Part shown: positions 1-64,000 of the stretch, one piece after another
How the letters are laid out: each line of letters opens with the position of its first letter
How positions within the stretch are numbered: position 1 is the stretch's first letter
Source: Alphaproteobacteria bacterium
Lineage (GTDB): Bacteria; Pseudomonadota; Alphaproteobacteria; Reyranellales; Reyranellaceae
Direction of reading: 5' to 3'
Assembly: GCA_017308235.1 (NCBI GenBank)
Contig: JAFKFL010000007.1
Coordinates: 1-64,000, forward strand
Length of the DNA: 64,000 nt
Notes under the pieces: model-generated
Told to the model about the DNA's origin: nothing
What the model saw: the letters and a program-made list of their open reading frames with translations, nothing else
Databases searched by the model: none
Program-made: the position numbers and the translations under genes

Positions 1-211
1 GCGCCGCAAGGCAGCGTCCGGCGCCAAGGTCCAGATCGGCAAGTCGGGCAAGTTCTGCGGCCAGAGCGCGGTCCAGATGCACGGCGGCATGGGCGTCACC
101 GACGAGCTCTCGGTCAGCCACTATTTCAAGCGGCTGACCATGATCGACCTGATGTTCGGCAACCAGCAGCATCACCTGACGCGCTACAGCAACCTCGCGA
201 TGGCCGCTTAG
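1..211 (+). CDS. Acyl-CoA dehydrogenase, C-terminal end (partial)
   Basis: Only the last 69 codons are in the window; the frame begins at base 2 and stops with TAG at 209-211. The visible peptide contains QMHGGMGVTDEL followed by a helix-rich tail ending in NLAMAA, the usual C-terminal segment of FAD-dependent acyl-CoA dehydrogenases, where the HGGMGVT stretch lies at the FAD/tetramer interface. The enzyme would oxidise an acyl-CoA to the 2-enoyl-CoA and pass electrons to ETF. The substrate cannot be judged from this fragment. A long palindrome (219-267) follows the stop codon. Confidence 0.85.
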   Translation, partial: RRKAASGAKVQIGKSGKFCGQSAVQMHGGMGVTDELSVSHYFKRLTMIDLMFGNQQHHLTRYSNLAMAA

Positions 212-218
212 TGCTTTC

Positions 219-267
219 GGACCGCATGCTTCCAGCGCGCCATGAGCGCGCTGGAAGCGTGCGGTCC
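219..267. repeat. Long near-perfect inverted repeat (hairpin)
   Basis: Two 22-base arms, 219-240 and 246-267, are complementary at 21 of 22 positions, the exception being a G.U-type change, and are separated by the 5-base loop CATGA. Outside the arms TGCTTTC (212-218) and AAAAGAGCA (268-276) are partly complementary, so the element may span 212-276. It has no U-tract on either side. It lies between the dehydrogenase stop and the ATG of the AEC transporter at 276. It could be a REP-like dispersed palindrome or a processing/terminator structure; which one is not visible here. Confidence 0.7.
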
Positions 268-275
268 AAAAGAGC

Positions 276-1238
276 ATGACCGCCATCCTCGACATCATCG
301 TGCCGGTGTTCGGCATGGTCGCGGTCGGCTGGGCGATCGGACGCACGTCGCTGCTCACGCGCGAGGGACTGCGCGGTCTCACCAACGTCACCTTCTATGC
401 GTTCTTCCCGGCGCTGCTGTTCCGCTCGATGTCGCGAGTGCAGATCGAGGGCTTGTCATTCGACATCCTGATCGTCTTTTTCGGCGCGGGCCTGCTGCTC
501 TATGTCCTGCTGATGCCACTGGCGCGGGCGATGGGCATGCGGTTCGGCGAGCAGGCGATCTTCGCGCTCGCCGGCACCTTCTCCAACGGCGTCGGCATCG
601 GCATTCCCTTCATCTCCTACGCCTTCGGGGAGAAGGGGCTGGTGCCGCTGCTCATGATCATCAGCGTCAATTCGCTGATCCTGCTGACACTTGCCTCCTT
701 CCTGATGGAGATGGACGGGCAAGGCGGCGTCAGTGGCGGAAGATTCCTGCGCCAGCTGGGGGGCGCCACGCTCAAGATGCTGAAGCACCCGGTTATCCCG
801 CCGATCTTCATCGGGCTCCTGTGGGGGGAGATCACCCACCTCGTGCCGGGGCTCGGCACACCTGTCGTGATCGATCGCGTCCTGCAGGGGCTTGCCGCTG
901 CCGCGCCGCCGTGCGGGCTGATCATGGCCGGCGCCTCGCTTGCGCATGTGGGACTGAAGGAGCATTGGCAGACCGCCGCGATAACGATGGTCTTCAAGCT
1001 CGCCGTGCTGCCTCTGCTGGTCTGGCTGAGCGGCCGCTATCTCTTCACGCTCGATCCGCTCTGGCTCACCGTGGCGACGCTGAACGCCGCCCTGCCGGCC
1101 GGCGCCAACGTCTACTTGGTGGCGCAGCTCTATCGCACCGGCGTCGGGCTTGCGACCAATGCCGTGGTGCTGTCGACCGGCGCCAGCATTGTGACGCTTT
1201 CGATCGCGCTCCTGCTGCTGGGCGTGCATCCGGGCTAG
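276..1238 (+). CDS. AEC (auxin efflux carrier) family transporter
   Basis: The 320-residue product is almost entirely hydrophobic, with about ten membrane segments starting at residue 5 (ILDIIVPVFGMVAVGWAIG), a polar central loop near residues 150-165 and a second bundle of helices to the C-terminus. This order and length fit the AEC family (PF03547), inner-membrane carriers that in bacteria export or take up organic anions such as malate or malonate. The substrate is not predictable. The ATG sits directly at the foot of the hairpin at 219-267; a weak AAGAG lies just before it. The stop codon overlaps the stop of the convergent mipA-like gene by four bases. Confidence 0.85.
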   Translation: MTAILDIIVPVFGMVAVGWAIGRTSLLTREGLRGLTNVTFYAFFPALLFRSMSRVQIEGLSFDILIVFFGAGLLLYVLLMPLARAMGMRFGEQAIFALAGTFSNGVGIGIPFISYAFGEKGLVPLLMIISVNSLILLTLASFLMEMDGQGGVSGGRFLRQLGGATLKMLKHPVIPPIFIGLLWGEITHLVPGLGTPVVIDRVLQGLAAAAPPCGLIMAGASLAHVGLKEHWQTAAITMVFKLAVLPLLVWLSGRYLFTLDPLWLTVATLNAALPAGANVYLVAQLYRTGVGLATNAVVLSTGASIVTLSIALLLLGVHPG

Positions 1239-2137
1239 AACTTGTAGGACAGGCCCAACAGGCCGAACGGTTGCGTGGGAGTCTCGACGATAGGACTGTT
1301 GGCGGCATCGCCCAAGAGCTGGGTGATGCCGGCCGTCGCCATGATCGACCAGCTTCGCGACAGGCCGTAGACGCCGGTCAGGCTGCCGGAAACGCTGCGC
1401 AGTCCGCTGCCGGGCTGATAGACGGGGAACCGCAGCGTCGAGTTGCTGGACTGGACGGAATCGACGCCGAACCATTGCTGCATGTATCTGCTGTCGGCCC
1501 AGGTGACGCCCGCTGTTGCGATCAAGGTGATCGACGGCACAATACGCTGGCGCACCGTGCCTTCGAAGGTCACGGTCGTACCGTTCTGGTTGCCGAACGC
1601 GCGGTCCGCCTGCAGCGACAGACCGAAGACATCGATATCAGCTCGCAGGAACAGGCTGCCGCGCGGCGCGGCGTCGATGTCGCCCATGCCGGCCAGCTGA
1701 TAGAGCGCCCAGCTCTCACGACGACCGAACGAAACGCCGATCGACCCGCCGGCAGAGAAAGGCCCTGCGCGCAGAAAGACCACGCCGAGGCCGTCGCGCG
1801 TGTTGAGAAAGATCGTGTCGAGCGCGAGAAGTGCGGCACGGTAGGAGATGTCGGGCAGCGGCGCCGGCGTCACGATGAATGTCTTGGCGCCGGGAAAGGC
1901 CGGCGCGACGAGTGCGCCGGCCCCCAGGCTCGCCGACCAACTGCCGGGAGCGGGAATGGCAGCTTGTCGATCGGCGACCGTCGACGATGAGGCGAGAGGA
2001 GGCATTTTCGTTGGTTGCGTCTGGCCGCGGGCGGGACCGGCGGCGATCAGGCCGATCGTGCAGGCGGCGAGCATCAATATCATCGATTGGATCGTCGACC
2101 GCAGGCCGCCAACCGGGCGGCGGTACTTCGAATGCAT
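1235..2137 (-). CDS. MipA/OmpV family outer-membrane protein
   Basis: The 300-residue product has an N-terminal signal (hydrophobic residues 19-35, then GPARGQ) and a mature part of alternating beta strands ending in LLGLSYKF, the terminal aromatic residue expected of an outer-membrane beta barrel. The segment GAGALVAPAFPGAKTF followed by PDISYR is characteristic of the MipA/OmpV family (PF06629). Family members are porin-like or scaffold murein hydrolases in E. coli. LAAC at residues 23-26 resembles a lipobox, but the hydrophobic stretch continues beyond it, so I prefer a Sec signal. It is divergent from an OmpR-type regulator and kinase (2332-4320), which may control it (inference from position). 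Confidence 0.8.
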   Translation of the reverse strand: MHSKYRRPVGGLRSTIQSMILMLAACTIGLIAAGPARGQTQPTKMPPLASSSTVADRQAAIPAPGSWSASLGAGALVAPAFPGAKTFIVTPAPLPDISYRAALLALDTIFLNTRDGLGVVFLRAGPFSAGGSIGVSFGRRESWALYQLAGMGDIDAAPRGSLFLRADIDVFGLSLQADRAFGNQNGTTVTFEGTVRQRIVPSITLIATAGVTWADSRYMQQWFGVDSVQSSNSTLRFPVYQPGSGLRSVSGSLTGVYGLSRSWSIMATAGITQLLGDAANSPIVETPTQPFGLLGLSYKF

Positions 2138-2233
2138 GCGATTCGTCCTCTGAGCAGTGACTTGTGATCAGTGATCTGCCGGCGGCGCCGGCGCTCAGAC
2201 TGACTAGGCGCGATACATTGCAGTAAGCTGGCC

Positions 2234-2260
2234 TGGGCCCGATCGCGGGCCCAATCTTTT
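2234..2260 (+). terminator. Terminator-like hairpin in divergent region
   Basis: TGGGCCCG (2234-2241), loop ATCG and CGGGCCCA (2246-2253) form a perfect 8-bp stem, followed by ATCTTTT (2254-2260). The shape is that of a Rho-independent terminator read on the plus strand. It lies between the divergent mipA-like gene and the response regulator, so it would stop plus-strand transcripts running antisense through mipA, or attenuate the regulator's own leader. Alternatively it is an operator palindrome. Confidence 0.55.
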
Positions 2261-2331
2261 CCGAGCGGACGTCAGGTTGCGGCAATGCTGTCGTGGGAAC
2301 ATCGCGGCGGCGGAGTGGTGAAAAAAATCGG

Positions 2332-3003
2332 ATGCGTATCCTGCTGGTGGAAGACGAGATCGAGTTGGCCGCAGCATTGCGTGGCACGCTGAACCGGCGC
2401 GGCTATGTCGTGGATCACGTCCGCACACTCGAACAGGCACGGCTGGCGTCGCAGGAGCCGGGCGTGCGCGCCGTATTGCTCGATCGCCGGCTTCCCGACG
2501 GCGACGGACTTTCCCTTCTGCCATTCCTGCGCGCGATGGCCGACCCACCGCCAGTCATCGTGCTGACGGCGCTGGGGCAGACCGTCGAGCGAATCGAAGG
2601 TCTCGACGCCGGCGCTGACGACTATCTCGCCAAGCCGTTCGAGCTCGATGAGCTTTTGGCGCGGCTGCGCGCGGTGAGCCGGCGCCGCGCCGGCCTCACG
2701 CCCGAACCGCTGACCTTAGGCGCACTCTCGTTCGATGCGGTGCATCGCGAAGCCCAGATCGACGGTCGGCCGCTGCAGCTTCCGCGGCGCGAGCTTGCGC
2801 TCCTCGATCTGTTGCTGCGTCGCGCCGGCCGCGTGGTGCTGCGCGAGACGATCGAGGCGGCGATGTTCGGTTTCGACGATGCGCCGGCCTCCAACACGCT
2901 CGATTCGCATGTCTCGCGCCTGCGCCGACGGCTGGCCGAGCGTGGCGCGGGTGTTGCCATCCATGCGTTGCGCGGTGTCGGCTACATGGCCAAGGCCGAG
3001 TGA
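2332..3003 (+). CDS. OmpR-family two-component response regulator
   Basis: A 223-residue regulator with a receiver domain (residues 1-115; acidic pair E7/D8, phosphoacceptor D51 in LLDRRLPDGDG, lysine in DYLAKPF) and a C-terminal winged-helix DNA-binding domain (about 125-220) ending in RGVGYMA, typical of OmpR/PhoB proteins. I start it at the ATG at 2332 because MRILLVEDE is the normal beginning; an in-frame GTG at 2293 would add 13 basic residues without homology value. The kinase gene follows with no gap (TGA then ATG), so the two form an operon. Target genes are unknown; the divergent OmpV-like gene is the obvious candidate. Confidence 0.9.
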   Translation: MRILLVEDEIELAAALRGTLNRRGYVVDHVRTLEQARLASQEPGVRAVLLDRRLPDGDGLSLLPFLRAMADPPPVIVLTALGQTVERIEGLDAGADDYLAKPFELDELLARLRAVSRRRAGLTPEPLTLGALSFDAVHREAQIDGRPLQLPRRELALLDLLLRRAGRVVLRETIEAAMFGFDDAPASNTLDSHVSRLRRRLAERGAGVAIHALRGVGYMAKAE

Positions 3004-4320
3004 ATGGATCGCCGAAAGCGCGGCGCGCCGTCGCTGGCCCGCCGGATCATCCTCGGTCTCGTCGTCATCCAGGCGTTGGTCGAATTGATCACGCTCGTCG
3101 CCGAGCCGATCGCTTCCGGTCGACTGTCGATCCGGCAATGGCTGGCCGCTGAGCAAGCCTCGCAACTGGTGGCGACATCTCTTGGCCGCAGGGAGACAGG
3201 TGAGCTCGCCCTCGTTCCCACGTCCGAGATGACGGCCTATCTCAAGGCCAACCCGGACTTCTGGTTCTTCGCCAGCGACGGCACCGAGCTGTTGCGCGGC
3301 GGCGTCGATCAGCCTCGCTTCGAACGCGGACCCGACGGCCAGCGGGTCGACCCCCGGCAAGGCTCGATGTTCGCCCTCGACACCGCGGTTGGGCGCGTGA
3401 GCGTCATGCTGGGCGGCCAGCACGGCGAGTTCCTCGATAGCGTCTGGGCCTGGTTGCGCGACCGGTTATGGGATCGGTTGATCAACCTGGCCATCGCCGC
3501 AATTGGCGTCACCGTGGTGATCGTCCCCGTCGTGCAGTTTCTCCTGCGCCCCGTTCGGCTTGCCGCCCGTGCAGCGATGGCGCTGGAACCTGGTCAAAGC
3601 GCGCCGGCCCTGCCGGTGCAGGGCGTTCCGGCCGAGATACTGCCCCTGGTCAGCGCCACCAACGCCGCCTTTGCCCGGCTGGAACGGGAGCACAATCGGC
3701 AGCGCCAGTTCATCGCCAACGCCGCGCACGAGCTGCGCACGCCGATCGCCATCCTGGGCATCCGGCTCGACGAGCTGCCCGAAGGCCGGGTCAAGCAGCG
3801 GCTGCGCCTCGATGTGCGCCGCCTCACGATGCTCGCTAACCAGCTTCTCGATCTGCAGAGGCTGCAGCATGGCGGCGCGGCGCCGCCGGATCGGATGGTC
3901 GACATGGTGGCGCTGGTGCGCGATGTCGCCGCCGAGATGGGACCGCTGGTGATCGATGGCGGCGGCAACCTCTCCTTCTGCACCGCTCGGCCGCAGCTCA
4001 AGGTCGCGGGCGACGAGCAGGCGCTGCGCGGCGTGTTCCACAATCTGATCGGCAACGCCCTCGCTCATGGCGGCAAAGGGGTCAAGATCGAGGTGCTCGT
4101 CGACGCCGATGGAGCGATCGTCGTGGCCGATTGCGGCGTCGGCGTCGGGGCCGAGGACCACGAGCGCGTCTTCGAGGCTTTCCAGCGCGCGACAAGCGGC
4201 GAGGGCTCGGCGGGCGCGGGCCTGGGGCTCTACATCGTGCGCGAGGTCCTGGCCGCGCATGGCGCGCAGATCGAACTGCGCGACGGCCGGCCGGGCGCGG
4301 TCTTTCGCATCCGTTTCTGA
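3004..4320 (+). CDS. Sensor histidine kinase
   Basis: The 438-residue protein has a first membrane helix at residues 14-32, a periplasmic region of about 120 residues, a second helix near 158-182, a HAMP-like linker, a dimerisation/phosphoacceptor domain with H242 in NAAHELRTP and a HATPase domain (N box HNLIGNALAHG, G boxes DCGVGV and GAGLGLYIV). It should autophosphorylate and pass phosphate to the regulator encoded immediately upstream. The stimulus is unknown; the periplasmic domain is not one I recognise. It meets the convergent acyl-CoA dehydrogenase gene 33 bases beyond its stop. Confidence 0.92.
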   Translation: MDRRKRGAPSLARRIILGLVVIQALVELITLVAEPIASGRLSIRQWLAAEQASQLVATSLGRRETGELALVPTSEMTAYLKANPDFWFFASDGTELLRGGVDQPRFERGPDGQRVDPRQGSMFALDTAVGRVSVMLGGQHGEFLDSVWAWLRDRLWDRLINLAIAAIGVTVVIVPVVQFLLRPVRLAARAAMALEPGQSAPALPVQGVPAEILPLVSATNAAFARLEREHNRQRQFIANAAHELRTPIAILGIRLDELPEGRVKQRLRLDVRRLTMLANQLLDLQRLQHGGAAPPDRMVDMVALVRDVAAEMGPLVIDGGGNLSFCTARPQLKVAGDEQALRGVFHNLIGNALAHGGKGVKIEVLVDADGAIVVADCGVGVGAEDHERVFEAFQRATSGEGSAGAGLGLYIVREVLAAHGAQIELRDGRPGAVFRIRF

Positions 4321-4353
4321 CCGGCTGGCTCTGACTGGCTGGTTGGCGACGTG

Positions 4354-5586
4354 TCAGCGAAAGGCATCGATCCCGGTAAGAGCGCGTCCCACCGCGAGCG
4401 TGTGAATTTCGTGCGTGCCTTCGTAAGTCGAGACCGCTTCGAGATTGAGCAGGTGGCGGATCGGCGAGAATCCTAGGGTGATGCCATCGCCTCCGTGCAG
4501 GGCGCGAGCCTCACGCGCGACCTCAAGCCCCGCCTGAACATTCCGAAGCTTGCCGAGGCTGAGTTGCGCTGCGGTCACACGACCTTGTTCCCTCAGGCGC
4601 CCCAAGTGAATGGCAAGCATCGTGGCGTGGCAAACCTTCGAGCACATCTCGGCAAGGCGTTGCTGGGTCATCTGGAAAGCTGCCAGCGGATGTCCGAACT
4701 GGGTTCGCTCGAGCGATCGGGACAGTGCTGCATGGAAGCAATCGCGCGCCGCTCCCGCAGCACCCCAGAGGATCCCGTAGCGCGCTTCGCTGGTGCAGGA
4801 GAGCGGTGGGCGCGGACCGGAACCAAGGGGAAGCAATGCCGCCTCCGGCAGCCGAACGTCGGAGAAACTGAGCTCGGTCGAGGAAGAATGACGCATCGAC
4901 ACTTTGTCGGCGATTTCTACGGCGCTGAACCCCTTGGTTTTCGTGGGAACGACGAAGCCGCGAATGCCTCCTTCGGTCTTTGCCCAAACGATCGCGACAT
5001 CCGCATCGACACCGTTGGTGATCCAGCGTTTCTGGCCGTTCAGCACCCAGTCGCGGCCATCATGCCGCGCGACCGTCCGCATACCGGCAATATCGCTGCC
5101 CGCACCGGGTTCGGTCAGCGCGAAGCAGCCGATGGCTTCTCCTGTCGCAAGCTGGGGCAACCATTCCGCGCGGTGTTCGGGCGAGCCGTACCGCGCCAGA
5201 GCGAACATCACGAGATTGTCCTGGGTCGACACGAGCTGACGGAAGGCAGTGTCACCCGCTTCGAGCTCGAGCATCTGCAAGCCAAACGAAACCGCCGGCG
5301 GAATTTGTGCGGCCTGCCCGATCAATTTGCCAAACATCCGATGCCGGCCGAACAACCGGGTTAGTTCACGCAACGGCGGCTTGGTCTTGAACCACTCCCG
5401 CGTATGAGGTCTCAGTTCGGTTTCGACGAACTGCCTCACGACATCGCGCTCATTTCGTTCGGCCGGAGAGAGCAGCGAGTCGAGAGCGAGAAAATCGGTC
5501 GGATCCGACGCGTATTTTCCGTGCAGCACTTCCGGCAACAGCCATTCCCGAACGGCGTCCTGTTCGGGGAACGAGACGTTCGTCAT
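4354..5586 (-). CDS. Glutaryl-CoA dehydrogenase-like acyl-CoA dehydrogenase
   Basis: 410 residues with the full acyl-CoA dehydrogenase fold: N-terminal helices (about 40-150), the beta domain with CFALTEPGAGSDIAGM and NGQKRWITNG, and a C-terminal helical domain with RTQFGHPLAAFQ. The catalytic base is probably E389 in TYEGTHEIH, and the context YGILWGAAGAARDC resembles glutaryl-CoA dehydrogenases (GcdH), which oxidise and decarboxylate glutaryl-CoA to crotonyl-CoA in lysine/tryptophan and aromatic breakdown. Some GcdH signature positions differ, so a related substrate is possible. The gene lies 136 bases downstream of a LysR gene on the same strand; a TGC-N8-GCA site at 5659-5672 sits in the gap. 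Confidence 0.82.
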   Translation of the reverse strand: MTNVSFPEQDAVREWLLPEVLHGKYASDPTDFLALDSLLSPAERNERDVVRQFVETELRPHTREWFKTKPPLRELTRLFGRHRMFGKLIGQAAQIPPAVSFGLQMLELEAGDTAFRQLVSTQDNLVMFALARYGSPEHRAEWLPQLATGEAIGCFALTEPGAGSDIAGMRTVARHDGRDWVLNGQKRWITNGVDADVAIVWAKTEGGIRGFVVPTKTKGFSAVEIADKVSMRHSSSTELSFSDVRLPEAALLPLGSGPRPPLSCTSEARYGILWGAAGAARDCFHAALSRSLERTQFGHPLAAFQMTQQRLAEMCSKVCHATMLAIHLGRLREQGRVTAAQLSLGKLRNVQAGLEVAREARALHGGDGITLGFSPIRHLLNLEAVSTYEGTHEIHTLAVGRALTGIDAFR

Positions 5587-5658
5587 ATCGAGCTATCCTT
5601 TGTCATGGCGGGGCATGTGCGCTTCCAACCTGCGCATCACTGCTGCAGGGGAGAACTA

Positions 5659-5672
5659 TGCATTTTCGCGCA
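5659..5672. promoter_or_regulatory. Candidate LysR-type site, TGC-N8-GCA
   Basis: TGCATTTTCGCGCA lies 73 bases upstream of the GcdH-like start. The same TGC-N8-GCA outline recurs at 6570-6583 beside the LysR start codon, so the pair may be binding sites for the LysR protein encoded between them. Only the spacing and outer bases agree, so the evidence is weak. Confidence 0.35.
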
Positions 5673-5722
5673 GTTGATGCGCGCAAACGCGCAGACATGC
5701 TCGCTAAACGCGTGGGCTCGGC

Positions 5723-6568
5723 TTACCGCAGCGGCCGGGTGATGGCGACAAGATGATCTATCACCACACGGATACGGGCCGAGCGGCCGATGTCGGGGTG
5801 ATAGACGAGCGATAGTTCCCGCGTGGCTTCCTCGCTCTCGGCCACGCAGCGCAATTTCTTCTCTCCCTCGACAAGCACGTGGGGCAACGCGGCAAGTCCC
5901 ATCCCTGCCCGGACAGCCGAAATCATCGACACCAGATCGTTGGCAAGTATCACAATGGGCCGTCCGCCCGAGACCTTGCGCAGCCAGCGCTGCTGTGGCG
6001 ACGCGTCGAGCGCTTCGTCATAAGCCAGAAAGACTCGGTCTTCCTCGGCAACGGTGTTAAGATAGGTACGGGCGCCGTAGATTCCGTATCGGAGCCGCCC
6101 CAAGCTCCGGGTCTTCAGAGCGCTATGCTCGGGCTTCAACAGCCGCATCGCAATGTCGGCCTCTCGGCGAACAAGGCTGGCTGCGGTCGTGGCGCCGATG
6201 ATGTTGAGGACAAGGCCCGGATGATCGCGGCGGAGTTTCGCAAGGCGCGGGACCAGCCAGAGGCTTGCGAAGGCAGGAGGTGCGCTGATCCTGACCCGTC
6301 CTTCGATCGCCGCCTCTCCGCCTTCCAGGCGCTGAATGGAAAAGACGGCCTGTTCAAGCGCACTCACACGCTTGGCGATGCGCTCACCTTCTGCGGTCAG
6401 CACATAACCGCGCGGCAGGCGGTCGAAGAGCTTGATCTTGAGTGCCCGCTCCAGACTGTCGATGCGCCGCGAAACCGTCGAATGATCGGCGCGAAGCCGC
6501 CGCGCGGTCGCCGAGAGATTGCCGTGGCGCACGAGTTCGGCGAAGAAACGAAAATCATCCCAGTCCAT
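5723..6568 (-). CDS. LysR-family transcriptional regulator
   Basis: A 281-residue regulator with an N-terminal winged HTH (ARRLRADHSTVSRRIDSLER, about residues 19-38) and a periplasmic-binding-protein-like effector domain (about 90-281). I choose the ATG at 6568 (MDWDDFRFF), the usual start of this LysR subgroup; an upstream in-frame ATG at 6616 would add 16 residues and run into the divergent promoter. The gene is divergent from a quinone oxidoreductase and upstream of the GcdH-like gene, both plausible targets. The effector is unknown. Confidence 0.88.
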   Translation of the reverse strand: MDWDDFRFFAELVRHGNLSATARRLRADHSTVSRRIDSLERALKIKLFDRLPRGYVLTAEGERIAKRVSALEQAVFSIQRLEGGEAAIEGRVRISAPPAFASLWLVPRLAKLRRDHPGLVLNIIGATTAASLVRREADIAMRLLKPEHSALKTRSLGRLRYGIYGARTYLNTVAEEDRVFLAYDEALDASPQQRWLRKVSGGRPIVILANDLVSMISAVRAGMGLAALPHVLVEGEKKLRCVAESEEATRELSLVYHPDIGRSARIRVVIDHLVAITRPLR

Positions 6569-6569
6569 C

Positions 6570-6583
6570 TGCGAATTTTTGCA
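6570..6583. promoter_or_regulatory. Candidate LysR-type operator in divergent promoter
   Basis: TGCGAATTTTTGCA is a partial palindrome (10 of 14 positions symmetric) next to the LysR start codon in the 90-base region shared with the divergent oxidoreductase gene. LysR proteins usually bind such T-N11-A-like repeats in their own divergent promoters. It shares its TGC-N8-GCA outline with 5659-5672. Confidence 0.4.
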
Positions 6584-6658
6584 CAGAAGCCGCGCGCTGA
6601 TAAGCAATTCTCGCACGCAGACGTCATCCCTAGGTTGGCTCCCAGAAGGAGATCAACC

Positions 6659-7633
6659 ATGCCCCTCAGTATTGCCATGACCGCGTCCGGCGGCGTCGAC
6701 GTCCTCAAGCCAGTCCGTGCCGAGCTTCCGGCGCCCGGCGCTACCGAGGTGCGACTGCGCCAGACCGCGATCGGGGTCAACTTTGTCGACATCTATCAAC
6801 GACTGGGCCTTTATCCCGTGCCCGGAATGCCTGCCGTGCTCGGGGTCGAAGGCGCTGGCGTGGTGGAAGCGGTGGGGGCCGACGTCAAGATTCTCCGCAG
6901 TGGCGATCGTGTCGCCTATGCCGGCCTGCCGATCGGCGGCTACGCAGAGATTCGCAATATTCCGGCGAACAGGCTGGTGCGTATTCCCGATGGCATCGAC
7001 GATCGAATCGCGGCGGCCGCCATGTTGCGCGGTATCACCGCACACATGCTGCTCGATCGCGTGTGCCCGGTCCGCCCGGGCATGGTGGTGTTGGTGCATG
7101 CTGCTGCGGGCGGGCTGGGATTGATCCTGACGCAATGGGCGAAGCGTCTCGGCGCAACGGTGATCGGCACGGTCGGGTCGCCCGAAAAAGGAGAGCTCGC
7201 CCGGAGTCACGGCCTTGATCACGCGATCCTCTATCGCGACAAGGATTTCGTCGCCGAAGTCCGCCGCCTGACCAACGGCGCCGGAGTCGACGTCGCCTAC
7301 GACGGTGTTGGAGGAGAAACGCTGACACGCACCCTTGACGCAGTGAAGGCGTTTGGAACGATCATCAGCATTGGCCAGGCCAGCGGGTCGCTGCCGTCGA
7401 TTGCGCTCGGCGAATTGGGCCCACGCCGGTCGCTCTCGCTCGCGCGGCCCAGCGTCTTCGCCTACGCCAACGATCAGAAGTTCTATGCGCGAGCCACAAC
7501 GGCAGTGTTGGAGCTGCTTGGACAAGGCCTGAAGGTCAAGATCGGCGCCGAGTTTCCCCTCACTGACGCGGCGAACGCGCAAACGCAGCTCGAGCGAGGG
7601 GCGACGGTTGGGTCAATTCTGCTGAGGCCTTAA
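6659..7633 (+). CDS. NADPH:quinone oxidoreductase (zeta-crystallin-like MDR)
   Basis: A 324-residue zinc-free medium-chain dehydrogenase. The N-terminal GroES-like domain has GVNFVDIYQRLGLYP and PAVLGVEGAGVV, and the Rossmann domain has VLVHAAAGGLGLILTQ, the AAxGGxG form of the NADPH-binding loop seen in Qor proteins; no zinc-ligand cysteines are present. It should reduce quinones or enone-like electrophiles with NADPH in the cytosol. The start at 6659 (MPLSIAMTAS) follows the good ribosome site AGAAGGAG; the reading frame stays open upstream but that part is antisense to the divergent LysR gene. Likely regulated by that LysR protein (position only). Confidence 0.88.
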   Translation: MPLSIAMTASGGVDVLKPVRAELPAPGATEVRLRQTAIGVNFVDIYQRLGLYPVPGMPAVLGVEGAGVVEAVGADVKILRSGDRVAYAGLPIGGYAEIRNIPANRLVRIPDGIDDRIAAAAMLRGITAHMLLDRVCPVRPGMVVLVHAAAGGLGLILTQWAKRLGATVIGTVGSPEKGELARSHGLDHAILYRDKDFVAEVRRLTNGAGVDVAYDGVGGETLTRTLDAVKAFGTIISIGQASGSLPSIALGELGPRRSLSLARPSVFAYANDQKFYARATTAVLELLGQGLKVKIGAEFPLTDAANAQTQLERGATVGSILLRP

Positions 7634-7672
7634 GCAGGGAGGCGGCGCGACTTTCCTTTCCGAGGCTGATGC

Positions 7673-8140
7673 CTACACGCCAGGTCGCGCACGCTTGCGC
7701 ATGACGAATGCCGGGCCGAAGCGGGTCGAGGTCTCGCCGAGCAACTCGAAGCCGCACTCGGCGTAGAAGGGGAGGGCTCGACGGCCGGCGATCACGTACA
7801 GCCACGTCGCCTGTTCAGCCGCTGCGACCTTCGCGGCCTCGTCGACGAGACGACGACCGATCCCTTGTCGCCAGGTGTGAGGCTCGACGAACAGCCCGTC
7901 GAGCTCCGCATCGCCGTCCGGCCGTGAAAGCACGACGCAGAAGCCGCCGATTCGGTCCCTGAACTCGGCAATATGGACGCGCTCCGCCTCGATCTGGTCT
8001 ACGGCCAAGGCCATCGCATCGGGGTGCGCCAGCAAATCGGCGCGATGGTCGTCCCATTCAAGGGAGGCGCGGCGCTGCAGCTCTTCCAACGCTTGCCGTT
8101 CGTCGCGGCGGGCGAGGCGGACCAGGATGTCGGTCGGCAT
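7673..8140 (-). CDS. GNAT-family N-acetyltransferase
   Basis: The 155-residue protein has the single-domain GNAT fold: motif A as LDGLFVEPHTWRQGIGRRLV (about residues 78-97) with the acetyl-CoA loop RQGIGR, and the later PFYAECGFELLGE segment normal for this family. It would transfer an acetyl group to an amine of unknown identity. It begins 10 bases after the stop of the TauE/SafE gene and may be the last gene of the methionine operon. It converges on the quinone oxidoreductase gene. Confidence 0.85.
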   Translation of the reverse strand: MPTDILVRLARRDERQALEELQRRASLEWDDHRADLLAHPDAMALAVDQIEAERVHIAEFRDRIGGFCVVLSRPDGDAELDGLFVEPHTWRQGIGRRLVDEAAKVAAAEQATWLYVIAGRRALPFYAECGFELLGETSTRFGPAFVMRKRARPGV

Positions 8141-8150
8141 CGAATGATGA

Positions 8151-8876
8151 TTACCTTATTGCTTCCCAGATCAGTGTCGCGCCTGCGATCAGCATCACGC
8201 CATCGAGCAGGCGCTGGAAGGTGGCGACATGCAATCGCTCGAGCAGCAGGCGCGCGGCATAGGTGCCGGCCATCACTGACGAGCCGGCGATCAGACCCTT
8301 CACGACGACGTCTGTCGGCAGGGCGCCCAGCGTGCGGAAAGTCGCAGCTTTGGAGATATAGAGCGCCAGCGAGCCTGCTGCTTCGGTGGCGATGAACGCA
8401 CCTTTCACAAGGCCATAGGCGCTGAACAGCGGCACACTGAGCGGCCCTGTCGAGACGACGATGCCGGTCAGGAAGCCGATCGCGAAGCCCGACGGAACGA
8501 GCACGCCCGCGCCGATCTGGTAATTGCGGTTGGCGAGCCAGTGCCGCCCCGGGATCATGACCAGGAAGAAGACGCCGAGCGCGAGGTCGATGACCGAAGG
8601 CGGCAGCTCTAGGAGGGTGCGCGCACCAAGTGCGGCGCCGGGAATGCCGCCCAGCGCATAGGCCGCCGTCGCGCGCCAGTCGATCTCCTTCCACCAGGAG
8701 GTGATCTTGGCGAAGTTCGACATCAGCGCGACGATGGCCATGATCGGCACCGCTTCGATCGGGCCGAAGGCAAGGACCAACACAGGCAGAAGGATGACCG
8801 TGGCGCCCGTGCCGACAACGCCGCTTACCAGGCCGGCGACGGCACCAACGGCTAGGACAAGAGCGTAGGTCAGCAT
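8151..8876 (-). CDS. TauE/SafE family anion exporter
   Basis: A 241-residue inner-membrane protein of about eight helices. The first helix carries VGAVAGLVSGVVGTGATVILLPVL and a repeat of the same theme follows after GAGVLVPSGFAIGFLTGIV, the internal duplication of the TauE/SafE family (PF01925). Family members export sulfite, sulfoacetate or related anions. The gene starts only 12 bases after metH ends, on the same strand, so it is probably co-transcribed with the methionine operon, which fits a role in sulfur balance (inference). Confidence 0.85.
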   Translation of the reverse strand: MLTYALVLAVGAVAGLVSGVVGTGATVILLPVLVLAFGPIEAVPIMAIVALMSNFAKITSWWKEIDWRATAAYALGGIPGAALGARTLLELPPSVIDLALGVFFLVMIPGRHWLANRNYQIGAGVLVPSGFAIGFLTGIVVSTGPLSVPLFSAYGLVKGAFIATEAAGSLALYISKAATFRTLGALPTDVVVKGLIAGSSVMAGTYAARLLLERLHVATFQRLLDGVMLIAGATLIWEAIR

Positions 8877-8888
8877 TTCCGAAAGAGG

Positions 8889-11531
<2,643 letters not shown>

Positions 11532-11539
11532 TTTCGAAC

Positions 11540-12595
11540 TCAAAAGAAACTCGCTGCTTCCATGCCGGAGAGGCGGAGCGCCGGCGGCAGGACGTGCCAC
11601 TGGCGCGGCTTCACGCCCTTCACCGCCTCGGCGATTGCCTTGATGTGGGCGGGCGTCGTGCCGCAGCAACCACCCACCACGTTCAGCCAGCCGTTCTCGG
11701 CCCAACCCCTTACCAGCTTGGCCGTCATCTCGGGCGGTTCGTCGTAGGCGCCGAGCTCGTTGGGCAGACCGGCGTTGGGATAGATGCAGACCAGCCCGTC
11801 GACCTGCGGGTTGAGCGCGTTCACGTAAGGATGCAGCTCGGTGGCGCCGAAGCTGCAGTTCAGCCCCATGGTGAGCGGCCGGGCATGGCGCACCGAATGC
11901 CAGAAGGCCTCGACCGTCTGGCCTGAGAGGTTGCGGCCGGCAAGATCGGTCAGCGTCATGGAGACCATGACGGGGATCTCCTCGTCGCGCGCCTCGCCGG
12001 CCTCGTCGACAGCGACGATCGCGGCCTTGGCGTTCAGCGTGTCGAACACGGTCTCGACCAGGATGAAATCGACGCCGCCATCGAGAAGGCCGTCGACCTG
12101 CTCGCGATAGATGCCCTTCACCTCGTCGAAGGTGACGGCGCGATAGCCCGGATCGTTGACGTTGGGCGAGACCGACAGCGTCTTGTTGGTCGGGCCGAGC
12201 GCGCCCACGACGAAGCGCGGCTTGGCGGGGTTGCGTTTCGTGGCCGCGTCGGCGCAGGTGCGGGTCAGCTTGGCGGCAGCGAGGTTGATCTCGCGCGCCA
12301 TGCCCGCGATGCCGTAATCAGAGAGGCTGATCGCGTTGGCATTGAAGGTGTTGGTGGCCAGCAGGTCGGCGCCGGCCGCGATATAGTCCTTGCAGATCGC
12401 GCCGACCACGTCAGGCCGGGTAAGGTTCAGAAGGTCGTTGTTGCCTTTCTGGTCGTGGGTGAAATCGCGACCGCTGCGAAAGCCCGCCTCGTCGAGCTTG
12501 TAGGTCTGGATCATCGAACCGTAAGGCCCGTCCTTCACCAGGATGCGCTCCTGCGCGAGCGCGCGGAGCTGCTCGGCCTTTTCGATGCGTGTCAT
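11540..12595 (-). CDS. metH: Methionine synthase, homocysteine-binding half
   Basis: 351 residues forming the zinc-dependent homocysteine S-methyltransferase barrel (PF02574). The N-terminus has [17 protein letters not shown], the middle [13 protein letters not shown] and the end [14 protein letters not shown]; the first cysteine plus the CC pair are the three zinc ligands that activate homocysteine thiolate. The product supplies the module missing from the 880-residue MetH gene downstream. Start at 12595 overlaps the metF stop by ATGA, so the two are translationally coupled. Split MetH is known in some Alphaproteobacteria such as Caulobacter, so this is not a frameshift artefact in my view. 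Confidence 0.93.
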
Positions 12596-13542
12596 GACGG
12601 ACTCCTTTGCGGGCGCACGCCCAACAAATGGCAGATCGCGAACGTGAGGTCCGCGCGATTCAGGGTGTAGAAGTGGAACTGCTCGACGCCTTCGCTCTGC
12701 AGGCGGCGGCAAAGATCGCCGGCCACGGTGGCGGCGATCATGCGCCGGGTCTCGACATCCTCTTCAAGGCCGTCGAACAGGTGGGCGAGCCAGCTCGGTA
12801 CCTTGGAGCCGCATCCGCCGGCCATCTTCTGGATGCCCTGGAAGTTCGACACCGGCATGATGCCCGGCACGATCGGCACATTGACGCCAACCGTGGCCGC
12901 GCGGTCGCGGAAGCGCAGAAAATCCTCGGCCTCGAAGAAGAACTGGGTGATGCAGCGCTCCGCACCCGCATCGACCTTGCGCTTGAGATTGTCGAGATCG
13001 GCTTCGTTGTTCGCCGAATCGGGATGCTTCTCGGGGTAACCGGCGGCGCTGATCTGGAAGGGACCGATTTTCTTCAGGCCGGCGATGAGCTCGGCGGCAT
13101 TGGCATAGCCGCCGGGGTGGGGCGTGTATTTGCCGCCGATGCCGCCGGGCGGATCGCCGCGCAGCGCCACGATGTGACGGATGCCCGCGTCCCAATAGGC
13201 GCGCGCCACGTCGTCGATTTCATCTCGCGTGGCGGCAACGCAGGTGAGATGGGCCGCGGGATCGATCCCGGTCTCCTTCTTCAGCCGCACAACTGTTTCG
13301 TGCGTGCGCTGGCGCGTCGATCCGCCGGCGCCATAGGTGACGGAGAAGAACGTCGGCCGCAGCGGCGTGAGACGCGTCACGGTCTCCCACAGGGTGCGTT
13401 CGGCCGCCTCGGTCTTGGGCGGCGAGAACTCGAACGACACCTCCAGCCGCTGCGGGGCGCGCGCCGGGAAGTGGGCGTCGTTGAGGCCGAACGGGGCCGC
13501 GCTCATCGGCTCGGCATGGAGTGGGCCGGTGTCGGGACTCAT
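12592..13542 (-). CDS. metF: 5,10-methylenetetrahydrofolate reductase
   Basis: 316 residues with the FAD-binding TIM barrel of MetF. Diagnostic segments are VSFEFSPPKTEAAERTLW near residue 36, FFSVTYGAGGSTRQRTH, HLTCVAATRDEIDD, VALRGDPPGG and the late FHFYTLNRADLTFAIC. It reduces methylene-THF to methyl-THF, the methyl donor used by the two MetH halves encoded downstream. The GTG/ATG context gives a start at 13542 that overlaps the stop of the upstream ArsR gene by ATGA; an internal ATG (MSAAPFG) at residue 13 is an alternative. Middle gene of the methionine operon. Confidence 0.94.
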   Translation of the reverse strand: MSPDTGPLHAEPMSAAPFGLNDAHFPARAPQRLEVSFEFSPPKTEAAERTLWETVTRLTPLRPTFFSVTYGAGGSTRQRTHETVVRLKKETGIDPAAHLTCVAATRDEIDDVARAYWDAGIRHIVALRGDPPGGIGGKYTPHPGGYANAAELIAGLKKIGPFQISAAGYPEKHPDSANNEADLDNLKRKVDAGAERCITQFFFEAEDFLRFRDRAATVGVNVPIVPGIMPVSNFQGIQKMAGGCGSKVPSWLAHLFDGLEEDVETRRMIAATVAGDLCRRLQSEGVEQFHFYTLNRADLTFAICHLLGVRPQRSPS

Positions 13543-14531
13543 CGAGAAACTCCCCCTTGTGCGGACAGACTGGACAGGCCGGCCGAGCGCGGCGCCGTGC
13601 GCTCCGGCAATTCACGCTCGCCGCGCCAGATGCCGGTCATCAAGCGCCGGCCGGGAAAATGGATCGGTTCTAGCGGCGTGAGGCCGGCGCTTCTCAACCA
13701 GCCCTGGACCTGATTGTCGGCGAAGCCCAGGTGGACGTGCGCATGCTCGCGCTTCAGCTCGACAAGATCGTGCGGCGAGAAGTCGACCACCAGCACTACG
13801 CCACCCGGCCGCACCACGCGTGCAGCCTCGGCCAGCGCGGCCGCCGGATCGTCGGCGTAGTGCAGTACGTGGTGGATGGTGACCACGTCGAAGCTCTCGG
13901 CCTCGAAGGGCAGGGCATACATGTCAGCCTGGCGGATGTCGGCATTGTCGATGCCGGCACGGGCGAGGTTGGCGCGTGCGAGTGCCAGCATCTCGCGGCT
14001 CTGATCGACGCCCACCGCCTGCTCGACCCGGGGCGCCAGCACTTCCAGCAGCCGGCCGGTGCCGGTGCCGATGTCGAGCAGCCGACGCGCGCCGATCGGG
14101 AAATGATGGGCCAGTGCCAGCTCGATCTCGCGATCGGCCACGTGCAGGGCCCTGAGCTCGTCCCAGCGCTGGGCGTTGTCGCGGAAGAAGCGCACGGCCG
14201 CGGTCTGGCGGCGCTGCTGCAGGGCATCGAGCCGGGCGCGGTCGGTGGCAAGCCGCGGATGCTTGGGGTCGAGGCGTCGCACGAACTCGCGCACCAGTGC
14301 TGCGTCGTCGCCCTCGGTGACGAGGCGGAAGCGCGTGAACTGTGCCTCGCGAAACCGCTCCAGCAGGCCGCCCTCGACCAGAAGCTTCAGGTGCCGCGAG
14401 ACGCGCGGCTGGCTCTGGCCAAGCACATGCACGTAGTCGCTGACCGTCAGATCCTCACGCGCGGCCAACGCCAGGATGCGCAGTCGAGTGTCTTCCGCCG
14501 CCGCCCGAAGCAAAGTGAGAAGGTGATCCAT
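13539..14531 (-). CDS. ArsR-family regulator fused to a SAM-dependent methyltransferase domain
   Basis: 330 residues in two parts. Residues 1-90 are an ArsR winged helix (EDTRLRILALAAREDLTVSD, then GQSQPRVSRHLKLLVEGGLL), lacking the cysteine metal-site motif of ArsR sensors. Residues about 140-310 form a class I methyltransferase with motif I LLDIGTGTGRLLEVL, VDQSREML and HHVLHYADDPAAALAEA. Heading the metF-metH operon with an ATGA overlap, it is best explained as a regulator that senses SAM or SAH through its methyltransferase domain. SahR, an ArsR protein controlling SAM-cycle genes in Proteobacteria, is the known analogue; whether this protein has retained catalysis cannot be told. Confidence 0.85.
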   Translation of the reverse strand: MDHLLTLLRAAAEDTRLRILALAAREDLTVSDYVHVLGQSQPRVSRHLKLLVEGGLLERFREAQFTRFRLVTEGDDAALVREFVRRLDPKHPRLATDRARLDALQQRRQTAAVRFFRDNAQRWDELRALHVADREIELALAHHFPIGARRLLDIGTGTGRLLEVLAPRVEQAVGVDQSREMLALARANLARAGIDNADIRQADMYALPFEAESFDVVTIHHVLHYADDPAAALAEAARVVRPGGVVLVVDFSPHDLVELKREHAHVHLGFADNQVQGWLRSAGLTPLEPIHFPGRRLMTGIWRGERELPERTAPRSAGLSSLSAQGGVSR

Positions 14532-14538
14532 AGTCTGA

Positions 14539-14567
14539 ATGATATAAGCATATCTTTATGTGTGCAA
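14539..14567 (-). promoter_or_regulatory. Promoter of the methionine operon with operator in the spacer
   Basis: Reading the minus strand, TTGCAC (14562-14567) and TATCAT (14539-14544) are separated by 17 bases, a good sigma-70-type promoter. The spacer and -10 edge contain GATATAAGCATATC on the plus strand (14541-14554), a GATAT-N4-ATATC inverted repeat of the AT-rich kind bound by ArsR/SahR-like repressors. The start point would fall at about 14532, one base before the ATG, giving a nearly leaderless message. Confidence 0.6.
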
Positions 14568-14568
14568 G

Positions 14569-14582
14569 GCACATGTATGTGC
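14569..14582. promoter_or_regulatory. Perfect 14-base palindrome in metF/mlaA divergent region
   Basis: GCACATGTATGTGC has 6-base perfect arms around GT, lying two bases above the -35 box of the methionine-operon promoter. It may be a second operator, or belong to the mlaA side. No binding protein can be assigned. Confidence 0.4.
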
Positions 14583-14597
14583 AGGGACCGATACGAG

Positions 14598-14619
14598 AAT
14601 GTGGCCGCAGCGCCACATT
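14598..14619 (+). other. Hairpin in the mlaA leader
   Basis: AATGTGGC (14598-14605), a 6-base loop and GCCACATT (14612-14619) form a perfect 8-bp stem followed by TTA. It lies in the divergent region between the methionine operon and mlaA, upstream of the second hairpin at 14685-14707. The pair suggests a structured leader or a short RNA on the plus strand. Confidence 0.45.
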
Positions 14620-14684
14620 TTACGGGCTGTTGCTCTCGCACCTCTTCAAACTGGACCGGGCCTATGCAACACTTCTCTGAGTGG

Positions 14685-14708
14685 CGGCCCGTACAGGGCC
14701 GTCTTTTA
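14685..14708 (+). terminator. Terminator-like hairpin upstream of mlaA
   Basis: CGGCCC (14685-14690), loop GTACA and GGGCCG (14696-14701) are followed by TCTTTTA, an intrinsic-terminator shape on the plus strand. No plus-strand gene precedes it in the divergent region, so it is either a transcription attenuator in the mlaA leader or the end of a small RNA. An upstream CGGGCC (14657-14662) can pair with GGCCCG (14686-14691), which would exclude the terminator. Confidence 0.55.
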
Positions 14709-14754
14709 GCGTCCAGGCCCTGAGGGGGGTCGGCAGGGGGCTGGATTGACGTCC

Positions 14755-15564
14755 ATGGGCGAGGGTTCTGTGAAAAAATTGGCGGACATCCGCCGGTCAG
14801 CAATGGCTGCGATTGCGGCCACGACGTTGCTTGCCGGCTGCGCGACCCGTGACACGGGGGCGGCCGATGTCTGGGATCCGCTCGAGGGACCGAACCGGTT
14901 CATCTTCGCGATCAATCAGACCGTCGACATGATCGCCATCCGGCCGGTCTCGGTGCTCTATCGTGACTGGATGCCCAAGCCGGCCCAGCGCAGCGTGCAC
15001 AATGCGATGCAAAACCTCGGCGAGCCGGTCACTGCCCTCAACGATGCAGTCCAGGGTGATGGCCACCAGGCCATGACCTCCGTGGCACGCTTCCTGGTGA
15101 ACACGACGCTTGGCGTCGCGGGCCTGTTCGATGTTGCCACGTCGTTCGGGCTCAAGAAGAGCGACAACGACGCCGGCCAGACGATCGGCTACTACGCCGG
15201 CGTCCAGCCCGAGAACGGTGGCTTCTACCTGATGCTGCCCCTGATCGGGCCGTCCAATGCGCGTGACGCCGTCGGTCTGGTGGCCGATTCGGCGGTCGAT
15301 CCATTCGGGATCGCGATCTACAGCCTAAGCAGCAGCACGGCCTACTGGATCTATGCCGGCACCCGCTACGGCACCACGGTGATCGACACGCGCGTGCGGA
15401 CCATGACAGCACTCGACGACCTGCAGCGAAACAGCGTCGACTATTATGCGGCCCTGCGCAGCGCCTATACGCAGCGCCGCGCCGAGCAGATCCGCCTGAA
15501 GCGGGACAGAACCAGCCCACAGGCCGAGTTGGAGCGACGCGACAATCTCGCCTTGGTACGCTAG
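14755..15564 (+). CDS. mlaA: MlaA (VacJ) family outer-membrane lipoprotein
   Basis: About 269 residues. A lipoprotein signal ends in TLLAGC (lipidated Cys near residue 29), followed by WDPLEGPNRFIFAINQTVD, the hallmark start of the MlaA domain, and later the conserved NTTLGVAGLFDVAT and PENGGFYLMLPLIGPSNARD segments. MlaA removes mislocalised phospholipids from the outer leaflet of the outer membrane and hands them to periplasmic MlaC, encoded next. The start is uncertain: TTG at 14746, ATG at 14755 and GTG at 14770 (VKKLADIRR, preceded by GAGGG) are all possible; I give the ATG. The MlaFEDB inner-membrane complex is not in this window. Confidence 0.88.
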   Translation: MGEGSVKKLADIRRSAMAAIAATTLLAGCATRDTGAADVWDPLEGPNRFIFAINQTVDMIAIRPVSVLYRDWMPKPAQRSVHNAMQNLGEPVTALNDAVQGDGHQAMTSVARFLVNTTLGVAGLFDVATSFGLKKSDNDAGQTIGYYAGVQPENGGFYLMLPLIGPSNARDAVGLVADSAVDPFGIAIYSLSSSTAYWIYAGTRYGTTVIDTRVRTMTALDDLQRNSVDYYAALRSAYTQRRAEQIRLKRDRTSPQAELERRDNLALVR

Positions 15565-15625
15565 GACTTCGTTCTTAAATCTAATCACGGATTTTCCCGG
15601 TCGTTCATCTCGCAGGGGGAGGTTG

Positions 15626-16228
15626 GTGTTGCTCGCCCGTCGTCGAAACATGCTGCATCTGGCCGCCGGAGCGGCCGCCGTCGTCGTCGCGCCCCGCCTT
15701 GCCGCGGCCGACCTCGATCCCGCCGCCCAGCTGATCCAAAGGACTGCGTCCCAGGTGATCGAGCTCATCAAGACCAGGACGGGGGCCGCACGCGAGTCCG
15801 GCATTCTGCAGGTGCTCGAGGCCGATTTCGACCTGAACTACATGGGCCGTTCGGCGCTGGGTGTTCACTGGAACCAGGCCACGCCCGAGCAGCGCGATCG
15901 CTTCCTCAAGGCCGCGGCCAATGCCGAAGCGCACGCCTATGCCGAGCGGTTCGGCCAATATGGCGGCCAGACGCTGACCCTGGGCCGTGTCACCAACCGG
16001 GGCGGCAGTTCGTTCGTCGAGAGCAAGCTCAACCAGAGCGATGGCGAGCCGATCTCGATCACCTGGGAAGTGCGCAACGAGGGGCAGGGCCCGCGCATCG
16101 TCGACGTCAAGATCGAGGGCGTGAGCATGGTTATGACTAGACGATCGGATTTCAATTCCTACATCCAGAACCACGGCGGCAAGGTCGAGTCGCTGATCGA
16201 CGAGCTGGAAAGCCGGGCCAAGCGATGA
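15626..16228 (+). CDS. mlaC: MlaC-like periplasmic phospholipid-binding protein
   Basis: About 200 residues with a signal peptide (MLHLAAGAAAVVVAPRLAAA) and an MlaC/Ttg2D domain (PF05494): VLEADFDLNYMGRSALG, a helix with FLKAAANAEAHAYAERFGQYGGQ and a final NHGGKVESLIDELESR helix. The family shuttles phospholipids between MlaA in the outer membrane and the MlaFEDB complex. No ATG precedes the signal; the strong GGGGGAGG at 15615-15622 points to GTG at 15626 (TTG codons at 15623 and 15629 are alternatives). It follows mlaA by 61 bases, probably as one unit. Confidence 0.85.
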   Translation: MLLARRRNMLHLAAGAAAVVVAPRLAAADLDPAAQLIQRTASQVIELIKTRTGAARESGILQVLEADFDLNYMGRSALGVHWNQATPEQRDRFLKAAANAEAHAYAERFGQYGGQTLTLGRVTNRGGSSFVESKLNQSDGEPISITWEVRNEGQGPRIVDVKIEGVSMVMTRRSDFNSYIQNHGGKVESLIDELESRAKR

Positions 16229-16321
16229 ATTGCGGCTGCGGCGGTCTGGTCTTAAAGTAATCGGTGGGAGGCCTTTCGATCGGTCCCGCCGCTAAGGTCG
16301 GGGGACCGAAGGAGAGCGCCA

Positions 16322-17131
16322 ATGGATAGCGCAGTCGTCAAGAACACGGCCGAGCGCCGCTCGGTCGATCCGGTCTGGAGCAAGATTCGGGAGGCCGCGC
16401 AGGCGGCGGCCAATGCCGAGCCTGTGCTGGCCGGAACGTTACACGCCACGATCCTGAGCCAGCCGCGGTTCGAAAACGCGCTCAGTTACCATCTCGCGCG
16501 CCTGGTCGGCACGACCGAGGTGCCGGCGGCCCTGATCCGCCAGACTTTCGACGAGGCGTTGAATGCCGATCCCACCATTGGGCTCGCCGCGCGCGCCGAC
16601 ATCATGGCGGTCGCCGAGCGCGACCCGGCCTGCACCTCGCATCTCGATCCGCTGCTCTGGTTCAAGGGCTATCAAGCGCTTCAGGTCTATCGGGTCGGTC
16701 ACTGGCTGTGGAAGCAGGGCCGGCACGCGTTGGCTCACTATCTGCAAAGCCGCGCGAGCTCGCTGTTCGGGCTCGACATCCATCCCGCCGCGCTGATCGG
16801 CAAGGGCCTCTTCCTCGACCATGGCACCGGCATCGTGATCGGCGAGACCGCGGTCGTGGAGGACGGCGTCTCGATGCTGCACGGCGTGACGCTGGGTGGC
16901 ACGGGCAAGGAGCGCGGCGATCGCCATCCCAAGGTCCGGCGCGGCGTGCTGCTGGGCGCCGGCGCCAAGGTGCTGGGCAATATCGAGATCGGCATGTGCG
17001 CCAAGATCGCCGCCGGCAGCGTGGTGCTGGAGCCGGTGCCGGCAGGCTGCACGGCCGCCGGCGTGCCGGCGCGCATCATTGGCTGTGTCGACGTGCCCGA
17101 GCCCGCGCTGGAGATGGATCAGCGGATCTGA
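16322..17131 (+). CDS. cysE: Serine O-acetyltransferase
   Basis: 269 residues with the CysE layout: an N-terminal helical domain (ATILSQPRFENALSYHLARL) and a left-handed beta helix of hexapeptide repeats from about residue 155, containing DIHPAALIGKG, DHGTGIVIGETAVVEDGV and the catalytic HGVTLGGTGK. It acetylates serine with acetyl-CoA for cysteine synthesis. A clear AAGGAG lies at 16309-16314 before the ATG. The neighbourhood (sulfur/nitrogen assimilation and methionine genes) fits. The C-terminal tail after GVPARIIG is 20 residues and ends in QRI; SATs end in isoleucine when they bind the cysteine synthase CysK, so complex formation is plausible. Confidence 0.93.
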   Translation: MDSAVVKNTAERRSVDPVWSKIREAAQAAANAEPVLAGTLHATILSQPRFENALSYHLARLVGTTEVPAALIRQTFDEALNADPTIGLAARADIMAVAERDPACTSHLDPLLWFKGYQALQVYRVGHWLWKQGRHALAHYLQSRASSLFGLDIHPAALIGKGLFLDHGTGIVIGETAVVEDGVSMLHGVTLGGTGKERGDRHPKVRRGVLLGAGAKVLGNIEIGMCAKIAAGSVVLEPVPAGCTAAGVPARIIGCVDVPEPALEMDQRI

Positions 17132-17307
17132 CCGACAACGGCTAGCTGCTCCTCGGAGGCGGGTAGTCGGACCGCTTTCAGATCGCCACAACGAGGCCAA
17201 GGTTCTTCCCGCGACCCAAACCAATATCGGCAGGTTTTCCGTTGGCAGATCAGAAAGGGACCGCCGTTGAGGTCGTACTCAACGACAACACTGTCGCCGG
17301 CGATCAC
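17119..17307 (-). CDS. Small hypothetical protein, 62 aa
   Basis: The GTG at 17305-17307 overlaps the stop of the preceding small gene as GTGA, the coupling seen repeatedly in this genome. The product begins MIAGDSVVVEYDLNGGPF and contains two cysteines in CQRKTCRYWFG and a third in PRCGD. I do not recognise it. Its 3' end overlaps the convergent cysE by 13 bases. Support is limited to the overlap and a plausible composition; it may be a non-coding extension. Confidence 0.4.
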   Translation of the reverse strand: MIAGDSVVVEYDLNGGPFLICQRKTCRYWFGSREEPWPRCGDLKAVRLPASEEQLAVVGQIR

Positions 17308-17477
17308 ACCATAAGTACGGCGGTGATCGCGCCCGTCAGCGCCGTGACCGTGAACACGACCAGGGTGATGAAGGATAGGACCGTGCGCTCCCTCTGCCGC
17401 GCACGGGCTTCGCGCCTCAAGTGGTAGTCCACTTCTATTGGCGCGCGATCGCGCCAGCCAGCGATCGGATCGATCAT
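17304..17477 (-). CDS. Small single-pass membrane protein, 57 aa
   Basis: ATG at 17477 is preceded by GGGGGA at a normal distance. The 57 residues have a charged N-terminal half (EVDYHLRREARARQRER) and one transmembrane helix near residues 35-56 (LSFITLVVFTVTALTGAITA). I do not recognise a family. The frame is open for 90 codons upstream, but that part has no start-site support. The next small ORF starts within its stop codon. Confidence 0.55.
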   Translation of the reverse strand: MIDPIAGWRDRAPIEVDYHLRREARARQRERTVLSFITLVVFTVTALTGAITAVLMV

Positions 17478-17811
17478 GGCTTTCCCCCAAGTGACGCCAC
17501 GCGCGGATATGGATCGGGTGTCTGCTGCCCTTCCCAAGGCAGCAGAACCCACGATCAGCCCATCGGACCTTTCGGCCCGCTGTTGTCGCCGTGACGATGT
17601 CCCCACACACCGTTGTCCTGTCCGGCAGCACGGACAGCAGTCCGAGCCATCGCCCAGGTACGCAGTCGAGACCCCTCCCGGCCGCGCGATACACAATCTA
17701 CGGATGTCGAGCGGGCGAATCTTTTCAGGACGCGGCCAAAATTGTGACAACTGGGAGCGAACAGCCTGATGGGACGGCTGAAATGCAGCCGGAGCCGCGG
17801 AGCGTTAGCGG
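17478..17811. other. 334-base stretch without a supported gene
   Basis: Open frames exist on both strands (for example plus-strand 17476-17769) but none has a convincing ribosome site, domain or hydrophobicity pattern. The only structure I see is AGCCGC (17793-17798) pairing with GCGGCT (17808-17813) across the stop of the flavoprotein gene, a modest hairpin without a U-tract. It should hold the promoter of the 57-residue membrane protein gene; no clear -35/-10 pair stands out. Confidence 0.5.
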
Positions 17812-19485
17812 CTAGTAGACGTCCGCTTGATACCGGCCCTTCTTCTTGAGATCCGCAACGAAAGCGCCGGCCGCTGTGTCGCTCATGCCGCCGTGTTCGG
17901 CAGTGATGGCGACCATCGCTTTCTCGACGTCGCTGGCCATCCGCTTGGCATCGCCACAGACATAGAAATGTGCGCCGCGTTGCAGCCAGGCCCAAAGCTC
18001 CGCAGCCTCGGCGTGCATGCGGTCCTGTACATAGGTCTTGGGCGTCGACTGATCGCGCGACCAGGCAAGGGAGAGCCGGGTCAGGGTTTGGGCCTCTTGC
18101 AGGCCCGCGAATTCGTGCTCGTAGAAGAAATCGCAGGCGCGGCGCTGGTGACCGAAGAACAGCCATGTATCGCCGGGCGCCTGGGTGATCATCCGTTCCT
18201 GCAGGAAGGCGCGGAACGGCGCCACACCGGTTCCAGGTCCCACCATGATGATGGGTGCCTCGGGATTGGCCGGCAGAGCGAAGTTGTGCGCCCGCTGGAT
18301 GTAGACTTTCAGCGGCGTACCGGGTGCGAGGACGCGCGATAGGAACGTGGAGGCGACGCCCAGCCTCTCGCGGCCGTCGATCTGGTATCGGACATGATCG
18401 ACCGTGAGCGCGAGCCGGTTGGGATCGACCTTGGGCGAGGACGAGATCGAGTAGAGCCGGGGCTGCAGCCCCTCCAGGCATTCGACGAAGGCTTCGGGGT
18501 CGGGCCGGATACCAGGGAACTTCTGCACTGCTGCCAACACGTCGAGCGTGGCGGCGTCACCGTCGGGATCCTCGCCTTGTGCCAGCGCCTTGGCCTTCGC
18601 CTTGCGCGCGCCACCCACCATGTACGAGACGAACTCGAACAGCATATCGGGCGCGGCGCCCAGCGACATGTCGTGGGTGAGTACGTCCTGCAGTGGCTTG
18701 CCGCCGACCGGAAAGTCCGCGGGCGCGTTAATTGCCTCGATCACGGCCGCAACGAGTGCGGGATCGTTCGCGGGATAGATGCCGAAGCTGTCGCCGACCG
18801 TGTAGCCGAGGCCCGAATCCGCAAGGTCGAACTCGATGTGCCAGGTCGATTTCTCCGACTCGCCTCTGTTCAGGAGCATCCGCGAAAGGAACCGCGCTTC
18901 GACCGGCATCTCGCGCGAATAGCCGGGTTCGGCCGGCGCTTTGGGCTCAAGGCGTGCCACCACTTTTGCTTCGGCCTTGGCTTTTTCTTCGTCGGGGTCG
19001 ATGGCGCCGCCGCCCATCTCCTCGATGAGCTTCTTCAGCATGCGCGACGTTTCCTTGCCGCCCGGCACGCAGAGATTCAGTCGTTCCTCGGCGTGCTGCA
19101 CGATCTCGTCGGCGTAGGTCTCGCAGGTGTAGCCACACTGACCGCAATCCTGCTGCGCCATGGCCGCCATCATGCGCCGCCGCATGGGACGCTTCTTGGC
19201 CATCTCCATGCGATCGGCGAGGGACAGGGTCGGATCGTGCCAGGGTGCGCCATCGTCATCGCCATCCGCCATCGGATCGCGGAAGGAGGGATCGGCCGCG
19301 GCGGGCAAGGGCGGTAGCGCTGGGTTCGTGGGAAGAGCCGATAGGAGGCCCGCGAAGAAGCCGTTCAACCAGGCGCGTTGCTCCTCGCTGAACGGCGCAT
19401 CCTCGGGGATGAGGTTCACGACCGGCGGAACGTCGGTCGGCCTCTCGGGCATCTCGATCGGCAAGGGCTTTTCCATCACCGACAT
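17812..19485 (-). CDS. FAD/NADPH reductase subunit with N-terminal Fe-S motif (sulfite/nitrite reductase flavoprotein)
   Basis: 557 residues. Residues 195-557 match the CysJ/cytochrome-P450-reductase module: RLYSISSSPK for FAD, MVGPGTGVAPFRAFLQER for NADPH pyrophosphate, YVCGDAKRMASDV and a C-terminal aromatic residue (Tyr). There is no flavodoxin domain. Instead residues 114-139 carry C-x2-C-x3-C-x17-C (DCGQCGYTC then NLCVPGG), like the ARC [4Fe-4S] domain of RnfB. So electrons probably go NADPH to FAD to Fe-S to the NirA-type reductase encoded three bases upstream. This makes it the reductase partner for six-electron nitrite (or sulfite) reduction. It is the last gene of the FNT-nirA operon. 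Confidence 0.82.
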   Translation of the reverse strand: MSVMEKPLPIEMPERPTDVPPVVNLIPEDAPFSEEQRAWLNGFFAGLLSALPTNPALPPLPAAADPSFRDPMADGDDDGAPWHDPTLSLADRMEMAKKRPMRRRMMAAMAQQDCGQCGYTCETYADEIVQHAEERLNLCVPGGKETSRMLKKLIEEMGGGAIDPDEEKAKAEAKVVARLEPKAPAEPGYSREMPVEARFLSRMLLNRGESEKSTWHIEFDLADSGLGYTVGDSFGIYPANDPALVAAVIEAINAPADFPVGGKPLQDVLTHDMSLGAAPDMLFEFVSYMVGGARKAKAKALAQGEDPDGDAATLDVLAAVQKFPGIRPDPEAFVECLEGLQPRLYSISSSPKVDPNRLALTVDHVRYQIDGRERLGVASTFLSRVLAPGTPLKVYIQRAHNFALPANPEAPIIMVGPGTGVAPFRAFLQERMITQAPGDTWLFFGHQRRACDFFYEHEFAGLQEAQTLTRLSLAWSRDQSTPKTYVQDRMHAEAAELWAWLQRGAHFYVCGDAKRMASDVEKAMVAITAEHGGMSDTAAGAFVADLKKKGRYQADVY

Positions 19486-19488
19486 GAA

Positions 19489-21246
19489 TCAAACTCCCGC
19501 CAGGCGGTGCAGGCTTTCATCGTCGTGGCGCTGGGCGAACTGCTGGAAGGTTTCGTTCGGACTGGCGCGATGGGCGAGGTAGGCGGCGAGCAGGCGCTCG
19601 ATGAAGGCCGGCGTATCCGTCGCCTTGATCTCGCGCGCGAACTCGCGGCCGATTTTCGCATCGCTGCCGTAGCCGCCGCCGATCACGACGTTGTAGCCGT
19701 CGACCGTGTCGTCCTCGCCTGCGGCGACGCGCGCGCCCACGAGGCCGATGTCGCCGATATAGTGCTGGGCGCAGGAGTTGGGGCAGCCCGTGAGATGGAT
19801 GTTGATCGGCGTGTCGAGCTTGATGCGTGGATCGCAATGCTCGGCGATGGCGATCGCCATCTCCTTGGTGTGCGCGTTGGCGAGCTTGCAGCCCGAGGAG
19901 CCGGTGCAGGCGACCAGCCCGGCGCGCAGTGGCGAGACAGTGAGCGAGAGACCGGCTGCGGCGATGCGCTGGGCGAAGGCCGCGCGGTTGGCCTCGGCGA
20001 TGCCCGACACGAGAAGGTTCTGCCACACGGTGAGGCGGACATGGCCGTCGCCCAACTCGCTGGCGGCATCGGCCAGGATGCGCATCTGCGCCGGCTCGAG
20101 CCGACCTACCGGCAGGGCGATGCCGGCATAGTAAAGGCCGACCTGCTTCTGCGCATGGAAACCGATATGGGCCAGCCGGTCCTGCGGGGGACGGGGCAGG
20201 ACGTGTTGCTGCTCGACGCGATCGAGCTTGTGGCCGAGCTTCTCCTCGACAGCGGCCAGGAACTTTTCCAGGCCCCAGGCATCGATCAGGTACTTCATGC
20301 GGGCCTTGGCCCGGTTGGTGCGGTCGCCATGGTCGATGAAGACACGCACGATGGCGTCCGCGACTTTGGTCGAGTCCTGTGGCGCGACGACGACGCCGGT
20401 CGGTCGCGCGAGATCCTTGTGGCCGGTGATACCGCCCAGCCCCAGCCGATACCAAACGCCCGGTGCCACCGCGGCACCTTCCGCCACCTGCACGGCGGTG
20501 AAGCCGATGTCGTTGGTCTCCTCCAGTGTCGGGATCGGTCCGCCGCCGTCGAAACTCACATTGAACTTGCGCGGCAGGCCGGTGAGGGAGCGGTCATTCA
20601 GCACATGGAAATGCCAGCGCCTGGTGTCGGGTCTCGTATCCAGAAGCTCGTGCGACGCGATGCCTGCCGTCGCATCGCCCGTGACGTTGCGGATGTTGTC
20701 GGCGCCGGAGCCGCGCGAGGTGAGGCCGAGGTCCTGCACCGCCTCGACCACATTGGTGGTGTTCCTGGCCTCGATGCCGCGGATCTGAATGTTGGCGCGC
20801 GTCGTCACGTGCGCGTGACCCGCACCCCAGGTCTCGGCGATGTCGGCGATGCCCGCAAACTGGCGTGCGCTCAGGATGCTGTTGGGCATGCGCAAGCGTG
20901 CCATATAGAAGGGCTGGTTGGGCGCGAGATAGAAGAGGCCGTAGAAGCGCCAGCGGAAATTGTCCGCGGGCTTGGGATATTCATTGCGCGCGGCCTGGTC
21001 GCAAAGCCGCGCGTAGCCATTGAACGGATGCTCCTCGCGCTTCCATTTTTCCGGATCGGCCAGCTTCTTGCCATCGGCTTCGAAGCGCGCCATGGCGGCA
21101 AGATGTGCGGCGTCCGGCCCGCTGGGCGCAGGCTCGGTGGGAACAGGAGCGCGTGCACCGCTGCGTCCGGCCTGCAGACCGGACGCGAACCCTTCGAGGT
21201 AGCGCTTCTGCTCAGGCCGGAAATCCTGCGCGCTCACGGATCTCAC
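19489..21246 (-). CDS. Assimilatory nitrite/sulfite reductase, siroheme and [4Fe-4S] (NirA/CysI-like)
   Basis: 585 residues with the duplicated ferredoxin-like and siroheme-binding repeats of the NirA/CysI family. The cluster motif is CTGSSGCKLANAHTKE followed by TGCPNSCAQHY (C-x5-C ... C-x3-C), whose last cysteine bridges the cluster to siroheme. HVTTRANIQIRGI is the conserved substrate-side strand. It reduces nitrite to ammonia or sulfite to sulfide. The GTG start overlaps the stop of the FNT nitrite channel gene as GTGA, which favours nitrite. The flavoprotein gene downstream should supply electrons. A variable N-terminus (RPEQKRYLEGFASGLQ) resembles that of the flavoprotein (SEEQRAWLNGFFAGLL), perhaps a shared docking helix. 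Confidence 0.88.
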   Translation of the reverse strand: MRSVSAQDFRPEQKRYLEGFASGLQAGRSGARAPVPTEPAPSGPDAAHLAAMARFEADGKKLADPEKWKREEHPFNGYARLCDQAARNEYPKPADNFRWRFYGLFYLAPNQPFYMARLRMPNSILSARQFAGIADIAETWGAGHAHVTTRANIQIRGIEARNTTNVVEAVQDLGLTSRGSGADNIRNVTGDATAGIASHELLDTRPDTRRWHFHVLNDRSLTGLPRKFNVSFDGGGPIPTLEETNDIGFTAVQVAEGAAVAPGVWYRLGLGGITGHKDLARPTGVVVAPQDSTKVADAIVRVFIDHGDRTNRAKARMKYLIDAWGLEKFLAAVEEKLGHKLDRVEQQHVLPRPPQDRLAHIGFHAQKQVGLYYAGIALPVGRLEPAQMRILADAASELGDGHVRLTVWQNLLVSGIAEANRAAFAQRIAAAGLSLTVSPLRAGLVACTGSSGCKLANAHTKEMAIAIAEHCDPRIKLDTPINIHLTGCPNSCAQHYIGDIGLVGARVAAGEDDTVDGYNVVIGGGYGSDAKIGREFAREIKATDTPAFIERLLAAYLAHRASPNETFQQFAQRHDDESLHRLAGV

Positions 21247-22073
21247 TCGGCGGCGACAGGGGCGGCGACCGCATCACTGACGGCCGCCGTCCTGGGGCGA
21301 TAGGTCAGGTAGATCGCGAGGCCGGTGAAGACGAAACCGCCAACGAAATTGCCGAGCGTGACCGGGATCTGGTTCCACAGCCACCAATCACTGAGCGTCA
21401 CCTTGGCGCCCATCAGCATGCCCGTGGGAATGATGAACATATTGACGACAGCGTGCTCGAAGCCCTGGGCGAAGAAGACGAAGATGGGCAACCACGCCGT
21501 TACCACCTTGCCCACCGTCGAGGTGGTTGTCATTGCGAGCACCACGGCGAGGCATACCATCCAATTGCAGAGCATGGCGCGCACAAAGGCGGTGATCCAT
21601 CCGGCCACACCGAACGCCGCGAAGCCGTTGGTCTTGGCTTCGGCGACCTGCACGATGCGCTGTGCGACACCGGCCGGTGCGATCGCCCACATGTCGGTGA
21701 GCGCGATCGCCAGCAGCACGCCGTACAGCACACTGCCGACGAGATTGCCGAGGAACACCCAGCAAAGATTGACGCACACATCGCGCAAGGTGGCGCGACC
21801 CTCGATATAGGGCAGCGGCAGAAGAGCAAAGCTGCCCGTCAGCAGCTCGAGTCCCAGAAGCACGATCGCGACCAGGCCGATGGGAAAGATGATAGCGCCG
21901 ACAATCGGCTGGCCGGTCGTCACCGCTCCGGTAAAGGCGAGGCTTGTCGCCACGCCCAGGATCGCGCCCGACAGAATGCCGCGAACGAAGAGATCGGTGG
22001 GCGCAATCGCGAGCTTCGCCGTCCCTGCATCGACCATCGCCTGGGCAACAGTGGTCGGTTTCACATAATCCAT
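21243..22073 (-). CDS. Formate/nitrite transporter (FNT) family channel
   Basis: 276 residues, six membrane helices in the FNT fold: a first half with GAILGVATSLAFTGAV and LTGSFALLPLPY, a second with FVRAMLCNWMVCLAVVLAM and GFEHAVVNMFIIPTGML, where GFEHxxxNM is the family signature carrying the central histidine. It conducts nitrite or formate with protons; coupling to nirA argues for nitrite uptake. I start at ATG 22073 because AGGAT lies five bases before it; the ATG at 22085 has no ribosome site. A sigma-54-type promoter lies 43-58 bases upstream. Confidence 0.9.
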   Translation of the reverse strand: MDYVKPTTVAQAMVDAGTAKLAIAPTDLFVRGILSGAILGVATSLAFTGAVTTGQPIVGAIIFPIGLVAIVLLGLELLTGSFALLPLPYIEGRATLRDVCVNLCWVFLGNLVGSVLYGVLLAIALTDMWAIAPAGVAQRIVQVAEAKTNGFAAFGVAGWITAFVRAMLCNWMVCLAVVLAMTTTSTVGKVVTAWLPIFVFFAQGFEHAVVNMFIIPTGMLMGAKVTLSDWWLWNQIPVTLGNFVGGFVFTGLAIYLTYRPRTAAVSDAVAAPVAAE

Positions 22074-22115
22074 GGCGATCCTCATGCTTGGTTGCGGTCG
22101 GTTCCCGACTCCACC

Positions 22116-22131
22116 AGCAAGGGGTATGCCA
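22116..22131 (-). promoter_or_regulatory. Sigma-54 (RpoN) promoter match for the nitrite operon
   Basis: On the minus strand the sequence is TGGCATACCCCTTGCT, agreeing at every defined position with the -24/-12 consensus TGGCAY-R-N4-TTGCW. Start of transcription would fall near 22105, about 32 bases before the FNT ATG, leaving room for the ribosome site. RpoN control, normally through an NtrC-type activator, is well known for nitrogen assimilation genes, which matches the operon content. Confidence 0.75.
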
Positions 22132-22254
22132 ATGCGCTTGGCTCAAATAACATCCCGCGCATGTGATTGGAGTCAACAAGCCGCGTGATGCGATGCTCGA
22201 TTTTGCCAATGCCCTACAATTTCTTGTTTTTCCGCCTTGGACGATTGGGCAATC

Positions 22255-22272
22255 TTGCCGCGAGCAGGGCAA
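22255..22272. promoter_or_regulatory. Inverted repeat TTGCC-N8-GGCAA, possible activator site
   Basis: TTGCC (22255-22259) and GGCAA (22268-22272) are perfect arms; next to it GATT-GGGC-AATC (22243-22254) is another small palindrome. They lie 112-156 bases upstream of the sigma-54 promoter, where an enhancer-binding protein would sit, but equally close to the divergent RND genes. They do not match the NtrC consensus well. Confidence 0.3.
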
Positions 22273-22280
22273 CCCGCCGG

Positions 22281-22294
22281 CGCTATGCATAGCG
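22281..22294. promoter_or_regulatory. Perfect 14-base palindrome upstream of RND genes
   Basis: CGCTATGCATAGCG is a perfect palindrome with no spacer, 29 bases before the start of the membrane-fusion protein gene. Its place suggests a repressor operator overlapping the efflux promoter. No TetR/MarR-type regulator gene is adjacent, so the protein that would bind is unknown. Confidence 0.45.
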
Positions 22295-22322
22295 AAGCGG
22301 CTCAACATCAATGGGGAATGTG

Positions 22323-23507
22323 ATGCCTGATGCTGCCCGCCCTGTAGGCTCCCGATCGCTCTGGAGTCGCATTGCCGCCTTGGCGGTGGCGTTGGTCGTT
22401 GTCGCCGGCCTCGTCTGGTACTTCGTGCGTGGTGCCGACAAGCCGCCGCCCGCCGCCGCGCAGTCCACCCCAGCCGTCGGCGTGCGTGCCGTGACCAAGC
22501 GCGGCGTCAGCCAGTCGTTCGAGTTCGTGGGCCGCATCAAGGCGATCGATAAGGTCGAGGTGCGGGCTCGCGTCGAGGGCTTTTTGGAAAAGGTCCTGTT
22601 CCGCGAAGGCCAGGACGTCAAGGCAGGCGATCTGCTCTATCAGATCGAAAAGGTGCAGTTCGACGCGCAGGTCCAGCAGGCCAAGGCCAACCTCGCCTCA
22701 GCCGAGGCCGAGTCGACCAATGCCGATCTGCAATACAGCCGCCAGCTCGATCTCTCCAAGCGGCAGTACAGCCCGCAATCGACGGTCGACCAGCAGAAGG
22801 CCGCCGTCGATACAGCGAACGCCAGGATCCTGCAGTACAAGGCGGCGCTTACCCAGGCGCAGGTCAATCTCGATTACACCGACATTCGCTCGCCGATCGC
22901 CGGCCGCATCGGCCGCACGACTTATACTGTCGGCAATCTCGTCAACCCGGCGAGCGGCGTGCTGGCGACGATCGTGAGCCAGGACCCGATCTACGTACTC
23001 TTCCCGGTGAGCGTGCGCGAACTTGAGACGATCCGCGAGGCACGGCGAAAGGAGGGAGGGGGCCTTGTCAAGATCGACATTCGCCTGCGCCTCTCCGACG
23101 GCAGCGAATATCCGCACAAGGGCGTGTGGAACTTTACCGATCCGCAGGTCGACCAGCAGACCGACACGCTGATCATGCGCGCGACGGTGCCCAACCCCGA
23201 CCGCACGCTGTCCGACGGCCAGTTCGTAACGGCGATCATCCGCGAGCGCCGCGAGGAGCCAAAGCTTGTGATCCCGCAGGCGGCGCTGCAAGTCGACCAG
23301 TCGGGTTATTACGCGCTGGTCGTCGACAGCCAGCACAAGGTCGAGCAACGCCGTCTCAAGACCGGCCCCAACCTCGACACCGACGTCGTCGTCACCTCAG
23401 GCGTCAACGAGGGCGACAAGGTGATCGTCGATGGCATCCAGAAGGTCCGGATAGGCCAGATGGTGCAGGAGACGGTGCTCCCCAATCCCGTAGCAGCCGG
23501 CGGCTGA
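22323..23507 (+). CDS. RND efflux periplasmic adaptor (membrane fusion protein)
   Basis: 394 residues. An N-terminal anchor helix (IAALAVALVVVAGLVWYFV) is followed by the lipoyl/barrel-sandwich half FVGRIKAIDKVEVRARVEGF, an alpha-hairpin of about 80 residues, the second lipoyl half VNLDYTDIRSPIAGRIGR and a beta-barrel plus membrane-proximal domain. This is the AcrA/MexA order. It couples the inner-membrane pump to an outer-membrane TolC-like channel, which is not encoded nearby. GGGGA at 22313-22317 favours the ATG at 22323 over the one at 22311. The pump gene follows after three bases. Confidence 0.92.
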   Translation: MPDAARPVGSRSLWSRIAALAVALVVVAGLVWYFVRGADKPPPAAAQSTPAVGVRAVTKRGVSQSFEFVGRIKAIDKVEVRARVEGFLEKVLFREGQDVKAGDLLYQIEKVQFDAQVQQAKANLASAEAESTNADLQYSRQLDLSKRQYSPQSTVDQQKAAVDTANARILQYKAALTQAQVNLDYTDIRSPIAGRIGRTTYTVGNLVNPASGVLATIVSQDPIYVLFPVSVRELETIREARRKEGGGLVKIDIRLRLSDGSEYPHKGVWNFTDPQVDQQTDTLIMRATVPNPDRTLSDGQFVTAIIRERREEPKLVIPQAALQVDQSGYYALVVDSQHKVEQRRLKTGPNLDTDVVVTSGVNEGDKVIVDGIQKVRIGQMVQETVLPNPVAAGG

Positions 23508-23510
23508 CCA

Positions 23511-26500
23511 ATGATCTCCAGCGTCTTCATCGATCGGCCGCGGCTTGCCTTCGTCGTATCGATCGTCATCACACTGGCTGGCCTGATCGCGATCTTCTCG
23601 ATCCCGGTGGCACAGTTCCCCAATATCGTGCCGCCGCAGGTGTCGCTCACCACGCTCTATCCAGGTGCCGATGCCGAGACCGTCGAGGCGACCGTCGCCC
23701 AGCCGATCGAGCAGCAGATCACCGGCGTCGACAATGCGCTCTATTACCAGTCGGCCAGCGCCGCCGACGGCAGCTATTCGCTGAACGTCACATTTGCGCT
23801 CGGCACCGATCCCGACATCAACACGGTGAATGTGCAGAACCGGGCCCAGCTCGCTACGCCGCTCCTGCCGCAGGAGGTGCAGCGCCAGGGCCTGGTGATC
23901 CGCAAGAAGTCACCGGCGCTCCTGCAGGTGATCAGCGTCTACTCGCCCAAGAACACGCACGACGCGCTCTATCTCAACAATTACGCCACCATCAACATCA
24001 TCGACCCGCTCTCGCGCATCCGTGGCGTCGGGCAGGCGAGCCTGTTCGGTGCGCTCGACTATTCGCTCAGGCTCTGGCTCGATCCCGACCGGCTAAATGC
24101 CTTCAACCTCGCGCCGTCCGACGTGGTGGCGGCTGTGCAGAGCCAGAACGTGCAGGCAGCGCTCGGCCGCATCGGTTCGGCGCCGACTCCGCAATTCCAG
24201 CAGCTCCAGCTCACCATCAAGACGGAGGGGCGGCTCACCAAACCCGAAGAATTCGCCAACATCGTCATACGTGCCAATCCCGACGGCTCGGTGGTGCGGG
24301 TCAAGGACGTCGCTCGCGTCGATCTCGGCGCCAAGTCGCAGGAACGCTACAGCCGCTTCAATGGTGCGCCGGCAGCGGCGATCGGCATTTTCCAGTCGCC
24401 GGGCGCCAACGCCGTCGAAGTCGCACAAAACGTCCGCAAGACCATGGAGGAGCTGAAGCAGCGTTTCCCCGAAGACCTCACCTACCAGATCTTCTGGGAT
24501 TCGACGGTATTCGTGACCTCGACCATCAACGAAGTCATCAATACGCTGGCGATCGCCTTCGTGCTGGTCGCGATCGTCGTCTTCTTGTTCCTGGGCAAAC
24601 TGCGCTCAACCTTGATCCCGCTGGTTGCCGTGCCGGTGTCGATCATCGGCACCTTCGCGGTGATGCTGCTGATCGGCTATTCGGCCAACACCGTGTCGCT
24701 GCTGGCGCTGGTGCTTGCCATCGGCATCGTGGTCGACGACGCCATCGTGGTAATCGAGAACGTCGAACGCGTGATCGAGGAGGAGCCGGAACTATCGGTT
24801 CCCGAGGCGACCAAGAAGGCGATGAACGAGATCACCGCACCGATCATCGCCATCACGCTGGTCTTGCTTTCGGTCTTTGTCCCGGTCGCCTTCATCCCTG
24901 GAATCAGCGGCCAGCTCTTTCGCCAGTTCGCGGTCGCGGTCTCGACCGCAATGATCATCTCGGCGATCAATGCGCTGACACTGAGCCCGGCGCTGTGCGC
25001 CGTGCTGCTGAAACGCGGCGACACGCGACGCGGCCTGATGAGCTACGTGCTGGGTTCCATCGACCGCGTGCGCGACGGCTACGTCTCCGTGGTGCGCCGC
25101 CTGGTGCGGGTGGCCGCGTTCGGAATCATTGCGGTGGCAATCGCGGGCGCGGGCGCCTTTGGCGTCCTCAAGATCACGCCACAGGGATTCCTGCCGGCCG
25201 AGGACCAGGGTGCGTTCTTCGCCGCCATGCGGCTGCCCGAGGGCGCCTCGCTCAATCGCACCCAGGAGATCGTGGCTCAAGTCGAGAACATCATCCGGCC
25301 AATGCCTGGCGTGCAGGGGGTACTGTCGGTCGTCGGGCTCAACTTCATCGACTATGTGGTGTCGTCCAACAGTGCCTTTTTCGTGGTCCCGCTGAAGCCC
25401 TATGCAGACCGCAAGGATGCCCAGGAGAAGGTCGACGCGATCATTGCGAGCTTGCGGCCCAAACTCGCCTCGATCCAGGGCGCCATCGTCTTTCCGTTCA
25501 ACCTGCCGCCCATCCTGGGCCTGGGCAGCACCGGCGGCTTCCAGTACGTGCTTGAAGCGTTGCAGGGCCAGTCGCCGACGGATATCGCCGCAGTCATGCG
25601 TGGCCTCCTGGTGGCTGCCAATCAGCAGCCCGAGCTCGCGGCCGTGTTCTCGACCTTTGCCGCCGATACGCCGCAGATCTATCTCGATATCGATCGCGAC
25701 AAGGCGCAGGTGCTGGGCGTGAAGGTGAACGACATCTTCAACGCCCTGCAATCGACCCTGGGCGGCTTCTACGTCAACGACTTCAACCTGTTCGGCCGCA
25801 CCTGGCAGGTCAACGTCCAGTCCGAAGGTCGCTTCCGCGACGCCATCGACGACATCTATCGCGTCTATGTGCGCAGCAACACCGGCGCAATGGTGCCGCT
25901 TCGGGCCCTTGCCCAGGCGCGGCTGGTCCAGGGGCCGCAGGTGATGGTGCGCTATAACGGCTTCCGCGGCGCCATAATCAACGGCGCACCCAAGCCCGGC
26001 TACAGCTCTGGTCAGGCGCTCGATGCGATGGAGCGCGTCTCCAAGCAGACGCTGCCGCCGGGCTATAGTTTCGAATGGACGGCGACGGCACTGCAGGAAA
26101 AGGCGGCGAGCGGCCAGACGGGCATCGTGCTCGGTCTCGCCATCCTGTTCGCCTATCTCTTCCTGGTGGCGCTGTACGAAAGCTGGAATATCCCGATCCC
26201 GGTGCTGCTCTCGGTGAGCGTCGCCGTGCTGGGCGCGATCGGCATCGTGGCCTTGTCCGGGCTCGTCTTCGATGTCTATGCCCAGATCGGTCTTGTCGTG
26301 CTGGTGGCGCTCTCGGCCAAGAACGGCATCCTGATCGTGGAGTTCTCGGTCGAGCAGCGATTGCAAGGCAAGTCTATCACCGATGCCGCTATCGAGGGCG
26401 CTCGGCTGCGCTTCCGTCCGGTCGCCATGACCAGCTTTGCCTTCATCCTCGGTCTCTTGCCGTTGGTGATCGCCGAAGGTGCCGGATCGACCAGTCGTCG

Positions 26501-26660
26501 CGCTGTCGGCACACCGGTGTTCGGCGGCATGATCGCGGCGGCGCTGTTCGGCATCTTCGTGATCCCGATGCTCTACGTCGTGTTCCAGTGGCTGCGCGAG
26601 CGGGTCGCGCCAAAGCCATCCGCCACCAGACCGGAGGCCGCCAGGCAACCGACGAGCTGA
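23511..26660 (+). CDS. RND multidrug efflux pump (AcrB/HAE1 family)
   Basis: 1049 residues, the normal length for HAE1 pumps, with twelve membrane helices in two homologous halves and two large periplasmic loops. Helix 1 has [20 protein letters not shown]. The proton relay is present: the Asp pair in [17 protein letters not shown] (helix 4) and the lysine in [15 protein letters not shown] (helix 10). Proton-driven export of hydrophobic compounds such as drugs or solvents is expected. It forms an operon with the adaptor; no outer-membrane factor gene is adjacent, so a shared TolC-like protein must be used. Confidence 0.94.
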
Positions 26661-26675
26661 CGTCGCGCGCGCAGC

Positions 26676-27569
26676 CTACCGGCCGGGTCGCGCCGTCGCG
26701 GCGCTCGATATGAGCTTCATCAGCGTGGCGACCATCGGGCGGTGATCCTCGCGGCGCTTGAGCAGCCACAGCTCGGCCTGTCGCTTGGGCGACTGGAGAC
26801 GCCGGAACACGACACCGTTCAGCCGCAGGCTGGAGACCGACGTCGGCACCAGCGCGACACCGCGTCCGGCCGCCACGAGGCCCAGGATCGTCGGCATGTC
26901 GCTCACTTCGTCGACGATCCTCGGGCAGGCGCCAGCGTCCATGAGTTCGCCCAGCATCGCCTCGCGCAGCGCACCTGCGTCCGACGGCAACGTCACCAGG
27001 GGCAGGTCGTCGAGCATGCGGGCGGGAAGGGCTGGCTTGTGCGCGAGGCGGTGCCTGGCGGGCAGTGCCACCATGAAGGGTTCGGCAAGAAGGCGCACCG
27101 AGGTCAGGATGCGCGAGAGGCTGGGTACGCGGGCCACGCCGAGGTCGAGACGGCCGGCTTCCAGCGCCTCGATCTGTCGGGGACTCGTCATCTGCCGCAA
27201 CGCGATCTGAGCCGCCGGGAGGGCCCGCTCGGCCGCCCGCAGCACGCGCGGCAGCAGCTCATAGGCGGTCGAACCGACGAAGCCGACCAGCAGGCGGCCG
27301 GCCCGACCTTCGCCCACTGCGGTCACCTCGGCGAGCGCGTCGCGCAGACCGGGCAGCAGTGTCCGCGTGCGGGCGAGCAGTGCCGCACCGGCGGCCGTGA
27401 GTTCGACGCCGCGGCGATTGCGGTCGAGCAGCGTCACCCCGAGTTCCCGCTCGAGGCGAGCGACCTGCACCGAGAGGGCGGGCTGCGCCACATGCAATCG
27501 CTCGGCGGCGCGCCGGAAATGCCGCTCCTCGGCGACAGCCAGGAAGTAGTCGAGACGGCGCAGGTTCAT
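26676..27569 (-). CDS. LysR-family transcriptional regulator
   Basis: 297 residues. MNLRRLDYFLAVAEERHFRRAAERLHVAQPALSVQVARLE-type N-terminal HTH, in the CbbR/CatM/BenM-like subgroup by its start, and an effector-binding domain from about residue 90. It is divergent from a cupin-DoxX gene pair with a 90-base shared region containing TCCAA-N6-TTGGA, so those genes are the likely targets. Effector unknown. Confidence 0.9.
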   Translation of the reverse strand: MNLRRLDYFLAVAEERHFRRAAERLHVAQPALSVQVARLERELGVTLLDRNRRGVELTAAGAALLARTRTLLPGLRDALAEVTAVGEGRAGRLLVGFVGSTAYELLPRVLRAAERALPAAQIALRQMTSPRQIEALEAGRLDLGVARVPSLSRILTSVRLLAEPFMVALPARHRLAHKPALPARMLDDLPLVTLPSDAGALREAMLGELMDAGACPRIVDEVSDMPTILGLVAAGRGVALVPTSVSSLRLNGVVFRRLQSPKRQAELWLLKRREDHRPMVATLMKLISSAATARPGR

Positions 27570-27594
27570 GATCGCGATCCGTTATCACCAAACG

Positions 27595-27610
27595 TCCAAA
27601 TAATATTGGA
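27595..27610. promoter_or_regulatory. LysR-type inverted repeat in LysR/cupin divergent promoter
   Basis: TCCAAATAATATTGGA has perfect 5-base arms with an AT-rich 6-base centre. It is 26 bases above the LysR start and 50 bases above the cupin start, the normal place for a LysR recognition site controlling both directions. Confidence 0.5.
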
Positions 27611-27659
27611 TTCTGGCGGCGCTGTCCGCTTCCCTGCCGGGAATTGAAAGGAGACCGCC

Positions 27660-27983
27660 ATGACCGCTGTCATCGAGAAGCGCTGGCAGGATCGCCAGTG
27701 GATCGCGACCGAGAAGCCCGGCCTGGATTATTCGGCGCTGCGTCCACACCCGTCGGGCGGCGCGACCTTCTTCTTGCGCTTTGCCTCCGGCGCGATCGGT
27801 GCGGCGCATACCCACCCCGCCGGCGAGGAGCTCTATGTCGTTTCCGGCGACATCACGGTCGGCGGACGGCGGCTCAAGGCAGGCGACTATCTCTACACCC
27901 CGCCCGATGGCGTGCACGACGCCGTGGCGCACGAGGAGACGGTCCTGCTGCTGCACACACCCAAGCTGCCGGTCTTCCTGTGA
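27660..27983 (+). CDS. Cupin-domain protein
   Basis: 107 residues forming one small cupin barrel. Motif 1 is GAAHTHPAGEELYVVSG (metal ligands H, H, E) and motif 2 is DYLYTPPDGVHDAVAHE (third His). Such proteins bind a divalent metal and act as dioxygenases, isomerases or sugar/anion binders; the reaction cannot be named. AAAGGAG lies at 27649-27655. Its stop overlaps the GTG of the DoxX gene (GTGA), so the pair is coupled. Confidence 0.88.
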   Translation: MTAVIEKRWQDRQWIATEKPGLDYSALRPHPSGGATFFLRFASGAIGAAHTHPAGEELYVVSGDITVGGRRLKAGDYLYTPPDGVHDAVAHEETVLLLHTPKLPVFL

Positions 27984-28378
27984 AAGCGGCGAATCCGTTG
28001 AGTATTGCCATCATCGTCGGCCGTGCTCTTGTCGCGCTGCTCTTCATCCTGGCCGGGCTTGCCAAGGCGCTGGGACCGCAGCCGTTCCTCGAACATATGG
28101 CGGCCTTCGGCGTGCCGTCCGTGTTGCTGCCGGCGGTGATCGTGCTTGAGATCGGGGCCGGGATCGCGGTGTTGATCGGCTGGCGGTTGCGCGAAGCGGC
28201 AGGCGCCCTTGCCGGCTTCTGCCTGCTGGCGGCAGTCATCTTCCACCACGACTTTGCCAACAAGGCCGAGCGCACGCTCTTCTTCAAGGACCTGGCGATT
28301 GCCGGCGGCTTGCTGGCGATGGCGGCTGCAGCGGAAGCGGGAAGGCGTCGCGTGGTGCCGGCCGCATCGCGGACCTGA
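27980..28378 (+). CDS. DoxX family membrane protein
   Basis: 132 residues with four membrane helices; the first reads IIVGRALVALLFILAGLAKALG, the GR-x8-F-x-x-G-x-x-K signature of DoxX/SURF4-like proteins, and HHDFANKAERTLFFKDLAIAGGLL is the conserved end. Biochemical role in bacteria is poorly known; related proteins act in thiosulfate:quinone oxidation or as parts of oxidative stress membrane complexes. The GTG start at 27980 overlaps the cupin stop. The same frame is open further upstream but only as a shadow of the cupin gene. Confidence 0.85.
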   Translation: MKAANPLSIAIIVGRALVALLFILAGLAKALGPQPFLEHMAAFGVPSVLLPAVIVLEIGAGIAVLIGWRLREAAGALAGFCLLAAVIFHHDFANKAERTLFFKDLAIAGGLLAMAAAAEAGRRRVVPAASRT

Positions 28379-28458
28379 CCGGGAATCGGCTTCGCTTCCG
28401 GCCCCGGTCGGACTTATCCTGCTTGGCGAGTCGCGCCCACAGGCAGGAAGAACAGGCC

Positions 28459-29308
28459 ATGAGCGAGAGCAAGGCGCCGGTCCGCTACATCGATCGCACC
28501 CGGCATTACTATCGCGCGCTGGGATATGCGAAGGACTATGTCTGGGCGAGGCACGACGACGTGCCTTTTGCCCGGCTCAAGAAGCCGCTTTCCGAATCGC
28601 GCCTTGCCTTGATCACGACGGCAAGCCCGGCCGACTTCAAGGGCCTCAAGCAGGTATGGTCGGGCGAAGTCGATCCGCCGCCGCGCACGCTCTGCACTTC
28701 CAACGTCGCCTGGGACAAGGAATCGACCCATACCGACGATCGCGAAAGTTTCTTGCCGATCGAGGCGGCCTCGGCACTGGCGGGCGAGGGCCTGTTTGCC
28801 GGTCTGACCCGGCGCTTCCACGGCGTGCCGACGGAATACAGCCAGCGCAAGACGGTCGAGGAAGACGCGCCTCAGGTCCTGGCACGACTGCGCGACGACG
28901 GTGCGGAGGCGGCACTTCTCTGTCCGCTTTGACCCGTCTGCCACCAGACCGTGAGTCTGGTCGCCCGCCATCTCGAAGCCAATGGCATCCCGACCGTGAT
29001 CATCGGGTCCGCCCTCGACGTCGTCGAGCATTGCGGCGTTCCACGCTTCCTGTTCACCGATTTTCCGCTCGGCAATCCCTGCGGCCTTCCCTGGGACCGG
29101 GACATGCAGAAGGCGATTGTCCGCCAGGCGCTCGACCTGTTCGACTCGGCGCACGGTCCAAGGACAACGGTGCGATCGCCGTTCCGGTGGAGGGACGACG
29201 ATCCCAGTTGGCGCGGCCGTTACGGCCGGGTCGATCCGGCGGAGCGCGAGCGGCTGAAGATGCTGGGCGAGGAGCGCCGGCAGCGGCGGGCGCGCGCCAA
29301 ATCCGGCA

Positions 29309-29319
<11 letters not shown>
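28459..29319 (+). CDS. GrdB/PrdB-like protein with in-frame UGA, probable selenoprotein
   Basis: Read through one TGA at 28930-28932, the frame gives 286 residues; terminated there it gives 157. Both sides belong together: the N-terminal part starts MSESKAPVRYIDRTRHYYRA and the downstream part continues VSLVARHLEANGIPTVIIG and VPRFLFTDFPLGNPCG, the pattern of the glycine/sarcosine/betaine/D-proline reductase selenoprotein B family, where the redox residue is Sec (or Cys in homologues). The UGA is residue 158 in CPL-U-PVC, a U-x-x-C motif. A hairpin with bacterial SECIS geometry follows (28940-28964). Family function here is not established; a thiol/selenol redox role is inferred. Alternative: a recent TGC/TGT to TGA mutation. 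No Sec machinery gene is in the window. The 3' end overlaps convergent ettA by 11 bases. Confidence 0.72.
28940..28964 (+). promoter_or_regulatory. Candidate bacterial SECIS stem-loop
   Basis: ACCAGAC (28943-28949) and GTCTGGT (28955-28961) form a perfect 7-bp stem closed by the loop CGTGA; below a C.C mismatch two more pairs form (28940-28941 with 28963-28964). The loop begins 17 bases after the UGA and has G at its second position. Published rules for bacterial SECIS elements ask for a loop roughly 16-37 bases downstream with G in the first two loop positions, so this qualifies. SelB binding cannot be verified by eye. Confidence 0.6.
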
Positions 29320-30985
<1,666 letters not shown>

Positions 30986-31060
30986 TTCGGGCTCCCTGGG
31001 GCTTCGAACGGAGACGGGTTGGGAAGGCGAGCCTTGTAGCGACCCGGGGGGCTTGGTTCA

Positions 31061-34000
31061 ATGCGGGCGATGCTGTCGGAACCGATGGTCCTTGCCCTGT
31101 CGTTGGCCTATCTCGGGCTGCTGTTCGCCGTGGCCTATTTCGGGGAACGGCACCAGCGCGCCTGGTCGGCGAGCGGCACCGTGGCGCCGGCGGTCTATGG
31201 CCTCTCCTTCGCCATCTATTGCACCTCGTGGACTTTCTACGGCGGCGTGGGGCGGGCGAGCACGGCAGGCTTCGACTACCTGTTGATCTACACCGGTCCC
31301 GTGCTGGTGGTGACGCTGGGCTTCCCGCTCCTGCGCAAGATGGTGCGGCTTGCCAAGCAACACAATGTCACCTCGATCGCCGACTTCCTGGCCTCACGCT
31401 ACGGCAAAAGCCGCGCGGTCGGCGTGACCGCGACGCTGTTTGCGACCGTGGGCATCCTGCCCTACATCGCGCTGCAGCTTCAGGCGGTGTCATCGTCCTT
31501 CGGCGCGATCGTCGATCCGATATTCTGGCCGGGCAGCCAGCTCAGCGTCATCCATACCGACACGGCACTGATGGTGGCCGCGCTGATGGCGGTGTTCACC
31601 ATCCTGTTCGGCGTGCGGCACGTGTCGGCGTCCGAGCAGCATCGCGGCATGATGATGGCGATCGCCTTCGAATCGGTGGTGAAGCTGGTGGCGCTGGTCG
31701 CGGTCGGTCCGTTCGTGCTGTTCGTTCTGTTCGACGGACCGTCCGATCTGTGGGCGCAGCTCGTCGCCAAGCCGCAGGTGGCCCAACGGGTGCTCCAGGA
31801 AGGTTCGCCCATCACCTGGATCGTGACCACGCTGCTCTCGGCCATGGCCTTCCTCTGCCTGCCACGCCAGTTCCATGTTGCCGCCGTCGAGCACGGGCAC
31901 CCGGCGAGCCTGCCGACCGCGCGCTGGCTGTTCCCGAGCTATCTCGTCCTGATCAATCTGTTCGTGATCCCGATTGCCGCGGCGGGACTCCTGCTGTTTG
32001 GTCCGCAGTACAATTCAGATCTCTATGTGCTGCGGCTGCCGCTCGAGCATGGCGCCAACTGGCTGTCTGCCTTCGTTTTCGTGGGCGGCCTGTCGGCGGC
32101 GACCGCGATGGTGGTCGTCGCCTGCATGGCCTTGTCGGGCATGATCGGCAACGAGCTCGTGATGCCCTATCTGTTGCGCCATCAGATGGTTCAGCGCGGC
32201 CAGATGGGCCCGCTGGTGGTGTTCGTGCGGCGCGCCGCCGTGGTGCTGATCCTGTTGGCCGCCTATGTCTACGAGCGCATCGTGTCCGGCATCCTGCCGC
32301 TCGCCTCGATCGGCCTCATCAGCTTTTGCGCCGTGGCCAACTTCGCGCCGGGCCTGGTGCTAGGGCTTTACTGGCGTCGCGCCCATCGTTGGGGTGTCGT
32401 GGCGGGATTGATCGGCGGCTTCATCGTCTGGCTCTACGCGCTCCTGCTGCCGACCCTGCACCAGGAAGCGGGCGGCGCCCAGGAGATGCCGCTCCGAGAT
32501 TGGCTGCCCGCGCCGCTGGATGGGCTCGACCCGGTCGGCCAGGGCTTCGTGGTCGGCATCGTGGTGAACACGCTCCTGCTGGCCGGCGTATCGCTTCTGA
32601 TGCGGGCGCGCGGCGCCGATGCCGAGCAGGCGCATGCCTTCGTGGTCGGCGCTGAGCCGGCCGAGGCCGCTCCGCAGACGCCGGCCGATGCGCAGCGTCT
32701 CGATGCGCTGCGCGAGTTGCTGACGCGCTTCGTCGGGCTCGATCGCGCCGAGCGCGCGCTGGGGCACGGACCGCTTTCGATCGAGACAGCTCTGCAACGC
32801 ACCGAGCGGGTGCTGTCGGGCACCCTGGGAGCGGCATCGGCGCGTGTCGTCGTCGCCGCTTTCGGCCGGCGCGGCCGGTTGATGCCGCGCAGCGCCCGCG
32901 CCCTGATCGACGAGGCGACGGAAGCGATCCGCTACAACTACGAGATCCTGCGCAACACGCTCGACCACGTCGGCATGGGCATTGCCGCGTTCGACCGTCA
33001 CGGCAACCTCGAGATCTTCAACGACCGCTTCACGACCCTGCTGTCGCTCGACGGCGAAGCGGTCGTGGTCGGCGCCTCGCCGTTGTGGTTTGGCGGGGCG
33101 CCCGAGACCGTGGCGCTGCTGCGCCGGCCGCAGGCACCGCAAACGCACGAGATCACGACCCGCGAGGGCAGGGTCGTGGAGCTCCGGCTCGACCCGTTGC
33201 CGGGCGGCGGCTTCGTCGCCACCTGCAACGACGTGACGGCACGTGTGCATACCGCCGAGGCGTTGCGCGAGAGCGACCGACGGCTGCGGCAGTCGGCGGA
33301 AACGCTGGAGCAGCGCGTGGTCGAGCGCACCGCCGAGCTCGAGGCGAGCCGCGCCGAAGCCGAGGCGGCCAACCTCGGCAAGACCCGCTTCATCGCCGCC
33401 GCGAGCCACGACCTACTGCAGCCGTTGCATGCCGCACGGCTCTTCACCGCGGCGATGATGGACCGCGATCCAGGCAACGACCTCGGCTCCAAGATCGATT
33501 CCAGCCTGGGGTCGGTCGAATCGCTGCTCGATGCGTTGCTCGACATCTCCAAGCTGGATGCCGGCGCCTTCAAGCCCGAGACACGCAGCTTTGCGCTGCA
33601 GCCGATGTTCGACTCGCTCGCGACGGCTTTCGCAGCCGTCGCCGCGCGGCGCGACATCCAGCTCGTCGTTGTGCCCACCCGGGCCTTTGTTGCCACCGAT
33701 CCCGCCTTCCTGCGCCGCATCTTGCAGAACCTGCTCTCCAATGCGTTGCGTTACGGCCGCGCCGAGGGTCGGCCGCAGCGCGTGCTGCTGGGCTGCCGCC
33801 GCGAGGACGGGCAGCTGCGCATCGAGGTGAAGGACAACGGTCCCGGGATTGCCCTGGACAAGCAAGGCGTGATCTTCGAGGAGTTCGTGCGCCTGCAGCC
33901 CGAGGTCGAGGTGGCACGCGAGGAGCGCGGGCTGGGCCTGGGCCTTGCCATCGTCGAGCGCGTGGCGCGCATGCTCGACCTGCCAGTGCGCATCTCCTCG

Positions 34001-34501
34001 GCGCCAGGGCAAGGGTCGACCTTCGCGGTGGTAGTGCCGCGTGCGCCATCGGTCGAGGCAATACCGGACACGGCGCCTGTCGCGCCTGCTGCGACGGCCC
34101 TGGAAGCTGAGAGCTTCGTGCTGTGCATCGACAACGAAACTCGGGTGCTCGAGGCGATGGCGACGCTGCTGGGCGGTTGGGGCTGCAAGGTGGCGACGGC
34201 GACCGGCGAGGCCGAGGCACTCGAACGCATCGCGGCCGTCGGACGCTTGCCGGATCTCGTGCTGGCCGACCTTCATCTGGATGATCGTGGCGAGGGCAAG
34301 CCGGATGGCCTCGCGGTGATCGAGTCCTTGCGCCGTCGCTGGGGACGCACCGTGCCGGCGGCGCTGGTCACCGCCGATCGCGAACCGTTGCTGCGGCTGC
34401 GGGCACGGGCGCAGCAGGTCGAGCTTTTGCATAAGCCGGTGAAGCCGGCGGCGTTGCGGGCGCTGCTCAGGATGCGCGAACGCTCGACAGCCGTTGTATG
34501 A
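31061..34501 (+). CDS. CrbS/MxtR-like hybrid histidine kinase with solute-symporter domain
   Basis: 1146 residues. Residues about 5-500 are a sodium:solute symporter fold of some thirteen helices (YGLSFAIYCTSWTFYGGVG, NVTSIADFLASRYGKS). Next comes a STAC-like helical segment (about 545-610), a PAS domain (HVGMGIAAFDRHGNLEIFND), a coiled coil, the phosphoacceptor domain with H783 in AAASHDLLQPLHAAR, a HATPase domain (NLLSNALRYG, DNGPGI, GLGLGLAIVERVA) and a C-terminal receiver with D1070 in VLADLHLDD. This order is that of CrbS/MxtR, which with the LuxR-type CrbR/ErdR controls acetyl-CoA synthetase and acetate use in Vibrio and Pseudomonas. The matching regulator gene lies tail-to-tail four bases away. 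Confidence 0.88.
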   Translation: MRAMLSEPMVLALSLAYLGLLFAVAYFGERHQRAWSASGTVAPAVYGLSFAIYCTSWTFYGGVGRASTAGFDYLLIYTGPVLVVTLGFPLLRKMVRLAKQHNVTSIADFLASRYGKSRAVGVTATLFATVGILPYIALQLQAVSSSFGAIVDPIFWPGSQLSVIHTDTALMVAALMAVFTILFGVRHVSASEQHRGMMMAIAFESVVKLVALVAVGPFVLFVLFDGPSDLWAQLVAKPQVAQRVLQEGSPITWIVTTLLSAMAFLCLPRQFHVAAVEHGHPASLPTARWLFPSYLVLINLFVIPIAAAGLLLFGPQYNSDLYVLRLPLEHGANWLSAFVFVGGLSAATAMVVVACMALSGMIGNELVMPYLLRHQMVQRGQMGPLVVFVRRAAVVLILLAAYVYERIVSGILPLASIGLISFCAVANFAPGLVLGLYWRRAHRWGVVAGLIGGFIVWLYALLLPTLHQEAGGAQEMPLRDWLPAPLDGLDPVGQGFVVGIVVNTLLLAGVSLLMRARGADAEQAHAFVVGAEPAEAAPQTPADAQRLDALRELLTRFVGLDRAERALGHGPLSIETALQRTERVLSGTLGAASARVVVAAFGRRGRLMPRSARALIDEATEAIRYNYEILRNTLDHVGMGIAAFDRHGNLEIFNDRFTTLLSLDGEAVVVGASPLWFGGAPETVALLRRPQAPQTHEITTREGRVVELRLDPLPGGGFVATCNDVTARVHTAEALRESDRRLRQSAETLEQRVVERTAELEASRAEAEAANLGKTRFIAAASHDLLQPLHAARLFTAAMMDRDPGNDLGSKIDSSLGSVESLLDALLDISKLDAGAFKPETRSFALQPMFDSLATAFAAVAARRDIQLVVVPTRAFVATDPAFLRRILQNLLSNALRYGRAEGRPQRVLLGCRREDGQLRIEVKDNGPGIALDKQGVIFEEFVRLQPEVEVAREERGLGLGLAIVERVARMLDLPVRISSAPGQGSTFAVVVPRAPSVEAIPDTAPVAPAATALEAESFVLCIDNETRVLEAMATLLGGWGCKVATATGEAEALERIAAVGRLPDLVLADLHLDDRGEGKPDGLAVIESLRRRWGRTVPAALVTADREPLLRLRARAQQVELLHKPVKPAALRALLRMRERSTAVV

Positions 34502-34504
34502 AGG

Positions 34505-35146
34505 TTACGTCGGCGGCAACGACAGGCCGCGGGCCTCGATGACGGCCTGGGTGCGCGAGCGCACGCCGAGCTTGCGCAGGATCACCGTGACGTGCGCCTT
34601 GACTGTCGCTTCGCTCACGCTGAGCTTGTAGGCGATCTGCTTGTTCTGGTCGCCTTGGACCATCAGCGCCAGCACGCGCCACTGCTGCGGCGTGAGCTGA
34701 CCGGCGCGCTGGGCGAAGGTGTCAGCGTCGGCGCCGACCTCAGGCGGCGCAATGATCTCGCCGTCGAGCACCGCGCGCACCGTCGCCGCGATCACTTCCA
34801 GCGAGGCCGACTTGTCGACATAAGCCGAGGCGCCAAGGTCGTGCGTTCTGCGGGCGATGGCCGCATCGCGCGCCGCCGAGACGACGATGATCGGGACGGT
34901 CGGCCAATCCGAGCGCAGGAGCGCAAGACCGGTCAGCCCATCCATGCCGGGCATGTCGAGGTCGAGCAGCAGGGCGTCGGTATCAGGCTGGCGTTCCAGC
35001 GCGGCCTGCGCCTCGGCGAGGCTGCCGGCGAGGCCGATGATGGCGCCCGAAAAGCTTTGCGACAGCACCGTCCGGAGCGCATCGCGGACCATCGGATGGT
35101 CGTCGGCGATCAGGAAGATGCGCGCCGCAGACGGCGAATCTGTCAT
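34505..35146 (-). CDS. CrbR/ErdR-like LuxR-family response regulator
   Basis: 213 residues: a receiver domain (DDHPMVRDALRTVL at the start, phosphoacceptor D62 in LLLDLDMPGMDG, lysine in AYVDKSAS) and a NarL/LuxR HTH at about 145-205 (LTPQQWRVLALMVQGDQNKQIAYKLSVSEATVKAHV). Size and sequence match CrbR/ErdR. I start at ATG 35146 (MTDSPSAARIFLIADDHP); the longer open frame upstream covers intergenic DNA. It is convergent with the kinase gene and divergent from the MHS transporter gene, which may be a target. Confidence 0.87.
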   Translation of the reverse strand: MTDSPSAARIFLIADDHPMVRDALRTVLSQSFSGAIIGLAGSLAEAQAALERQPDTDALLLDLDMPGMDGLTGLALLRSDWPTVPIIVVSAARDAAIARRTHDLGASAYVDKSASLEVIAATVRAVLDGEIIAPPEVGADADTFAQRAGQLTPQQWRVLALMVQGDQNKQIAYKLSVSEATVKAHVTVILRKLGVRSRTQAVIEARGLSLPPT

Positions 35147-35276
35147 TTCCGGGTCTTGTTTCCTCCGCTCGATCCAGAGTGAGACGCCGGCGGCCGGCCG
35201 GTCAACCCGCGCCTTCGACCAAGGTCTAGGGTCACTATTCGCATAGCTCATGTAATCATTAAAGCAACAAGAACGG

Positions 35277-35294
35277 GACGCCAGCAGAGGCGTC
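35277..35294. repeat. Inverted repeat in CrbR/MHS intergenic region
   Basis: GACGCC (35277-35282) and GGCGTC (35289-35294) are perfect arms around AGCAGA in the 262-base region between the divergent regulator and transporter genes. It could be an operator or a leader hairpin. The AT-rich stretch before it (about 35235-35270) probably contains the promoters. Confidence 0.35.
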
Positions 35295-35408
35295 GGATGC
35301 GGGGAAACGTCAAACGAGGCGCTGCGGCGAACCCTCTCCTCATGCGCCTGCCCGCCGACTGTGTTCGCGCACGCGTTGCGTCGTCTCACAGACAGGGGGA
35401 TCGCACCC

Positions 35409-37031
35409 ATGGTCGCAGCAACGCTCGACGAAGGCCGTATCGTCTCCCGGCAGGAGGAGCGACGGGTCATTTTCGCGTCGTCCCTCGGCACGGTGTTCGA
35501 GTGGTACGACTTCTATCTCTACGCGACGCTGGCGCCGTTCTTCGCCAACCTGTTCTTCCCGCCGGGTAATGCGACGGCGGCGCTGCTCTCGGCCTTCGTG
35601 GCCTATGCGGCAGGCTTCCTCGTCAGGCCATTCGGCGCGCTGGTGTTCGGTCGGTTGGGCGACTTGGTCGGCCGCAAGTACACCTTCCTGATCACCATCC
35701 TGTGCATGGGCGGCTCGACGTTCGCCGTCGGGCTGCTGCCGACCTTCTCGGCCGTGGGCTGGCTGGCGCCATCGCTGATGCTGATCCTGCGCCTGATCCA
35801 GGGCCTCGCCCTCGGCGGCGAATATGGCGGCGCGGCCACCTACGTCGCCGAGCACGCGCCCCGGAACGGTCGTGGCTATGCCACGAGCTGGATCCAGACC
35901 ACGGCGACGCTCGGCTTCTTCCTGTCGCTCGGCATCATCGCGCTCTGCCGTACGCAGATGGACGCCAAGACCTTCGCCGACTGGGGCTGGCGCGTGCCGT
36001 TCCTGGTCTCGCTGATCCTGTTGATCTTTTCGGTCTACATTCGCCTCAAGCTGAACGAGTCGCCGCTATTTCAGAAAATGAAGGAAGAGGGCAAAGGCTC
36101 GAAGTCGCCTCTGACAGACAGCTTCCTCCGCTATCCCAACAATCGATATGTGCTGTTGGCGCTCCTGGGTGCGACCGCAGGGCAGGGCGTTGTCTGGTAT
36201 ACGGGTCAGTTCTACGCGCTGTTCTTCCTCACCATCACCCTAAAGCTCGACTATCTCAACGCCTACGCGCTGGTTGGCCTGTCGCTCTTGATCGGCACGC
36301 CGATGTTCATTTTCTTCGGCTGGTTGAGCGACCGCATCGGTCGTCTGCGCATCATCCTGGCTGGTTGCCTCGTCGCGGCCATCACCTATATCCCGCTGTT
36401 CCAGGCGCTGACGCACTATGTCAACCCCGACCTGGAGGCTTTTCAAACCAAGAACAAGATCACGATGACGGTAGACCAGTCGACCTGCGCGTTGCACATA
36501 TTCGTCGGCCCCTGGTCAACCTTCTCGGAGTGTGACCGTGCCAAGGATGCGCTGACCAAGGCAGGCCTCTCGTTCGAGGAGATCGCCGGGCCACCCGGCA
36601 GCAAACCGATCATCGCGATCGGCGACAGGAAGGTCGAAGGGTTCGACGCCAAGGACGGTCTGCCCAAGCTGAACGCTGTCCTGAAGGACGCGGGCTATTC
36701 GCCCACGGCCGATCCCAAGAAGGTCAATTGGTTCATGGCCGAGGTGATCCTCGTGATCTTCCTCGTCTACGTGACCATGGTCTATGGTCCGATCGCGGCA
36801 TTTCTGGTCGAACTGTTTCCGACCAAGATCCGCTACACGTCGATGTCGCTGCCGTACCATATCGGCAACGGATGGTTTGGCGGTATGTTGCCCTTGCTGA
36901 TAATCGCCATCAGCGCCTGGAAGGGCGATATCTATGCCGGCTTCTGGTACCCAATCATCGTCGCCCTGATGACCGTGGTGATCGGCTTCTTCTTCCTACG
37001 CGACACCAAGGACGTCGATATCGCCAAGTAG
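35409..37031 (+). CDS. MFS transporter, metabolite:H+ symporter (MHS) family
   Basis: 540 residues. The start RRVIFASSLGTVFEWYDFYLYATLAPFF and RPFGALVFGRLGDLVGRKYTF are MHS hallmarks (relatives: ProP, KgtP, ShiA), with RLIQGLALGGEYGGA later. Twelve helices are expected. Unusually, a hydrophilic insert of about 100 residues (about 339-440, from NPDLEAFQTKNK to PKKVNW) separates two C-terminal helices; it contains cysteines in DQSTCALH and SECDRAK. Substrate is probably a carboxylate or amino acid derivative. ATG at 35409 follows CAGGGGGA. Divergent from a CrbR-like regulator and terminated by the hairpin at 37054-37081. Confidence 0.88.
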   Translation: MVAATLDEGRIVSRQEERRVIFASSLGTVFEWYDFYLYATLAPFFANLFFPPGNATAALLSAFVAYAAGFLVRPFGALVFGRLGDLVGRKYTFLITILCMGGSTFAVGLLPTFSAVGWLAPSLMLILRLIQGLALGGEYGGAATYVAEHAPRNGRGYATSWIQTTATLGFFLSLGIIALCRTQMDAKTFADWGWRVPFLVSLILLIFSVYIRLKLNESPLFQKMKEEGKGSKSPLTDSFLRYPNNRYVLLALLGATAGQGVVWYTGQFYALFFLTITLKLDYLNAYALVGLSLLIGTPMFIFFGWLSDRIGRLRIILAGCLVAAITYIPLFQALTHYVNPDLEAFQTKNKITMTVDQSTCALHIFVGPWSTFSECDRAKDALTKAGLSFEEIAGPPGSKPIIAIGDRKVEGFDAKDGLPKLNAVLKDAGYSPTADPKKVNWFMAEVILVIFLVYVTMVYGPIAAFLVELFPTKIRYTSMSLPYHIGNGWFGGMLPLLIIAISAWKGDIYAGFWYPIIVALMTVVIGFFFLRDTKDVDIAK

Positions 37032-37053
37032 GTACTTTCGCGGCCGCGATACC

Positions 37054-37081
37054 ACCGGCGGCCGCAAGGCCGCCGGTTTTT
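37054..37081 (+). terminator. Rho-independent terminator after the MHS transporter
   Basis: ACCGGCGGCC (37054-37063), tetraloop GCAA and GGCCGCCGGT (37068-37077) form a perfect 10-bp stem followed by a run of five T. It lies 23 bases after the transporter stop, and is the clearest terminator in the window. Confidence 0.9.
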
Positions 37082-37172
37082 CATGGGAAAAAGACCACTG
37101 GCAGGCGGGTTTCCTTTTGGGGTCCGAAAAGGCATCCTGACTCATCCCCGAAAGTGTGAGCAGGATGCGTGC

Positions 37173-37709
37173 ATGAACCTCGACGCCGTCGCCATTGGCC
37201 GCCATCCGCCTGATGACGTGAATGTCGTCATCGAAGTGCCGATCGGCGGCGAACCCATCAAATACGAGATGGACAAGGCAGCCGGAACGCTCGTCGTGGA
37301 CCGTTTCCTCTATACGCCCATGCGCTATCCCGGGAACTACGGCTTCGTGCCTCACACCCTGTCCGACGACGGCGATCCGATCGATGTGCTGATCGCCAAC
37401 ACGCGGCCCATCATTCCGGGGGCGATCATGAATGCGCGTCCGATCGGCGTGCTCAGGATGGAGGATGACGGCGGCGGCGACGAGAAGATCATCGCGGTGC
37501 CGACTTCCCGGATCACCCAACGTTATATCCATGTAAAGAGCTACAAGGATCTGCCGGAGATCACGCGCCAGCAGATCGAGCACTTCTTCGTCCACTACAA
37601 GGACCTGGAGCCCGGCAAATGGGTCAAGCTTTTGGGCTGGGGCGACGTCGAGGAGGCAAGCGGCCTGATCACCGCGGCCATCCGGCGAGCCGCGGCGCAG
37701 CGATCGTGA
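37173..37709 (+). CDS. ppa: Inorganic pyrophosphatase, family I
   Basis: 178 residues with the soluble family I fold: [37 protein letters not shown], the signature DGDPIDVL with metal-binding aspartates, and [16 protein letters not shown]. It hydrolyses pyrophosphate to phosphate in the cytosol using magnesium. The ATG at 37173 has AGGA upstream and gives the usual length; the frame is open to 37083 without family sequence. A receiver-domain gene follows after 28 bases. Confidence 0.95.
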
Positions 37710-37737
37710 GCGCGGGCAACCGCAAGGGAGGCTCGTG

Positions 37738-38142
37738 ATGCCTGAGGCAACCAGGACATCCGAGCCCAAGCCGCTTGACGGGCGGACGGTGCTCGTCGTC
37801 GAGGACAATTCCGAGATCGCGCTGGAGCTGGCTGCGATTTTGGAGGAGGCGGGCGCCGTCATCGTCGGACCGGTGGCATCGGTGCAAAGCGCCTACGACC
37901 AGATGGCGGACAAGGCCATCGAAACAGCGTTGCTCGATGTGACACTGCGCAACAACGAGACGGCATTTCCGCTGGCTGATGCGCTGGCCGCTCTGCGCAT
38001 CCCGTTCGTCTTCATCTCGGGCCAATCGAGCGCGCTCATGCCGCCGCGCTATCGCGACCGCGCCTTCCTCAACAAGCCCTATACGAGCGAGGAAGTGGTC
38101 GAACTGGTCCTCGCGTCATTGAGATCCGATACGTCGTCCTGA
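37738..38142 (+). CDS. Stand-alone response regulator receiver protein
   Basis: 134 residues, receiver domain only (about 16-130): VLVVEDNSEIALELAAIL, phosphoacceptor D67 in TALLDVTLRNNE, and K113 in AFLNKPYTSEE. There is no output domain, so it may act by protein contacts, as CheY- or Spo0F-like relays do. GGGAGG upstream suits the ATG at 37738; GTG at 37735 is an alternative. No kinase gene is adjacent. Probably co-transcribed with ppa. Confidence 0.88.
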   Translation: MPEATRTSEPKPLDGRTVLVVEDNSEIALELAAILEEAGAVIVGPVASVQSAYDQMADKAIETALLDVTLRNNETAFPLADALAALRIPFVFISGQSSALMPPRYRDRAFLNKPYTSEEVVELVLASLRSDTSS

Positions 38143-38156
38143 GCGCGCCACCGCAC

Positions 38157-38420
38157 CTAGTCGCGGTTCGGAAGATCGATCTTGGCGTCGCGGAGCTTTT
38201 GCTCGAGGACCGGAATGCCTGCCGGGTTGCCGGTGCGGCACTGCTCGACGGCGGCGCTGCCGTCGGCCGTGCCGGGGTTGGGGCTGTGGCCGCTGAGCTT
38301 GACGACGTAGGCTTGGTACTTCGCAATGAGTGCGCGGCAATAGCTGGCGTCGTCGGCCCAGGCCGGCGCCGCGATGGGAAGGATCAGTGCAGCGATGCAC
38401 ATCAGTCGTTTGATGGTCAT
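38157..38420 (-). CDS. Small secreted hypothetical protein
   Basis: 87 residues with a clear signal peptide (LMCIAALILPIAAPAWA, cleavage after about residue 22) and a short mature domain containing two cysteines (SYCRALIAKYQAYV and AVEQCRTGNP) likely to form a disulfide in the periplasm. I do not recognise a characterised family. GGAGGT lies just upstream of the ATG at 38420, on the minus strand, at good spacing. It converges on the receiver gene. Confidence 0.75.
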   Translation of the reverse strand: MTIKRLMCIAALILPIAAPAWADDASYCRALIAKYQAYVVKLSGHSPNPGTADGSAAVEQCRTGNPAGIPVLEQKLRDAKIDLPNRD

Positions 38421-38604
38421 GTCGACCTCCTGACGATTTTACGCTGTGGTCGGGCTGCCGGATCATTCGGACCTGCCCTCGAAAAGCGGAAGCTTGGTCC
38501 GCACTGCGCTTTGCTGATAAATCACGGATGCTGGAGCGACGCCCAACGAATGGACGCTTGCCGGTCAGGGCAATAGCATCACGGCAATCGACAGGAGGAT
38601 ATCC

Positions 38605-40323
38605 ATGGCGCTGGACCTGCTCATTCGTGGCGGCACGGTTGTTGACGGTTCGGGTGGCAAGCGTTTCGCTGCCGATGTCGGCGTCAAGGACGGCCGCATC
38701 GTCGGGATCGGACGTATCGCCGAGCCGGCGCGGCGCACGGTCGATGCCGATGGCCTGATTGTCTCGCCAGGCTTCATCGACGGCCACACCCACATGGATG
38801 CGCAGGTGGCGTGGGATCCGCTGGGAAGCTGCTCGTGTTGGCACGGCGTCACGTCGGTCGTGATGAGCAATTGCGGCTTCGCTCTCGCACCTTGCAAGCC
38901 GGCGGATCGCGACTGGTATGCGCGCTGCCTGTCGGCCGTCGAGGACATCCCGACCGAGGCGATGGCGGCCGGCATCGACTGGAACTGGGAAACCTTCCCC
39001 GACTACATGGCCACGGTCGAGCGCCTGCCCAAGGCGATCAACTACGGCATGTATATCGGCCATTCGGCGCTGCGCATGTACGTCATGGGAAAGCGCGCGC
39101 TCGACGAGACGGCGGGCGACGACGACATGCGCCGCATGGCGCTCCTGGTGCAGGAGGCGCTGAAGGCCGGCGCGCTTGGCTTCTCGAGTTCGCGCGCCAC
39201 CACGCATGTCACGCCCGACGACACGCCGGTCGCCAGCCGCATCGCCGAGTGGCGGGAGATCGACCGCATCATCGCGGCCATGGCCGAACTCGATGCCGGC
39301 ATCTTCCAGATCGGCCCCGATATCGGCAGCGGTCCTGCACACCGGGCGTTCCTCGAGCGTCTGCGCGAAGTGGCGCTCGCCCACAAGCGCCCGATCATGT
39401 TCGGCGTGCTGGCCACCCGCCAGGGTGACGATCCCACGCCATGGCACGACCAGACCCGATACATCGACGACACGGTTGCGGCTGGCGGACGCATGTTCGG
39501 GCAGGGGACGACCCGTTCGATCAATGCGATCTTCTCGCTGAAATCCTACCTGCCGTTCGACGTCCTGCCGGCTTGGAAGCCGATCCGCGCCCTGCCGCTT
39601 GGCGAACAGAAGAAACGGCTCGGCGATCCTGCGGTGCGCCGCGAACTGGTCGCGGCCGAGGCGAAGATGAAGCCTCGGGACGCGACCTTCCAGGGCGGCG
39701 GCGCGGCGACAACGAATCCGCGCAAGCCGGACTATACGAACCTCTTCGCACTGAAGGGCGTCGATTGGGACGACCCGACGGTCGACCAACTCGCCAAGGC
39801 GCGCGGCCAGCATCCGGTCGAGGTGATGATCGATCTCTGCCTCGCCGACGAGAACCAGATCTATGTCCAGCCGCTGGTGAACGAATCGCCGCAGGATGTG
39901 CTGGGCATCCTGAAGCACGAACGCACACTCGCGACCTTCTCCGATTCGGGCGCACATGTGTGCCAGGAGATGGGCTCGTCGCTGCAGACGCATTTCCTGA
40001 GCTACTGGGTGCGCAAGCAAGGCGCCTTCACGCTGGAGCAGGCGATCCGGAAGCTGACACAAGACAACGCTCGCGCCTGGGAGCTGCCGGATAGGGGCCT
40101 CGTCAAGGAAGGCTACAGGGCGGACCTGGTGTTGTTCGAGGAGGATCGCATCCGGCCCTGCCTGCCGACAGTGGAGACCGATTTGCCGGGCGGCGCGCGG
40201 CGGTTGGTTCAGAAGGCGGAGGGCATTCGTGCCACCGTCGTCAACGGCTCGATGGCTTTCGAGAATGGCGAGGCCACCGGCGCCTTCGCCGGCGAAGTGC
40301 TGAAGGGCAGGCTTGCGTCGTAG
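38605..40323 (+). CDS. Amidohydrolase, N-acyl-D-amino-acid deacylase family
   Basis: 572 residues. Start LDLLIRGGTVVDGSGGKRF and GLIVSPGFIDGHTHMDAQ with the HxH metal pair, MSNCGFALAP (position of the bridging Cys in D-aminoacylases), EGxx-like segment replaced by ALGFSSSRATTHV, and a late FSDSGAHVCQ with the metal Asp, followed by the C-terminal beta-sandwich. D-aminoacylases of this group hydrolyse N-acyl amino acids or related amides. AGGAGG lies at 38591-38596. The next gene, another amidohydrolase, begins 15 bases downstream, suggesting a shared degradative pathway. Exact substrate unknown. Confidence 0.85.
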   Translation: MALDLLIRGGTVVDGSGGKRFAADVGVKDGRIVGIGRIAEPARRTVDADGLIVSPGFIDGHTHMDAQVAWDPLGSCSCWHGVTSVVMSNCGFALAPCKPADRDWYARCLSAVEDIPTEAMAAGIDWNWETFPDYMATVERLPKAINYGMYIGHSALRMYVMGKRALDETAGDDDMRRMALLVQEALKAGALGFSSSRATTHVTPDDTPVASRIAEWREIDRIIAAMAELDAGIFQIGPDIGSGPAHRAFLERLREVALAHKRPIMFGVLATRQGDDPTPWHDQTRYIDDTVAAGGRMFGQGTTRSINAIFSLKSYLPFDVLPAWKPIRALPLGEQKKRLGDPAVRRELVAAEAKMKPRDATFQGGGAATTNPRKPDYTNLFALKGVDWDDPTVDQLAKARGQHPVEVMIDLCLADENQIYVQPLVNESPQDVLGILKHERTLATFSDSGAHVCQEMGSSLQTHFLSYWVRKQGAFTLEQAIRKLTQDNARAWELPDRGLVKEGYRADLVLFEEDRIRPCLPTVETDLPGGARRLVQKAEGIRATVVNGSMAFENGEATGAFAGEVLKGRLAS

Positions 40324-40338
40324 CCGGCGAGGTTCGTG

Positions 40339-41652
40339 ATGGCCAAAAGGACGGTCATTCGAGGGGCGCAGGTCGTCACCATGGACGAGGCGCTGGGGGA
40401 TTTCCGTTCAGCCAACATCCATGTCGAGAACGGCGCGATCGTCGCTGTCGGGCCATCGCTCGACAGCACCGATGCCGAAGTCATCGACGGCTCCGGCATG
40501 ATCGCTCTACCCGGCATCATCGATGCGCACACTTGCCTATGGCAGACGGTTTTGCGTGGCTATGTGCCTGACCTCTGGCCAGGTGCCTATTATTCGGCGT
40601 TCCTGCCCTTGCGACAGCGTTTCACCGCCGAGGACAACTTCCATGCGGCCTACGTCGGCGGCTTCGAGATGCTGTCCTATGGCACGACGACCGTCGTCGA
40701 CTACTGCCATGACATTCGCGGTCCCGGCTATGCCGATGCCTCGATCGAGGCCTTGCGCACGACCGGGATCCGGCATTTGTTCACTCATTCCTTCATGAGC
40801 GTCAGCCCGGATGATTTTCCGGGATCAAGCGATCGTTTTGACGAGGCGCGGCGTGTCTATGACCGGTTCCACGATCCTGCCGGTCTCACGACCATCGGAT
40901 TCGGCGTCGACTCTATCGGCGCGCCGGGACTCGAGAAGCAAGTCGCTTTCGCGCGAGCCTTGAAGGCACCGAGCTGCATTCATGTGAACGAGACAGGCAC
41001 CATCCATCGTCTCCACGCGATGGGCCTGCTCGGGCCGGACCTTCTGGTCATCCACGGCAACCTGATCACCAATGTAGAGCTCGAGTTGATGGCAGAGGCG
41101 CGGGCGCCGATCTGCTTCACACCCACCGCCGACGTGCAGGGAACGCCGGCTGATGTGGTTCGGCGTGCCATGGATCGCGGCGTCGATGTCGTCTTCGGCT
41201 GCGATATCCCTTGTTCAGTTGCATCAGACACGATCGGGCAGCTGCGCGTCATGTTCAACGTCCAGGGCTTTCTCGACGGGGCGATGGAGCGCAGCTTCTC
41301 CAGCGTCGTTGGCCGCCGGCCTCAGGTGCGGCCAGGCTTGCCCCTGCTGACACCGCGCCGGCTGATCGAGACCGCGACCATCGTGGCGGCGCGCGTGCTG
41401 GGCCTCGACGACCGGATCGGCTCGCTGACGCCGGGCAAGCGCGCGGACATCGTCTTGATCCGCAAGGGCCCGTTCGGCGATTCGGTCGTCGATGACGCCT
41501 GCGCCCATGTCCTTCTCCAGACGAGCCCCCGCGATATCGACACCGTGATGGTTGATGGCGAGATCCGCATGAAGGCCGGCATGCTGGTCGGCTACGATCG
41601 CGACAAAGCCGACGCGATGATCCGCTCGTCCCGTCGGCGCATCCTGACGTAA
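40339..41652 (+). CDS. Amidohydrolase, AtzA/TrzN-guanine deaminase-like, with altered HxH motif
   Basis: 437 residues of the amidohydrolase superfamily: N-terminal beta strands, PGIIDAHTCLWQTVLRGYV, the CIHVNETG strand, VIHGNLI (metal His) and GCDIPCSVASD (metal Asp), ending in GSLTPGKRADIVLIRKGP. The family deaminates or dechlorinates N-heterocycles. Most members have H-x-H after strand 1; here it is H64-T65-C66, so one metal-binding histidine is a cysteine. That may weaken metal binding or mark a different activity. GTG at 40336 is an alternative start. Same strand as the preceding deacylase. Confidence 0.82.
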   Translation: MAKRTVIRGAQVVTMDEALGDFRSANIHVENGAIVAVGPSLDSTDAEVIDGSGMIALPGIIDAHTCLWQTVLRGYVPDLWPGAYYSAFLPLRQRFTAEDNFHAAYVGGFEMLSYGTTTVVDYCHDIRGPGYADASIEALRTTGIRHLFTHSFMSVSPDDFPGSSDRFDEARRVYDRFHDPAGLTTIGFGVDSIGAPGLEKQVAFARALKAPSCIHVNETGTIHRLHAMGLLGPDLLVIHGNLITNVELELMAEARAPICFTPTADVQGTPADVVRRAMDRGVDVVFGCDIPCSVASDTIGQLRVMFNVQGFLDGAMERSFSSVVGRRPQVRPGLPLLTPRRLIETATIVAARVLGLDDRIGSLTPGKRADIVLIRKGPFGDSVVDDACAHVLLQTSPRDIDTVMVDGEIRMKAGMLVGYDRDKADAMIRSSRRRILT

Positions 41653-41664
41653 CTCGCGCGTCGC

Positions 41665-41964
41665 CTACGCTCGCGACAGCATTTCCGTCGCGAGGAGGGT
41701 CCATTCGTCCTGCAACGACAGGGACGACACGGGCTGGCCGGCACGCCGATACCATCCGCCGGCATTCGACATGTCGCCTTCCTGCCGATGCAGATGGGCA
41801 TGCACCCAATCGCAGTCGCGATCACCTTCGCGCTGCTGGACACATTCATGCGCACGGTTCCAGTCGCCGTGTTGCACCCACCACAGAGCCTGCAGGGCGA
41901 GTCCGAGACCGGCGGGCGGTGCCGCGGCCGACACGCTGTTCTGAAAATCATCGATCGTCGTCAT
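41665..41964 (-). CDS. Conserved hypothetical protein, about 99 aa
   Basis: The product is a soluble, helix-rich protein with LQALWWVQHGDWNRAHECVQ and WVHAHLHRQEGDMSNAGGWY, a helix-turn-helix-like repeat resembling a degenerate TPR pair. I know similar uncharacterised proteins in Alphaproteobacteria but no function. AAGGA precedes the ATG at 41964 at good distance. It converges on the amidohydrolase gene and lies 60 bases upstream of the end of the flavin monooxygenase gene's far side, as a separate transcript. Confidence 0.7.
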   Translation of the reverse strand: MTTIDDFQNSVSAAAPPAGLGLALQALWWVQHGDWNRAHECVQQREGDRDCDWVHAHLHRQEGDMSNAGGWYRRAGQPVSSLSLQDEWTLLATEMLSRA

Positions 41965-42024
41965 GGGCGAAGGTCCTTTTGGCCTTGATCGTGGATCGAA
42001 GGGCCGCAATCTAGCACCATCACC

Positions 42025-43107
42025 TCAGTATCGCGCGATCACCTTCTCTGCAAAATCGCCGAGGTTGCGCCGCGCCTGCGACATGGCGGGCAACAGCGTG
42101 ATCTCGCTGAGCCCCATCGCCTCGCGCTCGCGCAGCATGGCGATGATCTCGTCGGGCGTGCCAACCAAACCGCCGGTGGCTCGGATCAAATCCTCGGTGA
42201 TGAAGCAACGTTCCTCCGACGGCAGGAATGCGCAATGGCCGAGATGGACCTGCTGGTAGCGCTTGGAAAGCGGTGTCTCCATCTTCTCGGTGAAGGCGAG
42301 ATATTCCTCCCATAGATCGCGGCAGCGGCCGGCCACTGTGCTGGTGTCGCCGTCTTTCTGGTAGAGCTCCCACCAGTAGTGCAGCGTGGCGGCCGCCATC
42401 GGGCCGACCTCGTCGATCACGCGGTCCGATGTCATGCTCTCGCCGGGCTGGAGCACGCAGGCGTAGGTGAGGGCCGCCGTATGGAAGTCGTCCGGCAGCG
42501 TTCGGCCCACGGCCGTGGCGCCCTCGCGCATCACGTCGAGACTCTTCTGCAGCCGAGCGCGCGTCTGGTTGTGCGAGCATACGCGGCCATCGCCATAGGC
42601 GCCCGCCGCCTTGAGGGCCAGCGGCCCATCGGCGGCGACATAGATCGGCACCGGATGGGCGATGTCGATGAAGCCCTGGTCGGGGTGCAGGAAGCGGATG
42701 TCGTGATGTTCGCCGTCGAGCGTGTAGTCGACCTCCGCGCCATGCAGCAGGGCGCGCAGCACGCGCAAGTAGTCGCGGAACGCGCCGGCCTTCATCGGAT
42801 CCTTGCCCATGACGCGCATCGCGGTGTGGCCGGCGCCGATGCCGAGGAAGACGCGGCCGGGCGCCAACTGGTTGATGGTCGCGATCGAATGCGCGGCGAC
42901 CGGCGCCAGCCGCACCGGCGCCACAGCCACGCCGGTGCCGAGCCGGATGCGCGAGGTGTTGGCGGCCGCCAATGCCAGCACGGCATAGGCGTCCGAATAG
43001 AGCATCTGCGAATCGGCTGCCCAGGCGCAGTCGTAGCCCATTCGCTCGAGGTCGACGAACAGCTTCCAGTCCGCAACGCGCGGCGCGATGGTGACCCCGA
43101 ACTTCAT
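42025..43107 (-). CDS. LLM-class flavin-dependent oxidoreductase
   Basis: 360 residues of the luciferase-like monooxygenase / F420-dependent reductase superfamily. MKFGVTIAPRVADWKLFVD and GYDCAWAADSQMLYSDAY open the barrel; NTSRIRLGTGVAVAPVR, APGRVFLGIGAGHTAMR and VPIYVAADGPLALKAAGAYGDG are the conserved cofactor-binding strands. It uses reduced flavin (or F420) to oxidise or reduce an unknown substrate. The ATG at 43107 overlaps the esterase stop as ATGA, so the two are coupled; the much longer open frame upstream is a shadow of the esterase gene. Confidence 0.87.
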   Translation of the reverse strand: MKFGVTIAPRVADWKLFVDLERMGYDCAWAADSQMLYSDAYAVLALAAANTSRIRLGTGVAVAPVRLAPVAAHSIATINQLAPGRVFLGIGAGHTAMRVMGKDPMKAGAFRDYLRVLRALLHGAEVDYTLDGEHHDIRFLHPDQGFIDIAHPVPIYVAADGPLALKAAGAYGDGRVCSHNQTRARLQKSLDVMREGATAVGRTLPDDFHTAALTYACVLQPGESMTSDRVIDEVGPMAAATLHYWWELYQKDGDTSTVAGRCRDLWEEYLAFTEKMETPLSKRYQQVHLGHCAFLPSEERCFITEDLIRATGGLVGTPDEIIAMLREREAMGLSEITLLPAMSQARRNLGDFAEKVIARY

Positions 43108-43994
43108 GGTGTCTTGCCGCGGATAAAGGTGCCGATCTCGAGGCAGCCGTCCCGTCCCTCGGAGAGAATAGGCGCGAAGAGGGGAAACACATGCAGCATG
43201 TTCGGCCAGGCCGACAGGCGCACCTCGACGCCCGCAGCATGCAGCTTCTCGGCGATGCGGGTCGCATCGTCGAGCAGCGTTTCCGCCGTGCCGACCTGGA
43301 CCAGGATCGGCGGCAGACCTTTCAGGTCGGCATGCAATGGCGCGGCGAGCGGCGTCTTCGCGTCCTTGCCGTTGAGATACATGCCCGCCATCCAGAGCAG
43401 GCCGTCTTTCTGAACCATGGGATCCTGCGCCGCGCGCGTCATGATGCTGTTGCCCACGCCTTCGAGATCGACCCAGGGCGAGATCGCCACGGCGCAGGCC
43501 GGCAGGCCGAGCTTCTGGTCGCGCAAATTGACGAGCGTCGCAATGGTGAGCCCGCCGCCCGCCGAATCGCCCGCGATCGACAGCCGGTTCGCGGTGAAGC
43601 CCTGCTGCAGCAGCCAGCGCCAGGCCGCTGCCGCGTCGTCGATCGCTGCGGGAAACGGATGCTCCGGCGCCAGGCGATAGTCGATGACCAGGACCGCGGC
43701 GGCGGACGCGGCCGAGATGTCGTAGGCCAGCCGGCGGTGGGTGTTGATCGAGCCGATGGCATAGCCGCCGCCATGCAGGTAGAGGACCGCCCGCGCAGGA
43801 TCGCAACCCGGCGCTCTGACCCATTCCGCCGGTACGCCGCCCGCATTGACCTTCTCGCATTTGGCATCAGGCGCGCCGCCCAGGAAATCGGCCATCTTCT
43901 CGAAACGGGCGCGTGCCTGGCCGAGGTCGGGAGTCTCGGGGCCGGGCCGTGAGCGCAGCAAGGTGACGAGACTGTCGAGCTGGGCCGTGGTCAT
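43104..43994 (-). CDS. Alpha/beta hydrolase, hormone-sensitive-lipase type
   Basis: 296 residues. VLYLHGGGYAIGS is the HGGG oxyanion motif, DYRLAPEHPFPAAIDDA the family signature and SIAGDSAGGGLT contains the nucleophilic serine; the Asp and His of the triad lie in the C-terminal third (HVFPLF). It should cleave carboxyl esters or similar bonds in the cytosol. ATG at 43994 (MTTAQLDSL) is chosen because the 11 extra residues from 44027 have no homology. Coupled to the downstream flavin monooxygenase gene. Confidence 0.9.
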   Translation of the reverse strand: MTTAQLDSLVTLLRSRPGPETPDLGQARARFEKMADFLGGAPDAKCEKVNAGGVPAEWVRAPGCDPARAVLYLHGGGYAIGSINTHRRLAYDISAASAAAVLVIDYRLAPEHPFPAAIDDAAAAWRWLLQQGFTANRLSIAGDSAGGGLTIATLVNLRDQKLGLPACAVAISPWVDLEGVGNSIMTRAAQDPMVQKDGLLWMAGMYLNGKDAKTPLAAPLHADLKGLPPILVQVGTAETLLDDATRIAEKLHAAGVEVRLSAWPNMLHVFPLFAPILSEGRDGCLEIGTFIRGKTP

Positions 43995-44133
43995 GGGAGC
44001 GCTTCCTCGATGTTGTGATTGCCGCAACGATCCAGGGAACGGTCGATCAGTTCAAGGGCGACGGTTTGCCGGTCGAAACAGGTACGCCCTGCGAGTATCG
44101 TCACCAGTCCTTCCGTGCTGACGGAGTAGAACG

Positions 44134-45108
44134 ATGTCCATTCTCCTCATCGGAGGCACGGGGTTCGTCGGGCTGAACATCGCCGATACCTTGTTGGCGG
44201 ATGGCATTGACGTCGTGATCTTTGGCCAGGTGCCGCCGCCGGCGGCGCTGCTCGATCGATTGGCGAACTTGCCTGGCAGGCTGGTGGTGGAAACCGGCGA
44301 TATACGCAGCACCAGCCGGCTCGACGAGCTGTTTGCCCAGCATCGCCCAGATAAGGTCGTGCATGGCGCGGCGATCACGGCGGGACTTGATCGCGAGCAG
44401 ACTGCGGCGCGCACCATCATGGAGGTCAATCTCGGCGGCACGATCGAACTTCTGGAAGCCGCACTCCGGCACCGCATAGGTCGGGTCGTGGTCCTGGGCA
44501 CGGGCTCGGTGTTCGGAACGCACGATCCCGAAGGTCCGCCGCTCGACGAGCAGCAGGATGTTCCCGTTCCCGAAAGTCTCTACGGCATCACCAAATACGC
44601 GGCGGAGCGCACGGCGCTTCGCTATCGCGACACGCGTTGCCTCAACGCTTGCGTCGCGCGGCTGGGCGTTACGTTTGGCCGGTATGAATACGATACCGGT
44701 GTGCGCGACACGTTGAGCGTGCCGTTGCAGCTGCTTCAGGCGGCGGAGCAGGGGCGGGAGGTCCGCGTCCGTCGCGAGCTGCCCGACGACTGGGTCTATG
44801 CCACCGATGTGGCCGATGCCATCGTGCGGCTGCTGGCGGTGTCGAAACCGCAGCCGGTCTATCACGTATCGGCCGGTCGGCGCTGGTCGATCGGCGAATG
44901 GTGCGGTTTGCTGAAGTCCGCCTTTCCGGAATTCTCCTTCACGTTGGTGGACGATGATGCAGAGGCGAACATCGGTGTTCCCGCGCCGCGTCGCCGGCCG
45001 CGTTTTTTGATCGAGCGACTGCAAGCCGATACCGGTTACAGGCCTCGGTTCGATCCGGCGGCGGCGTTCGCCGACTATCTCGATTGGCATCGCCATGCCC
45101 CACGCTGA
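44134..45108 (+). CDS. NAD(P)-dependent epimerase/dehydratase
   Basis: 324 residues, extended SDR fold. The nucleotide loop is LLIGGTGFVGLNIAD; the catalytic Tyr and Lys occur in YGITKYAAER, preceded by the active-site Ser/Thr in VLGTGSVFGTH; YHVSAGRRWSIGEW is the typical late region. Substrate may be a sugar nucleotide or a small ketone/alcohol. GGAG lies 9 bases before the ATG. The SDR gene downstream starts within or just after its end, so they form an operon. Confidence 0.87.
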   Translation: MSILLIGGTGFVGLNIADTLLADGIDVVIFGQVPPPAALLDRLANLPGRLVVETGDIRSTSRLDELFAQHRPDKVVHGAAITAGLDREQTAARTIMEVNLGGTIELLEAALRHRIGRVVVLGTGSVFGTHDPEGPPLDEQQDVPVPESLYGITKYAAERTALRYRDTRCLNACVARLGVTFGRYEYDTGVRDTLSVPLQLLQAAEQGREVRVRRELPDDWVYATDVADAIVRLLAVSKPQPVYHVSAGRRWSIGEWCGLLKSAFPEFSFTLVDDDAEANIGVPAPRRRPRFLIERLQADTGYRPRFDPAAAFADYLDWHRHAPR

Positions 45109-45124
45109 CACGACGGAGGAAGGG

Positions 45125-45886
45125 ATGATCGACGCGGCACTTCGACTGGACGGTGACGTTGCCATCGTCACGGGCGCGGGCGGCGGCATCGGGCGCGCGA
45201 TCTCGCGCGCTTTTGCACAAGTCGGCGCCCGTGTCGCCTGTCTCGATCTGCACGCGCCCGATACGGCCCGCGAGATCGAGGCCAATGGCGGCGAGGCGAT
45301 CGCACTTTCCTGTGATGTCACCGACGAGCGCCAGACGGTCGAGGCTGTTCGCACGGTCGCCGAGACCTGGGGGGCGATCCATGTCCTGGTCAACGGCGCC
45401 GCCAACGACGATCCGAGCGGCGACATCACAGTATTGAAGCCCGACGAATGGGCGCGAGTCTTCGCCGTCCATGTCACCGGTGCCTATCTGATGAGCCGGG
45501 CTGTATTGCCTCACGTCGTGCGCGCAGGCGGCGGCAGCATCATTCATATCGCATCCCAGCTCGGCCATGTGGGCGCCGCCGGCCGGCCGGCTTACTGCGC
45601 CGCCAAGGGCGCGCTGCTGCAGCTTGCAAAAGCGATGGCGATCGATCACGCGGCGGACAAAGTGCGGGTCAATACTCTGTCGCCGGGCGCCATCGAGACG
45701 CGGCGAATGATCCTTCGGCATGGCACGATGGAGGAGGCGGTGCAGTACAATGCACCGAAGCACCTGCTGGGTCGCATCGGCCAGCCGTCGGAGATCGCGT
45801 CGGCTGCGCTGTTCCTGGCCAGCGACGCCTCGAGCTTCATGACCGGCGCCGACCTGCTGGTCGACGGCGGCTACACCACGACATAG
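45125..45886 (+). CDS. Short-chain dehydrogenase/reductase
   Basis: 253 residues, classical SDR: TGAGGGIGRAISRAF for the cofactor, NGAANDDPSG (NNAG-type), active serine in IHIASQLG and Y-x3-K in YCAAKGALLQLAK, then VNTLSPGAIETRR. C-terminal FMTGADLLVDGGYT is normal for FabG-like SDRs. It oxidises an alcohol or reduces a ketone. The ATG at 45125 follows GGAGGAAGGG; an in-frame ATG at 45095 overlaps the epimerase by 14 bases and is less likely. Operon with the epimerase gene. Confidence 0.9.
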   Translation: MIDAALRLDGDVAIVTGAGGGIGRAISRAFAQVGARVACLDLHAPDTAREIEANGGEAIALSCDVTDERQTVEAVRTVAETWGAIHVLVNGAANDDPSGDITVLKPDEWARVFAVHVTGAYLMSRAVLPHVVRAGGGSIIHIASQLGHVGAAGRPAYCAAKGALLQLAKAMAIDHAADKVRVNTLSPGAIETRRMILRHGTMEEAVQYNAPKHLLGRIGQPSEIASAALFLASDASSFMTGADLLVDGGYTTT

Positions 45887-46049
45887 CTGCCAGCGCACGT
45901 CGCACCGCAGAGCGGAGGCAGACGTGCCGGTCGACCGGACTTCCCGGACGAGACTTTGTAGGATGGTCTACCAACGCAGGAAGGGCCTGCAAGGAGATCT
46001 GTCCGGCTGAGCGACGATCTTCCGAGGCCTCGATGAGGAGAACGCCGCC

Positions 46050-47426
46050 GTGACATTCATGCCCAACTCGCAAGCTGCCCGCGACATTGCCTCGTACATC
46101 CATCCGCAAACCAACCCGCGCACCCACCAGGAGACCGGACCTACGGTCATCGCCAAGGGCGACGGCATCTGGATCGAGGACAGCGACGGCAACCGCGTCC
46201 TCGATGCGGCCGCGGGTCTGTGGTGCGCATCGCTGGGTTTCTCCGCGAACGAGCGTCTCGCGCGCGTGGCCTACAACCAGATGCGCAAGCTCGGCTACTA
46301 CCAGACGTATCGCTCGAGCTCGAACGATCCCACGATCGACCTCACCGAGAAGCTCCTGAAGCTTGCCCCGGTGCCGATGTCGAAGGTGCTGCTGCAATGC
46401 TCGGGATCGGAGGCCAATGACACGGCGATCAAGCTGATCTGGTACTATCAACACGCCGTCGGCAAGCCGGACAAGAAGAAGATCATCGGCCGCATGGCCG
46501 GCTACCACGGCAACACCGTCGCGGCCGCCAGCCTCTCGGGCAAGCCCGACATGCATGCCGACTTCGGCATCCCGCTGCCGATGATGCGTCACACCGAGTT
46601 CCCGCACTACTATCGGAACCATCAGGAAGGCGAGAGCGAAGAGGCGTTCGCCACCCGCATGGCCGAGGCGCTCGACAAGCTGATCGTCGAGGAGGGGCCG
46701 GAGACGGTGGCGGCGTTCTTCGCCGAGCCGGTGATGGGTGCGGGCGGCGCCGTCCTTCCGCCCAAGACTTACTTCCAGAAGATCCAGGCGGTGCTGCGCA
46801 AGCACGACGTGCTGTTCGTCGCCGACGAAGTGATCTGCGGCTTCGGCCGTACCGGCAATTGGTGGGGCAGCCAGACCTACGACCTCAAACCGGACCTGCT
46901 CTCCTGCGCCAAGGCGCTGTCGGCTGCGTTCCAGCCGATCTCCGCGCTCCTGATCAGCGAGAAGATCTATCAAGCGATGCTGATCCAGGGTGACAAGCAG
47001 GGGAACTTCTCCCACGGCTACACCTATTCCGGCCATCCGGTCGCGACGGCCGTGGCGCTGGAAGCGCTCAAGATCTACGAGGAGACCGAGATCGTGGGCC
47101 ATGTCCAGTCGGTCGGGCCGCGCCTGATCGCCGGTTTGCGCGCGCTGGCGGACCATCCCATCGTCGGCCAGGCCGACGGCGTCGGGCTGATCGCGGGGCT
47201 CGAGCTGGTTGCGGACAAGAAGTCCCGCAAGCCGTTCCCGGCGGAGGCCAAGATCACCAATGTGACCGACCAGTGCGCGCGCAAGCACGGGTTGGTCGTG
47301 CGGGTGATCGGCAACCGGATCGCGCTGTCGCCGCCGCTCATCATCACCGACGCCGAGGTCGATGAGTTGCTGCTGCGCCTGCGGCGGACGCTCGACGACA
47401 TCGAGCTGGCGCTGCGCAAACAGTAG
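46050..47426 (+). CDS. Class III aminotransferase (omega-amino acid:pyruvate type)
   Basis: 458 residues, fold type I, PLP-dependent. ASYIHPQTNPRTHQETGP and VLDAAAGLWCASLGFS open the domain; CSGSEANDTAIKLIWYY binds the PLP phosphate; FVADEVICGFGRTGNWWG is the class III signature with the PLP Asp; the Schiff-base lysine is in LLSCAKALSAAFQPISALL. It transfers amino groups from an omega-amino acid or amine to pyruvate or another 2-oxo acid. GTG at 46050 with GAGGAG upstream; ATG at 46059 is an alternative. Alone on the plus strand. Confidence 0.92.
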   Translation: MTFMPNSQAARDIASYIHPQTNPRTHQETGPTVIAKGDGIWIEDSDGNRVLDAAAGLWCASLGFSANERLARVAYNQMRKLGYYQTYRSSSNDPTIDLTEKLLKLAPVPMSKVLLQCSGSEANDTAIKLIWYYQHAVGKPDKKKIIGRMAGYHGNTVAAASLSGKPDMHADFGIPLPMMRHTEFPHYYRNHQEGESEEAFATRMAEALDKLIVEEGPETVAAFFAEPVMGAGGAVLPPKTYFQKIQAVLRKHDVLFVADEVICGFGRTGNWWGSQTYDLKPDLLSCAKALSAAFQPISALLISEKIYQAMLIQGDKQGNFSHGYTYSGHPVATAVALEALKIYEETEIVGHVQSVGPRLIAGLRALADHPIVGQADGVGLIAGLELVADKKSRKPFPAEAKITNVTDQCARKHGLVVRVIGNRIALSPPLIITDAEVDELLLRLRRTLDDIELALRKQ

Positions 47427-47459
47427 GCGGAGCTGCCGCTTCGGTCTCGGTCTTCGTTG

Positions 47460-48830
47460 TTATCCCGCGGCGAGTTCCGTCGCCGCGGCACGGGCACGGA
47501 CCACGCTCTCCCGGGCCATGTCGGCGCACAAGCCGGTATAGGCAGTCGGGTCCATCAGCCGCTCGATCGCCTTCGCATCCAAGTGCCGGGTCAGGCGCTT
47601 GTCTGCGGCGAGTAGACCGGAGAATGACTTGCCCTCCGTGAAGGCGGCCTGCGCCGCGTCGTACACGACGTCGTGCGCATGCTGGCGGCCGATCGCTGCG
47701 CCGAGATCGAGCATCACGGCCTCCGCCATGATCAGCCCGCCGCCGAGGTTCAGGTTCGTCCGCATGCGTTCGGGATCGACGTGCAATCCACGCATGATCT
47801 CGGCCAAGCGATTCAACATGTCGCCCGTGGCGATGCAGGCGCGCTGCTCGGCGCTGTCCATCATCAGGCTGGTGGTGCGATCGGCTTCGTGCTCGGTTGT
47901 CATGGCTTCGAGGGCAAGAGGCACCACGCTGCGCACCTCGGCCGAGGCAGCGATGATGTCCTGGCACAGTTTGGGATTGCGCTTTTGCGGCATGGTGGAG
48001 CTGCCGACAGTGCCGGGGGGAACCGGCTCTTCGACCTCGCCGAACTCGGTCTTCATCAAGGTGTAGACCTCGCGTCCGATCTTGCCGCACGTTGCGGCAA
48101 GCAGGCCCAGCACGCAGATGTTCTCCGCCAGATGGTCGCCAAGCGCACGCGACGGTACCGCCATCGTGCCGAAGCCGAGTACGCGTCCGATTCCCTGTTG
48201 CACTTGCGGTCCCTGTTTGCCCAGGGAGGCATAGGTGCCGGCAGCGCCGCCCAGCATGGCAACGAAAAGCCGGGGCGCGAGCTGGTGCAAACGCTCGACG
48301 TGGCGCAGCAGCTCGTCGATCCAGACCGCAACCTTGTAGCCAAAGGTGGCAGGCACCGCGTGCTGGCCATGGGTGCGTCCGGCGATTGGAATCTCCGCGG
48401 TCCGCTCGGCAAGATCGGCCATGGCCGACAGCACCTCACCGATCTGTCGGAGGAAGATCGCGTGGGCCTGGCGCAACACCAGCAGGTCGCCCGTCTGGGT
48501 GATGTTCTGCGTCGTGGCGCCCCAATGCACCCAGCCGCCGTGCGGTTCGCCAACGACGCGGCTGAGTTCCCAGACCAGCGGGACGAGGGTGTGGCCGGTG
48601 CGCTTGAACCCCTCGTCGATGCACCCTCGATCCATCAGCTCGAGCTTCGATTTCGCTGCGATGGCCTCGGCCGCGCCGGTGGGAATGATGCCGAGTTCGG
48701 CCTGCGCGCGTGCCAGGGCCGCTTCGACGTCCAGCCAGGCCTGCCAGCGGTTCTCCAGTCGATAGAGGGCGCGGATGCCGGGATCCGAAACGCGGCTCGC
48801 TGTGGGGAGGGTGTCGTTGTTGGCGGACAT
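47460..48830 (-). CDS. Fumarase/aspartase-superfamily lyase (PcaB/adenylosuccinate lyase type)
   Basis: 456 residues, all-helical. HWGATTQNITQTGDLLVLRQ and GRTHGQHAVPATFGYKVAVW are the conserved regions with the catalytic His, and SSTMPQKRNPKLCQDI is the superfamily signature (GSSxMPxKxNP). The C-terminal helical domain resembles 3-carboxy-cis,cis-muconate cycloisomerase (PcaB) as much as PurB. It should catalyse elimination or intramolecular addition forming or using a fumarate-like product. A housekeeping purB is unlikely in this catabolic setting. Start at 48830 (MSANNDTLPTASR), divergent from the second LLM gene. Confidence 0.82.
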   Translation of the reverse strand: MSANNDTLPTASRVSDPGIRALYRLENRWQAWLDVEAALARAQAELGIIPTGAAEAIAAKSKLELMDRGCIDEGFKRTGHTLVPLVWELSRVVGEPHGGWVHWGATTQNITQTGDLLVLRQAHAIFLRQIGEVLSAMADLAERTAEIPIAGRTHGQHAVPATFGYKVAVWIDELLRHVERLHQLAPRLFVAMLGGAAGTYASLGKQGPQVQQGIGRVLGFGTMAVPSRALGDHLAENICVLGLLAATCGKIGREVYTLMKTEFGEVEEPVPPGTVGSSTMPQKRNPKLCQDIIAASAEVRSVVPLALEAMTTEHEADRTTSLMMDSAEQRACIATGDMLNRLAEIMRGLHVDPERMRTNLNLGGGLIMAEAVMLDLGAAIGRQHAHDVVYDAAQAAFTEGKSFSGLLAADKRLTRHLDAKAIERLMDPTAYTGLCADMARESVVRARAAATELAAG

Positions 48831-48895
48831 CGTTCGGCGCTCCATTCTGGGACCGGATATCATCCATCCAAACGAACGCTGAAGGAAACGTCGCA

Positions 48896-49804
48896 ATGTC
48901 CGAACCGCTTCCCGCCTTGTGCCTGATCGCCGTGCCGGGGCGTCGCCGCCGCACCATCGAACTGTGCCAGGAGGCCGAGCGGCGCGGCTTCGCCGGGATC
49001 TATGTGTCGAGTCCGTTCGGCAACATGTCGGCCTGCGAGGCGCTGTCGTGGAACACGACCTCGATCACGTTCGGCACCGCCATCGCGCCGATCTATCAGC
49101 GCACCATCGTCGACTTCGCCCAGAGTGCGGCGATGATGCACGAGGTATCGGGCGGCCGGTTTCGGCTCGGCATCGGTATCGCGCATGGGCCTTCGCATGT
49201 TCGGATGGGGGTGACGCCCGGTAAGCCGCTGGCCGACACGCGCACCTTCATCGAGAAATTCCGCGCCGAGACGGCGTTCGGTCCTCTGCCGCCGATCATC
49301 GTCGCGGCGCTGCGCAAGCGAATGGTGGCGCTGTCGGGAGAACTGGCCGAAGGCGTCGTGTTCGCCAACGCGTCGCTGTCGCACATGGCCGAGTCGCTCG
49401 AGGCGTTACCCGCGGCCAAGCGGAATAGTCCCGATTTCTTTATCGGCGACATGATCCCGACCTGCATCAACGATGACATCGAGGCTGCGAAAGCCGTGAA
49501 CCGGCGCACACTCACCAACTACGCCTTCCTGCCGAACTACCGGAACTACTGGAAGGAGGCCGGCTACGTCGATGAGATGGGAGCGATCGAGAAGGCGATC
49601 GCCGAAGGGCGCCGCGATGACGTGCCGAAATATCTTTCCGACAGGTGGCTCGCCGATAACACGCTGTTCGGCCCGGCGGCGAAAGTACGCGAGGGGGTTG
49701 CCGCCTGGCGCACCGCGGGCGTGCATACGCCGATCCTGGTGCCGTCTTCGGCAGCCGGCAATCAGATGACAGCGATCGACGAGATGTTCGCCGCGTTCAC
49801 CTAG
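48896..49804 (+). CDS. LLM-class flavin-dependent oxidoreductase
   Basis: 302 residues of the luciferase-like family: RRTIELCQEAERRGFAGIYV, ITFGTAIAPIYQRTIVDFAQ, SGGRFRLGIGIAHGPSHV and LPPIIVAALRKRMVALSGEL are the conserved barrel strands. It should use reduced flavin or F420. AAGGAA precedes the ATG at 48896; the open frame to 48710 is antisense to the lyase gene. It is not closely similar to the LLM protein at 42025-43107. Followed at 107 bases by a Bug-type binding protein. Confidence 0.87.
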   Translation: MSEPLPALCLIAVPGRRRRTIELCQEAERRGFAGIYVSSPFGNMSACEALSWNTTSITFGTAIAPIYQRTIVDFAQSAAMMHEVSGGRFRLGIGIAHGPSHVRMGVTPGKPLADTRTFIEKFRAETAFGPLPPIIVAALRKRMVALSGELAEGVVFANASLSHMAESLEALPAAKRNSPDFFIGDMIPTCINDDIEAAKAVNRRTLTNYAFLPNYRNYWKEAGYVDEMGAIEKAIAEGRRDDVPKYLSDRWLADNTLFGPAAKVREGVAAWRTAGVHTPILVPSSAAGNQMTAIDEMFAAFT

Positions 49805-49911
49805 ATCTGTTTCGGCGTGCAATTCACGCCTTCGAGTTCGCTTGCCGCCGACAGGATCGCGCCTGCAGACTTCCATCGCGGCCGACAAGCCGCCAGTAGC
49901 GGAGGAGCGTT

Positions 49912-50892
49912 ATGTTGCGGACCAGGGCCCTCGGGCGTCGTACCATGCTGGGAATGGCGGTCGGGTTGTCAGCGCCCGCGATCGTTCGGGCCGAGAGCTA
50001 TCCGGCGCACCCGGTACGCGTCGTCAATGCCTACAGTCCCGGCGGCACGGCCGATGTCGTCTGCCGCATTCTATGCTTGGCGCTCTCGGAGAAGCTTGGC
50101 CAGACCTTCGCCGTCGACAACAAGCCGGGCGCCGCTGGCACCATTGCCGCGCAGAGCGTCGCTCGAGCGCAGGGCGACGGCTACACGTTGCTGTATGATG
50201 CCACGGCGCATTCGGTGAATCCGTCGCTGTTCGCGGGCAAGCTGCCCTACGATACGCAGCGCGATCTTTTGCCGATATTCCTGTCGATGCAGGCACCCAA
50301 TACGCTGATGCGCAACGCCCAGTTCGAGGCGAAGACGATTCCCGAGCTGGTGGCGCTGGCGAAAAGCAAGCCGGGCGGGCTTGACTGCGCGTCGACCGGC
50401 GTCGGCACGGTGCAGCACGTCTCGCTCGAGCTCCTGAACCAGCGCGCCGGCATCAAGATCAATCATGTGCCCTACAAGGAGATGGGCTCGGCGCGAAATG
50501 ATCTCTTCGCCGGCCGCATTCCGCTGCAATTCAGCAATGTGCCGTCCTCGGTGCCGCTGCGGTCCGCCAAGGAGGTGACCTGCATGGCGCACACCGGGCT
50601 CCGGCCGGTCGACGTGCTGCCGGGTGTGCCGGGCATCGCCGACACCTTCGCCGGCTTCGAGACCTGGGAATGGAACGGCGTCTTCGCGCCGGCAGGCACC
50701 GATTCAGCGCTGATTGGGCGGCTGAACGAGGAGATGAATGCCGTCTTCCGTTCATCCGCGATCACCGCGCGCCTCGCCGAGCTGGGGGCGATGACGCGGC
50801 CCAATACGGTGGCGGAGTTCACGGAGTTCCGCGAGGCTCAGATCGCTTTCTTCACCAAGATGGTGAAGGCCGCGGACATCCACATCGAATAG
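49912..50892 (+). CDS. Tripartite tricarboxylate transporter binding protein (Bug/TctC family)
   Basis: 326 residues with an export signal (GRRTMLGMAVGLSAPAIVRA) and the Bug fold: YPAHPVRVVNAYSPGGTADVVCR, then NKPGAAGTIAAQSVARAQGDGYTLL and AAPDGYTL-like strands, LDCASTGVGTVQHVSLELL and PVDVLPGVPGIADTF. It binds a carboxylate or related small molecule in the periplasm. TctA/TctB membrane genes are absent, as is usual for Bug proteins. An amidohydrolase gene follows after 19 bases on the same strand, which suggests shared substrate use. Confidence 0.9.
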   Translation: MLRTRALGRRTMLGMAVGLSAPAIVRAESYPAHPVRVVNAYSPGGTADVVCRILCLALSEKLGQTFAVDNKPGAAGTIAAQSVARAQGDGYTLLYDATAHSVNPSLFAGKLPYDTQRDLLPIFLSMQAPNTLMRNAQFEAKTIPELVALAKSKPGGLDCASTGVGTVQHVSLELLNQRAGIKINHVPYKEMGSARNDLFAGRIPLQFSNVPSSVPLRSAKEVTCMAHTGLRPVDVLPGVPGIADTFAGFETWEWNGVFAPAGTDSALIGRLNEEMNAVFRSSAITARLAELGAMTRPNTVAEFTEFREAQIAFFTKMVKAADIHIE

Positions 50893-50911
50893 GGCATATC
50901 GAGTAAGGACC

Positions 50912-51994
50912 ATGACCAATGCCGATCCGCTGCTGGGCCCTGATCGCCAGATTGTCGTGCGCGAGGACTGGCTGTGTTTGACCGATGAGCCGGTCCTCGA
51001 GCCCGGCCTGCCGATTGTCGATCCGCATCACCACCTCTGGCAGCGGGCACATAGCTCGTACCTGTTGCCCGAGCTTCTGGCTGACACCGGCAGCGGCCAC
51101 GACATCCGCGCCACCGTCTTCGTGCAGTGCGGTGAGATGTATCGTGCGGCTGGGCCGGCGGAAGAGCGGTCGCTGGGCGAGACCGAGTTTGTCACGGGCA
51201 TTGCGGCGACGAGCGCCAGTGGCCGCCATGGCCCGACCCGCGCCTGCGCTGGCATCATCGGCATGGTCGACCTGACGCTGGGCGACAAGGTCGACACGTT
51301 GCTCGAGGCGCATCGCACGATTGCCGGCGCGCGCTTCTGCGGCATCCGCAACCGCACCGCCTGGCATCCTTCGCCGGAGGTGACAACCAACCTGGTCTTG
51401 CCCCCGCCCGGGCCGTTGGAGCATCCCGCGTTTCATGACGGCGCGCGCCGCCTGGCGCGGCACGGCCTGCCGCTCGACGTGTGGTGCTATCACACCCAGC
51501 TTCCGCACGTGGTCGCCCTAGCGCGCGCCGTGCCCGAGCTCACGGTCGTCGTCGATCACGTCGGCGGGCCGCTCGGCATCGGGCCGTTCGCCGGCCGACA
51601 GGCCGAGGTCTTTCCCGAATGGAAACAGCGGATGCTCGACCTGGCTGAGTTGCCCAACGTGGTGGTGAAGCTTGGCGGGCTTACCATGTATGTCGGTGGC
51701 TTTGACTTCCATCGCCATCCGAAGCCGCCTAGCTCGGCGGAGCTCGCGAAGACGTGGCAGCCTTATATCGAGACCTGCATCGAGGCGTTCGGTGCGGATC
51801 GGTGCATGTTCGAGAGCAACTTCCCGGTCGACAAGGGCATGTGCAGCTATAGCGTGCTGTGGAATGCGCTGAAGCGCCTCGCTTCCGGCGCGAGTGCTGC
51901 CGAGAAGACAGCATTGTTCAGCGGAACCGCCTCGCGCGTTTATTGCCTCGACCGCTTGCCGGAGGCACTGTCGGTCGACCTGTCGATCAAGTAG
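50912..51994 (+). CDS. Amidohydrolase 2 family (2-pyrone-4,6-dicarboxylate hydrolase-like)
   Basis: 360 residues. LPIVDPHHHLWQRAHSSYLL has the metal-binding H-x-H, VVVDHVGGPLGIG carries the third-strand metal/His region and CMFESNFPVDKG is the late catalytic Asp region (ESNFPVDK), all as in PF04909 TIM-barrel hydrolases and decarboxylases such as LigI. It hydrolyses a lactone or decarboxylates an acid; which is unknown. A second protein of the same subfamily begins at 63223. Transcribed with the preceding Bug gene. Confidence 0.87.
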   Translation: MTNADPLLGPDRQIVVREDWLCLTDEPVLEPGLPIVDPHHHLWQRAHSSYLLPELLADTGSGHDIRATVFVQCGEMYRAAGPAEERSLGETEFVTGIAATSASGRHGPTRACAGIIGMVDLTLGDKVDTLLEAHRTIAGARFCGIRNRTAWHPSPEVTTNLVLPPPGPLEHPAFHDGARRLARHGLPLDVWCYHTQLPHVVALARAVPELTVVVDHVGGPLGIGPFAGRQAEVFPEWKQRMLDLAELPNVVVKLGGLTMYVGGFDFHRHPKPPSSAELAKTWQPYIETCIEAFGADRCMFESNFPVDKGMCSYSVLWNALKRLASGASAAEKTALFSGTASRVYCLDRLPEALSVDLSIK

Positions 51995-52065
51995 ACGTTG
52001 CCCAAAGAGCCGCTTTTCCAGACAAGCTCCGGGAACGGAAAGGGCTGGGCTTTCGTATTACTGAT

Positions 52066-52281
52066 ATGTCGAGCAAACTAATGAGACTGGCGCTTTGCGC
52101 CATGACCGTCGCCGGACTTGCGGGTTGCGCAGTGTATGAGCCTCCTGCGCGACCTCCCAACGTCGCCTATGTCGGGCCTGTCGGGGTCGCACCGGGGCCC
52201 GGCTATTCTTGGCGCTGGCATCATGCCCATGGTTGGGGCTGGTGGCACCCGCGCTATGGCTGGAATGAAGGTTGGCGCTGA
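52066..52281 (+). CDS. Small Trp/His/Gly-rich lipoprotein
   Basis: 71 residues. The signal ends in AGLAGC (lipidated Cys21). The mature part is short, proline-rich at first (YEPPARPPNVAYVGP) and then unusually rich in W, H, G and Y (SWRWHHAHGWGWWHPRYGWN). No known domain. Such a tail resembles YXWXG-type cell-surface peptides seen in many Proteobacteria; metal or polysaccharide contact is conceivable but not shown. Confidence 0.75.
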   Translation: MSSKLMRLALCAMTVAGLAGCAVYEPPARPPNVAYVGPVGVAPGPGYSWRWHHAHGWGWWHPRYGWNEGWR

Positions 52282-52322
52282 CGCCCAAACGGAGTGTGCC
52301 GCCGGTGCGGCGGAGAGCAGGC

Positions 52323-52547
52323 TTAAGCCCTGCCGTCAGGTCCGCGACCCGATGCCCGAAAGATTGACCAGCCCGGGCCGAGGGCGGCGTGGACGACTTC
52401 GAGAGCGAGGCGGAACCGGGTGTCGCGGTCCATCCGCCGAACGTGAGCTTTAGCCACGGCCTTGGAGAGCGCGGCGTGAAAGTGCGCCGTCCGTTCCTCC
52501 GCGATCTGCTCGCTGCGTCGTTTGATGAAATCTACAAGGTGGTCCAT
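52323..52547 (-). CDS. Small hypothetical protein, 74 aa
   Basis: Starts at ATG 52547 (MDHLVDFIKRRSEQIAEER) and is charged, helix-rich and soluble, with RDTRFRLALEVVHAALGPGW near the end. The ribosome site is weak (CCGGCG), and the frame is also open from 52631. I include it because of its amphipathic helix pattern; it may not be expressed. It converges on the small lipoprotein gene. Confidence 0.4.
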   Translation of the reverse strand: MDHLVDFIKRRSEQIAEERTAHFHAALSKAVAKAHVRRMDRDTRFRLALEVVHAALGPGWSIFRASGRGPDGRA

Positions 52548-52657
52548 GCACGCCGGCATCCTGGTCCGATTGGGAAGCCAACCTATCCGTAGCGCATCAG
52601 ACGCCGAATGCCTGTGAGAGAGTTGGAACAAAGTCGTGGCAGGACGTGCCCCGCGGC

Positions 52658-53647
52658 CTAGTTGGCGGGCTGAAACCCGACTTCTCTAATACGCGCCGAC
52701 CATGCCGCGAGAATCAGTTTTACCTGTGACGCCAGCTCCTGCGGCGTGGAGGTATCGACGTCCAATCCAAACTGGGCGAGCTCACTTGTCAGGTCGCGGT
52801 TGGAAAGGGCGGACCGCAGTTGTCTGTTCCATTCATCAACCAGCGGCGCTGGCATCGCCGGTGGCCCAAAGAACGCAAACCACTCTCTCATCTCGAGGTC
52901 GGGGAATCCCAGTTCTCGCGCTGTTGGAATGTCGGGTGCCTTCCGCAGCCGGTGCGTGCCCGACGTGAGCAGAAGTTTTAGACGCCCGCCTCGATGGTGT
53001 TCGAGCAGCGAGGTGACGGATGCTACAGCCGCAGGAAGCCGTCCGTCCTCGAGATCCTTCACCATAGGGGACGCGCCACGGTAGGCGACCGGTTCGAGCG
53101 TGAGGCCGAGCGCCCGCCCGATGATGAGGTCGAGGACTGTGATGAAGGCATCGCTCGCGGTGTTTCCCAGTCGGCGATGTCGACTGTCTCCGTTTTTCGC
53201 CCATTCGAGATATTCTTCGAACGTCGAGACGCCAATCTTGGGAGAGACGGCAAAACCCATGGAGAAAGTCCCCGCCATCGAGATGGGAGTAAGGTCATTC
53301 ACGGGGTCGAAAGCTGCTGTTTTGATCGCCAGCCGTGCCGCGAGCGTCGTTGAGGGGATGAAGCCGATTACGGAGCCGTCTCGAGGACTCTGCTTCAGCA
53401 ACTTGGCCATCGTCGTCCCCGACTCTCCTGGACGGACCTCAACCGACACGCGTCGCCCGAGGCGGCGTTGGAGTTCCGCGGCGATCAGACGGGCCGAGGT
53501 ATCGGTGCCGGCACCGCCAAGAAAGCCTATCAGGATGTCCAGATCGCGGTTGGGCAGCGTGCTCTGCGCCCGAACAGGCGTCGATTTGAAGAGCGGCCAC
53601 GCACATGCCGTACCGAGCGAAAGGAGAGCATGGCGCCTATCGAGCAT
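52658..53647 (-). CDS. Tripartite tricarboxylate transporter binding protein (Bug/TctC family)
   Basis: 329 residues with a signal peptide (RRHALLSLGTACAWPLF then VRAQ) and the Bug fold: LDILIGFLGGAGTDTSARLIA, RVSVEVRPGESGTTMAKLL, and the late APDIPTARELGFPDLEMREWFAF. It lacks the very common PSNPGG form of the N-terminal loop. Orphan: no transporter membrane genes nearby. Located upstream of (and on the same strand as) the ABC importer genes but separated by 149 bases. Confidence 0.88.
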   Translation of the reverse strand: MLDRRHALLSLGTACAWPLFKSTPVRAQSTLPNRDLDILIGFLGGAGTDTSARLIAAELQRRLGRRVSVEVRPGESGTTMAKLLKQSPRDGSVIGFIPSTTLAARLAIKTAAFDPVNDLTPISMAGTFSMGFAVSPKIGVSTFEEYLEWAKNGDSRHRRLGNTASDAFITVLDLIIGRALGLTLEPVAYRGASPMVKDLEDGRLPAAVASVTSLLEHHRGGRLKLLLTSGTHRLRKAPDIPTARELGFPDLEMREWFAFFGPPAMPAPLVDEWNRQLRSALSNRDLTSELAQFGLDVDTSTPQELASQVKLILAAWSARIREVGFQPAN

Positions 53648-53796
53648 TGATTCCTCATGTCAATCATGGCTCGCGCCACAGACAAATTCTGGGCGCGGGC
53701 CAACTCCAACCCGCCCTGACGAAGTGCCGGCAATACCTGCTCTCTCCGAATTTGGAGAGTGGCGTGGGTCACCGGTGAAATGGCTGCTACAGCTGC

Positions 53797-54645
53797 CTAG
53801 CCTTTTACCGATCCTGCGGTCAATCCTGCAACGTAGTGCTCGACGAAGAACGAATAGATGATTGCTACGGGAATGGAGCCGAGCAGGGCCGCCGCCATCA
53901 GCTGCCCCCAATAGAAGACGTCGCCGCGCACCAGCTCGGAGATCGCCCCGACCGGCACGGTGCGGACCTCGGTCTTGGTGAGGAAGATCAGCGCATAGAG
54001 GAACTCGTTCTGCGCCAGGGTGAAGGCGAAGATGCCGGCCGAGATGAAGCCCGGGCCGCACAGGGGCAGCACGATCTTCACCAGCGTCTGCAGCCGGCTC
54101 GCGCCGTCGATCCGCGCGGCATCCTCGAGCTCGCCCGGCACGGTACGGAAGTAGCCGAGCAGTAGCCAGGCACAGAACGGGATCAGCAGGGTGGGGTAGG
54201 TCAGGATGACCGAGGTCAGCGTGTCGCCCAGCCCGAGGCTGTTGATGATGTCGGCGAGCGGCACGAACAGCAGCGGCTGCGGCACCAGGTAGGTCGCGGC
54301 GATCGCAAAGGAGACCAGGGCGGCGCCAGCGAAGCGGATGCGGGCCAGCGGGTAGGCCAGCATGGCGCCGAAGATCAGCGAGATCGCCGTCGACACCACC
54401 GCGACGACGAAGGTGTTCCAGGTCCATTCGAGGAAGCTGGTCTCGGTCAGCAAGTCGACATAGTGCTTGAGGGTTGGATGATGCACGATCAGCGGCATGA
54501 CCTTGCGGCTGTAGAGCTCCTGGTTCGGCTTCAGCGAGGTGATCGCCATCCAGTAGAACGGGAACAGTGTGAAGAGCAGCGACACGCCGAGCGGCAGCCA
54601 CAGCTTGAGCAGCCGCCCGAGGGGAGTGCGATCGCCGACCGTCAT
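53797..54645 (-). CDS. Carbohydrate-type ABC transporter permease (MalG-like)
   Basis: 282 residues with six helices: LWLPLGVSLLFTLFPFYWMAITSLK at the start and the EAA loop ELEDAARIDGASRLQTLVKIVLPLCGP, the site that contacts the ATPase. FVEHYVAGLTAGSVKG is the usual MalG-type C-terminus. Start 54645 overlaps the upstream permease stop (ATGA). The substrate is probably a sugar or polyol, by analogy with the CUT1 family. Confidence 0.9.
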   Translation of the reverse strand: MTVGDRTPLGRLLKLWLPLGVSLLFTLFPFYWMAITSLKPNQELYSRKVMPLIVHHPTLKHYVDLLTETSFLEWTWNTFVVAVVSTAISLIFGAMLAYPLARIRFAGAALVSFAIAATYLVPQPLLFVPLADIINSLGLGDTLTSVILTYPTLLIPFCAWLLLGYFRTVPGELEDAARIDGASRLQTLVKIVLPLCGPGFISAGIFAFTLAQNEFLYALIFLTKTEVRTVPVGAISELVRGDVFYWGQLMAAALLGSIPVAIIYSFFVEHYVAGLTAGSVKG

Positions 54646-55580
54646 GTCGTCTTGTCCGGCCTGAGGTAGAGCGCCATCGCCAGGATCAGCAGAGCCAGCG
54701 GCGGCACCATGGTAAGCGCGATCGCGGCACCCTGGCCGAACTGGCCGCCGGTCATCGCGATGTCGAAGGCGTAGGTGGCGAAGACCTGGGTGGCGTTGGC
54801 CGGTCCGCCGTGGGTCAGCACGTAGATCAGCTGGAAGTCGGCGAAGGTGAAGATCACCGAGAACATGGTGACGATGAAGATCACCGGCTTCATCAGCGGC
54901 AGGGTGACGAAGCGGAAGCGGTCCCAGGTGGTGGCGCCGTCGATCGTCGCCGCCTCGTAGAGCTCGGGCGAGATGGTCTGCAGGCCGGCCAGCAGCGTGA
55001 TGGCGTAGAACGGCAGGCCGCGCCACACGTTGACGACGATCAGCGAGCCCATCGCGAGGTGTGGGTTGCCGAGCCAGCTCGGGCCGGGCGGGGTGACCAG
55101 GTTGAGCGCGACCAATGTCCAGTTCACGATGCTGAAGGCGGGATCGAGGATCCACTGCCAGGCGATGGTCGACAGCACGGTCGGCACGATGAACGGCAGC
55201 AGCAGCAGCGCGCGCGTGAGGTTCTTGAATCGGAAGTCCTGGTTCATCACCAGGGCGAGGCCGAGGCCGCCGAACATCTTCAGCAGCGTCGCCACTGCGG
55301 TGTAGACGAAGGTGTTGAGCACGACCTGCCAGAACACCGGGTCGTGCCAGGCCTGCACGTAGTTCGCGAAGCCGATGAACGTGCCTTCGCTCGCGACCGG
55401 CCGGTTCATCAGGCTGAGCCAGATGCCGTAGAAGAACGGATAGCCGACCAGCGCCGCCAGGAAAAGCACCGGCGGCGTCACCATCAGCCAGCTGAAGACG
55501 TTGGGCTGCTCGAACCAGCGGCCAAGCGAGAACGCCGGCCGCCGGTACGAGAGTGCCGGCGCGAGCGAAGGCGCGGTCAT
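54642..55580 (-). CDS. Carbohydrate-type ABC transporter permease (MalF-like)
   Basis: 312 residues with six helices and the EAA loop ELYEAATIDGATTWDRFRFVTLPLMKPV. FSWLMVTPPVLFLAALVGYPFFYGIWLS is the usual first-helix region. Start at 55580 (MTAPSLAPALSYRRP); the open frame above overlaps the binding-protein gene. It begins five bases after that gene's stop and ends in an ATGA overlap with the second permease. No ATP-binding subunit gene is present in the visible operon. Confidence 0.9.
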   Translation of the reverse strand: MTAPSLAPALSYRRPAFSLGRWFEQPNVFSWLMVTPPVLFLAALVGYPFFYGIWLSLMNRPVASEGTFIGFANYVQAWHDPVFWQVVLNTFVYTAVATLLKMFGGLGLALVMNQDFRFKNLTRALLLLPFIVPTVLSTIAWQWILDPAFSIVNWTLVALNLVTPPGPSWLGNPHLAMGSLIVVNVWRGLPFYAITLLAGLQTISPELYEAATIDGATTWDRFRFVTLPLMKPVIFIVTMFSVIFTFADFQLIYVLTHGGPANATQVFATYAFDIAMTGGQFGQGAAIALTMVPPLALLILAMALYLRPDKTT

Positions 55581-55585
55581 TTGCC

Positions 55586-56875
55586 CTACGCCGTCTTGTA
55601 GATCTGCTGCAGCTGCGCCTTGGCTTCGGCGATCACGTCCTTGGTCGACTTGCCCGTGCACGCCTTGGCGAACATGTCGATCACGACGTACTTCGCGATG
55701 GTCTCCGACTGCGCGCGGCTGAGCGGTGCCGGCCAGCCCGGCAGATGCGCGCTCGCCGTCGCGTCCCGGAACGGGATGTTGCGCGGCTCGACCTTCCACA
55801 TCGCCGCGTCGTCGTATTTGTGCAGGAACGGCTGGTAGTAGGTGACGGCGATGTCATACCACGGACCGAGCTGCTCGGGTTTCATCAGCCAGCGCAGGAA
55901 ATCCTTCGCCACCTGCTTGTCGGGCGTGTGCGCGAAGATCGCATGGGCCTGCGGGTTGAGCATGTGGAAGCGGCCCTTCGGCCCCTTCGGGTTCTGCGAC
56001 TGGTCGATCACCTTGGCCATCTCGGGGAAGTCCTTCTTGGCCGCCCACAGGATCGACTCGGCGTTGTTGGTGCAGGAGATCTGCTCCGACAGGAACGCCT
56101 TGTTGTTGCTGACGTCGGTCCAGGCCAGGCAGTCCTCGAGCATCGTCTCCTTGTAGAGCCGGCGGCAGTAGTCGACCGCGCGCGCTGTCTCGTCGGAATC
56201 GATCACGATCGTCTTGCCGTCGGCCTCGACCTCGCGGCCGCCGTACGACCACAGCAGCGGATAGAGCCAGCCATGGTTGTCACCGAAGCCATGGCCGAGC
56301 TCGAAGCCGAATGGATGGCCGTTCTTCTTGAGCTTGATGCCGGCCTCGAGCAACTCGTCCCAGGTGTCGGGGAACTTCTCGTAGCCCGCTTCCTTGAACC
56401 AGTCGGTGCGCCAGTTCATCAACTGGCCGATATTGGCGTAAGGGATCGCCTTCCACTTGCCGTTCACGACGACGGCTTCCTTGGCGTTGTCGTACCAGCC
56501 GCCCGAGTCCTTGCCGATCTCCTCGGCGATGTCGCTCACGTCGATGAGCTTCTCATCGAACAGGTAGGCCCAGTTGAAGCCGACCGTGCTCATATCGGGC
56601 CCGGTGCCGTTCTCGGCCGCGGTAGTGACGCGAGTCAGCAGGCCGCCGACGGAGACGATGTCGTAGTTGACCTTGACGCCCGTCGCTTTCTCGTAGGCGG
56701 CGGCAAGCTTGTTCTTGAAGAAAGCATCGAACGGCGGGATGAACGAACTCTCGTGCATCATCGTCAAGGCTCTTGGTGCGGCCCTCACGATCGATGGCGC
56801 CATCAGGGTGCCTGCGGCACCTAACGCTGTACGCTTAAGGAACTCTCTACGCGAACCACGGGATACGCTGATCAT
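55586..56875 (-). CDS. ABC transporter substrate-binding protein, sugar type, Tat signal
   Basis: 429 residues, family 1 extracellular solute-binding protein. The N-terminus has SRREFLKRTALGAAGTLM, a twin-arginine signal (RR-x-FLK) with cleavage after IVRA. Body motifs include YEKATGVKVNYDIVSVGG, MSTVGFNWAYLFDEKLIDVS and FPDTWDELLEAG, as in sugar-binding proteins of the CUT1 family. GGGAGG lies five bases upstream of the ATG at 56875. It is the first gene of the importer operon. Confidence 0.9.
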   Translation of the reverse strand: MISVSRGSRREFLKRTALGAAGTLMAPSIVRAAPRALTMMHESSFIPPFDAFFKNKLAAAYEKATGVKVNYDIVSVGGLLTRVTTAAENGTGPDMSTVGFNWAYLFDEKLIDVSDIAEEIGKDSGGWYDNAKEAVVVNGKWKAIPYANIGQLMNWRTDWFKEAGYEKFPDTWDELLEAGIKLKKNGHPFGFELGHGFGDNHGWLYPLLWSYGGREVEADGKTIVIDSDETARAVDYCRRLYKETMLEDCLAWTDVSNNKAFLSEQISCTNNAESILWAAKKDFPEMAKVIDQSQNPKGPKGRFHMLNPQAHAIFAHTPDKQVAKDFLRWLMKPEQLGPWYDIAVTYYQPFLHKYDDAAMWKVEPRNIPFRDATASAHLPGWPAPLSRAQSETIAKYVVIDMFAKACTGKSTKDVIAEAKAQLQQIYKTA

Positions 56876-57042
56876 AGCTGCCTCCCTATCGACGTATTAG
56901 TTGCGCGAACCATACCCGAGGTGGGGGACGCTGGCCATCCGCAGAATGCGTCACATGGCGGTGATTGCACGAACGCGCGCGTTTGTCGCAAATCGACCTG
57001 TCGTGCAGCTCTGGTCTTCCAAACTCCTGGTGGGCGCGGGAT

Positions 57043-58779
57043 CTAGGTGTTTGAGGTGCGCAGAGTCGCGGTCTTCTCCGCATCAATATTGCGCCCGTTG
57101 ACAGCGATCGCGACACCATAGTCACGCTCTGCCGCTGACGCGCTTACGATGCCGTCGCGCACGTCGCGCAGCACGCGGGCGGGGTTTCGCGTCCTGGCAT
57201 CGCCGTAGCCGCCGCCGCCTGGTGACAGGGCGCGATAAGTGGCGGGACCGTGGCGTACGACACCGTACTTGGGGGCCTGGATCTTTTTGCCATCGGCAAG
57301 AGTCAGGATCACCTCGCCGCCCGACCCGGCACGGCCGCCGGCCGAGCCGAAGCTCGACGGCGCGCCGACGCCCTCGCCGCGAAAGGCGTAGTCGGCCGGC
57401 GTGAACATCTCGACCTCGTAGTCGCAGCCCGCACCGCCACGGAACCGGCCGGGGCCGGCCGTATCGCACCGGAGTTCCTGCCGCTTGAAGCGAACGGGAT
57501 AGAGCTGCTCGTAGGTCTCGAGGTTGGGCAGCGTCAGGCCGCCCAACGTGATCAGGTGGCCAATCAGGTGGAAACCGTCCCGACCCTCGACGCCACCGCC
57601 CGCCGGCGCGCCTGCCCATTGATACATGACGTAACGCCCGCCATCCGGCCTCAAGCCGGCCGTTACCGAGTGTACCGCCTTGGACCAGCCGGCCGACGCG
57701 AGCTCGGGCAGGGCCTGTCCGAGCGCCTTCCACATCACGTGCACGATCTCGTGCGCGACGAAGACCGTGTTCATGGTCATTGGCGCCGGCGCGCGGGCGT
57801 TGACCAGCGTGCCTTCAGGCAGGCGGATCTCGACGCTGCGGAAAGCACCTTCATTTTTGGGCAAGTCGGGCTCGAAGAAGGAAGCGAGCGCCATGAACAC
57901 GGCCGAGGTCGAGTTGGCGACCGAGCTGTTCTTGAAGCCCTGCACCTGCGGGGAGGTGCCTGCGAAATCGACGACCAGCCGGCGGTCCTTGACCGTCAGC
58001 GTCACGACGATGCGGCCGTCGATCGGACCGAAGCAATCGTTATCGACCGTTTCCTCGGCGCGCCAGGCGCCCTCGGCGAGGCGATCGATGCAGCCCTGGA
58101 AACGACGGTCGGCATGGGCGAGCACGCCTTCGAAGAACTCTCCGGCGCGCTCGACACCCAGCTCCTCGACCAGCAACGTCAGCCGTTCCGCCCCGATGCG
58201 GGTCGAGCCGATCATGGCGTGCAGGTCGCCTTCGAGCGCCTCGGGCAGGCGCGTGTTCAAGAGCAGCAGGCGCCAGAGGTCGGCGCGTGTCTTGCCGTTC
58301 TCGATCAACTTCAGCACCGGCAGGCGGATGCCTTCGTGGAAGATCTCCGTCGCCGCCGAATTGTAGGTGCCGGCGGCGCCGCCGCCGATGTCGGCCTGGT
58401 GGGCGCGGTTGCAGGCGAAAGCAACCAACTTGCCTGCGACGAAGACCGGACGCGCGATCACCCAGTCCGGCAGGTGGTTGCCGCCGGCGGTATAGGGATC
58501 GTTGAGGAGGAACACATCCTCTGGCGCGATGGCGTCCTTGAAGTCGCGCAGGATGGCGCGCACGGCGAAACCACCGCCGCCGGTGTGGATCGGGATGCCG
58601 TCGGCCTGGCTGATCAGCGTGCCGCGCGCGTCGGCGATGAAGCAGGAGAAGTCGTGGCTCTGGCTGAAGATCGGCGAGCGCGCCGTGCGGGTCATCACCC
58701 AACCCATCTGCAGCGAGATATGGTCGAGCCGGTTCTGCACCAGGGCGAGCGTTACGGGATCGAGTGCGTCCGCGGTCAT
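57043..58779 (-). CDS. Hydantoinase B / oxoprolinase family protein
   Basis: 578 residues matching PF02538: DPVTLALVQNRLDHISLQMGW, SQSHDFSCFIADARG, DVFLLNDPYTAGGNHLPDW and the late APSSFGSAGGRAGS and LSPGGGGYGDA. Together with HyuA it forms an ATP-dependent 5-membered-lactam or carboxylase-type enzyme (5-oxoprolinase, N-methylhydantoinase or acetone carboxylase relatives). Its ATG at 58779 overlaps the HyuA stop as ATGA, so the subunits are made together. Substrate not determinable. Confidence 0.9.
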   Translation of the reverse strand: MTADALDPVTLALVQNRLDHISLQMGWVMTRTARSPIFSQSHDFSCFIADARGTLISQADGIPIHTGGGGFAVRAILRDFKDAIAPEDVFLLNDPYTAGGNHLPDWVIARPVFVAGKLVAFACNRAHQADIGGGAAGTYNSAATEIFHEGIRLPVLKLIENGKTRADLWRLLLLNTRLPEALEGDLHAMIGSTRIGAERLTLLVEELGVERAGEFFEGVLAHADRRFQGCIDRLAEGAWRAEETVDNDCFGPIDGRIVVTLTVKDRRLVVDFAGTSPQVQGFKNSSVANSTSAVFMALASFFEPDLPKNEGAFRSVEIRLPEGTLVNARAPAPMTMNTVFVAHEIVHVMWKALGQALPELASAGWSKAVHSVTAGLRPDGGRYVMYQWAGAPAGGGVEGRDGFHLIGHLITLGGLTLPNLETYEQLYPVRFKRQELRCDTAGPGRFRGGAGCDYEVEMFTPADYAFRGEGVGAPSSFGSAGGRAGSGGEVILTLADGKKIQAPKYGVVRHGPATYRALSPGGGGYGDARTRNPARVLRDVRDGIVSASAAERDYGVAIAVNGRNIDAEKTATLRTSNT

Positions 58780-60815
58780 GGGCGGGCTCCGATATGCACG
58801 AGGAAGTCGTCACGCGAGTCGATCTCGAGCCGATCGCGCGGACCGATGAAGGCGGTGGTGGTGCTCTCCTCGACCAGCAACGGTCCGTCGAGGATGCAGC
58901 CGGGCGTCAGATCGGCACCAATATAGACCGGCACGTCACGCCAGCCATGGACGGGGTCGAGCCAGACCTTGCGTGTCTCGCGCGGCTTGGGTGAGTCGAT
59001 GCGGCTGGGGCGTGCACTCGGTGGCGTCCAGTCGAGCGGATCGCGGCCGACCACGCGCAGCGCCGTAATGTCGATGCGGCCACCGGGCTGGATATGGCCA
59101 AACAGCCGCCGATGCTCGGCCTCGAAGGTGCGCCGCGCGGCGGCGGTATCGGTGGCCTTGAACGGCACGCGCACCGGCCACTGCTGGCCTTCATAGCGCA
59201 GGTCGATCTCTCGCTCGCGAATCGCAAATTCGCCGGCGCGGGCTTCGAGTTCGGCGAATGCCTGCTCGAGCGCCGTCATATCGACCTTATCGAGATCGGC
59301 GAGGAACACTTTCAGATAATCCTGCCGGATATCGGACTGCAGCATACCCATGGCGCAGAAGGCGCCCGCGGCACGCGGCAGTAGGGCGCGTCGACAGCCA
59401 AGCGCGCTTGCCACCATGCAGCCGTGCATCGGTCCGGCGCCGCCCGCCGCCACCAGGGTGAAGGTCGCGGGATTGTGGCCGCGCTCGATGCTGAGGCGCT
59501 CTACCGCGTGCAACAGGTTCTGCTCGAGCAGACGGATAACGCCCGCTGCGGCTTCCTCGACCGAAAGGCCGAGCAGCTTGGCGAGCTTACTCTCAATGGC
59601 CGTGCGGGCGAGGCGAGCATCGAGTGTCACGCCGCCCGCCAAGGGCCCCGACCGCAAGCGGCCCAGCACGAGCTGCGCGTCCGTGACGGTCGGATTCTCG
59701 CCGCCGAAGCCATAGGCCGCGGGACCCGGCCGCGCTCCCGCGCCTTGCGGCCCGACATGCAACAATCCCGCCGCGTCGACCCAGGCGATGGTCCCGCCGC
59801 CGGCGCCGACGGTATGGATTTCGACCGATGGCGTCGTGAGGTGATAGCCGTCGATCACCAAGGCGTCTGTCACGGGCACCTCGCCCTTGGCCATCACCAT
59901 GACATCGCAACTGGTGCCGCCGATCTCCATCGAGATCAGGTTCGCGGTCTCGCCTGGATCGGCGCAGCCTTTGAGCGCGCCGACACCTGCAGCGGGGCCT
60001 GACAGGACCAGCATCACCGGCCGAGCGGCGATTTGATCGACCGCAACGGCACCGCCATTGCTCTGCAGCAACAGGAGGGAACGCGGCAAGCCGAGTTGAC
60101 GGAGCTGCTCGTCGAGCGCCCGTAGATAACCGGTCACTTTCGGCGCGACATAGGCATTCACTACGGCTGTCGAGCCGCGCTCATACTCGCCCATTGTCGG
60201 CATGACGTCGCTCGACAGCGATACCCATTTGCCAAGCGACGTCGTGGCAAGACGTGCACCGACGTCCTGTTCGTGTGCGCCATTGAGGAAACTGTTGAAC
60301 AGGCAGACCGCGACCGATTCCACGCCTTCGTCCGAGAACTGCCGGGTGGCATCATCGACATCATCTAGCGAAAGCGGCGTCAGCTCCTTGCCATCGGCGT
60401 CGATGCGGCCGCGCACGGGCTGACGCAGGTAGCGCGGCACCAGCACTTCGGGAAAGGGTGCACGATGGTCCCATTGGTTCTCGCGGATGCCGCGGCGAAT
60501 CTCCAGGCTGTCGCGAAAGCCTTCGGTCGTGAGCATGCCGACCTTGGCGCCCTTCTTTTCCAGGATCGTGTTGGTGGCGACCGTCGAGCCATGCACGAAC
60601 AACGCACAGTCACGCAACAAGGCCGAGAGAGGCAGGTCGAACTGCTGGGCCGCGAGCCGCAGGACGTCGAGCACGCCCTGGCTGGGATCGGCCGGTACCG
60701 AGGGGGCTTTGAAGATGTGGACGCTGCCGGCGCTGTCGCGCAGGACCATATCGGTGAAGGTGCCGCCGACATCGACGCCGATGCGCCAAGGCCGAGCCAA
60801 GGGGTGAGAAGGCAT
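58776..60815 (-). CDS. Hydantoinase A / oxoprolinase family protein
   Basis: 679 residues (PF05378 plus PF01968). RIGVDVGGTFTDMVLRDS is the actin-like ATP-binding phosphate loop, HGSTVATNTILEKKGAKVGMLTTEGF the next conserved block, and SGPAAGVGALKG and MEIGGTSCDVMVM follow. ATP-dependent ring opening or carboxylation with HyuB is expected. Size and order are typical. Start at 60815 (MPSHPLARPWRIGVD). A 174-base gap separates it from the Ldh gene upstream; it holds GCGGTGACCGC (a short palindrome) but no clear terminator. Confidence 0.91.
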   Translation of the reverse strand: MPSHPLARPWRIGVDVGGTFTDMVLRDSAGSVHIFKAPSVPADPSQGVLDVLRLAAQQFDLPLSALLRDCALFVHGSTVATNTILEKKGAKVGMLTTEGFRDSLEIRRGIRENQWDHRAPFPEVLVPRYLRQPVRGRIDADGKELTPLSLDDVDDATRQFSDEGVESVAVCLFNSFLNGAHEQDVGARLATTSLGKWVSLSSDVMPTMGEYERGSTAVVNAYVAPKVTGYLRALDEQLRQLGLPRSLLLLQSNGGAVAVDQIAARPVMLVLSGPAAGVGALKGCADPGETANLISMEIGGTSCDVMVMAKGEVPVTDALVIDGYHLTTPSVEIHTVGAGGGTIAWVDAAGLLHVGPQGAGARPGPAAYGFGGENPTVTDAQLVLGRLRSGPLAGGVTLDARLARTAIESKLAKLLGLSVEEAAAGVIRLLEQNLLHAVERLSIERGHNPATFTLVAAGGAGPMHGCMVASALGCRRALLPRAAGAFCAMGMLQSDIRQDYLKVFLADLDKVDMTALEQAFAELEARAGEFAIREREIDLRYEGQQWPVRVPFKATDTAAARRTFEAEHRRLFGHIQPGGRIDITALRVVGRDPLDWTPPSARPSRIDSPKPRETRKVWLDPVHGWRDVPVYIGADLTPGCILDGPLLVEESTTTAFIGPRDRLEIDSRDDFLVHIGARP

Positions 60816-60989
60816 CCGGTCGAACTTACTCGAAGAGTTACAGAAGCGGCGATGCTAGTTGGTATTCGCCAGGCCATCTACATTCGCGAAGCTACCCACG
60901 TTCGAGAACCGGAATTGCCGTGAAGGCGGTGACCGCTTTCTCCGGAACCATCGATGGAAACTTGCGCAGGCTGCCTACGGTAACTGCGC

Positions 60990-62054
60990 CTAGTTGCCGA
61001 TGATCCAGGGCGCGCCTGCAGCGATCGCGATCTCGCGCACCTTTGCGAGCAGGTTGGGTCCGACGGGAATGCCGGTCTTCATGCGTTCGGCCGCGATGCG
61101 GCGCTCGGGGTCGCCCGCGACCTGAACCGGCTTTACGGGATCGGCAGGCTTGGTGGTGCGAAGCGTGTCGCAGAAGGTGGCGACGTCGGCCTTGAAGTCG
61201 GAGATGTCGCGGAACATGCCGGGATCGAGCGCCAGGAAGAAGTGGCCGATGTCGATCGGACCGGGCTTCGCGTTGCGCGTCGGGTCGGTCACCATCATGC
61301 CCCCCGACAAAGCCGAGCTCAGGATATTGACCATGGCGCCGAGCCCATATCCCTTGTGGCTGCTGCCTTCGGGCGTGCCGCCGAGCGGCGTCATGAAGCC
61401 GCCCTTGCTGACCTCCTTTGGATCGTTGCTGGGCTGGCCGTCCCTGGTGACCAGCCAGCCGGTCGGTGCCGGCATGTTCTCGTTCGCCTTGTTGCGGATC
61501 TTGCCGGCGGCCACGGTCGTGGTCGCCATGTCGAGCAGGAAGGGTTGGCCCGGCTTGCCGGGTGCCGCGAAGGCGATCGGATCGGTGCCGAGCCGCGCTT
61601 GCGCACCGTTGGTCGGCGCAACTTGGATGCCGCTCGCCGACGTTGTGACCATGCCGATCAGGTCCGACTCGACCGCCATCAGCGCATAGAAGCCGCAGGC
61701 GCCGAAGTGACCGGAGCTGCGCACGGCAGCAACGCCGATACCGGTCTTCTTCGCTTTCTCGATGGCGATCTCCATGCCGTGTCGAGCGTTGGGGTGGCCG
61801 AGGCCGCCACCGCCGTCGATCAGGACGGAGACCGGCGTCTCCTTCACGACCTTCGGTGTTGCACGCATGTCGAGCTTGTTGTTGCGCCGGCGTTCGTCGT
61901 ACGGCGGCACCATCGAAATGCCGTGCGTGTCGATGCCGTGCAGATCGGCCCAGCTCATGATTTCGGCGGTGCCGGCGGCGGTCGGCGCCGGCATGCCCCA
62001 CGCCTGGAGGATCAGCTCGAGTTGCTTGCGATGGGCCTCGTAGGACGCGGGCAT
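60990..62054 (-). CDS. Ldh-family NAD(P)-dependent malate/lactate/sulfolactate dehydrogenase
   Basis: 354 residues (PF02615). ADLHGIDTHGISMVPPYDERRR is the characteristic catalytic-His region, IDGGGGLGHPNARHGMEIAIE, RSSGHFGACGFYALMAV and MATTTVAAGKIRNKANE follow. The fold differs from classical lactate dehydrogenase. Members reduce 2-oxo acids (malate, sulfolactate, ureidoglycolate, 2-oxopantoate or imine acids). In this setting it may process an alpha-hydroxy acid released by the neighbouring lactonase or hydantoinase; this is inference. It starts 19 bases after the lactonase gene. Confidence 0.9.
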   Translation of the reverse strand: MPASYEAHRKQLELILQAWGMPAPTAAGTAEIMSWADLHGIDTHGISMVPPYDERRRNNKLDMRATPKVVKETPVSVLIDGGGGLGHPNARHGMEIAIEKAKKTGIGVAAVRSSGHFGACGFYALMAVESDLIGMVTTSASGIQVAPTNGAQARLGTDPIAFAAPGKPGQPFLLDMATTTVAAGKIRNKANENMPAPTGWLVTRDGQPSNDPKEVSKGGFMTPLGGTPEGSSHKGYGLGAMVNILSSALSGGMMVTDPTRNAKPGPIDIGHFFLALDPGMFRDISDFKADVATFCDTLRTTKPADPVKPVQVAGDPERRIAAERMKTGIPVGPNLLAKVREIAIAAGAPWIIGN

Positions 62055-62073
62055 TTGTTACTCCTGGTTAGAG

Positions 62074-63027
62074 CTAGCCACCTGCCACGCCCTGTGCCTC
62101 GACATAGAGTGCATAGACGGACTGGCTGGCGGTCATGAAAAGGCGGTTGCGCTTCCTGCCGCCGAAGCAGAGGTTGGCGCAGCGTTCGGGCAGGAGGATG
62201 CGGCCGATCAGGGTGCCGTCAGGCGCAAACACCGCGACGCCATCCTGTCCTTCGCCGCCCGAAAAGCCTGCCCACACATTGCCCTCGGTGTCGACGCGGA
62301 TACCGTCCGCGAAACCCGGCGAGGCGTCGAAGAACAATCTGCCGTTGACCGCCTTGCCGTCGGCCATGTCGTAGACACGCGTGGTGCGGGTGCCGTCCGG
62401 CGTGTCGACGACATAGAGCTTCGATTCGTCGGGCGAGAAGGCGAGCCCGTTCGGCCGCTCCATATCGCCGACCGCGATGGTGAGCTTTCCGGTCGCGGGA
62501 TCGAGCTTGTAGACGCGGTACGGCATCTCTTTCGGCGCCTTATCGCCCAGATAGTTGCCGCGGATGCCCGCGCCATTGTCGCTGAACCAGATCGTACCGT
62601 CGGACTTTACGATGACGTCGTTTGGCCCGGTGAGCCGCGTTCCCTCGAAGTTGTCGGCCAGCACCGTGATCGTGCCGTCGTGCTCGGTGCGGGTCAGCGT
62701 CCGGCTGCCGAGCTCGCAGGTGATCAGTCGACCCTTGCGGTCGCGTGTGTTGCCGTCGGGGTAGCCTGCGGGGTTGCGCAAGGTGGCGACCGCACCGGTG
62801 ATCTCATCCCAGCGCACCAGCGCATCGTTTGGGATGTCGGAGAACAGCAGGTAGCGGCCATCGCCGTAGTATGCCGGGCCCTCGGTAAATCGGAAGCCGG
62901 TGGCGATGCGTTCGATCGCGGCCATCGGCACCACCAAGTGCCGGAAGCGCTTATCGAGTGTGGCCACGTCGGGATCGGGATAGCGGATCGGCGCTGAAGA
63001 CTCCCAGCGCGATGGACCTTCAGCCAT
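62074..63027 (-). CDS. SMP-30/gluconolactonase family lactonase
   Basis: 317 residues, six-bladed beta-propeller (PF08450). TGFRFTEGPAYYGDGRYLLFSD carries the metal Glu, RLTGPNDVIVKSDGTIWFSD the central Asn-Asp, and FSPDESKLYVVDT and GFADGIRVDTEGNVWAG the final calcium-binding Asp. It hydrolyses a sugar or other lactone. GAGGAGT precedes the ATG at 63027; the frame is open to 63153 but without homology. Together with the Ldh gene downstream it fits a lactone-to-hydroxyacid-to-oxoacid route. Confidence 0.88.
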   Translation of the reverse strand: MAEGPSRWESSAPIRYPDPDVATLDKRFRHLVVPMAAIERIATGFRFTEGPAYYGDGRYLLFSDIPNDALVRWDEITGAVATLRNPAGYPDGNTRDRKGRLITCELGSRTLTRTEHDGTITVLADNFEGTRLTGPNDVIVKSDGTIWFSDNGAGIRGNYLGDKAPKEMPYRVYKLDPATGKLTIAVGDMERPNGLAFSPDESKLYVVDTPDGTRTTRVYDMADGKAVNGRLFFDASPGFADGIRVDTEGNVWAGFSGGEGQDGVAVFAPDGTLIGRILLPERCANLCFGGRKRNRLFMTASQSVYALYVEAQGVAGG

Positions 63028-63222
63028 AGGGGTACTCCTCTGAGCCCAAGTGGACACTGATACGCTGCGGTCTGCAAACCGCGGCGAACCGATCGGATTG
63101 AGAGAAATCGCATCATGAAAATCGACTTCACGGGCAAGAAGGCCCGTTAACACCGCTCGACGTCGATAGATGACCGGCCAGACGATTGCCGTGGCGGGCG
63201 CTCAGGGTCTTTAATGGTGGCC

Positions 63223-64000
63223 ATGCAACCGAAGGACTCGCAGATCAGTGCCCATCTCGCGGTGCGGCCGGACTGGCTCGCTAGCCATCGCGAGGAGGCC
63301 CTTGAGCCCGATCTGAAGATCGTCGATCCGCACCATCACCTTATCGATCGGCCGGAGAGCGGGACGTACCTGCTGCCGGATCTGCTAGCCGATATCACCG
63401 GTGGCGGACACAATATCGTCGCCACCGTCTATCTCGAGTGGCTGTCGATGTATCGCGGCGACGGTCCCGTCGAGATGCGGCCGGTCGGCGAGATCGAGTT
63501 CGCCAACGGCGTCGCGGCGATGAGCGCCAGCGGCGGCTATGGCAAACCGCGCGTCTGCGCCGGCATCGTTGGCCACGCTGACCTCATGCTCGGCGCGCCG
63601 GTGAAAAAGGTGCTGGAGGCCATGATCGTGGCGGGCGGCGGCCGGTTCCGCGGCATCCGCTACATCGCCTCCATGGATCATGACCAAGCCGCTTGGGGAG
63701 CTACCGCCATTCGGCCGATGGGCCTGCTGCTCGACGAGCGCGTGCGTGAAGGCTTCGCGCAATTGGCGCCCCTCGGACTCAGCTTCGACGCCTGGATCTA
63801 CCATCCGCAACTCGGCGATCTCGTCGATCTGGCACGCGCTTTCCCGCAGACGCCGATCTGCCTCAATCATGTCGGCGGTGCGATCGGCCTTGGCCGATAC
63901 AAGGGCAAACGCGACGAAGTCTTCGCCGACTGGAGCAAGCGCATCCGTGAGCTCGCGGCGTGTTCCAACGTGCATGTGAAGCTGGGCGGCCTCGGCATGA
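63223..64000 (+). CDS. Amidohydrolase 2 family protein, partial at window end
   Basis: The frame is open from 63223 to the end of the window (259 codons), so the C-terminus is missing. DLKIVDPHHHLIDRPESGTYLL has the metal H-x-H, and GTYLLPDLLADITGGGHNIVATVYLE, IGLGRYKGKRDEVFADW and HVKLGGLG follow. It resembles the protein at 50912-51994 along its whole visible length (same order of HHHL, LLPDLLAD, NHVGG and KLGGL blocks) and is a paralogue. An ATG at 63214, in frame, is an alternative start with AGGG eight bases above it. Confidence 0.87.
   Translation, partial: MQPKDSQISAHLAVRPDWLASHREEALEPDLKIVDPHHHLIDRPESGTYLLPDLLADITGGGHNIVATVYLEWLSMYRGDGPVEMRPVGEIEFANGVAAMSASGGYGKPRVCAGIVGHADLMLGAPVKKVLEAMIVAGGGRFRGIRYIASMDHDQAAWGATAIRPMGLLLDERVREGFAQLAPLGLSFDAWIYHPQLGDLVDLARAFPQTPICLNHVGGAIGLGRYKGKRDEVFADWSKRIRELAACSNVHVKLGGLGM

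Follow-up and report, generated by a model that had tools for sequence, protein, structure and literature searches.

A predicted SahR operator within the promoter of a probably leaderless sahR-metF-metH message in a probable Reyranella

What controls a methionine operon whose promoter contains a palindrome and almost touches the start codon of its first gene, and where does the message begin? The operon lies in a 64 000 nt stretch of DNA from a free-living alphaproteobacterium, here called the window. Our answer, which we hold to be highly probable, is that the palindrome is the autoregulatory operator of SahR in the promoter of a leaderless sahR-metF-metH message, and that S-adenosylhomocysteine (SAH) brings about its release. 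This answer builds on the site, its conservation, the gene order, a second site and a fixed promoter-to-ATG distance, all found here in silico. The system is a known one: SahR is described as an SAH-responsive regulator of the SAM cycle whose core targets, meaning those regulated in >70% of the SahR genomes, include sahR, ahcY, metH, metF and metK (PMC4239095). New here are the predicted leaderless layout, seen again in distant families, and an unusual ahcY site. Promoter, operator and message start all fall within 36 nt, so that a single short piece of DNA would allow SAH sensing, repression and the translation of a leaderless message to be tested at once.

The genes are as the preliminary description had them, a methionine operon headed by an ArsR protein fused to a methyltransferase domain, and domain matches confirm both points (Table 1). 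The winged helix of the first protein matches PF01022 (E = 1.1e-8, residues 14-58) and its second domain PF08241; the predicted fold likewise has two domains (mean pLDDT 89.8, pTM 0.72), and shows the helix-turn-helix expected of the ArsR family. No solved structure of the full fusion was recognised among the best 60 of 165 sequence matches or the best 50 of 1991 fold matches, and among the fold matches listed Rv2258c and other two-domain methyltransferases aligned over the whole length only at an rmsd of ~14-21 A. Across 128 sahR-like loci the protein motif SQPR.SRH is invariant (128/128) and each fixed letter of D.GTGTG is kept in at least 127. Of the 125 loci with at least 1 kb of downstream DNA, 123 have metF behind sahR in the same orientation and no more than 300 bp away, and this gene order suggests that SahR would control metF and metH. 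A search of positions 8000-14600 for terminators gave two, against 3.6 expected, with none at the operon end.

In the window metH is split into two adjacent genes (8889-12595), the first covering positions 5-351 and the second 351-1231 of a 1234-position metH model. Split MetH is known elsewhere (PMC7857596). metH comes after sahR in 46 of the 68 loci that have at least 4.5 kb downstream, a count of presence, whether split or whole.

Table 1. Features of the sahR-metF-metH locus, in window coordinates
Feature	Position	Strand	Remarks
-35 element TTGCAC	14562..14567	-	called by conservation; matches TTGACA at 3/6 bases
SahR operator (predicted), 20-bp imperfect palindrome ACATAAAGATATGCTTATAT	14542..14561	-	7/10 pairs; centre between 14552 and 14551
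Repeat GATAT-N4-ATATC of the preliminary description	14541..14554	.	real; out of register with the conserved operator
-10 element TATCAT	14539..14544	-	after a 17-bp spacer; first three bases inside the operator
Predicted transcription start, A of ATG	14531	-	inferred; alternative 14532
sahR, ArsR winged helix + class I SAM-dependent methyltransferase domain	13539..14531	-	330 aa, no cysteine
metF, methylenetetrahydrofolate reductase	12592..13542	-	PF02219, TIGR00676; ATGA overlap with sahR
metH first part, homocysteine S-methyltransferase domain	11540..12595	-	PF02574; ATGA overlap with metF
metH second part, pterin-binding + B12-binding + activation domains	8889..11531	-	8 nt after the first part

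The register of the operator was read from 36 same-genus upstream regions, the window included, lined up on the start codon without gaps. The genus is probably Reyranella, the label of four of the eight named contigs that carry a ~90% identical protein. Two contigs are labelled Asaia bogorensis (L072) and Enhydrobacter aerosaccus (L073); these labels look doubtful or outdated because their SahR proteins are 92% and 90% identical, respectively, to that of the window. In the alignment a 20-bp block from -30 to -11 is conserved in 27-36 of 36 regions per base, counts that are lowered by the few regions in which the block is followed by 9 or 11 nt and is therefore shifted.

The preliminary description had taken GATAT-N4-ATATC as the operator. 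The repeat is real and unexpected by chance (one occurrence in 64 kb, none in 100 dinucleotide shuffles), but its centre lies 4 bp from that of the 20-mer. Among the 36 regions the final base of the repeat (14541) varies, with C in 12 and T in 19, and the exact pattern occurs in 48 of 229 loci examined. Taken by itself the window does not separate the two registers, each having 7/10 matched pairs, and so it is conservation that settles the matter: we rejected the repeat as the operator register in favour of the 20-mer. Operator-type sites number one in the window. The palindrome is imperfect throughout Reyranella (6-8 of 10 pairs); in other genera 63 of 84 loci match at 8-10 of the 10 pairs, including four perfect palindromes.

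With a matrix made from the 36 sites, and rendered symmetric, we scanned the 128 sahR-like loci (44 from Reyranella), taking at most 250 bp of upstream DNA plus the first 20 nt of the gene; the threshold was 15.6, the 99.9% point of shuffled regions. A site above 15.6 precedes 80 of 81 distinct homologue regions of other genera, the miss being L091. Of 41 Reyranella genomes, 40 have a match to the sahR-type site, nearly always in one place; the genome lacking it (G026) has no sahR match either. A 20-bp palindromic site of the SahR type thus appears to stand upstream of its own gene, as in the published description. Autoregulation through this promoter site, proposed beforehand although without the name SahR, is well supported by the like site before nearly all homologues examined, and a Brevundimonas protein from an operon of this type is reported to bind its own promoter (PMC10190100). 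By description the system resembles SahR (ArsR family) of alpha- and deltaproteobacteria in its 20-bp palindromic site, its autoregulation and its metF/metH and ahcY targets (PMC4239095, PMC8877191). In Ensifer aridi, for example, a gene is listed as sahR (1023), and sahR expression was highest in the sahR deletion (PMC8877191).

The regulon appears small. The perfect pattern CATAAA-N4-TGCTTATAT occurs exactly twice in the 6.3 Mb assembly, upstream of sahR and of ahcY, and the reversed-pattern control occurs nowhere in it; we therefore rejected a large SahR regulon. When up to three mismatches were allowed, the assembly held one good sahR-type site. Of two sites with two mismatches, one (L215) was inspected, and no methionine gene was found among its ORFs of at least 150 aa. 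Since the assembly is 97.99% complete, a site may have been missed. At the metK locus the best site scores 6.8, below threshold, unlike the published SahR regulon; this miss alone cannot exclude membership in the SahR group, because a core target is one regulated in >70% of SahR genomes. Control by a riboswitch was rejected: neither the window nor the loci of ahcY and metK have an Rfam match at gathering score, and none turned up in 13 ahcY loci from other families.

The ahcY site departs from known SahR sites in having a changed core and in lying upstream of the predicted promoter. The element, ACATAAATTCTTGCTTATAT, is on the minus strand upstream of ahcY (L152 2977-2996; G000:C6:3947-3966), 14 bp 5' of a predicted promoter TTGAGG-17-TAAGAC. 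An ahcY gene turned up in 36 of 37 Reyranella genomes; in all 30 Reyranella ahcY loci examined the arms of the element are present and stand exactly 14 bp before TTGAG. A TAWGA-like hexamer follows 17 bp past TTGAG in most of them (TATGAC in 14, TAAGAC in 7, TAAGAG in 5, four others). By arithmetic the centre of the element falls near -60 of the inferred ahcY start. Scored with the sahR-based matrix, all 30 elements pass the 99% point and 15 the 99.9% point, the lower scores being due to the different central bases. In other families a SahR-type site above threshold precedes ahcY in 7 of 12 genomes, five with an AATT or ATTT core; the remaining five, among them the same-order relative G037, have no site before ahcY. 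In silico, then, SahR may also control ahcY through the changed-core site.

On the minus strand the promoter reads TTGCAC, 17 nt, TATCAT, 7 nt, ATG. The preliminary description placed these elements correctly and called them good; for the -35 element that judgement rests on conservation, because TTGCAC matches TTGACA at just three of six positions. A consensus scan of 13800-15200 gave one promoter-like site, at this promoter (shuffle mean 0.2), in a different register, TGCACA-16-TATCAT. Across the 36 same-genus regions the bases of TTGCA at -36 to -32 are kept in 34, 35, 33, 31 and 31, the last T of the -10 element (-8) in 22, and a T at -7 in 25. Position -1 is C or T in 35 of the 36; of the 40 distinct Reyranella regions, 38 have a pyrimidine there. 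Just 5' of the -35 element, in a stretch that is not conserved in the genus, GCACAT-AC-ATGTGC (14569-14582) forms a perfect inverted repeat with 6-bp arms.

The distance from operator to ATG is 10 nt in 36 of the 40 distinct Reyranella regions, 9 in three and 11 in one; the bases between them vary while the spacing stays at 9-11 nt. All but one of the 40 have a TTG 35-37 nt upstream of the ATG. The same holds outside the genus in five loci from other families where the operator is 4-12 nt from the ATG: T[T/A]G lies 35-37 nt before the ATG in all five (TTG in four, TAG in L044), and between it and the operator there are 5 to 11 nt, i.e. in these five loci the operator slides. The computed probability of TTG[AC] in four of the five, 9e-6, is optimistic because the loci were chosen for short spacing. 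As controls we took Azospirillum (8 loci, mean SahR identity 0.87 against 0.90 in Reyranella), where operator and ATG are 53-103 nt apart, and Mesorhizobium, which has a leader (9 loci, identity 0.92), where the distance is 41-43 nt in eight loci and 62 in one. Since it is nearly constant in Mesorhizobium too, constancy of spacing alone is no proof of a leaderless start.

Shine-Dalgarno matches point the same way. Matches of at least 3 nt occur in 4 of 40 Reyranella regions (shuffles 12.8), 0 of 5 short-spaced loci (2.3) and 64 of 76 long-spaced loci (66); at least 4 nt, in 0/40 (1.3), 0/5 (0.4) and 41/76 (34); at least 5 nt, in none of the first two groups and 23/76 (10). The deficit is clearer at 3 nt than at 4 nt, because shuffles of these AT-rich stretches yield just 1.3 at the latter length. 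Few Shine-Dalgarno matches, a fixed distance and a pyrimidine at -1 together fit a -35/-10 pair that would be held at a fixed distance from a start on the first base of the ATG. Read from sequence, a leaderless start of the sahR message is thus well supported. A start one base before the ATG had been proposed; our data agree with the leaderless character and suit a start on the A itself no less well. Such messages are in use in Alphaproteobacteria: 375 leaderless mRNAs, 9.6% of coding sequences, were mapped in Caulobacter crescentus (PMC4117421). Judged by title, none of the papers listed in a literature search dealt with SahR together with leaderless messages or with Reyranella. The locus also differs from known SahR systems by having its predicted operator in the spacer of a promoter that abuts the start codon.

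The same operator and repressor might instead serve a start further upstream, with a leader, TTGCA being an extension of the binding site and not a -35 element. The weak match of TTGCAC to the consensus would suit this, as would the 22-103 nt that separate operator and start in most loci of other genera. We nevertheless rate it as unlikely: conservation is absent upstream of -37 (in the 36 regions every column between -60 and -37 stays at or below 0.5 bit), Shine-Dalgarno matches are few in Reyranella, and across families the TTG of short-spaced loci keeps its distance to the ATG, not to the operator. The 76 long-spaced loci show 18 cases of TTG[AC] at 20 nt ahead of the operator (e.g. L105, L114 and L116), and the operator there would therefore cover the -10 region, not the spacer.

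The ligand also has competitors. SAM could be a corepressor, a role suggested for it with SamR, a distant SahR relative in Xanthomonadales that adjoins metH1 and metH2 (PMC4239095). The conserved SAM/SAH pocket motifs cannot discriminate the two compounds, and the same source leaves the effector of SamR open while suggesting SAM; it describes Desulfovibrio SahR, however, as SAH-responsive, and a second site at ahcY suits an SAH signal. The 24-bp SamR motif shares ATC-10 nt-GAT with gamma-proteobacterial SahR sites, not with the Reyranella site. We give SAM a low probability and, by analogy, regard SAH as the likelier ligand. Much less probable still is a promoter that answers to arsenic through an arsenite-responsive regulator and arsenite methyltransferase (ArsRM), even though Brevundimonas sp. 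M20 has the same domain fusion in the order arsRM-metF-HMT1-metH, and the fusion protein is reported to bind its own promoter in an EMSA and to methylate arsenite (PMC10190100). That study (Li et al. 2023) claims arsenite methylation by way of a site that includes Cys134, whereas cysteine is absent from the window protein and from all 44 Reyranella loci (and from 15 of 84 other loci), so that arsenite chemistry via cysteine is not expected of the Reyranella protein; on this ground we rejected arsenite sensing here. The context, moreover, is the methionine cycle, and the main text of PMC10190100 does not mention SahR. Its EMSA probe holds the palindrome CTTTATATAAAG, a 12-mer that differs from the operator centre found here; a shift seen with an entire probe does not locate the centre of binding. 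By their descriptions SahR and ArsRM are very probably one family under two names. The claims made for them on ligand and activity conflict, and a member without cysteine could help to decide between them.

With SahR and SAH as the preferred pair, we infer repression, the ligand and the transcription start as follows. A SahR dimer would bind the 20-bp palindrome, which spans the whole spacer and the first three bases of the -10 element, and its presence there would block RNA polymerase at the promoter of sahR, metF and the two parts of metH. As SAH builds up, the C-terminal methyltransferase-type domain would bind it and SahR would let go, switching on the genes that remake methionine from homocysteine. 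The shared site recurs perfectly at just one further place in the assembly, upstream of ahcY, whose product clears SAH. Transcription would begin at the AUG or one base before it, and the message would be translated leaderless.

A more tentative and rather doubtful joint reading makes SahR a two-way switch in Reyranella and has the leaderless sahR layout arisen or kept in several alphaproteobacterial families. SahR would repress sahR-metF-metH from inside the leaderless promoter and might act positively on ahcY from the altered-core site near -60; across families the promoter would stay locked to the AUG while the operator slides.

Several other genes deserve mention. A second ArsR-type protein, at L007 1501-1764 (G000:C17:109361-109624), lies in a 136-aa open frame and is 44% identical to SahR residues 1-87. 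Divergent mlaA and mlaC (PF04333, PF05494; 14746-16228) share the intergenic region with sahR. Beyond them, at 16322-22085, lie sulfur-related genes for a serine acetyltransferase, a flavoprotein reductase, a nitrite/sulfite reductase and a formate/nitrite-type channel, which we would guess carries sulfite or sulfide. Another sulfur-related gene, for a TauE-type exporter, lies behind metH (8151-8876).
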